Below are positions 1 to 39,699 of a stretch of 39,699 bases of DNA, piece by piece. This stretch comes from Marinitenerispora sediminis (GTDB lineage: Bacteria; Actinomycetota; Actinomycetes; Streptosporangiales; Streptosporangiaceae). The notes beneath the pieces were generated by a model that had not been told where the DNA came from, did no database searches, and worked only from the letters and a program-made list of their open reading frames with translations. Location: positions 1-39,699 of the forward strand of contig NZ_QEIO01000050.1 of the NCBI RefSeq assembly GCF_003336425.1. Direction: 5' to 3'. Position numbers and translations under genes: made by a program. Position 1 is the first letter of the stretch, and every line of letters starts with the position of its first letter.

Positions 1-137
1 GAGCCGGGGGGGGCGTGCCCGGCGTCCGTGTTGCGTCACTCATCGTAAGCATGACTGCGTTGCGTGATCACTTGTCCGCGCCGGACGCGCACGGATCGCC
101 GGGCCCGCCCCTCGCACGGTCCCGCCCGGCCACGCCC

Positions 138-143
138 TACGCT
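138..143 (+). promoter_or_regulatory. -10 box of menG, leaderless type
   Basis: TACGCT lies 7 nt before the menG ATG at 151. There is no Shine-Dalgarno sequence in the gap, so transcription probably starts at or next to the ATG. No convincing -35 is visible. Further upstream, TTGCGT occurs twice and the palindrome GTGATCAC sits at 64-71; neither can be tied to a known regulator. Confidence 0.4.
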
Positions 144-150
144 GGACGGC

Positions 151-861
151 ATGACCCGTGCGGAACTCGACAAGAACCCCGGTGACGTCGCGGCGATGTT
201 CGACGACATCGCGGCGCGCTACGACCTCGTGAACGACGTCCTCTCCCTCGGCCAGGACCGGCTGTGGCGGCGGGCGGTGGTGAACGCGGTCGAGGCGTAC
301 AGCGGCGAACTGGTGCTCGACCTCGCGGCCGGCACGGGGACGTCCTCGGAGTCCTTCACCGCGCGGGGCGCCCGCGTCGTCGCCTGCGACTTCTCGCTGG
401 GGATGCTGCGGGTGGGTGCGCGGCGCCGGGGCGGAGCGTCGCGCCGCGGCGTGACGCTGGTGGCCGGCGACGCCCTGCGGCTGCCCTTCGCCGACGAGAC
501 GTTCGACGCCGTCACCATCTCGTTCGGCCTGCGCAACGTGGCCGACACCGCGCAGGCGCTGCGCGAGCTGCGGCGGGTCACCAAGGTCGGCGGCCGGCTC
601 GTCGTCTGCGAGTTCAGCCACATCCCGGTGGCGGCCGTGGACCAGGTGTACAACCGCTACCTCATGGCCGCGCTGCCGGTGATCGCGCGGCGCATCACCG
701 GGGAGTCGGCGGCCTACGAGTACCTCTCCGAGTCGATCGCGGAGTGGCCGGACCAGGCGGCACTGGCCCGGCTGGTGCAGGACGCCGGCTGGTCGCGGGT
801 CGCCTGGCGCAACCTGACGCTGGGCGTGGTGGCGCTGCACCGCGGCGTCCGCACCGCCTGA
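151..861 (+). CDS. menG: Demethylmenaquinone methyltransferase MenG/UbiE
   Basis: The 236-aa protein transfers a methyl group from S-adenosylmethionine to demethylmenaquinone, the last step of menaquinone synthesis. It has the UbiE/COQ5 layout. The N-terminal [20 protein letters not shown] segment is followed by the SAM-binding loop [14 protein letters not shown], then [24 protein letters not shown] and the late [15 protein letters not shown] block. The start at 151 was chosen because [25 protein letters not shown] matches family N-termini. An upstream in-frame ATG at 64 would add a basic, Pro-rich stretch unlike the family. The gene is closed by strong hairpins that begin at its stop codon, so it is probably transcribed apart from the Rex-controlled genes that follow, although it serves the same quinone pathway. 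Confidence 0.93.
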
Positions 862-897
862 CCGGATCCGGCCGCGCGCCGCGCGGCCGGATCCGGT
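861..897 (+). terminator. 37-nt near-perfect palindrome at the menG stop
   Basis: Two perfect 18-nt inverted arms (861-878 and 880-897) surround a single centre base. The first base is the last base of the menG stop codon. There is no T-run, as is common for actinobacterial terminators. A strong hairpin here would end menG transcription and insulate the next promoter. Confidence 0.7.
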
Positions 898-900
898 GCG

Positions 901-923
901 CCGGTCGGCGGGCCGCCGACCGG
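901..923 (+). terminator. Second hairpin after menG
   Basis: CCGGTCGGCGG (901-911) and CCGCCGACCGG (913-923) form 11-bp arms round one base, 3 nt after the first palindrome. Two weaker dyads follow: CCGAAG/CTTCGG at about 933-949 and CCCAA/TTGGG at 961-975. The group looks like a stacked terminator. Confidence 0.55.
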
Positions 924-1110
924 GGAAAATTCGCCGAAGGCGGTCTTCGGTGACGTGCCTCCCAAAAAGGTTGGGGGCCGTCGTAACGCGGACAAACGGC
1001 ACTGTGTTCCCTTGAATCCCCTGCGTAACGCCGGAACGGTGCGCGCGCGGGGGCGGTGACGCGCGCCCGGCGTCCGGCGGTGGGGGGTCGCCCGCGGCAG
1101 CGGAAAGGTC

Positions 1111-1116
1111 TAGACT
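1111..1116 (+). promoter_or_regulatory. Candidate -10 box of the menJ-like gene
   Basis: TAGACT fits the actinobacterial housekeeping -10 pattern TAnnnT. The transcript would begin near 1123, which places the Rex operator at about +10 to +27, where a bound repressor would block transcription. The -35 region (about 1087-1092) is poor, so a weak or assisted promoter is possible. Confidence 0.4.
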
Positions 1117-1131
1117 GCGGATCACAGGAGT

Positions 1132-1149
1132 TTGTGAAGCACTTCACAA
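1132..1149 (+). promoter_or_regulatory. Rex operator, perfect match
   Basis: TTGTGAAGCACTTCACAA matches the Rex consensus TTGTGAA-N4-TTCACAA at all 14 defined bases. Rex is the actinobacterial and Firmicutes repressor that binds DNA at low NADH/NAD+ and lets go when NADH rises. In Streptomyces it controls cydABCD, nuo and rex-hem genes. The site lies between the candidate -10 and the menJ-like start, so that gene should be induced when NADH accumulates. No rex gene is in the window. Confidence 0.85.
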
Positions 1150-1247
1150 GCGTACGAGCAGTTTGCCGACCCCGGACCCAGACCCGACACAGCCACCGAA
1201 GCGCACGCCGTGCGCGGCGGCCGCGCCGAGCCAGTCAGGACCCACTC

Positions 1248-2579
1248 GTGAGCGAGACAGCGCCGACCGCAACGACTGTCGACAGAGCACACCCCCAGCA
1301 CGAGGCCGACGTCATCGTCGTCGGTGCGGGCCCGGCCGGGTCCACGGTCGCCCACTACCTCGCGCAGGCCGGGGTGGACGTGCTGCTGCTGGAGAAGACC
1401 GCCTTCCCCCGGGAGAAGGTGTGCGGTGACGGCCTGACCCCGCGCGCCGTGCGCCAGCTCATCGCCATGGGCATCTCGCTGGACGATGCCTCCGCGGCGC
1501 CCGGCGGGAGCGGCCGCTGGCTGCGCAACCGCGGGCTGCGCATCATCGGCGGCGGGGTGCGCCTGGAACTGCCGTGGCCGGAGCTGTCGGAGTACCCGGA
1601 CTTCGGCCTGGTGCGCACCCGGATGGACTTCGACCAGATCCTGGCCGAGCGCGCGGTCAAGTCGGGCGCGCGGCTGCTGGAGCGCACCAACGTCACCGGG
1701 CCGGTCGTCGATCCGCGCAGCAACCGCATCGTCGGTGTGCACGCCAAGGACGCCGACGGCGAGCGGGTGACCTTCCGCGCTCCCCTCGTCGTCGCGGCCG
1801 ACGGCAACTCCTCCCGGCTCTCGGTGGCCATGGGCATCCGCAAGCGCGACGACCGCCCCATGGGGGTCGCGGTGCGGACCTACTTCACCAGCCCCCGGCA
1901 CGAGGACGACTACCTGGAGTCCTGGCTGGAGCTGTGGGACTCCAGCAGCGGGCGCGACGTCCTGCTCCCCGGGTACGGGTGGGTCTTCGGCGTGGGCGAC
2001 GGCACCAGCAACGTCGGGCTGGGGATCCTCAACTCCACGTCGGTGTTCCAGGACGTCGACTACCGGCGGCTGCTCCGGCGCTGGACCGCCAGCATGCCCG
2101 AGGAGTGGGGCTTCACCGAGGACAACCAGCGGGGGCAGATCCGCGGCGCCGCGCTGCCCATGGGCTTCAACCGCACACCGCACTACGCGCGCGGCCTGCT
2201 GCTGGTGGGCGACTCCGGCGGCATGGTCAACCCGTTCAACGGCGAGGGGATCGCCTACGCGATGGAGGCCGGCCAGGTCGCGGCCGACGTCATCGCCCAA
2301 GCGGTGGCCCGGCCGACCCCGCAGGCCCGTGAGCGCGCGCTGCTCGCCTACCCGCGCATCCTGCGGGACACCTACGGCGGGTACTACACGCTGGGTAGGT
2401 ACTTCGTGAAGATGATCGGCAACGCGCACTTCATGAAGTACGCCACCAAGTACGGGCTCCCCCAGCCGCTGCTGATGCGGTTCACGCTGAAGCTCCTGGC
2501 GAACCTGACCGAACCGAGCCGAGGAGACGCGATGGACCGGGTGATCAACGGCCTGTCCAGGATGGCCCCCGCGGCGTAG
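1248..2579 (+). CDS. Geranylgeranyl-reductase-family FAD oxidoreductase, MenJ-like
   Basis: The 443-aa protein probably reduces double bonds in a polyprenyl chain. In mycobacteria the family member MenJ saturates one isoprene unit of menaquinone. The FAD-binding dinucleotide fold is at the N-terminus (VIVVGAGPAGSTVAHYLAQA), followed by the family motif KVCGDGLTPRA and the C-terminal FAD loop GDSGGMVNPFNGEGIAYAME. GTG 1248 (VSETAPT) was chosen because the FAD fold follows within 25 residues; the open frame continues upstream to 1056 but would run through the Rex operator as a basic low-complexity stretch. The position between menG and nuoA supports menaquinone as the substrate. Other family members act on archaeal lipids or chlorophyll side chains, so the exact substrate is inferred. 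Confidence 0.85.
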   Translation: MSETAPTATTVDRAHPQHEADVIVVGAGPAGSTVAHYLAQAGVDVLLLEKTAFPREKVCGDGLTPRAVRQLIAMGISLDDASAAPGGSGRWLRNRGLRIIGGGVRLELPWPELSEYPDFGLVRTRMDFDQILAERAVKSGARLLERTNVTGPVVDPRSNRIVGVHAKDADGERVTFRAPLVVAADGNSSRLSVAMGIRKRDDRPMGVAVRTYFTSPRHEDDYLESWLELWDSSSGRDVLLPGYGWVFGVGDGTSNVGLGILNSTSVFQDVDYRRLLRRWTASMPEEWGFTEDNQRGQIRGAALPMGFNRTPHYARGLLLVGDSGGMVNPFNGEGIAYAMEAGQVAADVIAQAVARPTPQARERALLAYPRILRDTYGGYYTLGRYFVKMIGNAHFMKYATKYGLPQPLLMRFTLKLLANLTEPSRGDAMDRVINGLSRMAPAA

Positions 2580-2595
2580 CGGGTCCCGCGACCCG
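2580..2595 (+). terminator. Short hairpin after the menJ-like gene
   Basis: CGGGTC and GACCCG form a 6-bp stem with a 4-nt loop directly after the stop codon. It is weak and has no T-run, so read-through into nuoA is likely. Confidence 0.25.
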
Positions 2596-2663
2596 ACGAC
2601 CCCGCACACGACCCCGCAGACCCCAAGGAACACCAGGCATGTCGAGTCCGCGTGAGAGGCCGA

Positions 2664-2693
2664 CCCCGCTCGTGAAGGCAATCACAAGCGGGG
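2664..2693 (+). promoter_or_regulatory. Second Rex-like operator inside a larger dyad, before nuoA
   Basis: TCGTGAAGGCAATCACAA at 2670-2687 matches 12 of the 14 defined Rex bases. It is the core of a longer inverted repeat, 2664-2675 against 2682-2693, with 11 of 12 bases paired. The site is about 95 nt before the nuoA ATG. It could be a Rex operator giving nuoA-N its own NADH control, an RNA hairpin within a menJ-nuo transcript, or both. Rex control of nuo is established in Streptomyces coelicolor. Confidence 0.65.
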
Positions 2694-2781
2694 GCGTCGC
2701 CGTGCTCATGGGCGTGGTCGACGGCGACCGGACCCCGTCGCCGCGCGCGCCCGCCCGCGATGAGGAGGGGAACGGCTAGCG

Positions 2782-3141
2782 ATGGAGCTGTACGCACCCA
2801 TATTCGTGCTCGGCGGGATCGGCGCGGCGTTCGTCGTCGTGTCGATGATCGCCGGCTCGCTGCTCGGGCCGAAGCGGTACAACCGCGCCAAGCTGCAGTC
2901 CTACGAGTGCGGCATCGACCCGACCCCGCAACCCGTCGGCGGCGGGCGCTTCACCATCAAGTACTACCTGACGGCGATGCTCTTCATCGTGTTCGACATC
3001 GAGGTCATCTTCCTCGTGCCCTGGGCGGTCCACCTCGACGCGCTCGGCGTCTTCGGCCTGGTCGCGATGGTGCTCTTCCTCGTCAACGTGTCGATCGCCT
3101 ACGCCTACGAGTGGCGCCGCGGAGGTCTCGAATGGGAGTGA
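2782..3141 (+). CDS. nuoA: NADH-quinone oxidoreductase subunit A
   Basis: The 119-aa membrane subunit of respiratory complex I has three predicted helices: IFVLGGIGAAFVVVSMIAGSL near the N-terminus, LTAMLFIVFDIEVIFLVPWAV in the middle and FGLVAMVLFLVNVSIAYAY near the end. The family signature KLQSYECGIDP with the following FDIE is present. The conserved Cys of the YECG loop lies near the quinone site at the arm junction. This is the first gene of a complete nuoA-N operon, and its length is normal. The leader carries the Rex-like operator, and AGGAGGGG stands before the start. Confidence 0.97.
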   Translation: MELYAPIFVLGGIGAAFVVVSMIAGSLLGPKRYNRAKLQSYECGIDPTPQPVGGGRFTIKYYLTAMLFIVFDIEVIFLVPWAVHLDALGVFGLVAMVLFLVNVSIAYAYEWRRGGLEWE

Positions 3142-3231
3142 GCGGGACCGTGGCGCACGCACGGCGGCCGCACGGCCGACCCACGAGTTCGACGAGACGG
3201 GACACGGACAACCGGAAAGGGGGTACGCCCC

Positions 3232-3785
<554 letters not shown>

Positions 3786-3789
<4 letters not shown>

Positions 3790-4547
3790 GCCCCGTCGAC
3801 AACCGCCAAGGCAACCCTAACCTGGACGAGAGGGGAGAACTCCCCATTCGGGCAGGTGAGGAACGTCTCAGTTCCCCTGTCGCGCGCAAGGGGATGTTCG
3901 GCGCCAGGACGAGCGGCGACACCTCCGGGTACGGCGGCCTGGTCGTCCGCCGGTCGGTTCCGCTGGGCGACGAACGCCCCTTCACCGACCCCGACGACCC
4001 GCGGACCGCGTCGTTCGACGAGGTCGCCGACAACCTGGAACACGCGCTCAAGGAGGACGGCCTCGCCCTCACCGACGCGGTGGAACGCGTCGTCGTGCAC
4101 CACGGCGAGATGACTCTGCACGTCCGCCGGGAGCACCTGGGCGCGGTCGCGCGGCGGCTGCGCGACGACCCGGCGCTGCGGTACGAGCTGTGCCTCGGGG
4201 TCGCCGGCGTGCACTACCCGCACGACACCGGCCGGGAGCTGCACGCCGTCTACGAGATGCGGTCGATCACCCACAACCGCGAGCTCCGGCTGGAGGTGTC
4301 CTGCCCCGACTCCGACCCGCACATCCCCTCGATCGTGGACGTCTACCCCACGAACAACTGGCACGAGCGGGAGGCGTGGGACTTCTTCGGCATCATCTTC
4401 GACGGCCACCCGGCCCTGACCCGGATCCAGATGCCGGACGACTGGCGGGGCCACCCCCAGCGCAAGGACTACCCGCTGGGCGGCATCCCGGTGGAGTACC
4501 GCGGCGCGAAGATCCCGCCGCCGGACGAGCGGAGGTCCTACGCGTGA
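3786..4547 (+). CDS. nuoC: NADH-quinone oxidoreductase subunit C
   Basis: The 253-aa peripheral subunit of the connecting arm is the 30-kDa subunit family. The signature is visible as [18 protein letters not shown], then [16 protein letters not shown]. The first 70 residues (polar, starting [12 protein letters not shown]) are an extension often seen in actinobacterial NuoC; the conserved domain begins at about residue 80. The gene overlaps nuoB by 4 nt. It ends 49 nt before the ATG at 4597 where NuoD translation appears to begin. Confidence 0.95.
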
Positions 4548-4596
4548 CGACACGACCGACCGACCCGCGCAGTGGAGTGAGGAGGGGAGCGCGACC

Positions 4597-4788
4597 ATGA
4601 GCACGACCTCCGGCGATGTCTACGTCGATGTGTCCGGCGGGGACGGGGACGTGGAGCGGCGAGCCGACGAGCGTGCGGAGCCGTCGGTGCCCGTTCGCGA
4701 AGCGCTCTCGCGTCGGCGGGCGGTGCCGAGCGGCTCGTTGTCAACATGGGACCGCAGCACCCGTCCACCCACGGCGTCCTGCGGCTGA
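4597..4788 (+). other. Out-of-frame NuoD N-terminus (apparent frameshift)
   Basis: ATG 4597 has the strong ribosome site AGGAGGGG upstream and encodes [20 protein letters not shown], which resembles the VYxVxGGDWDEV opening of actinobacterial NuoD. This frame runs to a stop at 4788. The rest of NuoD, including the ERLVVN that normally precedes [10 protein letters not shown], is one frame back. That frame has no ATG, GTG or TTG between its stop at 4578-4580 and ATG 4746. The two frames join most naturally near 4702-4712, giving ...VREAL then [18 protein letters not shown]. No XXXYYYZ slippery site was seen. One missing base in the assembly, or a real mutation, explains it most simply. Confidence 0.6.
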
Positions 4789-5942
4789 TCCTCACCCTGG
4801 ACGGCGAGACGGTGACCGAGGCCCGGGTGGGCATCGGCTACCTGCACACCGGCATCGAGAAGAACCTCGAGTACCGGACGTGGACGCAGGGCACCACGTT
4901 CGTGACCCGCATGGACTACCTCATGCCGATCTTCAACGAGACGGTGTACTGCCTCGCGGTGGAGCGGCTGCTCGGCATCACCGAGCGGGTCCCGGAGCGG
5001 GCCAACGTCATCCGGGTGCTCATGATGGAGCTGAACCGGATCTCCTCCCACCTCGTCGCCATGGCGACGTTCGGCATGGAGCTGGGCGCGACCACGATCA
5101 TGACGAACGGCTTCCGGGAGCGGGAGCTCGTCCTCGACATCTTCGAGATGGTCACCGGCCTGCGGATGAACCACGCCTACGTCCGGCCGGGCGGCGTGGC
5201 CCAGGACCTGCCCGCCGGGGCGGTGGGCAAGATCCGGGAGTTCCTGGCCGAGATGCCCAAGCGGCTGACCATCATGCGCAAGCTGCTGGACGCCAACCCC
5301 ATCTACCTGCGCCGGACCCGCGACGTGGCCCACCTCGACCTCGCCGGGTGCATGGCGCTGGGGGTCACCGGCCCCATGTTGCGGGCCGCAGGTCTCGCAT
5401 GGGACCTGCGCAAGGCGAAGCCGTACTGCGGATACGAGCACTACGAGTTCGACATCCCGGTCTCCGACGGGTGCGACGTCTACGCGCGCTACCGCGTCCG
5501 CATCGCCGAGATGGAGCAGAGCCTGCGGATCGTCGAGCAGTGCCTGGACCGGCTCGCCCCCGGGCCGGTCATGATCGACGACGCCAAGATCGGCTGGCCC
5601 GCCCAGCTCGCCATCGGCGCCGACGGCATGGGCAACTCCCCGGACCACATCGCGCACATCATGGGCACGTCCATGGAGGCGCTGATCCACCACTTCAAGC
5701 TGGTGACCGAGGGCTTCCGGGTGCCGCCGGGCCAGGCGTACGCGGCGATCGAGAGCGCCAAGGGCGAACTGGGCTGCCTGGCCGTCAGCGACGGCGGACC
5801 GCGGCCGTACCGGGTGCACTTCCGGGACCCGTCGTTCACGCACCTCCAGGCGGTGGCGGCCATGTGCGAGGGCGGGACGGTGGCCGACGTCATCGCCGCC
5901 GTGGCCAGCATCGACCCCGTCATGGGCGGGGTGGACCGATGA
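4746..5942 (+). CDS. nuoD: NADH-quinone oxidoreductase subunit D (start region frameshifted)
   Basis: The 49-kDa subunit forms the quinone pocket with NuoB. The main body is intact: [45 protein letters not shown] and the C-terminal [12 protein letters not shown]. His residues of GPQHPSTHG lie at the quinone site. The open frame with an ATG gives 398 aa, shorter than usual because the N-terminal 40-50 residues are in another frame starting at 4597. ATG 4746 has no ribosome site. If the frameshift is a sequencing error, the true product starts at 4597 and is about 448 aa. If real, a shorter protein could arise by internal initiation or recoding. The stop overlaps an ATG at 5939. Confidence 0.9.
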
Positions 5943-5989
5943 GCGGGACGGCGCGGAGCAGCAGCGGAGCAGAGGGAGGAGCGGCAGCC

Positions 5990-6727
5990 ATGAGCGGTAC
6001 AGACGGCCAGGCGAGCACGTCCACGGGCGGCTTCTCCGACGAGGCGCGCGCCCGGCTGGAGGTCGACGCCAAGGAGATCATCGCGCGGTACCCCAAACCG
6101 CGCTCGGCCCTGCTGCCGCTGCTGCACCTGGTGCAGGCGGAGGAGGGGTTCGTGAGCACGGCGGGCATCGCGTTCTGCGCCGAGCAGCTCGGCATCACCA
6201 CGGCGGAGGTCACCGCCGTGGTCACCTTCTACACGATGTACAAGCGCCGGCCCACCGGCGAGTACCACGTCGGCGTGTGCACCAACACGCTGTGCGCGGT
6301 CATGGGCGGGGACGAGATCTTCGCGGCCCTCAAGGAGCACCTCGGGGTGGGCAACGACGAGACCACCGAGGACGGCCGGGTCTCCCTGGAGCACATCGAG
6401 TGCAACGCGGCCTGCGACTACGCGCCGGTGATCATGGTGAACTGGGAGTTCTTCGACAACCAGACCCCGGAGTCCGCGAAGCGGCTGGTCGACGACCTGC
6501 GTCTCGGCCGGGACGTGCGGCCGAGCCGCGGGCCCGACGCGCTGTGCACCTGGAAGCAGGCGTCCCGGGTCCTCGCCGGGTTCTCCGACGGCCACGGCGC
6601 CGAGGGCGTCCAGGCCGGCGAGCCGTCGCTGGTCGGCCTGCGGCTGGCCCGCGAGCGCGGGTGGCGCGCACCGGACCCGGCGGCCGTCCGGGCGGCGGGC
6701 GACGGCAGCGAGGGGGAGGCCCGATGA
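5990..6727 (+). CDS. nuoE: NADH-quinone oxidoreductase subunit E
   Basis: The 245-aa subunit of the NADH dehydrogenase module holds the [2Fe-2S] cluster N1a. The ligands are visible as CTNTLC and CNAAC, spaced as in the thioredoxin-like family. ATG 5990 was chosen because GGGAGGAG lies at a good distance upstream. ATG 5939 overlaps the nuoD stop as ATGA and would add 17 residues rich in Ser, Gly and Ala, so it cannot be excluded. A C-terminal tail of about 80 residues after the ferredoxin fold (from [20 protein letters not shown]) is longer than in Escherichia coli. The end overlaps nuoF by 4 nt. Confidence 0.94.
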
Positions 6728-8052
6728 GCCCCGCGAACGCGCTGACCCCGGTCCTCTCCCGCGGCTGGGAGCGGCCCGACTCCTTCACCCTCGACGCCTA
6801 CCGGGCCGACGGCGGCTACGAGGCGCTGCGCGCCGCGCTGCGCCGCGACCCGGGGGAGCTGGTGGAGCTGGTCAAGTCCTCCGGCCTGCGCGGCCGCGGC
6901 GGCGCGGGGTTCCCCACCGGCATGAAGTGGGGCTTCCTGCCGAAGGACAACCCCAACCCGCGCTACCTGGTGGTCAACGCCGACGAGTCCGAGCCGGGCA
7001 CCTGCAAGGACATCCCGCTGCTGCTGGCGAACCCGCACGTGCTCGTGGAGGGCATCGCCATCGCCAGCTACGCGATCCGCAGCAACCACGCGTTCGTCTA
7101 CGTGCGCGGCGAGGTGCTGCACGTCATCCGGCGGCTGCGCGACGCGGTGGCCGAGGCCTACGAGGCGGGTCTGCTCGGCACCGACATCCTCGGCAGCGGG
7201 TTCGACCTGGACGTCGTGGTGCACGCCGGCGCCGGCGCCTACATCTGCGGCGAGGAGACCGCGCTGCTGGACTCGCTGGAGGGCTACCGCGGGCAGCCGC
7301 GGCTGAAGCCGCCGTTCCCGGCGGTCGCCGGCCTGTACGCCTCGCCGACCGTGGTGAACAACGTCGAGTCGATCGCCAGCGTCCCGAGCATCGTGGCCAA
7401 CGGCGCCGACTGGTTCAGCGCGATGGGCACCGAGAAGTCGGCCGGGTTCGGGTTCTTCTCGCTGTCCGGGCACGTCACCCGGCCCGGGCAGTACGAGGCG
7501 CCGCTCGGGATCACGCTGCGCGAGCTGCTGGACATGGCCGGCGGCGTGCGCGCCGGGCACCGGCTGAAGTTCTGGACCCCGGGCGGCTCCTCCACGCCGA
7601 TCTTCACGGACGAGCACCTCGACACCCCGCTGGACTTCGAGTCGGTGAGCGCCGCCGGGTCGATGCTCGGCACCCGCGCCCTGCAGATCTTCGACGAGAC
7701 GACCTGCGTGGTGCGCGCGGTCGGCCGGTGGATCCAGTTCTACGCCCACGAGTCCTGCGGCAAGTGCACGCCGTGCCGCGAGGGCAATTACTGGATGGTG
7801 CAGGTACTGGACCGGCTGGAGGCCGGGCGGGGGACCGAGGCCGACCTCGACAAGCTGCTGGACATCTGCGACAACCTGCTCGGCCGCTCGTTCTGCGCCC
7901 TCGGCGACGGGGCGACGAGCCCGGTGACGTCCTCGATCAAGTACTTCCGGCAGGAGTACATCGACCACCTCGAACAGGGCGGCTGCCCGTTCGACCACAG
8001 CAGGTCGACCGCGTGGGCGACGACCGAGCGGAAGGAGGGGCGGACCCCGTGA
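6724..8052 (+). CDS. nuoF: NADH-quinone oxidoreductase subunit F
   Basis: The 442-aa subunit binds NADH and FMN and holds the [4Fe-4S] cluster N3; it is the entry point for electrons. The NADH/FMN glycine loop [15 protein letters not shown] is at about residues 57-71, followed by [12 protein letters not shown] and [19 protein letters not shown]. The cluster motif [12 protein letters not shown] is near residue 345, with the fourth Cys in [13 protein letters not shown]. Length and motif order are normal. The ATG overlaps the nuoE stop and the stop overlaps the nuoG GTG, so the E-F-G module is translationally coupled. Confidence 0.97.
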
Positions 8053-10535
8053 CCGTCACCACGAACACCGCCTCGGGCGGCACGCCGGCCGTGCCGCCGG
8101 AGGACCTGGTCACCGTCACCATCGACGGCTTCCAGGTGCGGGTCCCCAAGGGGACGCTGATCATCCGGGCCGCCGAGCTGCTCGGCATCCAGATCCCGAG
8201 GTTCTGCGACCACCCGCTGCTCGACCCGGTCGGCGCCTGCCGGCAGTGCCTGGTCGAGGTCCCCGACATGGGTAACGGGCGCGGCATGCCCAAGCCGCAG
8301 GCCTCCTGCACCACCACCGTCATGGAGGGCATGGTGGTGCGCACCCAGCTCACCTCCCCGGTGGCGGAGAAGGCGCAGCGCGGGATCATGGAGTTCCTGC
8401 TGATCAACCACCCGCTGGACTGCCCGGTCTGCGACAAGGGCGGCGAGTGCCCGCTGCAGAACCAGGCCATGTCCACCGGGCAGGGCGAGACCAGGTTCAC
8501 CGAGGCCAAGCGGACCTTCCCCAAGCCGATCGCGCTGTCCACCCAGGTACTGCTGGACCGCGAGCGCTGCATCCAGTGCGCCCGCTGCACCCGGTTCTCG
8601 GCGCAGATCGCCGGCGACCCGTTCATCGAGCTGCTGGAGCGCGGTGCGCAGGAGCAGGTCGGCATCGCCGAGGGGCAGCCGTTCCAGTCCTACTTCTCCG
8701 GCAACACGGTGCAGATCTGCCCGGTCGGCGCGCTCACCGGCGCGGCCTACCGGTTCCGCTCCCGCCCCTTCGACCTCGTCTCCACGGCCGGGGTGTGTGA
8801 GCACTGCGCCTCCGGTTGCGCGCAGCGCACCGACCACCGGCGCGGGAAGGTGACGCGCCGGCTCGCCGGCGACGACCCGCAGGTCAACGAGGAGTGGAAC
8901 TGCGACAAGGGCCGGTGGGCCTTCACCTACGCCACGCAGCCCGACCGGCTGCGCCGGCCCCTGGTCCGCGACGAGGAGAGCCGCGCGCTGGAGACCGCGT
9001 CCTGGCCCGAGGCGGTCTCCACGGCCGCCGCCGGGCTCGCGCGGGCCCGCGGCCGGGTCGGCGTCCTGGTCGGCGGGCGGCTGACCCTGGAGGACGCCTA
9101 CGCCTACGCCAAGTTCGCGCGGACCGCGCTGCACACCAACGATGTCGACATGCGGGCCCGCGGGCACTCCGCGGAGGAGGCCGAGTTCCTCGCCGCCCGG
9201 GTCGCCGGCACCGGTCTGAGCGTCCGCTACGAGGACCTGGAGCAGGCCCCGGCGGTGCTGCTGGCCGGCTTCGAGCCCGAGGAGGAGTCCCCCGTGGTCT
9301 TCCTCCGGCTGCGCAAGGCCGTCCGGAAGCGGGGGCTGCGGGTCTTCTCGCTCTCGCCGTTCGTCAGCCGCGGGCTGGCGAAGGTGCGCGGAACCCTGCT
9401 CCCGACCGCGCCGGGCGCGGAGGCCCGGGCCCTGAACCGGCTGGACGAGTCCGCCCCCGAGGTCCTGGAGGCGCTGCGCGAGCCGGGCGCGGTCATCCTC
9501 GCCGGCGAGCGGCTGGGCGAGATTCCCGGGGCGCTCTCCGCGGTGGCGCGGCTCGCCGACCGCACCGGCGCCCAGCTCGCCTGGATCCCGCGCCGGGCGG
9601 GCGAGCGCGGCGCGGTCGAGGCCGGGGCGCTGCCCAACCTGCTGCCCGGCGGCCGGCCGGTCTCCGACGCGACCGCGCGGGCCGAGGTCGCCCGGCTCTG
9701 GACCGCCGGCGAGCTGCCGGCCGCCGAGGGCCGCGACACCGCTGGCATCCTGGCCGCGGCGGCGGCCGGCGAACTCGGCGCGCTGGTCATCGCCGGGGTG
9801 GACCTCGACGACCTCCCCGACCCGCGCGCCGCGCGCGCGGCGCTGGCCCGGGTGCCCTTCGTGGTCAGCCTCGAACTGCGGGCCAGCAACGTCACCGACC
9901 GCGCCGACGTGGTCTTCCCGGTCGCGGCCGTGGCCGAGAAGTCCGGCACGTTCCTCGACTGGGAGGGGCGGGAGCGGCCGTTCGACGACGCGCTGAAGGT
10001 CCCCGGTTCGCTGTCCGACCTGCGGGTCCTCGGCGCGATCGCCGACGCCATGGACGTGCACCTCGGCCTGCCCGACGCCGCGGCCGCCCGCCGCGAGCTG
10101 GCCGGCCTGGGCGCCTGGGCCGGCGAGCGGGTCCCCGACCCGCTGGTCCGCCCCGCCGCGGAGGCCGCGCCCGAACGCGGCCAGGCGGTGCTCGCCACGT
10201 GGAGCCGGCTGCTCGGGCGCGGCCGCATGCAGGACGGCGAACCGCACCTGGCAGGGACGGCGCGTCCCACCGTCGCGCTGTTGTCCGCCGGGACCGCCGC
10301 CGAGATCGGGCTGGCCGACGGCGGGCGGCTGCGGGTCGCCGGCCCGCACGGCTCGGTCAGCGTGCCGGCCGTGGTCACCGAGATGCCGGACCGGGTGGTC
10401 TGGCTGCCCGCCGACGCCCGCGACTGCGCGGTGCGCGCCGACCTGGGAGCCGGCGCCGGGGAGCTGGTGACGCTGGCCGTCGACGAGAGTTCCGGCGCGA
10501 CCGCGCCGGCGACGAGTGCGGGGAGCGAACGATGA
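8049..10535 (+). CDS. nuoG: NADH-quinone oxidoreductase subunit G
   Basis: The 828-aa iron-sulfur subunit carries electrons from NuoF toward the connecting arm. The N-terminal [2Fe-2S] domain shows [16 protein letters not shown] and ASCTT. The His/Cys-ligated cluster motif is [20 protein letters not shown]. The next cluster is [10 protein letters not shown] with CPVGALTG. A further CEHCASGC with a later Cys in [10 protein letters not shown] corresponds to the extra cluster N7 site found in only some NuoG. The C-terminal 500 residues are the molybdopterin-oxidoreductase-like fold, which has lost its cofactor. GTG 8049 overlaps the nuoF stop. Confidence 0.95.
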
Positions 10536-11914
10536 CGCCCGACACGCTCGACGCGCGGGCCGGCCACGCCCTCGCGGCCGCGGCCGAGCCCGGATTCGCC
10601 GCGTTCGGCACCGACCCGTGGTGGATCACGCTGATCAAGGCCCTCGTGATCTTCGTCTTCCTCATGGTCTGCGTGATCCTCATGATCATGGCGGACCGCA
10701 AGGTCATGGGGCGGATGCAGCAGCGGCACGGCCCCAACCGGTTCGGCCCCTGGGGGCTGCTCCAGTCGCTCGCCGACGGGGTGAAGCTGTCCCTCAAGGA
10801 GGACCTGATCCCCCGCAAGGTGGACCGGGTCGTCTACATCGCCGCGCCGATGATCTCCGCGATCCCGGCGTTCATGGCGTTCTCCGTGATCCCGGTCGGG
10901 CCCGAGGTGACGATGTTCGGCGTCCAGACGCCGCTGCAGCTCACCGACCTGCCCATCGCGGTGCTGCTCGTCCTGGCCACCGCCTCCATCGGCGTCTACG
11001 GCATCGTGCTCGCGGGCTGGGCCTCGCAGTCGCCCTACCCGCTGCTCGGCGGGCTCCGGGCGTCGGCGCAGGTCATCAGCTACGAGATCGCCATGGGCCT
11101 GTCGTTCGTGGCGGTGTTCATCTACGCGGGCACGCTCAGCACCTCCGAGATCGTCGACGCGCAGCGGCCGATCTGGTTCGCGGTGGTGCTGTTCCCGTCG
11201 TTCGTGATCTACCTCATCACCATGGTGGGCGAGACCAACCGGCTGCCGTTCGACCTCGCCGAGGGCGAGGGCGAGCTGGTCGGCGGGTTCATGACCGAGT
11301 ACTCCTCGATGAAGTTCCTGCTGTTCTTCCTCGCCGAGTACGTGAACATGGTGACCGTCGCGGCGCTCTCGGTGACGCTGTTCCTCGGCGGCTACCTGGC
11401 ACCGCCGCCCATCACCACGTTCTGGGCCGGCGCCAACGAGGGCTGGTGGCCGGTGCTGTGGTGGCTGCTGAAGTTCCTCGCGGTCATGTTCCTGTTCATC
11501 TGGCTGCGCGGGTCGCTGCCCCGGGTCCGCTACGACCAGCTGATGCAGCTCGGCTGGAAGCTCCTCATCCCGGTCCAGCTGGTGTGGATCACCGCCGTCG
11601 CCGTCATCCGGGTGATGCGCAACGAGGGCGCCCCGCCCGTGGCGCTGGGCGCCGTCATCCTCGGCTTCTTCGTGGTGACCCTGGCGGCGCTGGCCGCCTG
11701 GAGCCGCGCCGCGGACCGGCGGCGCGCGGCCGAGGACGCCGAGCACGCCGAGCGGATACGCGCGCTGCGCGAGGACCCCATGCACGGGGGGTTCCCCGTG
11801 CCGCCCATGGACGCGCCGCACTACGGCAGCAGCGTCCCGGCCGAGGAGCTGCGCTCCGCGCGGCCGGCCCCGACGCCCCCGACCGACAAGCGTGAGGAGG
11901 TTACCGGTGCTTGA
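10532..11914 (+). CDS. nuoH: NADH-quinone oxidoreductase subunit H
   Basis: The 460-aa membrane subunit joins the two arms and shapes the quinone channel. The family motifs [51 protein letters not shown] and the late [14 protein letters not shown] are present, with eight or so hydrophobic helices between residues 30 and 395. The last 65 residues are a hydrophilic tail ([15 protein letters not shown] to [13 protein letters not shown]) absent from E. coli NuoH but usual in actinobacteria. The gene overlaps the nuoG stop by 4 nt. Confidence 0.96.
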
Positions 11915-12476
11915 CTGGCTCAACCCCGTGAAGGGGTTCGGTGTCACCTTCCACACCATGTTCAAGAAGGTCGACACCGTCGAGTACCCCGAGGTGAAGG
12001 CGCCCACGATGCCGCGCTTCCACGGGCGGCACCAGCTCAACCGCTGGCCGGACGGCCTGGAGAAGTGCATCGGCTGCGAGCTGTGCGCGTGGGCGTGCCC
12101 GGCCGACGCCATCTACGTGGAGGGCGGCGACAACACCGAGGACGAGCGGTTCTCGCCCGGTGAGCGCTACGGCCGGGTGTACCAGATCAACTACCTGCGG
12201 TGCATCCTGTGCGGGCTGTGCATCGAGGCATGCCCCACCCGTGCGCTGACCATGACCAACGAGTACGAGTTGGCCGACGACAGCCGCGAGAGCCTCATCT
12301 GGACCAAGGAGCAGCTGCTCGCCCCGCTGCAGGAGGGGATGGAGGCGCCGCCGCACCCCATGCGGCTCGGCGAGTCGGAGGAGGAGTACTACCGGATGGG
12401 CCGCGCCACCGGCACCCCGAGCGGCGGGGCCGGTGAGTCCACCGGGACCGAACGGAACAGCGAGGCCGTCCGATGA
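11907..12476 (+). CDS. nuoI: NADH-quinone oxidoreductase subunit I
   Basis: The 189-aa ferredoxin-like subunit holds clusters N6a and N6b. Two 4Fe-4S motifs are present: [12 protein letters not shown] (Cys54, 57, 60, 64) and [12 protein letters not shown] (Cys99, 102, 105, 109). GTG 11907 was chosen because GAGGAGG at 11894-11900 sits 6 nt upstream; the in-frame GTG at 11892 would include the ribosome site. The start lies inside the last codons of nuoH. The C-terminal 40 residues are polar and Gly/Ser-rich. Confidence 0.96.
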
Positions 12477-13420
12477 CCGCCGCCGCGGCACAGGCCACCG
12501 CCCTCGCCGCTCCCGTCTCGGGCGCCGAGAGCGCGGCCTTCTGGATCATCGGCACCATCGTGGTGCTCGCCGCCATGGGCGTGGTGTGCAGCCGCAAGCC
12601 CGTCTACTCGGCGCTGATGATGGCCGTGGTGATGATCGGGCTGGCCGCGTTCTACGGCATCAACCAGGCGCCGTTCCTGATGGTCGTGCAGATCGTCGTC
12701 TACACCGGCGCGGTGCTGATGCTCTTCCTGTTCGTGCTGATGCTCGTGGGTGTCAGTTCGGCGGACTCCCTGGTGGAGACGATCCGCGGGCAGCGGGTGC
12801 TCACCGCCGTCATCGCGGTGTGCTTCCTGGGGGCGCTGGGCCTTGGCCTGACCCGGATCGCGGTCGCGGAGCCGGCCGGCCTCGCCGCGGGAACCGCGGC
12901 GGCGGGCGGCAACGTGCCGTGGATCGCGGGCGAGATCATCTACCGCTACGTGATCGCCTTCGAGGCCACCGGCGCGCTGCTGGTCACCGCGGTCCTGGGC
13001 GGACTGGTCCTGGCGCACTCCGAGCGGCTGAAGCGGCGGCGCACCCAGAAGGACCTGTCCCAGGAGCGGGTCCGCGGCGACCACGTCGCCCCGCTGCCCG
13101 CCCCCGGCACCTACGCGCGGCACAACGCCATCGACATGCCCGCGCTGCTGCCCGACGGGTCGGTCGCGGAGCTCTCGCTGAATCCGGTGCTCACCGCGCG
13201 GGACCCCCGCTACCAGTCGCGGGTACCCGACGACGTGCGGCTGGGCGCTGCGCCCGAGCCGGGCGGCGCCTCGGACTCGGCGACCTCGAAGGAGGGCCAC
13301 GCCCTGCGGGAGGGCCCGAACGGCGACGGCGACTCCGGCGCCGCGGTGGCCGACGGCACCGACGGCGACGGCGGCGGCACGGCAGGCGGACAGGGAGCGG
13401 GGCGCTCGTGGACCCGATGA
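12473..13420 (+). CDS. nuoJ: NADH-quinone oxidoreductase subunit J
   Basis: The 315-aa membrane subunit is part of the proton-pumping arm. Five hydrophobic helices occupy about residues 20-185, including [44 protein letters not shown] and the late [20 protein letters not shown]. The family's YTGAV segment, with its unwound helix, is present. After the last helix there is a tail of about 130 residues, charged and low in complexity, ending in Gly/Asp-rich sequence; E. coli NuoJ has no such tail. The ATG overlaps the nuoI stop. Confidence 0.95.
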
Positions 13421-13707
13421 ACTACATCGTGCTGGCGGCGATCGTCTTCACGATCGGCGCGGTCGGCGTCCTGGTGCGGCGCAACGCGATCATCGTCTTC
13501 ATGTGCGTGGAGCTGATGCTCAACGCCTGCAACCTGGCGTTCGTCAGCTTCGCGCGCATGCACGGCAACATCGAGGGCCAGGTCATCGCGTTCTTCGTGA
13601 TGGTCGTGGCGGCGGCCGAGGTCGTCGTGGGCCTGGCGATCATCATGCAGGTCTTCCGGACACGCAGGTCCGCGTCGGTCGACGACGCCAACCTGCTCAG
13701 GCACTAG
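13408..13707 (+). CDS. nuoK: NADH-quinone oxidoreductase subunit K
   Basis: The 99-aa membrane subunit, an MrpC homologue, has three helices. The conserved glutamates of proton transfer are visible in [15 protein letters not shown] and [17 protein letters not shown] 13408 (VDPMNYIVL) gives the family's usual 99 residues and the usual M/V-xPxNY opening. ATG 13417 would give 96 residues and overlap the nuoJ stop exactly by ATGA, so it is an alternative. Confidence 0.95.
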
Positions 13708-13722
13708 AGGGGCGGGCCGGAC

Positions 13723-15669
13723 GTGCTGTCATACCTTGCCGCGGAGCCGCACGCGGTCACCGCGGCGGCCGACGGGGTGGTCCACTCCACCGCCTGGCTC
13801 ATGATCGCGTATCCGCTCGCCGGCGCCGCGGTCCTGCTGCTCGGCGGCCGGCGCACGAACGCCTGGGGGCACTGGCTGGCGGTCGCGATGTCGCTGGCCG
13901 CCTTCGTGTGGGCGGCGCTCTCGCTGGTCCAGCTGCTCGGGCTGGACCCGGCCGAGCGCAGCCGCTCGGTGCACGTGTACGAGTGGCTGACCGCGGGCTC
14001 GCTCACCATCGACATCAACCTGCTGATCGACCCGCTGTCGATCACGTTCGCGCTGCTGATCACCGGCGTCGGGTCGCTGATCCACATCTACTCGGTCGGC
14101 TACATGGCCGAGGACCCGGGCCGGCGGAGGTTCTTCGGCTACCTCAACCTGTTCGTGGCGGCCATGCTGGTGCTGGTGCTGGCCGACAACTTCGTGCTGC
14201 TCTTCCTCGGCTGGGAGGGCGTCGGCCTGGCGTCCTACCTGCTCATCGGGTTCTGGCAGCACAAGCCGTCGGCGGCGGTGGCGGCCAAGAAGGCGTTCCT
14301 CATCAACCGGGTGGGCGACATGGGCCTGCTCATCGCGATCATGCTGATGTTCGGCACCTTCGGCACCCTCGCCTACGCCCCGGTGTTCGCCTCGGCCGAC
14401 GCCGCCGGGAGCGCGGTGACGACGGTGATCGGGCTGCTGCTCCTGCTCGGCGCGTGCGGGAAGTCCGCCCAGCTGCCGCTGCAGGCGTGGCTGCTGGACG
14501 CCATGGAGGGCCCGACCCCGGTCTCGGCGCTGATCCACGCGGCCACCATGGTGACCGCCGGCGTGTACCTCATCGTGCGCTCGGGCCCGATCTTCGAGGC
14601 GGCGCCGACCGCGCAGCTCGTGGTGACCATCGTCGGGGCGGCCACGCTGCTCGCCGGTGCGGTCATCGGCTGCGCGAAGGACGACATCAAGAAGGCCCTG
14701 GCCGGCTCCACGATGAGCCAGATCGGCTACATGACGCTGGCCGCCGGTCTCGGCCCGATCGGCTACGCGGCCGCCATCGCGCACCTCGTCACGCACGGCT
14801 TCTTCAAGGCGGGGCTGTTCCTCGGCGCCGGTTCGGTCATGCACGGCATGAACGACGAGGTGGACATGCGCCGCTACGGCGGGCTGCGCACCGCCATGCC
14901 GGTCACCTTCGCCACCTTCGGCATCGGCTACCTCGCCATCATCGGGTTCCCGTTCCTGTCGGGGTGGTGGACCAAGGAGGGCATCATCGAGGCCGCGTTC
15001 GCCTCGGGCGGGGTGACCGGCCAGGTCCTCGGCTGGGCCGCGCTGCTCGGCGCCGGGCTCACGGCGTTCTACATGTCGCGCGTGATGTTCATGACGTTCT
15101 TCGGCGAGCGGCGCTGGGCGGCCGACGCCCACCCGCACGAGTCGCCGCGCTCCATGACGCTGCCCATGGTGGTGCTCGCGGTGGGGTCGGTCGCGCTCGG
15201 CGCGGTGCTGGTGTACGGCTACCGCTTCGCCCTGTTCCTGGAGCCGGCGGTGGGTGCCGCGGAGCACCACGAGTTCAGCCTCGCCACCCTGCTGACGAGC
15301 TGGACCAGCCTCACCGCGCTCGCCTTCATGGTGGCCGGCGTCGCGTTCGCCTGGGTGCGCTACGCCCGGGCGCCGGTGCCGCGCACGGCGCCGCGCGGCA
15401 GCTTCGTCACGGTGGCGGCCCGCAACGAGCTGTACGGCAACACCCTCAACGAGGAGCTGTTCATGCGGCCCGGCCAGGCGCTCACCGCCGCGGCGGTGAG
15501 CTTCGACGAGAAGGTGGTCGACGGCGTGGTCGACGGTGTGGCACGCGGCGTCCGGGACAGCTCCGAGGGGCTGCGCCGGATGCAGACCGGCTTCGCGCGC
15601 AGCTACGCGCTGTCGATGCTCTTCGGCGCGGCGGTCGTGGTCGCCCTGCTGGGGGTGAACCTTGTCTAG
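13723..15669 (+). CDS. nuoL: NADH-quinone oxidoreductase subunit L
   Basis: The 648-aa antiporter-like subunit at the distal end of the membrane arm shows the Mrp/NuoL core. [20 protein letters not shown] is followed by [18 protein letters not shown], with the functional Glu, and by [39 protein letters not shown] and [21 protein letters not shown] complete the conserved block. The C-terminal region after residue 540 carries the lateral helix and last anchor. GTG start with GAGGGG upstream. Length is normal. Confidence 0.96.
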
Positions 15670-15754
15670 ACGGTCGGCCGGCGGTCCAGACCGCGGTCCC
15701 AGCGGCCTCTCCGGCCCGCGCGGTGAAGTCCCCATCCAGCACGTGAGGTCCTGA

Positions 15755-17365
15755 ATGTCCATCCCCTGGCTGACACTCGCCATCGCGCTGCCGGCGCTGG
15801 GCGCGCTGGTGGTCGCGCTGCTGCCCCGCGAGCGGGCCGAGCTGGGCCGGCGGCTGACGCTGGGCGTCACGCTGGCCACGCTGCTGCTCGTCGTCGCGAT
15901 GGCGTTCAACTTCGACCCCTCGGGTCCGCGGTTCCAGTTCGAGGAGGTCATCCCCTGGATCCCGCGGTTCGGCGTGTACTACGCGGTCGGCGTGGACGGC
16001 ATCGCGCTGCTGCTGATCGTGCTCTCGGCGCTGCTGGTCCCGCTCGTCGTGCTGGCCGCCTGGCGGGAGCGCGACGACAACGGCGGCACACCGGGCGCCG
16101 CCGGCTCCGCCGACGCGGAGCGGGCCGGCTCGGGCAACGGCTACTTCGCGCTGATCCTGCTGCTCGAAGCCATGATGATCGGCGTCTTCGCCGCCATGGA
16201 CGTCTTCCTGTTCTACGTCCTGTTCGAGGCGATGCTGATCCCGGTCTACTTCATGATCGGCCGCTACGGCCGGGGCGCCGAGCGGCGGCGCGCCGCCGTG
16301 AAGTTCCTGCTGTACAGCCTCTTCGGCGGGCTGCTCATGCTCGTCGCGGTCATCGGCGTCTACGCGCTGAGCGCCCGCTCCGGCGCCGGCACCTTCCTGT
16401 GGGCCGACCTGGTGGGCGCCGACGGCGCGCTCGCGGGCCTCGACCCCGCGACCGCGCGCTGGCTGTTCCTCGGGTTCTTCATCGCGTTCGCGATCAAGGC
16501 GCCCATGTGGCCGGTGCACACCTGGCTGCCCGGTGCGGCCGGCTCGTCGCGGCCCGGTACCGCGGTACTGCTCGTGGGCGTGCTGGACAAGGTCGGCACC
16601 TACGGCATGCTGCGCTACTGCCTGGAGCTGTTCCCCGAGGCCGCGCGGTGGTTCGTCTGGCCGGTCGTGGTGCTCAGCCTGGTCAGCATCGTCTACGGCG
16701 CGGTCCTGGCCATCGGGCAGAGCGACATGATGCGGCTGATCGCCTACACGTCGGTGTCGCACTTCGGGTTCATCACCCTGGGCATCTTCGCGATGACGAC
16801 CCAGGGGCAGTCCGGCGCGGCGCTGTACATGATCAACCACGGGTTCTCCACCGGGGCGCTGTTCCTGGTGGCGGGCTTCCTGATCGCCCGGCACGGCACC
16901 GGGGCGATCGCCGACTACCAGGGCGTGCAGAAGGCGGCCCCCCTGCTCGCCGGGACCTTCCTGGTGGCCGGGCTCTCCAGCCTCGCGCTGCCCGGCCTGT
17001 CGCCGTTCGTCAGCGAGTTCCTGGTGTTCGTCGGGACGTTCGCCTTCCACCCGGTGCCGGCGGTCATCGCCAGCGTCGGCGTGGTGCTGGCGGCGCTCTA
17101 CATCCTGTGGATGTACCAGCGCACCATGACCGGGCCGCTGCCGCCGGCGCTGTCCCGGCTGCGGGACCTGTCCGGACGCGAGCTGTGGGCGGTCGGCCCG
17201 CTGATCGCGGTCATCATCGCCTTCGGGGTCTACCCCAAGCCCATGCTGGACGTCATCAACCCGGCGGTCGAGCAGACCATGCAGCAGGTCGGGGTCTCCG
17301 ACCCCGCTCCGGCGCTCGGACACGTCGACCAGGCCGCCAACGGCGGGGAAGGAGCGAGCGAGTGA
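15755..17365 (+). CDS. nuoM: NADH-quinone oxidoreductase subunit M
   Basis: The 536-aa antiporter-like subunit has the conserved FYAVGVDGIALLLIVLSALL-type segment, FYVLFEAMLIPVYFMIGRYG (functional Glu), AIKAPMWPVHTWLPGA and MRLIAYTSVSHFGFI. A polar insert of about 25 residues (RERDDNGGTPGAAGSADAER) sits in a loop after the third helix. The 85-nt gap from nuoL is one of the larger ones in the operon and has no clear promoter or terminator. The stop overlaps the nuoN GTG by 4 nt. Confidence 0.96.
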   Translation: MSIPWLTLAIALPALGALVVALLPRERAELGRRLTLGVTLATLLLVVAMAFNFDPSGPRFQFEEVIPWIPRFGVYYAVGVDGIALLLIVLSALLVPLVVLAAWRERDDNGGTPGAAGSADAERAGSGNGYFALILLLEAMMIGVFAAMDVFLFYVLFEAMLIPVYFMIGRYGRGAERRRAAVKFLLYSLFGGLLMLVAVIGVYALSARSGAGTFLWADLVGADGALAGLDPATARWLFLGFFIAFAIKAPMWPVHTWLPGAAGSSRPGTAVLLVGVLDKVGTYGMLRYCLELFPEAARWFVWPVVVLSLVSIVYGAVLAIGQSDMMRLIAYTSVSHFGFITLGIFAMTTQGQSGAALYMINHGFSTGALFLVAGFLIARHGTGAIADYQGVQKAAPLLAGTFLVAGLSSLALPGLSPFVSEFLVFVGTFAFHPVPAVIASVGVVLAALYILWMYQRTMTGPLPPALSRLRDLSGRELWAVGPLIAVIIAFGVYPKPMLDVINPAVEQTMQQVGVSDPAPALGHVDQAANGGEGASE

Positions 17366-19026
17366 ACCCGCTGCCCCACACGGCGCTCGCCGCGCCGGTC
17401 ATCACCACGCAGCCGCCGCAGATCGACTACGCGCTGCTCGCGCCGCTGCTGGTCGTCTTCGCGGCCGGCGTCATCGGAGTCCTCGTCGAGGCGTTCGTGC
17501 CCCGGCCGCGGCGCCGGGCGGTCCAGTTCACCCTGGCGGCACTCGCCCTGGTGGCGGCCTTCGTGCTCACCGTCGTGCGGGTGGCGCTGCTGCCCGCCGG
17601 CGGGGCCGGACTCACGGTCGCCTCGGCGAGCATCGCCGTGGACCGGCCGACGCTGTTCTTCCAGGGCACGATCCTGGTCATGGCCATCGCCAGCCTGCTG
17701 CTCATCGCCGAGCACCGCCACGGCGAGAGCGCGTTCGCGGCGCAGGCCGCCACGGTGCCCGGCAGCGAGGAGGAGCGCGCGCACGTACTGGCCGGCTCGC
17801 AGCACACCGAGGTCTACCCGCTGGTGCTCTTCGCGGTGCTGGGCATGCTGATGTTCCCGGCGTCCAACGACTTCCTCACCATGTTCATCGCGCTGGAGGT
17901 CATGAGCCTGCCGCTGTACCTGCTGTGCGGGCTGGCCCGCCGCCGCCGGCTGTTCTCGCAGGAGGCGGCGGTCAAGTACTTCCTGCTCGGCGCGTTCTCC
18001 TCGGCGTTCTTCCTGTTCGGCATCGCGATGGTCTACGGCTACGCCGGGTCGGTCAACTTCGCGGTCATCCACGACACGGTGGCCGCGGGCGGCGCCGGCG
18101 CCCTGCCCGGCGGCGGCCCGCTGCTGCTGCTCGGGATCGCCCTGGTCGGTGTCGGCCTGCTGTTCAAGGTCGGGGCCGTCCCGTTCCACAGCTGGAAGCC
18201 CGACGTCTACCAGGGGGCGCCCACCCCCATCACCGCACTCATGGCCTCGGGCACCCTGGTGGCGGCGTTCGGCGCGCTGCTGCGGGTGTTCTACGTCGCC
18301 TTCGGCGGCTCGGTCGCGGAGTGGCGGCCGATGATGTGGGTCGTGGCGGTGCTCACCATGGTGCTGGCCGCCGTGGTCGCCGTCACCCAGCGCGACATCA
18401 AGCGGCTGCTCGCCTACTCCTCCGTGGTGCACGCCGGGTTCGTCCTCACCGCGGTGGTGGCCGCCAGCGCCGAGGGGCTGGCCGGTGCCATGTTCTACCT
18501 GGCCGCGTACGGGTTCACCACGGTGGGCGCGTTCGCCGTGGTCACCCTGGTCCGGGTGCACGAGGGCGGCGCGGAGTCCGGCGACATCGCGTCGTGGGCG
18601 GGCCTGGGCCGCACCTCGCCGGTGCTCGCCGGGTCGCTCGCGCTCTTCCTGCTCGCCTTCGCCGGCATCCCGCTGACCAGCGGATTCATCGGGAAGTTCG
18701 CGGTGTTCGAGGCCGCCGTGTCGGCCGGCGCCACCCCGCTCGTGGTGGTGGGCGTGCTGAGCAGCGCGGTCACCGCGTTCTTCTACGTCCGGATCATCGT
18801 GCTGATGTTCTTCGCCGAGCCGGCGGAGGCGCGGCCTCGGGTGCTGCGGCCGGGGCGCCTCACCGGCGCCGTGATCGGGGTCGGCGTCGTGGCGACGCTG
18901 GTGCTCGGCGTCTTCCCCGGCCCGGTGCTCGACCGCCTGTCGCCCGCGCCGGGGGCGGGAACGGCCGAGGCGCAGAGCGTTCCGGGCGGGTTCGCGACCA
19001 CCGCCGACCTGTTCGCGAACCGATGA
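17362..19026 (+). CDS. nuoN: NADH-quinone oxidoreductase subunit N
   Basis: The 554-aa antiporter-like subunit shows FLTMFIALEVMSLPLYLLCG (functional Glu), VGAVPFHSWKPDVYQGAPTP and TQRDIKRLLAYSSVVHAGF in family order, with about 14 helices. A polar loop of about 30 residues after TILVMAIASLLLIAEHRHGE is longer than in E. coli. GTG 17362 overlaps the nuoM stop. This is the last nuo gene. It is followed by a promoter-like sequence and a strong dyad rather than by a clear terminator. Confidence 0.96.
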   Translation: MNPLPHTALAAPVITTQPPQIDYALLAPLLVVFAAGVIGVLVEAFVPRPRRRAVQFTLAALALVAAFVLTVVRVALLPAGGAGLTVASASIAVDRPTLFFQGTILVMAIASLLLIAEHRHGESAFAAQAATVPGSEEERAHVLAGSQHTEVYPLVLFAVLGMLMFPASNDFLTMFIALEVMSLPLYLLCGLARRRRLFSQEAAVKYFLLGAFSSAFFLFGIAMVYGYAGSVNFAVIHDTVAAGGAGALPGGGPLLLLGIALVGVGLLFKVGAVPFHSWKPDVYQGAPTPITALMASGTLVAAFGALLRVFYVAFGGSVAEWRPMMWVVAVLTMVLAAVVAVTQRDIKRLLAYSSVVHAGFVLTAVVAASAEGLAGAMFYLAAYGFTTVGAFAVVTLVRVHEGGAESGDIASWAGLGRTSPVLAGSLALFLLAFAGIPLTSGFIGKFAVFEAAVSAGATPLVVVGVLSSAVTAFFYVRIIVLMFFAEPAEARPRVLRPGRLTGAVIGVGVVATLVLGVFPGPVLDRLSPAPGAGTAEAQSVPGGFATTADLFANR

Positions 19027-19050
19027 GGTGGGGCGACCCGGAGAGTGGCT

Positions 19051-19079
19051 TTGGCTGATCAATCCGGGTCCGCTAACTT
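19051..19079 (+). promoter_or_regulatory. Candidate promoter of the polyprenyl synthase gene
   Basis: TTGGCT (19051-19056) and TAACTT (19074-19079) are separated by 17 nt, a fair match to the actinobacterial housekeeping promoter. It would let the synthase be made independently of Rex-controlled nuo. Confidence 0.4.
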
Positions 19080-19106
19080 GGCTAGTCGGATTTGTTCATC
19101 CCGAGA

Positions 19107-19141
19107 GCGCGCGATATGCCCGGTGTGGGGATATCGCGCGC
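19107..19141 (+). promoter_or_regulatory. Strong inverted repeat in the synthase leader
   Basis: GCGCGCGATAT (19107-19117) and ATATCGCGCGC (19131-19141) are perfect 11-nt arms round a 13-nt loop, ending 23 nt before the chosen start. It follows the candidate promoter, so it is either an operator or a 5' leader hairpin. With no T-run it is a weak candidate for the nuo terminator. Confidence 0.5.
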
Positions 19142-19164
19142 CCTGCTGACGTGTGGAGCTTCAG

Positions 19165-20169
19165 GTGAGCGGTGCTGTCCCGAGCGGTTTCCTCGCTCTG
19201 CCGAGTATCGACCAGGCCCTCGCCCGGGAGGTCCAGGCGGGACTGGATCGCGTCGAGAAGCTGCTGCGGGATACCGTCGACGCCAGCGACCCGCTGCTGG
19301 CGGACGCCGCCGGCCACCTGCTCTCCGCCGGCGGGAAGCGGTTCCGCGCGACCCTCGTCCTGCTCGCCGCGCGCTTCGGCGACCCCGCGAACCCGGACAT
19401 CATCCCGGCCGCGGCGGTGGTCGAGCTCACGCACGTCGCCACCCTGTACCACGACGACGTCATGGACGAGGCCGAACTGCGGCGCGGCGAGCCCAGCGCC
19501 AACACGCGGTGGGGCAATTCCATCGCCATCCTGACCGGCGACTACGTCGTGGCGCGCGCCTCGGAGATGCTCGCCGACCTCGGCGCCGACGCGGTCCGGC
19601 TGCAGTCGCGCACCTTCGCCCGCCTGGTGCAGGGGCAGATCCTGGAGACGGCCGGACCGACCGCGGGCGCCGACCCGCTGGAGCACTACCTGCGGGTCAT
19701 CGCCGACAAGACCGCCTCCCTGATCGCCACCTCGGCCCGGTTCGGCGCCATGTTCGGCGGCGCCGACGAGCGGGTCGTCGAGACCATCACCCGGGCCGGC
19801 GAGGCGCTCGGCATGGCCTTCCAGCTCTCCGACGACATCCTGGACGTCACCAGCGAGACCGCCGACTCCGGCAAGACCCCCGGCACCGACCTGCGCGAGG
19901 GCGTGCTCACGCTGCCGATGTTCTACGCGCTGCGCGGAACCGAGCCGGAGCACGCCCGGCTGCGCGAGCTGCTGGGGCGCCCGCTGGACGACGCCGAGGC
20001 TGAGGAGGCGCTGCTCCTGCTGCGGGCGCACCCGGCCATGGAGACCGCCCGCGGCGACCTGCGGGCGTGGGCGGACCGGGCGCGCGCCGAGCTCGCCACG
20101 CTGCCCGAGGGCGAGCCGCGGCACGCCTTCGAGGCGCTCTGCGACTACGTGGTGCGCCGGTCCGGCTGA
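19165..20169 (+). CDS. Polyprenyl diphosphate synthase (trans, heptaprenyl/GrcC type)
   Basis: The 334-aa enzyme adds isopentenyl units to an allylic diphosphate to build a long all-trans chain, probably the menaquinone tail. The substrate-binding and first Asp-rich motifs are GGKRFRATLVLLAARFG and YHDDVMDEAELRRG; the second Asp-rich motif is QLSDDILDVTSET, followed by GKTPGTDLREGVLTLPM. GTG 19165 has GGAG 6 nt upstream; GTG 19153 is in frame but has no ribosome site. The place at the end of menG-menJ-nuo supports a quinone role. Chain length cannot be read reliably. Confidence 0.9.
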   Translation: MSGAVPSGFLALPSIDQALAREVQAGLDRVEKLLRDTVDASDPLLADAAGHLLSAGGKRFRATLVLLAARFGDPANPDIIPAAAVVELTHVATLYHDDVMDEAELRRGEPSANTRWGNSIAILTGDYVVARASEMLADLGADAVRLQSRTFARLVQGQILETAGPTAGADPLEHYLRVIADKTASLIATSARFGAMFGGADERVVETITRAGEALGMAFQLSDDILDVTSETADSGKTPGTDLREGVLTLPMFYALRGTEPEHARLRELLGRPLDDAEAEEALLLLRAHPAMETARGDLRAWADRARAELATLPEGEPRHAFEALCDYVVRRSG

Positions 20170-20389
20170 GCACCACCCGCCCTCCGCTCCCGGCTCCCTG
20201 CCTTACGCGGGTGCCGCCCCCTCGGGGGAGGGTCATGCGCCGATCCAGATTCGGTACACGGCGGGTAAGGCCCGCATTCCGCCTGCCCGACCGGGTAGGC
20301 CGGAACTGGAACTGGGCAACGGGGTGCGTGCGGTCCGGGCTCGCGGCCCGCGCTCGGTGATGAACCGACATCGGGGGGAGTGATCCGCC

Positions 20390-21217
20390 GTGGCACCGCA
20401 GCTGGGAGCGCAGCGACTCATCGGTCACCGACTGCTGGACCGGCAGGGGAACAGCGTCGGGAAGATCGGCCAGGTCTACTTCGACGACCAGACGGACGCC
20501 CCGAAGTGGGTCACGGTGCGCTCGGGCTTCCTCGGGACCCGTGAGAACTTCGTGCCGCTGCAGGGCGCGCGGACCGTGCAGAACGACCTCCAGGTGCCGT
20601 TCGACAAGGACACCATCCGGCGCGCGCCGAGCTTCGACATCGACCAGCACATCTCGGTGGAGCAGGAGGACCGCGTCTACCAGCACTACGGTCTGCAGCC
20701 CGAGGTCCCGGGGCAGCGGTCGGCCGCCATGCGCGAGAGCTGGGGAGCGCCGGGCCCGGGACCGGTGCCGCCCGAGGCACTGCGCGAGCCCGAGGGGATG
20801 CCGGAGTCCGACGACGTCACCGACGTCGCGGCCCCGGCGGAGGCCGCGGGGGCCGAACCGCCGCCGACCGAGCCGGGGCCGGAGCGGTCGTCGCTGGCGC
20901 ACGAGGCGATCCGCGAGAGCTTCGACGAGGAGGTCCCCGAGGGCTACATGGTGGCGGAGGAGTCCCCCGCGGAGGAGGGGCACGCGCGATTCACCGGGGG
21001 ACCGGGCGGCGCGGAGGCGCCGCAGCCGCCGCGTCCGCGCGGTGAGATGCGCGACGCGGCGCCCCGGGGCAGCGCCTACCGCAAGCCGGGCCCGCGCGCG
21101 TACGGCCGCCGCGACCCGGGCGGGCACGGCTACGGCCACCCGGAGGCGGGCGAGGGCGGCGCGGCCGAGCGGCGCGGTCCCGACGACACGGGGTGGCCGC
21201 CGCCGTCGGGCGTCTGA
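20390..21217 (+). CDS. PRC-barrel domain protein with disordered tail
   Basis: The 275-aa protein of unknown role starts with a PRC-barrel domain at about residues 1-110 (LIGHRLLDRQGNSVGKIGQVYFDDQTDAPKW, then FVPLQGARTV). This is the fold found in photosynthetic reaction centre subunit H and RimM and common in actinobacterial stress proteins. Residues 115-275 are acidic then Pro/Gly/Arg-rich and probably disordered. The DUF2382 domain often fused to PRC barrels is missing. GTG start with GGGGGGAGTGA upstream. It is a single gene closed by a strong terminator. Confidence 0.82.
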   Translation: MAPQLGAQRLIGHRLLDRQGNSVGKIGQVYFDDQTDAPKWVTVRSGFLGTRENFVPLQGARTVQNDLQVPFDKDTIRRAPSFDIDQHISVEQEDRVYQHYGLQPEVPGQRSAAMRESWGAPGPGPVPPEALREPEGMPESDDVTDVAAPAEAAGAEPPPTEPGPERSSLAHEAIRESFDEEVPEGYMVAEESPAEEGHARFTGGPGGAEAPQPPRPRGEMRDAAPRGSAYRKPGPRAYGRRDPGGHGYGHPEAGEGGAAERRGPDDTGWPPPSGV

Positions 21218-21229
21218 GGGCACGGACAA

Positions 21230-21265
21230 GCCGGCGGGCCGGAGGGGATCCTCCGGCCCGCCGGC
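21230..21265. terminator. Bidirectional terminator, 16-bp stem
   Basis: Perfect 16-nt arms (21230-21245 and 21250-21265) surround the 4-nt loop GGAT between two converging genes. It would stop transcripts from both sides. Confidence 0.8.
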
Positions 21266-21293
21266 ATGGGAGGCCGCAGCGGGCGCTCCGCCG

Positions 21294-22277
21294 CTAGGGC
21301 CGGTCGGCGGTGCAGGCCGCGGGGACGGGCGCCTCGGCGGCCGGCCCGGTTGCCGCGGCCGGTGCCGGGCGCTCCGCGCGGTCGCGGGAGCCCCGGCGGG
21401 CGGCGATCGCGAGGTCCGCCGCGAACACCATGAGGGCCACCCAGACGAACCCGAAGCCGACCCAGCGGCTCACCGGCATCTCCTCGCCGTACACCAGCCA
21501 GCCGATCAGGAACTGCAGGACCGGGGCGATGAACTGCAGCAGCCCGAGCACGCTCAGCGGAATGCGGAACGCGGCGGCCCCGAAGCACAGCAGCGGGACC
21601 GCGGTGACCAGCCCGGAGCCCACGAGGAGTACCGTGTGGGCGGCCGACACCTGGCCGAACGTCCCGCCGCCCGCGGCGTGCAGCAGCAGCGCGTAGCCGA
21701 GCGCGGGCAGGAACATCACCATCGTCTCGACGGTGAGGCTCTCCACCCCGTCGAGGCGGACGAACTTCTTCAGCACGCCGTAGCCGGCGAACGTCAGCGC
21801 CATCCCGAGCGCCATCCACGGCGGCGCGCCGTAGTCGAAGGTGAGCACGACCACCGCCACCGCCCCGAGCGCGACGGCGGCCCACTGGGCGCGCCGCAGC
21901 CGCTCCGAGAACACGAGGACGCCGAGCGTCACGCTGACCAGCGGGTTGATGAAGTAGCCGAGAGCGGCCTGGAGGGTATGGCCGCTGTTGACCGTGTAGA
22001 TGAACAGGCCCCAGTTGGCGGTGATGACCAGGGCGGCCGCGGTGAGCAGCAGCAGCTGCCGGGGGCTGCGCAGCACGGCGGCGAACCAGCGCCAGTGCCG
22101 GCGCAGGGCCAGGATGCCCAGGACGGTGAGCAGCGACCACATCATGCGGTGCGCCAGGATCTCGACCGCCCCGGACGGGGCGAGGAGCGGCCAGTACAGG
22201 GGGAACAGGCCCCACATCAGGTAGGCGCCGGCACCGTAGAGCACGCCGCGGTTGGAATCAGCCACGACGTTTAGCAT
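21294..22277 (-). CDS. rarD: RarD-like EamA/DMT-family transporter
   Basis: The 327-aa inner-membrane protein belongs to the drug/metabolite transporter superfamily, RarD branch. RarD-type N-terminal sequence NRGVLYGAGAYLMWGLFPLYW is followed by about ten hydrophobic helices, with LGYFINPLVSVTLGVLVFSERL and LQFIAPVLQFLIGWLVYGEEM as the two conserved repeats. Substrate is unknown; the name comes from a chloramphenicol-sensitivity annotation. The Ala/Pro-rich last 35 residues are cytoplasmic tail. AAAGG lies 6 nt before ATG 22277. Its promoter region is very AT-rich for this genome. Confidence 0.88.
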   Translation of the reverse strand: MLNVVADSNRGVLYGAGAYLMWGLFPLYWPLLAPSGAVEILAHRMMWSLLTVLGILALRRHWRWFAAVLRSPRQLLLLTAAALVITANWGLFIYTVNSGHTLQAALGYFINPLVSVTLGVLVFSERLRRAQWAAVALGAVAVVVLTFDYGAPPWMALGMALTFAGYGVLKKFVRLDGVESLTVETMVMFLPALGYALLLHAAGGGTFGQVSAAHTVLLVGSGLVTAVPLLCFGAAAFRIPLSVLGLLQFIAPVLQFLIGWLVYGEEMPVSRWVGFGFVWVALMVFAADLAIAARRGSRDRAERPAPAAATGPAAEAPVPAACTADRP

Positions 22278-22280
22278 ATG

Positions 22281-22320
22281 ACACCTTTTGTAGAGTTAAA
22301 GTGTAGATTTTCTTAACGAC
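22281..22320 (-). promoter_or_regulatory. AT-rich promoter/operator region of rarD
   Basis: About 40 nt of roughly 65-70% AT in a genome of over 70% GC. On the minus strand TACACT (22305-22300) is a plausible -10, followed by AAAGG and the start. TGTAGA occurs twice in direct orientation on the plus strand (22289-22294 and 22302-22307). ACACcTTT (22281-22288) and AAAGTGT (22298-22304) form an imperfect dyad over the start region. The pattern suggests an operator, but the regulator is not known. Confidence 0.45.
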
Positions 22321-22330
22321 GGCATTTAGC

Positions 22331-22591
22331 GGGGCCGAACCCGCCGTCCCGGGCCCGGCCGGACGGGGACCGCGCGCTGCCGTGTCCCGGTCCAGCGGGC
22401 CTCTGCCAGGACGGCGGTGGCAGGGACCGCGGCGCGGAAAGCGGAGCGGCCGCGCTCCCGGCGCGACGACCGTGAGGTTCGGCCAGTCCCTGGCTCCGGT
22501 CCGAGCCGAAGGGGCCGATGACCTCGCCGCCGTCAACCCGGACCCGGGCGAGTAGGCTCCACGCGTGCCGGAACGGGTCCGGCCCGTGCGG
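22331..22591. other. No gene seen
   Basis: This stretch between the rarD promoter and a decayed cupin gene has no frame with a recognisable protein. TAGGCT at 22553-22558 lies 6 nt before a GTG at 22565 and may be the leftover promoter of the cupin gene. A weak hairpin CTGCCA/TGGCAG is at about 22405-22425. Confidence 0.4.
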
Positions 22592-22814
22592 CCCCCCTTG
22601 TCTCGTCGTCGACCTTGCGCGAGCCGGAGGGGGAGCGCACGGTCCGGCTCCCCCGGGGCGCGGCCTTCACCGTCCCCCGGGGCACGGAGCACAAGCCGCA
22701 CACCGCCACCGGCGCCGCATGTTCGAGCTCACGGGCACACCCCCGGTCGGTGACCGCCACGGCGAGATCCCCGACCACGTCGACGCCACCACCGGGCACA
22801 CGCTCGAATCCTGA
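22592..22814 (+). pseudogene. Decayed cupin-domain protein, C-terminal part
   Basis: Read across three frames, the stretch encodes pieces of a small cupin in correct order: LVVDLA (frame of 22518), then REPEGERTVRLPRGAAFTVP and RGTEHKPHTATGAA (frame of 22615), then MFELTGTPPVGDRHGEIPDH (back to the frame of 22518) and a stop at 22812-22814. Frame changes fall near 22613 and 22718, each consistent with a small deletion. The N-terminal half, with the first metal-binding His motif, is absent. The product cannot be functional. Confidence 0.65.
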
Positions 22815-22853
22815 CCGGCTCGCCTCGTCCCCACGGGACCGCCGGGGTGGGTC

Positions 22854-25190
22854 TCACGGCGCGAGGGAGAAGTAGGACTCCTCTTCCTGGCGGAAGTGCA
22901 GCCGGAGCACGGAGTGCAGTCCGTACAGGCAGGACCGCAGGTCGTCGAGTTGTTCCGGCACCAGCCCGCCGGCGCTGTCGGCCCATCGGAGATGGGCCCC
23001 GATCCGGTTGGCGAGCCGGTCGATCTCGGCGTGCGCGCGGCTCATGGTCGCGGTCGCCTCCGGTCCTCCCAGTGACGCGGCGAGCGCCGGGTACAGCTCG
23101 CGCTCCTCGGCGTGCTCGTGCGGCAACACCCGCTCGGTCAGCATCCGGTCGACGTTGCGCACCGCTGCCAGGGCACGCGGCCCGTGTTCCGCCGCCAACA
23201 GGCCGGCGGCATCACGGACCGCGTCGAGGTCGTCGGCGAGCCGCTCGTGCTCGGCGGCGAAGCGGTGGAGCAGATGCGTGGTATCGGCTTCCAGCGACGG
23301 ACGGGCTCCGCGCCCGGGCAGCAGGGCGCGCAGCGCGTTGACGATCACCGCAACGTCGATCGCCTCCTGCACCAGCGCACCGGGGGCGGGAGGTAGCCAG
23401 CCCAGCAGCGCGGCCACCATGGCGAGCAGGGACAGCGCCATGCCCCCCGCGGCCGACTGCACGGCGATGCGGCGGGCGCGCACCGCGATCTCCATCGTGT
23501 CGGCGATCCGGTCCACCCGGTCGGTGGTGAGCACGACATCGGCGGCCTCGGAGGAGGCGGTGGAACCGCGTGCACCCATCGCGACGCCGACGTCGGCGGC
23601 GGCGAGGGCCGGCGCGTCGTTGATGCCGTCGCCCACCATCACGGTCACCGCCCGCCCGGATTCGGCGCGGACCGCCGCGACCTTGTCGGCGGGTGTCTGC
23701 TCGGCCCGCACGCCGTCCAGCCCGACCACCGCCGCTACCTCGCGCGCGGGTTCGGGGCGGTCGCCGGTGAGCATCAGCAGGCGCGACACGCCGGCCTCAC
23801 GTAGCCGCCGCAGGGTGCGCGGCGCCTCGGGGCGGAGAGGATCCCGCAGCAGGATCGCGCCTGTCAGCGCCCCGTCGACGGTGAGCCAGACGATGGCGGC
23901 GTCGTCGAGAAGCGCGCGGTTCTCGGCCGAGCGGGCCCAGCCCGGCCGGGCGTCCGCGGGCACCGTCGTCCTGCCCACGGTGACGTACCGGCCGTCGAGG
24001 CGGCCGCGTACGCCGCTTCCGGGCTCCTCGACCACCCCATCCGCCGGGAGCGTCACCAGACCGCGGGCCCGCGCCTCGGTGACGATCGCCTCGGCGAGGA
24101 CGTGGGCGGACATCTGGTCCAGGGACGCGGCCAGCGACAGCACCTCGGTCCCCGACCTGCCGGGCGCCGGGATGATGTGACGGACGCGCGGCCGCCCGAC
24201 GGTGAGCGTTCCGGTCTTGTCCAGCAGCAGGGTGCGGGCGCGCCCCAGACGCTCCAACGCTCCACCGTCGCGTACGACGACGCCTTGGCGGGCCGCCCTC
24301 GACAGCCCGGACACCACCGCGACCGGGGCGGCCAGCAAGAGCGGGCACGGGGTCGCCACGACCAGCACCGCCACCGCCCGAATCGCGGAGCCGCCGACCA
24401 ACCACGCGATCCCGGCCACCGCCAGGGACAGCGGCAGGAACCACGCGGCGTACCGCTCGGCGAGCCGGACCACCGGCGCGCGCTGGGCGCCGGCCTGTTC
24501 GGCGAGCCGCACGATGTGGGCGTAGGTGCTGTCGGCGGCGGTGGCGGTCGCCTCGATGTCGAAGGCGCCTCCGGCGTTGACCACACCGCTGCGCACGGGT
24601 TCGCCCACGCCCCGTTCGACCGGTGTGGGCTCCCCGGTGAGCGCCGACTCATCCAGCATCGCCGGTCCGGTGAGCACGCGGCCGTCCACCGCGACGACCT
24701 CGCCCGAGCCGGTCACGAGCACGTCCCCGACGCGGGCATCAGCGAGCGCGATGACATCCACCCGACCGCCCGTGCGGCGGCGGGCGAACCGGGGGGCGCG
24801 TTCCAGCAGAGCCCGAAGGTCGCGCGCGGCACGGCGGCCGGCCGCAGCCTCCAGGGTCCGGCCGCTAGCCAGCATCACAGCGATGAGGCAGCCCGCCACG
24901 TACTCGCCGACCGCCAAGGTCCCGGCCAAGGCCAGTACCGCGATCAGGTCGACACCGGCTCGTCTCCGGCGCAGCGCCGCCACGACCCACGCGAGCGCGG
25001 GAACGACGGCCACGAGGGTCCCCGCCGCCCAGCACACGTCGGCCACAACCCGCTGCCCGGAGAACCAGAACGCGGCGCCCCCCACCAGAGCGGCGACCGT
25101 CACCACCAGCAGCGCGGGTTCGAGCCGGCGTCGGAGGCGAGCGTGTGCGTCGGCGCTCCGAACCGGCACCGAGGTCGCGGTATCGGCCAT
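22854..25190 (-). CDS. P1B-type metal ATPase with C-terminal hemerythrin-like domain
   Basis: The 778-aa membrane pump has TGE at 185-187, the metal-site motif TPCP at 280-283, the phosphorylated Asp in DKTGT (324-328) and GDGIND at 520-525. The usual SxHP is SAHV (361-364). Residues 635-778 form a hemerythrin-like di-iron domain: His648, HxxxE at 691-695, His720, and His759 with HFRQEE at 765-770. TPCP plus a C-terminal hemerythrin domain defines the P1B-5 group, where Nia of Sinorhizobium exports nickel and iron. No N-terminal metal-binding domain is seen. ATG 25190 has GGAG upstream. Substrate iron or nickel is by analogy. Confidence 0.88.
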   Translation of the reverse strand: MADTATSVPVRSADAHARLRRRLEPALLVVTVAALVGGAAFWFSGQRVVADVCWAAGTLVAVVPALAWVVAALRRRRAGVDLIAVLALAGTLAVGEYVAGCLIAVMLASGRTLEAAAGRRAARDLRALLERAPRFARRRTGGRVDVIALADARVGDVLVTGSGEVVAVDGRVLTGPAMLDESALTGEPTPVERGVGEPVRSGVVNAGGAFDIEATATAADSTYAHIVRLAEQAGAQRAPVVRLAERYAAWFLPLSLAVAGIAWLVGGSAIRAVAVLVVATPCPLLLAAPVAVVSGLSRAARQGVVVRDGGALERLGRARTLLLDKTGTLTVGRPRVRHIIPAPGRSGTEVLSLAASLDQMSAHVLAEAIVTEARARGLVTLPADGVVEEPGSGVRGRLDGRYVTVGRTTVPADARPGWARSAENRALLDDAAIVWLTVDGALTGAILLRDPLRPEAPRTLRRLREAGVSRLLMLTGDRPEPAREVAAVVGLDGVRAEQTPADKVAAVRAESGRAVTVMVGDGINDAPALAAADVGVAMGARGSTASSEAADVVLTTDRVDRIADTMEIAVRARRIAVQSAAGGMALSLLAMVAALLGWLPPAPGALVQEAIDVAVIVNALRALLPGRGARPSLEADTTHLLHRFAAEHERLADDLDAVRDAAGLLAAEHGPRALAAVRNVDRMLTERVLPHEHAEERELYPALAASLGGPEATATMSRAHAEIDRLANRIGAHLRWADSAGGLVPEQLDDLRSCLYGLHSVLRLHFRQEEESYFSLAP

Positions 25191-25372
25191 GAGGGGCTCC
25201 TACCCCGATGTTCCCGCATGCCGCGGGGGCTACCGCCGTGCCTTCGCCGTCAAGAGTGGGCGGGGGCGGCCGCCCGTTGGCGCTCGTGCTGGTCGAACGG
25301 CCTTCGGCCGGGTGGCGCTCTCCACGGCCCTCCTCTGGGCGCTGGGGGAGTGACTGTCGGACCGGCGGTCCG

Positions 25373-25565
25373 CCGTCGCGCGACAGAGATGATGATGAGC
25401 TTCGCCGTACACCGCCCTCCTCCAGCGCCCCGGTGGCGCCTTGGCGACCTCGGCCAGCGAGTGCGCCCGGTCGACCACTGGCAGGTCTCGCCGTCCTCCA
25501 CCAGGCGGGCGAGGTCCGCTCACAGCACGCCGCCGGGATGGCCGCGGAAGAACCGCACCCCGCCG
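25373..25565 (-). pseudogene. C-terminal remnant of a zinc-type alcohol dehydrogenase/quinone oxidoreductase
   Basis: Minus-strand pieces in different frames line up with the end of this family: [11 protein letters not shown] (near 25550), LARLVEDGE (near 25500), [17 protein letters not shown], then GALEEGGV and [10 protein letters not shown] (25402-25373). Each piece is a good match to the tail [22 protein letters not shown] of the family, but single-base indels break the frame at least three times. The catalytic and Rossmann parts are gone. The identification rests on pattern memory of the family tail. Confidence 0.5.
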
Positions 25566-25673
25566 CGACCTCGGCACACGCCGCCCAGCGACCGGATCGA
25601 GGTGGCCCCGGACCCCGTGCGGAGGACGGGGCTGCCCACCGCTCCCGCGCTGGGCCCGCGCACCCGGCGCGGA

Positions 25674-25679
25674 TAGCCT
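25674..25679 (+). promoter_or_regulatory. -10 box of msrA
   Basis: TAGCCT lies exactly 6 nt before the msrA ATG, which predicts a transcript starting at or one base from the start codon. The GGAG in the gap would then lie before the transcript start. Confidence 0.4.
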
Positions 25680-25685
25680 GGAGCC

Positions 25686-26378
<693 letters not shown>

Positions 26379-26393
26379 CCGGGACCGCTGAGG

Positions 26394-26424
26394 CCTCCGG
26401 GTGGCGGTGCGGCCTACCCGGAGG
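26394..26424. terminator. Hairpin after msrA
   Basis: CCTCCGGGT (26394-26402) and ACCCGGAGG (26416-26424) pair over a 13-nt loop and are followed by TCTCGTTCTT on the plus strand. The right arm starts inside the stop codon of the GntR remnant on the other strand. Confidence 0.6.
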
Positions 26425-26548
26425 TCTCGTTCTTGTCCTGGGCCACGAAGGAACCCATGCCCGGGGTGGTGACGATGAGGCCGTCTTCGCGGAGCTCGGC
26501 GGTCACCTTGTGGAGGGCCACGCGGGCGACGCCGACCTCGCCTTCCAT
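26414..26548 (-). pseudogene. GntR-family regulator remnant
   Basis: The 44-codon piece MEGEVGVARVALHKVTAELR then EDGLIVTTPGMGSFVAQ is the end of a GntR winged helix: recognition helix, then wing with G-x-G-x-FV. The start of the DNA-binding domain is missing and there is no effector domain. An in-frame ATG exists at 26548, but the product could not fold as a DNA-binding domain. The coding sequence upstream of 26548 is unrelated. Confidence 0.6.
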
Positions 26549-26610
26549 CACAAGGACATGCGAGGAAAGCCCCGGGGGAGTGAGCGGCGCGGTGTGACGA
26601 CCGGGCGTGG

Positions 26611-26706
26611 TCAGTCGGGCTGGCCCATGGGCCGGATGGTCAGGGTGTTGAGGTCGACGCCCGCCGACTGGTCGAGGGCGAAGCAGACGGCCTCGGCGAT
26701 GGGCTG
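26611..26706 (-). pseudogene. C-terminal remnant of a short-chain dehydrogenase
   Basis: On the minus strand the frame reads QPIAEAVCFALDQSAGVDLN then TLTIRPMGQPD and a stop at 26611-26613. This is the standard end of an SDR oxidoreductase (PxDIAxAVxFALxQP..VDLNTLTIRPM). The Rossmann fold and catalytic Tyr/Lys are absent. The fragment begins abruptly at the same point where the plus-strand MmyB remnant begins. Confidence 0.65.
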
Positions 26707-27365
26707 AGGACGAGCGCACCTACCTGCTCGATCTGGCCAGGGCGGCTCGCCCCGCCCGCCGCACGTCCCACCGCCGCACGGACGTCAGGATCCCGCCGCC
26801 CGTCCAATGGATGGTGGACTCCATGACCATGGCCCCCGCCTTCGTCCGCAACAGCCATTTGGACATCGTCGCGAGCAACGCACTGTGCGGGGCCCTGTAC
26901 TCACCGATGTTCGACAGCGACACCACCGGCGACCGGGGCTGCGCCAATTTCCCCCGTTACTTCTTCCTCGACCCCGGCTCCTCCGACTTCTTCGTCGACT
27001 GGGAGGAAGGCGCCAGGGCCACGGTCGCAGTGCTCCGCGCCGAGGCCGGACGTGCACCTCACGACCGGGTCCTGCGTGAGCTGGTCGGCGAACTGTCCAT
27101 GCTCAGCCCCGACTTCCGCACCATGTGGGCCAGTCACGACGTCCGAATCCGTCACGAAGGCGTCAAGCGGCTGAACCATCCCGAGGTCGGCCGTCTGGAG
27201 ATGACCTTCCGCTCCCTGGACCTGCCGCTGCCGCAACGGGCCGTCCACGACCTGGTCATCTACACGGCCGAGCCGGGCACCCCCTCGGAGGACCGCCTCA
27301 AACTCCTCGCCAGCTGGACAGCACCGCAGGCCTCACCCACGGAACCGATCCGCCCGCCCCGCTGA
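26703..27365 (+). pseudogene. MmyB-like XRE regulator lacking its N-terminal HTH
   Basis: The open frame from 26703 encodes DERTYLLDLARAARPARR, then the MmyB-like ligand-binding domain: PALVRNxxLDIVASNALxxALY-type sequence, FLDPGSSDFFVDWEEGARAT, VAVLRAEAGRAPHDR, ELVGELSMLSPDFRTMWASH and EPGTPSEDRLKLLASW. The domain itself is complete and uninterrupted to a normal stop. The first 75-80 residues of the family, which hold the Xre helix-turn-helix, are missing, and ATG 26811 is only an internal Met with no ribosome site. Expression as a 184-aa ligand-binding protein from 26811 is possible but less likely. Confidence 0.7.
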
Positions 27366-27374
27366 CCCCGCGGA

Positions 27375-27393
27375 GGACGTCGTGATGACGTCC
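27375..27393. terminator. Hairpin after the MmyB remnant
   Basis: GGACGTC and GACGTCC pair over GTGAT. A second dyad, GCCGGCT/AGCCGGC, is at 27448-27466. Either may end transcription before the next gene. Confidence 0.4.
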
Positions 27394-27496
27394 CATCGGG
27401 TGGTCCCCCTGACCTCGCTACCGGCTACACCCAACTCCTGCGGCTGAGCCGGCTGCCGGAGCCGGCGATGCACCGCTTGGTGTCACCCCCTGGCGG

Positions 27497-27502
27497 TACT
27501 CT
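27497..27502 (+). promoter_or_regulatory. -10 box of the DHFR-like gene, leaderless type
   Basis: TACTCT lies 6 nt before ATG 27509 with no ribosome site between. A -35 at the usual distance is not clear; TTGGTG at 27477-27482 is 14 nt away. Confidence 0.35.
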
Positions 27503-27508
27503 CGCGAG

Positions 27509-28057
27509 ATGCGACCCCTTCGATACTCAATCAACGTCACGTTGGACGGATGCTGCGACCATCGTGCGGTCTCCCCGGACGCGGACCTGCATCAACACCA
27601 CATCGGGAACCTCCAGCAGGCCGATGCCCTCCTCTTCGGCCGGGTGACGTACGAGATGATGGAGGCGGCGTGGCGGCCGCCGGCCGGGACGGGAGCGAGG
27701 CCTGACTGGACGGCCCCCTTCGCCCAGACGATCCACGCGGCGAAGAAGTACGTCGTGTCGAGCACCCTGGAGCAGGTCGACTGGAACGCGGAACTCCTGC
27801 GCGGGGATCTGGCCGAGGCCGTCCAGCGGCTCAAGCGTGAGCCGGGCAGGGGGCTGTTCGTCGGAGGCGTGCGGCTCCCACTGACGTTGGCGGAGCTCGG
27901 GCTGATCGACGAGTACGAGTTCGTGGTGCATCCCAGGATCGTGGGCCACGGGCCGACGTTGTTCGCGGGGCTGTCGAAGTATGTCGACCTGGAGCCCGTG
28001 AGCCGGAAGGAGTTCGGCTCGGGGATCGTGGCGATGCGGTACCAGCCGAGAAGGTAG
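27509..28057 (+). CDS. Dihydrofolate reductase family protein (RibD C-terminal fold)
   Basis: The 182-aa protein has the fold of bacterial riboflavin reductase RibD-C and DHFR. Visible blocks are the first strand LRYSINVTLDG, the NADPH-contact helix start ADALLFGRVTYEMMEAAW, YVVSSTLEQVDWNAELL, LFVGGVRLPLTLAELGLIDEYE with the glycine pair, and VVHPRIVGHGPTLF. Members of this stand-alone group have no settled substrate. The G-G-V-R of GGVRLPLTLAE replaces the more common GG(S/G)xL. It is probably transcribed alone and leaderless. It is followed closely by the MerR gene with its own promoter. Confidence 0.85.
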   Translation: MRPLRYSINVTLDGCCDHRAVSPDADLHQHHIGNLQQADALLFGRVTYEMMEAAWRPPAGTGARPDWTAPFAQTIHAAKKYVVSSTLEQVDWNAELLRGDLAEAVQRLKREPGRGLFVGGVRLPLTLAELGLIDEYEFVVHPRIVGHGPTLFAGLSKYVDLEPVSRKEFGSGIVAMRYQPRR

Positions 28058-28069
28058 CCGGGTGCGGGG

Positions 28070-28100
28070 TTGAATCTCAAGCCGCTTGAGGTCCCATAGT
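28070..28100 (+). promoter_or_regulatory. MerR-type operator-promoter, 19-bp spacer
   Basis: TTGAAT (-35, 28070-28075) and CATAGT (-10, 28095-28100) are 19 bp apart. The spacer holds a perfect dyad CTCAAG-CCG-CTTGAG at 28076-28090. An overlong 19-20 bp spacer with a central dyad is the mark of MerR-family activation. Six nt separate the -10 from the MerR ATG, so the message is leaderless and the gene is likely autoregulated. The dyad half CTCAAG resembles the SoxR box half-site. Confidence 0.75.
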
Positions 28101-28106
28101 GGCGCT

Positions 28107-29153
28107 ATGCACGACAACGAGCTGTACCCGATCGGGGACGCGGCGCGCCGGAGCGGGCTGAGTGTCAGTGCCGTCCGGTTCTACGCCGACGCCGGGGTCA
28201 TCGCGCCCCCGGTCCTGACCGAGGGCGGCCACCGGCTGTTCGACATCCGCGCCATCGCGCAACTGGAACTCGTCCGCACCCTCCGCGATCTGGGCGCCGG
28301 CCTGGACGACATCCGCCGGCTGCTCGGCGGTGAGACGACGCTGCACGATCTCGTCGTGGCGCATCTGGAGCTCGTCGAGCGCCAGGAGCGCGACCTCCGG
28401 GCCAGGCGGGCCGTGCTGCGGGCCCTGGCCCGGCAGGGCGGCACGGTCGCACAGGCGGCCCTGATGCACAGGCTCGTGTCGATGTCCGACGACGAGCGCG
28501 AGCGGCTCATCGACGAGTTCTGGAACGAGGTCAGCGACGGCCTCGACGTCAACCCCGACTTCGTCGGTCGGTTGCGGGAGGAGCGGCCGCGCCTTCCGGA
28601 GGACCCCTCCGCCGCCCAGCTCGACGCCTGGATCGAGTTGGCCCACCTGGTCCGGCACGCGGAGTTCCGCGGCGCCGTCCGCTGCTACCTCCAGGAGACG
28701 TACTCCGCGCCCCCGGGGCGGCTCATGTCCGCCACACCGGTGCAGGACTTCATCCACGGGCCGGGGACCAGGATCATGGAGGAGATCATGGCCGCGTACC
28801 GCTCCGGGCTGCCGGCGGACGCGCCACGGGCACAGGAGCTGGCTGTCCGCCTCGCGGACGCGGCCGCCGGGATCAACGGCCGGCAGGGCACCCCCGGGTT
28901 CCGCGAGCGGATGGCCGCCTACTTCCTCGCGGTCGAGGAGGTCCTTCGGGAGGAGCCCTCGGAGAAGTCAGACGCCGAGTCCAGGTTCGGCCTCACCCAC
29001 GGCAGGTACCTGTCCCTCGTGGCCGCCATCAACGGGACGCCGCCCGCCGCGGAGCAGGAGGCCCTTCCCCTGGCATGGATGTCGGCGGCGCTGCGCGCCT
29101 CGGTCTCCGGGGACGCACCGGGCACAGCGGCGGGGAACCCGGAGGGCGGGTAG
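28107..29153 (+). CDS. MerR-family transcriptional regulator
   Basis: The 348-aa regulator has a MerR DNA-binding domain at residues 1-75: YPIGDAARRSGLSVSAVRFY, then VIAPPVLTEGGHRLFDI and the second helix pair VRTLRDLGAGLDDIRRLL. A long helix with ERQERDLRARRAVLRAL (about 90-115) would be the dimer coiled coil. The remaining 230 residues are helical with no Cys-rich metal site, so small-molecule sensing is more likely than metal sensing; the effector is unknown. ATG 28107 was chosen because it is 6 nt after the -10; ATG 28086 lies inside the operator. Confidence 0.88.
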   Translation: MHDNELYPIGDAARRSGLSVSAVRFYADAGVIAPPVLTEGGHRLFDIRAIAQLELVRTLRDLGAGLDDIRRLLGGETTLHDLVVAHLELVERQERDLRARRAVLRALARQGGTVAQAALMHRLVSMSDDERERLIDEFWNEVSDGLDVNPDFVGRLREERPRLPEDPSAAQLDAWIELAHLVRHAEFRGAVRCYLQETYSAPPGRLMSATPVQDFIHGPGTRIMEEIMAAYRSGLPADAPRAQELAVRLADAAAGINGRQGTPGFRERMAAYFLAVEEVLREEPSEKSDAESRFGLTHGRYLSLVAAINGTPPAAEQEALPLAWMSAALRASVSGDAPGTAAGNPEGG

Positions 29154-29191
29154 GACCTTCCGGCCCCGGGAGCACACCGGCGGACGCGGGC

Positions 29192-29207
29192 GGCCCCGGT
29201 CGGGGCC
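29192..29207. terminator. Hairpin between converging genes
   Basis: GGCCCCG and CGGGGCC pair over 2 nt, between the MerR stop and the stop of the opposite gene. Flanking GAGCACaCCGG and CCGGTGCTC extend the dyad imperfectly. Confidence 0.5.
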
Positions 29208-29228
29208 GACGTGTCGGACGCCCGGTGC

Positions 29229-30068
29229 TCACAGGCCCGGGCCGGAGCGGCGCCGGGTGCGGTGTCGGGAGGGATCGGATGCCGGCGGCCGCCGGGGCGG
29301 GAGGGGACCGCGGGAAGGCGTGCGGGACAGGCCCCGGGGCGTGTCTAGGGCACCTGCTCCGCGGCCCGGGGCGGTCAGCCCGAAATCGCCGCGCAGCCTT
29401 TCGATCTGGTCGAAGAAGTCCGGCGGAGCGGCCGTCCGGGCGGGCCCGTCGAAGTCGGCGCGGATGCTCTCGACCTTCGCGAAGAAGTCGGCTTCGGCCG
29501 ACCGGGCCTCCTCGGCGGAGGGAGGGAGCCAGACGCGGATCCCCTCGTCGGCCAGGAAGGTGTGCAGCTCGAACGGGGCCGCCACCCGCTGGATCTGGTC
29601 CGGATCCAGTTCGCCGTGGCGCAGCAGTTGGCGGCGGAGCGCCCGGTTGGCGGCGCGCAGCCGCTCCGTGCCGAGCATGCGGGCCGCGTCGGCGGCCGCG
29701 CGTCCCCGGTCGATGACGTCCTCGGGGAACCGCCGCTGGAACGCGTCGAGGGCGGCGTGGTCGTGCCGCGGGTGGACCTCGCGGACGAGGGAGACGCGGC
29801 GCGGATGGCTCCGCTCACTCACCCCGTGCCTCGCCAGCAGGTCGATCTCGCCGACGTGGCCCGCCATCGCGCTGATCGCGTACACCTGGAGCTCGGCCTC
29901 AAGCGTGAACCCGGCGCCTCCGACCAGGTGGAAACCGGTTGCGGGATCCTGCCGGGTGCTGCCGTCGAGGCTCAGCCAGAGCCGGTCGGGAACGGCTCCG
30001 AAGCAGAGAGCCGTCGACATGTGGCTCACCTCGTGCTCGGCCCGCTGGTTGTTCCGAAGCTCACTCAC
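29229..30068 (-). CDS. Putative M41-like HExxH metallopeptidase-fold protein
   Basis: The 279-aa protein has HEVSH at residues 12-16, then FTLEAELQVYAISAMAGHVG and a helical region with RAAADAARMLGTERLRAANRALR. This order resembles the protease domain of FtsH (peptidase M41): HExxH, then an AE-rich helix with the AGRxAE pattern, then a region giving the third metal ligand. Asp103 (HPRHDHAA) is the candidate ligand. There is no AAA ATPase or membrane segment. The last 60 residues are Pro/Arg-rich. GTG 30068 has GGAG 6 nt upstream; GTG 30080 is an alternative. Distant similarity only; activity is not assured. Confidence 0.5.
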   Translation of the reverse strand: MSELRNNQRAEHEVSHMSTALCFGAVPDRLWLSLDGSTRQDPATGFHLVGGAGFTLEAELQVYAISAMAGHVGEIDLLARHGVSERSHPRRVSLVREVHPRHDHAALDAFQRRFPEDVIDRGRAAADAARMLGTERLRAANRALRRQLLRHGELDPDQIQRVAAPFELHTFLADEGIRVWLPPSAEEARSAEADFFAKVESIRADFDGPARTAAPPDFFDQIERLRGDFGLTAPGRGAGALDTPRGLSRTPSRGPLPPRRPPASDPSRHRTRRRSGPGL

Positions 30069-30120
30069 AGGGTGCTCCACTCGTTCCGGGGCGGTCCCCT
30101 CGGGTGCCGGCCGGTCGCTC

Positions 30121-30126
30121 TAGGGT
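30121..30126 (+). promoter_or_regulatory. -10 box of the 53-codon gene, leaderless type
   Basis: TAGGGT lies 6 nt before ATG 30133. No ribosome site lies between. It is divergent from the M41-like gene, with about 64 nt between the two starts. Confidence 0.45.
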
Positions 30127-30132
30127 AGGCCC

Positions 30133-30294
30133 ATGGATCCTGATGGAGACCGCCCGGAAGTGGCCGCACCGGACGCGTCCGCACCACCGGGGGCGAAGAA
30201 GCGGAAGCTGAGCGTCGAGTTCGCGACGCCCGTGGACGACGCCGCGGCTGCCGAGGTCCCGGACCGCGCCGATCCTCCTGCGGGCGCGGGCTGA
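30133..30294 (+). CDS. Leaderless 53-aa protein, unknown
   Basis: The small frame starts MDPDGDRPEVAAPDASAPPG, has a central basic then hydrophobic stretch AKKRKLSVEFATPVDD, and ends acidic and Pro-rich. It has no signal peptide, membrane segment or Cys. Support is a good -10 box at leaderless spacing, strong GC bias in third codon positions across its length and a clean terminator 27 nt after the stop. The function is not recognised. Being head-to-head with the M41-like protein suggests a link, perhaps substrate or partner, but this is inference. Confidence 0.5.
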   Translation: MDPDGDRPEVAAPDASAPPGAKKRKLSVEFATPVDDAAAAEVPDRADPPAGAG

Positions 30295-30320
30295 GCGGCG
30301 GACGGACGGCGTGCGGCCCG

Positions 30321-30342
30321 GCGCGGGCCGTGCGGCCCGCGC
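30321..30342. terminator. Bidirectional hairpin, 9-bp stem
   Basis: GCGCGGGCC and GGCCCGCGC pair over GTGC between the 53-codon gene and the oppositely oriented membrane protein gene. Confidence 0.65.
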
Positions 30343-30355
30343 GCGGTGCGGCCGG

Positions 30356-30943
30356 TCAGGTCGGGCCGTCGGAGGGGTTCGCGCGGTGCGGGTCCTCCTC
30401 CGGGCGGGTGCGGGCGTAGGCGCCGGCCATGCCGAGGGCGGGCAGCCAGCCGAAGGCCAGCGCCACGGCGCCGGTGCCGGTGGGCAGGACCGTCAGGTAG
30501 CCGGGGTCCGCGGTGTCGGCGCACCCGTCGTCGTCCAGGAAGGCGGGGTCGGGGCAGGTGCGGACCGCCGTGGCCGCCGCCACCGTACCCGGGTCCGTGC
30601 CCTCGGCCGCGTCGCCGGCCGGGCTGTCAGCGGCGACCGCGCCGAAATCCGGGTAGAGCTGGAACTCCACCCGCGCGACCGCGTCACCGACATGGCCCGC
30701 GAGCGCGGCGAGGGCGAGTGCGCCCCAGCCGAATACGAACATGGCCGCCGTGCCCCGGCGCGCGTGCAGGCCCCGGCACGCGACACTGATCAGCAGGGCG
30801 AAGCACAGCACGGAGACCAGCATTCCGATGATCTCCGCCGGGTCGAAACTGCCCCGCTGGGCCAGGTCGGAGTCGAGCAGCACGATGACGGCGGCCAGGA
30901 GCAGCCCGACGACGGTGATGATCTTGCGGCGTTGCGCGGTCAT
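30356..30943 (-). CDS. Four-helix membrane protein, unknown
   Basis: The 195-aa protein has four predicted helices: IITVVGLLLAAVIVLL, EIIGMLVSVLCFALLISVAC, TAAMFVFGWGALALAALAG and GAVALAFGWLPALGMAGAYA. Between the third and fourth lies an acidic loop of about 60 residues with two Cys (TCPDPAFLDDDGCADTADPG), probably outside the cell and able to form a disulfide. The C-terminus is polar. ATG 30943 was chosen because the hydrophobic part starts right after; TAGCCT lies 8 nt upstream. No family is recognised. Confidence 0.7.
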   Translation of the reverse strand: MTAQRRKIITVVGLLLAAVIVLLDSDLAQRGSFDPAEIIGMLVSVLCFALLISVACRGLHARRGTAAMFVFGWGALALAALAGHVGDAVARVEFQLYPDFGAVAADSPAGDAAEGTDPGTVAAATAVRTCPDPAFLDDDGCADTADPGYLTVLPTGTGAVALAFGWLPALGMAGAYARTRPEEDPHRANPSDGPT

Positions 30944-31254
30944 GGAGGGGCAGGCTAGCCAATCCGGCCGAGCGGCGCGACAGGGGCCACCGGAATGTGT
31001 CGGCGGTGGCGCGGTCGGCGTCCGGATCATCGGCTGGTGCGGCCGTGCGTCGTGGCCGGATTCCCGCACGGCGCGGTCCGGGGGCGTCCGCCCAGGACGG
31101 ACGCCGGGTGGCGGCTCGCGCCGGTGCCGTGTGCGGGCACCCGCGGCCGCTCGGAGCGCGAGGGCGCTCTCGGGCCCCGGACATGCCGCAGGCCCCGGGG
31201 CATCGCGAACCCACGGGACCTGTCACATGTCGGAGGTGCCGATCTGTCCGGCCA
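30944..31254. other. No gene seen
   Basis: GC-rich stretch of 311 nt between two minus-strand genes. Open frames here have no recognisable product. A partial dyad GGGCCCCGG/CCCCGGGG at about 31172-31201 may end transcription from the small secreted protein gene. Confidence 0.4.
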
Positions 31255-31464
31255 CTAGAAGGTGCCGAGGCCCTTCTCGGAGTGCACGTCCACGACGTTG
31301 CAGTGCGCGCCGTCCTGGCCGATGAGCGCGAGCACGTCCGCGCAGATCGGCACGGTGATGTTCTGGATGTTGGCGTTGTTGTCCGCCTGCGCGGGGCCGG
31401 CGAGGGCACCGAACGTCAGGGCGGACATGGCGATCAGGCCGGAGACCGTGGCGAAACGCTTCAT
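31255..31464 (-). CDS. Small secreted protein, paralogue A
   Basis: The 69-aa precursor has a Sec signal MKRFATVSGLIAMSALTFGA with likely cleavage after PAQA (residue 27). The mature 42 residues hold NANIQNITVPICADVLALIG and two Cys (41 and 55), probably a disulfide. Size, two Cys and the hydrophobic stretch recall chaplins, the aerial-hypha surface proteins of streptomycetes, but the chaplin consensus GN..S is not matched, so this is only a loose comparison. The ribosome site is GAAAGGTA. A near copy of equal length lies upstream (31664-31873). Confidence 0.75.
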   Translation of the reverse strand: MKRFATVSGLIAMSALTFGALAGPAQADNNANIQNITVPICADVLALIGQDGAHCNVVDVHSEKGLGTF

Positions 31465-31508
31465 CTCAATACCTTTCGAATCTCGGGGGCAGGGAGTGAC
31501 CTGCATCT

Positions 31509-31525
31509 GTAACGTAGCGTAGTCG
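31509..31525 (-). promoter_or_regulatory. Shared 17-nt element before paralogue A
   Basis: The plus-strand GTAACGTAGCGTAGTCG differs at one base from the element before paralogue B. On the minus strand it includes TACGCT, a possible -10, about 50 nt before the start. Shared sequence in otherwise diverged leaders suggests a promoter or operator. Confidence 0.5.
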
Positions 31526-31663
31526 CTCGCGTTCGGGTAGTGATTACGGCGAAGATCCCGGTGTATTTTTCAACGGACCCATGCGCGTTTCCCTGCGACT
31601 CGGACAAACCGGTGATCGTGGGACCGCGGTCGGTGGCCGGCGCGGTCGGGGGTCGGGTGTCGG

Positions 31664-31873
31664 CTAGAAGTGCCCGACGCCGGTCTCGGTGTTGTAGTGC
31701 AGGACGGTGCAGCCGTCCTCGTCGAGGCCGGTGATCTCCAGCAGGTCGATGCAGATCGGGATGGTGATGTTCTGCACCTTGGCGTTGTTGTCGGCGTGCG
31801 CGGGGGCGGCGAGGGTGCCGAGGGCGAGTGCCGACATGGCGAACACGCCGGAGAGTGCGGCGATGCGCTTCAT
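31664..31873 (-). CDS. Small secreted protein, paralogue B
   Basis: The 69-aa precursor MKRIAALSGVFAMSALALGT... has the same length, signal peptide layout, ADNNAxxQNIT(V/I)PIC core and the two Cys at 41 and 55 as paralogue A, and also ends in G-x-F. Mature region: IPICIDLLEITGLDEDGCTV. About half the residues are identical by eye, which indicates tandem duplication. The leader shares TACCTTTCGAA and the 17-nt element with A. Secreted; role in the cell envelope or surface is inferred from size and signal only. Confidence 0.75.
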   Translation of the reverse strand: MKRIAALSGVFAMSALALGTLAAPAHADNNAKVQNITIPICIDLLEITGLDEDGCTVLHYNTETGVGHF

Positions 31874-31934
31874 CGTCGTACCTTTCGAAGTCGCGGATGC
31901 TGGTGGCGTCGGCCGGGCGACCGGCTTGACCTCA

Positions 31935-31951
31935 GTAACGTAACGTAGTCG
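31935..31951 (-). promoter_or_regulatory. Shared 17-nt element before paralogue B
   Basis: Plus-strand GTAACGTAACGTAGTCG, with one mismatch to the element at 31509-31525. On the minus strand it contains TACGTT, a possible -10, about 70 nt before the start. Confidence 0.5.
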
Positions 31952-32047
31952 TCCGTGTCCTGTGTGTAGTTTTGACGAAGAGTGCGCGGGCGTTTCGGTA
32001 GTCCGAAAGCTGCCCGGTGGCGCGCGGCCGGCACCGGAGACGCGAAC

Positions 32048-32074
32048 GGCCCCCGCGGAGGTTCCGCGGGGGCC
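32048..32074 (-). terminator. Terminator of the Q-rich protein gene
   Basis: GGCCCCCGCGGA (32048-32059) and TCCGCGGGGGCC (32063-32074) are perfect 12-nt arms round GGT, 37 nt after the stop of the gene on the minus strand. Confidence 0.75.
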
Positions 32075-32111
32075 GCCGGGCGCGCCGGGCGCCGTCAGCA
32101 GGGTGCCAGTG

Positions 32112-32636
32112 TCACCACTGCTGCTGGCCGTAGCCCGGGTACTGCTGGCCGTATCCCGGGTACTGCTGCTGTTGCTGCGGGTACCCCGGCTGCTGCTGGC
32201 CGTAGCCCGGGTACTGCTGCTGTTGCTGGTAGCCCTGCTGGCCGTACTGGTAGCCGGCGTAGGGGTCCTGCGGCTGCTGTGCCCCCGTGGGGTACTGCTG
32301 GTAGGCCTGCTGCTGGCCCGACTGGTCCTGCGGCTGCTGCTGGGGCTCCTCCTTGGCCGCCTTCTCGGGCTCCGAGGACGCCTCCGGATCCGGGCGGAAG
32401 ACGAAGAGCTGCGCGGGCTCCCCGTTGCTGCCCTGGCTGTAGGAGGTCTGCTCAAGGCGCCACCCCGCCTCCTCGATGCCTTCGAGGATGCGGGTCAGGC
32501 CCGGCCGGACACTGCTCGAAGCGTCGTCGTAGGTGTTGACGCGCAGCTGCACGACGAACATCTTGCGCTTCTGCTGTGCGGCGACCTTGGCGTGCTCGAC
32601 GACGGTGCTGTCCCTCACGACCTGCGTGACGCTCAT
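32112..32636 (-). CDS. Protein with Gln/Tyr/Gly-rich prion-like tail
   Basis: The 174-aa protein has an N-terminal folded part (about 1-85: VAAQQKRKMFVVQLRVNTYD, GLTRILEGIEEAGWRLEQTS, then AQLFVFRPD), with an alpha/beta look and a conserved-looking end to a strand. Residues 86-174 are made almost only of Gln, Tyr, Gly and Pro, with repeats of the type QQQYPGYGQQ, so they are disordered and prion-like. No signal peptide or membrane segment is seen. TACGGT lies 6 nt before ATG 32636 with no ribosome site, so it is probably leaderless. The N-terminal domain is not one I can name. Confidence 0.8.
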   Translation of the reverse strand: MSVTQVVRDSTVVEHAKVAAQQKRKMFVVQLRVNTYDDASSSVRPGLTRILEGIEEAGWRLEQTSYSQGSNGEPAQLFVFRPDPEASSEPEKAAKEEPQQQPQDQSGQQQAYQQYPTGAQQPQDPYAGYQYGQQGYQQQQQYPGYGQQQPGYPQQQQQYPGYGQQYPGYGQQQW

Positions 32637-32779
32637 CTGTCAACCGTACCCATCTGCCCTTGCGGAGCTGTCGTGCCCGGTGAGCGGTTCCGTCCTCCAG
32701 CGGTGCGCGGACGCGTCACGCCGGGCCATCGCCACCATGATGCCCCCTATGACCCTGTTCGGCCACTGGGCGGTTCCGG

Positions 32780-33445
32780 TCACTCCGCGCAGGCCGCGGC
32801 GACCGCCTCGGCGATCGGGGTGTCACCGCCCACCAGTTCCAGCACCCGGCCGGTGCTGGCGGGCGAGTCCAGCAGTGCGACCAGGACGGCCGCCACGTCG
32901 TCCCGGCTGACCGCGCCGCGCGGCACCTCGGGGGCCAGGCGGACGCTGCCGGTGCCGGGGTCGTCAGTGAGGCGCCCCGGGCGCAGGATCGTCCAGTCCA
33001 GCTCCAGCGAGCGGTCCCGCAGGTCGTCGTCGGCGGCCTTCTTGGCCCGCACGTAAGCCGCCCACACCGGCTCCGCGTCCGGGCCCGGCCCGGCGTCCAC
33101 CCCGATCGCCGACACCATGAGGTAACGGCGCACCCCGGCCAGGGACGCGGCATCGGCCAGCAGCTTCGCCGCGGCGCGGTCCACGGTGTCCTTGCGGAGC
33201 TCCCCGCTGCCCGGGCCGGCACCGGCCGCGAAGACCACGGCGTCGGCGCCCATCACCTTCTCGGTGAGTTCGGTGACCGTGGCCGCCTCCAGGTCGATGA
33301 CGGCCGGTTCGGCACCCGCGGCCCGCACGTCGTCGATGTGGTCGGGATTTCGGATGAGGGCGACGGGGCTGTCCCCGCGGGCGGCCAGCAGCCGCTCCAG
33401 CCGCAACGCGATCTTTCCGTGCCCTCCGGCGATGACGATACGCAT
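32780..33445 (-). CDS. NAD(P)-binding SDR-like protein
   Basis: The 221-aa protein is an atypical short-chain dehydrogenase of the NAD(P)H-binding (YwnB/YhfK-like) group. The dinucleotide loop is MRIVIAGGHGKIALRLERLL; DLE and DAVVFAAGAG follow, then the strand and loop RRYLMVSAIGVD and KKAADDDLRDRSLELDWTIL RPG-type end. The classical Tyr-x3-Lys pair appears as AAYVRAKK. A small-molecule or regulatory redox role is typical, but the substrate is unknown. TAGCCT lies 6 nt upstream of ATG 33445. Confidence 0.85.
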   Translation of the reverse strand: MRIVIAGGHGKIALRLERLLAARGDSPVALIRNPDHIDDVRAAGAEPAVIDLEAATVTELTEKVMGADAVVFAAGAGPGSGELRKDTVDRAAAKLLADAASLAGVRRYLMVSAIGVDAGPGPDAEPVWAAYVRAKKAADDDLRDRSLELDWTILRPGRLTDDPGTGSVRLAPEVPRGAVSRDDVAAVLVALLDSPASTGRVLELVGGDTPIAEAVAAACAE

Positions 33446-33474
33446 GGCGTCAGGCTACGCGCCGGCGCACGTGG

Positions 33475-34227
33475 TCAGCGCCGCCGTGCCGGGCGGTCCC
33501 ACCTGCGGGCGATCGGCGGGAGGTAGGTCCACAGCAGCATGGTGGCGGCCAGCGCGAAGACGCCCAGGCTCAGTCCGGCGACGATGTCGGTGACGTAGTG
33601 GACGCCGAGCATCGGCCGGCTCAGCGCGGTGCTCATCGCGGCGCCGACCGCCAGCGTCCAGCCCACGTGCCGCCACGCGCCGCGCAGCAGCGGAAGCGCC
33701 GCGAACAGCAGGATGCCCATGCCGGTGGCCGCCATGAGGGCGTGCCCCGACGGGAACGACGGCCCCACGCCTTCGGTGATGGGGTCGGCGAACTCCGGCC
33801 GCGCTCGGTCCACCGTGAGCTTGACGATGAGGCCGAACAGGTTGGCCAGGAAGACCGCCGCGCCGGCCCAGACCGCGGTGCTGAACTGCCGGCGCAGCAG
33901 CAGCCAGCCGGCGGTCAGCAGCGAGACGATCCGCATCGACCAGGTCCCGAAGACCTCGGTCCAGATCTCCAGACCGTGCGCCAGCGCCGGATCCGGGTGC
34001 ACCCGCTCGTAGAGGGTGTCGGCCACGGCGGCGTCGAACGCCATCAGGGGCGGCCACTGCGCGCTGACCAGCGCGCACAGCACGACGAAGGGCAGCGCGG
34101 CCGCCCCCATCACCGCCAGGAGACCGGTGCGGTTCGCCGGGAGGAGCCCGTTCGCGGGCGGCTCGGGCTCGCGGCGCCGGGAGCGCGTTCTTACGGGCGT
34201 GTCGGGGGAGGGGGAATAGGTCGTCAC
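33475..34227 (-). CDS. PAP2-family membrane phosphatase
   Basis: The 250-aa membrane protein of the type 2 phosphatidic acid phosphatase superfamily removes phosphate from a lipid phosphate or polyprenyl diphosphate. All three catalytic blocks are visible: KLTVDRARP, PSFPSGHA and SRPMLGVHYVTDI, with helices in between (VFLANLFGLIV, MGILLFAALPLL, SLGVFALAATMLLWTYL). The first 30 residues are polar and basic. GTG start. TAACCT lies 9 nt before it on the minus strand. Undecaprenyl diphosphate recycling is possible but not shown. Confidence 0.9.
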   Translation of the reverse strand: MTTYSPSPDTPVRTRSRRREPEPPANGLLPANRTGLLAVMGAAALPFVVLCALVSAQWPPLMAFDAAVADTLYERVHPDPALAHGLEIWTEVFGTWSMRIVSLLTAGWLLLRRQFSTAVWAGAAVFLANLFGLIVKLTVDRARPEFADPITEGVGPSFPSGHALMAATGMGILLFAALPLLRGAWRHVGWTLAVGAAMSTALSRPMLGVHYVTDIVAGLSLGVFALAATMLLWTYLPPIARRWDRPARRR

Positions 34228-34974
34228 AAATGCAGAAGGTTACCGGCGGTGGACGGACTGATGTCCCGACAATTGCGGCATTCTGGCCATTCGGTGAACA
34301 AGTGGGAGACAGATCGCCTGTTCCCGCCCGCATCGGGCGGGCGAGCGCCACTCGGACGGGTGCGGCGCCGCGGCCGCGCGGTCCCGCGGAAAGGCCCCGG
34401 CGCGGACATACCGGAGCGGGCTTCGCGAGTTCGCCGCCCCCTCGGCCGCGGAGCCGGGGGCGGTCCGTGCGGTGAGCACGCCCGTTGGGCGGTACCGGGC
34501 CAGGCCGGCTCCGCGCCCGGCCCGGCCCGGCCCGGGCCAGCCGCAGTCCCCGGCGGGTGCCCGCGGAGGACTTCGGTACGGCGGAGCCGCGCCGCGGCGT
34601 CATGGGCGGGACGCGCCTCCCGCGTGCCCGGAGGGAGGCGCCGCCGACCGACGGCGTGGCTCCGGCACCGCGCGGCGGACCCGTCCCAGTCCCGGCGGCC
34701 ACGGTACCGCGCACCTTGAGCAACTCCGTCCCGGAGCCGGGAGGACGCCCGGAGCGCCGCACCGCTCCGGTCGCGGCGCCGCCCGCGGGGGCCCGGCTCC
34801 GCCCTCGTCGGCGGGCCAGCCCGGCCGAGGCTCCGCTGCGAACGCCTGCTGGGCGCCCCCGGGCGGACCAGCCGAGTGACCTCCCGGAGCGCCGCTCCAG
34901 GAGCGCGATCCGGCGGGCGCGGACCGGTGGGCGCGGACCGGGGCATGTCGGCCCGCCCCCGTCCGCCCCGCCGC
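34228..34974. other. No gene seen; GC-rich spacer with CCCGG repeat
   Basis: The 747-nt stretch between the PAP2 start and the acyl-CoA synthetase stop has open frames on both strands, but they are Arg/Pro/Gly-rich and match no family. CCCGG is repeated four times at 34516-34535. GGCGCGGACCGG occurs twice near 34915-34942. It may hold the terminator of the acyl-CoA synthetase gene, or remains of decayed genes. Confidence 0.4.
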
Positions 34975-36516
34975 CTACCGGAACGCGGTCAGCTCCTCGC
35001 GCAGCACCCGCTTCAGCAGCTTGCCGCTCGCGTTGCGCGGCAGCTGCTCCACGACGTGCACCCGCTTGGGCGCCTTGAACCCGGCCAGTCTCTCCCGGGC
35101 GAACGCGATCAGCTCGGCCTCGGTGGCCGGCCCCTTCAGCGCCACCACCGCCGTGACCGCCTCTCCCCAGGTGGGGTGGGGCATCGCCACCACCGCCGCC
35201 TCGGCCACCGCCGGGTGCAGGTAGAGGACGTCCTCGACCTCGCGGGACGCGACCAACACGCCGCCGGTGTTGATGACATCCTTCAGCCGGTCCACGATGG
35301 TGAGGTAGCCCTCGGCGTCGCGGCGGGCGAGGTCGCCGGAGTGGAACCACCCGCCGCGGAACGCGGCGGCCGTCTCCTCCGGCTCGTCCCAGTAGCCGTC
35401 GCACAGCTGCGGCGACCGGTACACGACCTCGCCGGGCTCGCCCGGCGCGACGTCGGCGCCGTCCTGGTCGACCAGCCGCGCCTCGACGAACAGCACCGGC
35501 CGGCCGCACGAGTCCATGCGCCCGGGCACGTGCTCCTCCGGACGCAGCACGGTGGCCAGCGGGCCGATCTCGCTCTGTCCGAAGCAGTTGTAGAAGCCCG
35601 CCCGCGGGCAGCGGCGCCTGATCCGCCGCAGGACCGGCACCGGCATGATGGCCGCGCCGTAGTAGGCCTTGCGCAGCCCGGACAGGTCGCGGGTCGCGAA
35701 GTCCGGATGGTCGGCCATGCCCAGCCAGACCGTGGGAGCGGCGAAGAACGAGGTGGCGCCGCCCTCGATCCGGCGCAGCAGGCCGCCCGGCTCCGGCGCC
35801 TCCACGATCTCGTTCTCCGCTCCGACCGCCAGCCCCGGGAGCAGGAAGACGTGCATCTGCGCCGAGTGGTGCAGCGGCAGCGCGTGCAGCATGCGGTCGC
35901 CGGCGGTGATATCGAGGGCGTGCACGCAGCTGGCGTACTCGTGCACCAGTGCGCGGTGGCTCATCATGGCCCCCTTGGGCCGGGAGGTGGTGCCCGAGGT
36001 GTAGAGCAGCTGGACGAGGTCGGTATCGGCCGCCCCCGGCGCCGCTCCCGCGGGCGCCCGCGGATCGCGCGCGACCTCCAGCACGGACTCCGGCGCACCG
36101 CGCAGCGCCAGGACCTCGCGGGCGGGGATCCGCGAGCGGATCTCCTCGACCCGGCCGGCCAGCCGGGGATCGGCGAGGACCACCGTGCTGCCGGACCGCG
36201 CGAGGAGGTAGGCCAGTTCCGCCCCGGTCAGCCGGTGGTCCACCGGCACGTGCACCAGCCCGGCGCGGGCGCAGCCGAGGAAGGCGAGCAGGTAGGCGTC
36301 GGAGTTGCGGCCGTAGGCCGCGACCCGGTCGCCCCGCTCCAGGCCGAGCCCCAGCAGCCAGGCAGCCGTGCGGCTGACCGCGGCGTCGAGCTCGGCGTAG
36401 CGCCATTCGCGGTCGCCGAAGCGCAGCGCCACCCGGTCCGGCACGCGCGCGGCGGTGCGGCGCAGCACCCCGTCCACCGTGCTCGCGGTCGTCCCCGCAT
36501 CGGCCCCGCCACCCAT
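34975..36516 (-). CDS. AMP-dependent acyl-CoA synthetase (FadD-like)
   Basis: The 513-aa enzyme activates a carboxylic acid with ATP and joins it to CoA. Motifs in order: LLYTSGTTSRPKGAMMSH (ATP loop), LPLHHSAQMHVF, FYNCFGQSEIGP, GYWDEPEETAAAFRGGWFHS with GDLA, and the catalytic-Lys end NASGKLLKRVLREE. Substrate class (fatty, aryl or other acid) cannot be told; the family's His motif LPLHH fits medium or long chains. ATG 36516 has GGGAGG upstream. Its own promoter with TAGGTT at 36577-36572 is possible. Confidence 0.9.
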   Translation of the reverse strand: MGGGADAGTTASTVDGVLRRTAARVPDRVALRFGDREWRYAELDAAVSRTAAWLLGLGLERGDRVAAYGRNSDAYLLAFLGCARAGLVHVPVDHRLTGAELAYLLARSGSTVVLADPRLAGRVEEIRSRIPAREVLALRGAPESVLEVARDPRAPAGAAPGAADTDLVQLLYTSGTTSRPKGAMMSHRALVHEYASCVHALDITAGDRMLHALPLHHSAQMHVFLLPGLAVGAENEIVEAPEPGGLLRRIEGGATSFFAAPTVWLGMADHPDFATRDLSGLRKAYYGAAIMPVPVLRRIRRRCPRAGFYNCFGQSEIGPLATVLRPEEHVPGRMDSCGRPVLFVEARLVDQDGADVAPGEPGEVVYRSPQLCDGYWDEPEETAAAFRGGWFHSGDLARRDAEGYLTIVDRLKDVINTGGVLVASREVEDVLYLHPAVAEAAVVAMPHPTWGEAVTAVVALKGPATEAELIAFARERLAGFKAPKRVHVVEQLPRNASGKLLKRVLREELTAFR

Positions 36517-36699
36517 CCGCGCCTCCCGGTCGAGCGTGGGTCACTCGGTGCTGTGACCTGTCGCATACCCAAACCTAGGCGCGCGGAGCGCCGCGTTCCA
36601 GAGCGGACGCGGAGCCTGTGGACGGCCGCGCGCGGGCGCGGCCGCCACCGCGCCCGCGCCGCGGGGACGGCGCCGGCCGGCCCCCGCGGGCCGTCCGGG

Positions 36700-37761
36700 T
36701 CAGCCGACCGTCCAGGTGTCCCCGCCCGCCAGCAGCGCGGCGAGGTCACCGCGGCCCTCAGCGGCGGCGGCCTCGGCCAGCTGGGCGTTCATCAGCTCGT
36801 CGTAGGCGGGCCGCTCGACGTCGCGGAACACCCCGATGGGGACGTGCTCGAACGCCGGCTGGTCCAGGCGGGACAGCGCGAACGCGTAGCCCGGATCCGG
36901 CCGGTGCGCGTCGTGGCGGAGCACCCGCTCCTCACCGACCTCCGCGACGTCGGCCACGACCAGCTCGCCGTACTCGCCCAGCACCACGCCGCGGTCCGGA
37001 CCGGCGCGCAGCGGTTCGCCGTGCTCCAGGCGGAGCAGCCGCAGGTCCCGCTGCCCCGGATCCTTCAGCGGCGCGAAGGCGTCGTCGTTGAAGATCGGGC
37101 AGTTCTGGTAGATCTCCACGAACGCCGCCCCCGGGTGGTCGGCCGCCGCCCGCAGCACGCCGGTCAGGTGCCGGCGGTCGGAGTCGATCGTGCGCGCCAC
37201 GAACCCCGCCTCGGCGCCCAGCGCCAGCGAGACCGGGTTGAACGGGGCATCCACCGTGCCCATGGGCGAGGACTTGGTGACCTTGCCGCGCTCCGAGGTG
37301 GGCGAGTACTGGCCCTTGGTCAGCCCGTAGATGCGGTTGTTGAACAGCAGCACGTTGATGTTGACGTTGCGGCGCAGCGCGTGCATCAGGTGGTTGCCGC
37401 CGATGGACAGGCCGTCGCCGTCACCCGTGATGACCCACACCGACAGGTCCGGCCGGCTGGCGGCCAACCCGGTGGCGATCGCCGGCGCGCGCCCGTGGAT
37501 CGAGTGCATGCCGTAGGTGTCCAGGTAGTACGGGAACCGCGAGGAGCACCCGATGCCGGAGATGATGACGATGTTCTCGCGCGGGACCCCCAGTTCCGGC
37601 AGGAAGCTCTGGAACGCCGCAAGGATCGCGTAGTCGCCGCAGCCCGGGCACCATCGGACCTCCTGGTCGGACTTGGCCTGCTTCGCGGTGAACGCGGTCT
37701 CGGCGCGCGGCACCAGGCGCAGCCCGCGGAAGCCGGGGCGGGATCCGTTCTCATTCGGCAC
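36700..37761 (-). CDS. korB: 2-oxoacid:ferredoxin oxidoreductase, beta subunit
   Basis: The 353-aa beta subunit binds thiamine diphosphate and a [4Fe-4S] cluster. Visible: RWCPGCGDYAIL (first two cluster Cys), GIGCSSRFPYY (third), the TPP motif GDGDGLSIGGNHLMHALRRN and the late YQNCPIFNDDAF (fourth). With KorA it turns 2-oxoglutarate (or another 2-oxoacid) and CoA into acyl-CoA, CO2 and reduced ferredoxin. GTG 37761 overlaps the korA stop by 11 nt. Family members prefer 2-oxoglutarate, but pyruvate is possible. Confidence 0.93.
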   Translation of the reverse strand: MPNENGSRPGFRGLRLVPRAETAFTAKQAKSDQEVRWCPGCGDYAILAAFQSFLPELGVPRENIVIISGIGCSSRFPYYLDTYGMHSIHGRAPAIATGLAASRPDLSVWVITGDGDGLSIGGNHLMHALRRNVNINVLLFNNRIYGLTKGQYSPTSERGKVTKSSPMGTVDAPFNPVSLALGAEAGFVARTIDSDRRHLTGVLRAAADHPGAAFVEIYQNCPIFNDDAFAPLKDPGQRDLRLLRLEHGEPLRAGPDRGVVLGEYGELVVADVAEVGEERVLRHDAHRPDPGYAFALSRLDQPAFEHVPIGVFRDVERPAYDELMNAQLAEAAAAEGRGDLAALLAGGDTWTVG

Positions 37762-39604
37762 GGTCGATGACCTCCTGGAGTACGGCCGCCAGCTCTTCGG
37801 CCTTGAACGGAAGGCCGCGGACCTTGGTGTAGCTGATGACGTCGACCAGGAACCTGCCGCGCAGCAGCAGGGCGAGCTGGCCGAGGTTGATCTCGGGCAC
37901 CAGCACCCGGTCGTAGCGGCGCAGCACCTCGCCGAGGTTCTCCGGGAACGGCGCGAGGTGCCGCAGGTGCGCCTGGGCGACCCGGCCCCCGGCCCGGCGG
38001 ACCCGGCGGACGGCCGCGCCGATCGAGCCGTATGTGCCGCCCCAGCCGAGGACGAGCACCTCGGCGTCGCCGCCGGGGTCGTCGACCTCCAGCGGCGGGA
38101 TGCCGCGCGCGATCCCGTCCACCTTCGCCTGGCGGGACCGCACCATGAGGTCGTGGTTGGCCGGGCTGTAGGAGATGTCGCCGGTGCCGTCGCTCTTCTC
38201 GATCCCCCCGATGCGGTGCTCCAGCCCGGCCGTGCCCGGCACCGCCCACGGCCGGGCCAGGGTCTCGGGATCGCGCAGGTAGGGCAGGAAGGCGCCGTCG
38301 GGGCCGTTGGGCTCCGCGGCGTGCCGCACCGCGAGGTCCGGCAGCGCGGACACGTCGGGGATGCGCCACGGCTCGGAGCCGTTGGCGAGGTAGCCGTCGG
38401 AGAGCACGATCACCGGGGTGCGGTAGGTCGTGGCGATCCGCGCCGCCTCGATCGCGATGTCGAAGCAGTCCGCCGGGGAGCGCGGGGCGAGCACCGGTAC
38501 CGGCGACTCGCCGTTGCGGCCGTACAGCGCCATGAGCAGGTCGGCCTGCTCGGTCTTGGTCGGCAGTCCGGTGGAGGGGCCGCCGCGCTGCACGTCGATC
38601 ACGATCAGCGGCAGCTCCGTCATGACCGCCAGCCCGATCGTCTCGGCCTTGAGCACCATGCCGGGACCGGACGTCGTGGTCACCCCCAGCGCGCCGCCGA
38701 ACGCGGCGCCCAGGGCGGCGCCGACTCCGGCGATCTCGTCCTCGGCCTGGAACGTGCGCACGCCGAACCGCTTGTGCCGGGAGAGCTCGTGCAGGATGTC
38801 GGAGGCCGGGGTGATGGGGTAGGAGCCGAGGAACAGCGGCAGGCCGGTGAGCTCGGCGGCGGCGATCAGCCCGTAGGCGACGGCGAGGTTGCCGGTGATG
38901 TTGCGGTAGGTGCCGGGCGGGAGCGCGGCCGGCCGCACCTCGTAGGAGACCGCGAAGTCCTCCGTGGTCTCCCCGAAGTTCCACCCCGCCTGGAACGCCG
39001 CCCGGTTGGCCGCCATGATCTCGGGCCGCCCGGCGAACTTGGCCTTGAGGAAGCCGAGGGTGCCCTCGGTCGGCCGGTTGTACATCCAGGACAGCAGCCC
39101 GAGCGCGAACATGTTCTTCGCGCGCTCGGCGTCCTTCTTCGAGACGTCGAAACCGGCCAGCGCGCGGACCGTCATGGAGGTCAGCGGCACCGCGCTGACC
39201 TTGTACGCGGCCAGCGAGCCGTCCTCCAGCGGGTTCGAGGCGTAGCCGACCTTCGCCAGGTTGCGCCGGGTGAACTCGTCGGTGTTGGCGATGACGGTGG
39301 CGCCGGGCGGCAGGTCCCCGACGTTGGCCCGCAGCGCCGCGGGGTTCATGGCCACGAGGACGTCCGGCGCGTCGCCGGGGGTCATGATGTCGTGGTCGGC
39401 GAAGTGCAGCTGGAAGCTGGAGACGCCTGGCAGCGTGCCGGCCGGCGCCCGGATCTCGGCGGGGAAGTTCGGCAGCGTCGACAGGTCGTTGCCGAAGGAG
39501 GCCGTCTCCTGGGTGAACCTGTCGCCGGTCAGCTGCATACCGTCGCCGGAGTCGCCGGCGAACCGGATGATGACGCGATCGAGTCGCTGGACCTCTTTGG
39601 TCAC
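37751..39604 (-). CDS. korA: 2-oxoacid:ferredoxin oxidoreductase, fused gamma-alpha subunit
   Basis: The 617-aa subunit is the usual actinobacterial fusion. The gamma domain is at about residues 1-190 (RVIIRFAGDSGDGMQLTGDR, FPAEIRAPAGTLPGVSSFQL, NTDEFTRRNLAKVGY); the alpha domain follows from about 205 (GNLAVAYGLIAAAELTGLPL, TQTEQxDL-type GLPTKTEQADLLMALYGRNG, and VLVPEINLGQLALLLRGRFL). GTG 39604 was chosen because GAGGAGG lies 12 nt upstream; TTG 39616 is next to the ribosome site and less likely. korA-korB form a coupled pair at the window edge. Confidence 0.93.
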   Translation of the reverse strand: MTKEVQRLDRVIIRFAGDSGDGMQLTGDRFTQETASFGNDLSTLPNFPAEIRAPAGTLPGVSSFQLHFADHDIMTPGDAPDVLVAMNPAALRANVGDLPPGATVIANTDEFTRRNLAKVGYASNPLEDGSLAAYKVSAVPLTSMTVRALAGFDVSKKDAERAKNMFALGLLSWMYNRPTEGTLGFLKAKFAGRPEIMAANRAAFQAGWNFGETTEDFAVSYEVRPAALPPGTYRNITGNLAVAYGLIAAAELTGLPLFLGSYPITPASDILHELSRHKRFGVRTFQAEDEIAGVGAALGAAFGGALGVTTTSGPGMVLKAETIGLAVMTELPLIVIDVQRGGPSTGLPTKTEQADLLMALYGRNGESPVPVLAPRSPADCFDIAIEAARIATTYRTPVIVLSDGYLANGSEPWRIPDVSALPDLAVRHAAEPNGPDGAFLPYLRDPETLARPWAVPGTAGLEHRIGGIEKSDGTGDISYSPANHDLMVRSRQAKVDGIARGIPPLEVDDPGGDAEVLVLGWGGTYGSIGAAVRRVRRAGGRVAQAHLRHLAPFPENLGEVLRRYDRVLVPEINLGQLALLLRGRFLVDVISYTKVRGLPFKAEELAAVLQEVIDRAE

Positions 39605-39699
39605 TGGGAACGCCAACCTCCTCGGTGGGCCGCCCGACGCGGGACGGCGGCCCGGGGTCGCAGTGGTCTCGCCACGAAGGGGGCCCGGCGGGGCCGGAG

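Follow-up and report, generated by a model that had tools for sequence, protein, structure and literature searches.

The window, i.e. the whole stretch of DNA analysed here (39,699 nucleotides from Marinitenerispora sediminis, which make up the entire contig C386), carries a menaquinone methyltransferase gene, a geranylgeranyl reductase family gene (ggr, with its product GGR) and a complex I cluster, all on the forward strand. The features are as follows.

151–861, + strand: menG/ubiE, demethylmenaquinone methyltransferase (NF001241, 368.4 bits; cut-off 327)
861–921: two tandem hairpins after menG (RNA fold of 855–925, −62.6 kcal/mol, z −5.6)
1111–1116, + strand: predicted −10 box TAGACT, called from conservation, 15 nt before the operator
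1132–1149, + strand: Rex operator TTGTGAAGCACTTCACAA (0 mismatches to the consensus TTGTGAANNNNTTCACAA)
1248–2579, + strand, GTG start: GGR, geranylgeranyl reductase family flavoprotein (TIGR02032, 265.5 bits; cut-off 158.8)
2670–2687, + strand: weaker Rex operator, the second of the window: TCGTGAAGGCAATCACAA (2 mismatches), in the gap that separates ggr from nuoA
2782–3141, + strand: nuoA, complex I subunit A (NF005922, 205.1 bits; cut-off 155)
3232–3789, + strand: nuoB (NF005012, 249.9 bits; cut-off 116)
3786–4547, + strand: nuoC (NF005856, 391.5 bits; cut-off 224)
4548–19026, + strand: remaining complex I cluster (a Pfam scan of long frames, covering subunits other than nuoD, G and K, gave domains of NuoE, F, H, I and J together with three antiporter-like subunits)

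An earlier note on this DNA had placed a reductase first behind the operator with nuo after it, and the gene order agrees: GGR is followed on the same strand, after a gap of 205 bp, by nuoA. The gap also holds a 46-codon ORF (2639–2779), which overlaps the second operator and has no match in Pfam or NCBIfam. On the other side, a terminator pattern scan found no terminator with a T-run after menG, and the hairpins there are perhaps a terminator type beyond the coverage of the scan tool. Since these tandem hairpins are strong, menG is probably transcribed separately from ggr-nuo.

Rex and its candidate sites in the genome

The site at 1132–1149 matches all 14 defined bases of TTGTGAANNNNTTCACAA. 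In the window, two sites with at most 3 mismatches were found, while 0.07 are expected from 100 shuffles. When the genome was scanned (6,010,989 bases in 441 contigs, 99.3% complete), TTGTGAAGCACTTCACAA was the sole 14/14 match in 6.01 Mb, and the sites with at most 3 mismatches numbered 31, compared with 8 for a reversed control pattern. If bases are taken as independent, with the 72.6% GC of the window, the expected number of perfect matches in a genome is about 0.0002. A chance match at 1132–1149 was rejected on the shuffles, the reversed genome control, this base-composition expectation and the permuted palindromes described below; the second site of the window, at 2670–2687, is likewise poorly accounted for by chance. 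The sites with at most 2 mismatches (one perfect, two with 1 mismatch and three with 2) lie at the following places.

0 mismatches: before ggr-nuo (window, 1132–1149)
1 mismatch: before an NDH-2-like pyridine nucleotide-disulphide oxidoreductase gene (contig C47)
1 mismatch: before a WhiB-family gene, protein start MDWRHH (contig C434)
2 mismatches: before the atp operon (contig C36, L004)
2 mismatches: before nuoA (window, 2670–2687)
2 mismatches: before rex

The C47 oxidoreductase matches Pfam Pyr_redox_2, from which we infer its NDH-2-like character, and its NCBIfam match (TIGR03169) is under the cut-off. The WhiB-family gene is presumably wblE. In the atp operon, atpB was identified by Pfam and atpI by position only, and the ORF adjoining the site has no family match. 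One target does not fit: cyd is the classical one in Streptomyces, but around the cydA matches on contigs C258 and C119 a scan allowing up to 3 mismatches found no Rex-like site. The genome encodes Rex itself (contig C428; NF003992, 384.9 bits; cut-off 226), and this protein matches solved Rex chains in PDB with E-values down to 3.5e-47. The direct targets of Rex in Streptomyces avermitilis include nuoA1-N1, rex-hem, wblE, atpI-C and ndh2 (PMC5355995). Since the six sites listed above precede similar targets, the motif appears to trace the Rex regulon in M. sediminis as well. The perfect Rex operator proposed in the earlier note is thereby borne out by the match itself, by the Rex gene and by the company of the other close sites, to which its conservation is added below.

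Conservation of the operator and promoter geometry

To describe the region upstream of ggr, 235 GGR loci were gathered from three sources: 56 of 57 matching genomes among 60 relatives (a fragment in G014 was left out), 80 of 217 named GGR loci, and a class sample of 177 genomes, 152 of them with a match, from which the listed places above about 430 bits were taken and three fragments left out. Removal of 4 duplicates gave 231 loci, and 7 with less than 150 nt upstream were also dropped. Loci with nuoA within 700 bp of GGR and at least 150 nt upstream form the adjacent set (n = 168). An operator with at most 2 mismatches lies upstream of GGR in 162 of these 168 loci. As the loci are related to one another, these counts do not represent independent events. 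Ranked by their best upstream site, 63 loci have a perfect match, 53 have 1 mismatch, 46 have 2 and 2 have 3, and 4 loci have no site. For palindromes permuted from the same letters, a site with no more than 2 mismatches is found in 0.13 loci on average, with a maximum of 4 of 168; this control was run with a narrower scan ending at the first aligned GGR residue, in which 159 of 168 loci have the operator.

The operator is present in 25 of the 26 families having the ggr-nuoA arrangement. The sole exception (f9) is represented by one genome, G046, which is 99% complete and in which rex was not detected. The genera with operator, ggr and nuo in this order include Nocardiopsis, Murinocardiopsis, Microbispora, Nonomuraea, Actinomadura, Frankia, Kribbella, Micromonospora, Salinispora, Saccharopolyspora and Pseudonocardia. 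The six adjacent loci without a site of at most 2 mismatches are two from Cellulomonas (3 mismatches each) and those of L151 (a MAG), G046, G210 and G111, with none. Another 56 loci, in which nuoA is more than 700 bp off, was not found or would lie past the contig end, were counted apart; no site was found upstream of GGR in 52 of them, and L152, L153, L154 and L162 have one.

The sigma-70 consensus found no match in a promoter scan of the window, so the call of the −10 box rests on conservation among relatives. In 145 of 159 loci a TAVVCT hexamer lies no more than 36 nt before the operator, at a distance of 7–17 nt in 143 of them, but only 11 of 802 control windows contain one, and the remaining 14 loci have TANNNT 9–15 nt from the operator. 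From TAGACT at 1111–1116, the transcript start is predicted at about 1121–1124, which puts the operator at about +10 to +27, where it is placed to block the predicted promoter; Rex would then repress by blocking the initially transcribed region. A transcript start downstream of 1149, which the earlier note had named as an observation that would speak against its claim, looks unlikely with this geometry. Directly 3' of the operator, within the predicted early transcript, there is a conserved block, GCGTACGAG (1150–1158). Counting from operator base 1, C at 24, G at 25 and A at 26 are found in 52, 51 and 55 of the 63 perfect-site loci, and the block is less conserved in loci with 1–2 mismatches.

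The second operator, which is absent from the earlier note, has a narrower distribution. In the clade of the window (loci with GGR identity of at least 74%), the GGR-nuoA gap contains the core GTGA-N6-TCAC in 15 of 19 loci, compared with 5 of 157 other loci, and each of 11 permuted cores gave 0 in the gaps of the clade. The gap as a whole aligns poorly, and the site stands out in it as an island. Its half-sites, TCGTGAA and ATCACAA, are those of the footprinted atpI operator of S. avermitilis (PMC5355995). A possible −10 hexamer is found in 38 of 173 GGR-nuoA gaps, and with the 205-bp gap in the window, nuo may also be transcribed from a promoter of its own.

Streptomycetaceae show a different arrangement. 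In all 15 loci that show both genes (14 from Streptomyces and 1 from Wenjunlia), the distance between GGR and nuoA is 1.7–2.4 kb, no operator was found before GGR, and nuoA is preceded at 51–157 bp by a site with 2 mismatches. In the four loci shown, the region upstream of the Streptomyces GGR keeps the TAGACT hexamer and the operator is absent. At the one locus inspected for intervening genes (S. lucensis, L089), a reversed ORF (3937–4830, − strand) lies between GGR and nuoA, which we take from its motif to be possibly an NlpC/P60-type hydrolase. In L120, a MAG labelled Streptomycetales, GGR is beside nuoA and a site is present in an extended scan. The commonest nuoA site of Streptomycetaceae, TTGTGACCTGCTTCACAT, is identical to the Rex-footprinted nuoA1 sequence of S. 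avermitilis (PMC5355995).

Taken together, Rex control of ggr-nuo is well supported by the genomic evidence, and we consider 1132–1149 to be probably (roughly 0.8) the main Rex operator of a ggr-nuo unit, with repression released by NADH and with GGR most likely a menaquinone reductase. The strongest competitor, to which we give somewhat less than even odds, holds that the operator serves nuo only and that GGR is a passenger whose level has no effect on menaquinone saturation, in which case Rex would not alter saturation. Rex control of nuo is established (PMC5355995), and where the two genes are apart, in the 15 Streptomycetaceae loci, it is nuoA that keeps the operator and GGR that lacks it, which would be expected if only nuo counts. 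The position of the operator before GGR in 162 of 168 loci, with GGR kept adjacent, argues against a passenger, although the first position in an operon predicts the same pattern. With the ggr-nuo unit as the preferred reading, the question turns to the function of GGR.

The reductase and its probable substrate

The earlier note had called the first gene MenJ-like, and this stands at the level of the superfamily: GGR shares the flavoprotein superfamily of mycobacterial MenJ (NF045655; PMC5936774) and would act on the same substrate class. A closer assignment failed. Against the MenJ equivalog model NF045655, GGR scores 239.1 bits with a curated cut-off of 700, so its filing as MenJ was rejected, and it belongs to a distinct subfamily with 32–37% identity to 20 sampled MenJ-type genes. 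The GAGP and LLPGYGW motifs of GGR are kept in 15 aligned relatives. No other protein of the genome passes the TIGR02032 cut-off, and the match after GGR reaches 96.6 bits.

The two types exclude each other. In the class sample, the MenJ model at E 1e-60 covers 148 genomes, of which 42 contain a MenJ-type protein (more than 500 bits), 106 have only matches below 280 bits, and 0 have both. Genus g99 has the MenJ-type and the nuo-linked type in different species (G132 and G152). Mutual exclusion with the MenJ-type, together with the menG and nuo neighbours, suggests the same role for GGR, i.e. saturation of the menaquinone tail. From this neighbourhood, the exclusion and its standing as the sole TIGR02032 protein, we infer that GGR is a menaquinone side-chain reductase. 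In Corynebacteriales, the presence of menJ tracks saturated menaquinone (PMC5936774). Among the 42 MenJ-type loci, 20 were sampled, and in these no upstream Rex site and no nuoA beside the gene were found (some contigs end soon after); among sampled loci, Rex control thus seems to go with the nuo-linked type only.

GGR might instead act on a different isoprenoid, for instance a prenyl diphosphate or a polyprenyl lipid. The score under the MenJ equivalog cut-off would allow this, the superfamily includes archaeal lipid and chlorophyll reductases, and among solved chains a digeranylgeranylglycerophospholipid reductase (3oz2) scores best. Nevertheless, we regard such a substrate as unlikely, for the neighbours of GGR are menG and complex I, the genome has no second geranylgeranyl reductase over the TIGR02032 cut-off, the MenJ-type and the GGR type never occur together in the 148 genomes, and MenJ tracks saturated menaquinone in Corynebacteriales (PMC5936774). 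Menaquinone is kept as the most likely substrate in what follows.

Probable Rex control of ggr-nuo and known systems

The presence of rex was compared with that of the operator in loci of the genomes that had been searched for Rex. Where rex is present, the operator is found in 123 of 124 adjacent loci, the exception being G111 (Rex 270 bits, gene order present). Only four adjacent loci come from genomes in which rex was not detected, and the operator is absent in 2 of them and kept in 2 from incomplete genomes. Those without it are G046 (99% complete; L054) and G210 (94% complete; L244), in which GGR is beside nuoA, and the G046 locus retains the TAGACT box. Those with it are G035 (74% complete) and G101 (94% complete). 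Since the congeners G052 and G073 have rex, the gene of G101 may simply be missing from its assembly. The direction of these counts agrees with a Rex operator, although few loci come from genomes lacking rex. In a further genome, G061, neither rex nor a site before GGR was found, and the contig ends before nuoA would be visible.

This comparison bears on whether the palindrome could be a CRP/GlxR-type site bound by a cAMP-receptor-like regulator. The CRP/GlxR motif TGTGA-N6-TCACA is contained in the Rex consensus, and the core GTGA-N6-TCAC, which occurs in 164 of the 168 loci, fits both families. The decision lies in the bases outside this shared core, since a CRP consensus would favour other bases at positions 1, 7, 12 and 18. 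When loci were selected by the core, with positions 1, 2, 7, 12, 17 and 18 left unselected, T1, A7, T12 and A18 were found in 153, 164, 159 and 165 of 167, which fits Rex and departs from CRP; judged by sequence, A7 and T12 are the Rex half-site. Furthermore, the other close matches of the genome trace the Rex regulon, the operator is absent in 2 of the 4 adjacent loci of genomes without detected rex, and variants of the form TCGTGAA-N4-TTCACGA, which occur in other families, share the half-sites of the hppA site of S. avermitilis, whose probe was bound by Rex in gel shifts (PMC5355995). A CRP/GlxR site is thus judged improbable. Still less credible is an RNA hairpin in the transcript in place of a DNA operator: folding is better than in shuffled sequence for the 2670 region (z −2.55, with 4 of 200 shuffles as good) but not for the 1132 region (z −0.91), and among 15 relatives the pairing of the 2670 flanks is kept at the innermost pair in 15, at the fifth in 13 and at the fourth in 10, whereas the other five pairs are kept in only 4–9 and the operator core is kept, so this was judged very unlikely for either site.

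With Rex as the favoured regulator, the following mechanism can be proposed. RNA polymerase would start near 1122 from a housekeeping-type promoter with TAGACT as its −10 box. At a low NADH/NAD+ ratio, Rex would bind at about +10 to +27 and block initiation or promoter escape. When NADH rises, by oxygen limitation or by a supply of reductant beyond the use of respiration, Rex would be released, and transcription, probably reading through from ggr into nuo, would yield both complex I and the quinone-tail reductase. In the clade of the window, the weaker operator before nuoA may add a second layer of control. The reaction of GGR is most likely the hydrogenation of isoprene units of menaquinone; complex I, which reduces the quinone, and GGR, which finishes it, would then be adjusted together.

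Rex control of menaquinone saturation, with its degree set by NADH, is plausible on this basis. Menaquinones with partly saturated side chains serve as a taxonomic marker for actinobacteria, and an operator before both a candidate reductase and complex I makes such control testable. A broader proposal is tentative and, in our estimate, rather doubtful: in the many actinomycete families with ggr before nuo, Rex might make the chemistry of the quinone pool, along with the amount of complex I, depend on NADH/NAD+, as an ancestral trait that was lost in Streptomyces. If it is true, rising NADH raises the side-chain reductase, more saturated menaquinone matches the extra complex I, and Streptomyces lost the ancestral redox control once ggr and nuo were separated by a gene in reverse orientation.

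The Rex regulon derived from Streptomyces misses a gene that is apparently under Rex in 25 sampled families. The comparative Rex study by Ravcheev et al. (2012), of all papers the likeliest to include it, may already list the ggr-nuo operon. The earlier note had described Rex control of a quinone-saturating enzyme as little described, which fits the open-licence literature, where no paper linking Rex with ggr or menJ was found, including the portions consulted of PMC5355995, PMC5478893, PMC9686282, PMC5936774 and PMC4172946. Rex was first characterised in Streptomyces (PMC5355995), where ggr, by its position, appears to lie outside the Rex-controlled unit; this exception would account for the silence of the literature.

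Among known systems, ubiE, ggr and nuo are likewise neighbours in Actinomyces oris (PMC5478893), and that paper has 0 occurrences of Rex. A close parallel is nuoA1-N1 of S. avermitilis, likewise a complex I operon with a Rex operator of the same consensus, at which NADH reduces Rex binding (PMC5355995). The listed distance from that operator to nuoA1 is 147 bp, and its footprint runs from −42 to −16 (PMC5355995). The atpIBEFHAGDC operator of S. avermitilis, TTGTGATACGGTTCACGA on the other strand, has half-sites equal to those of the second site of the window (PMC5355995); it controls ATP synthase, and M. sediminis also has a site before its atp operon. Compared with S. avermitilis nuoA1, the window differs in having a perfect site before GGR, past the predicted transcript start, in addition to a weaker site at nuoA.
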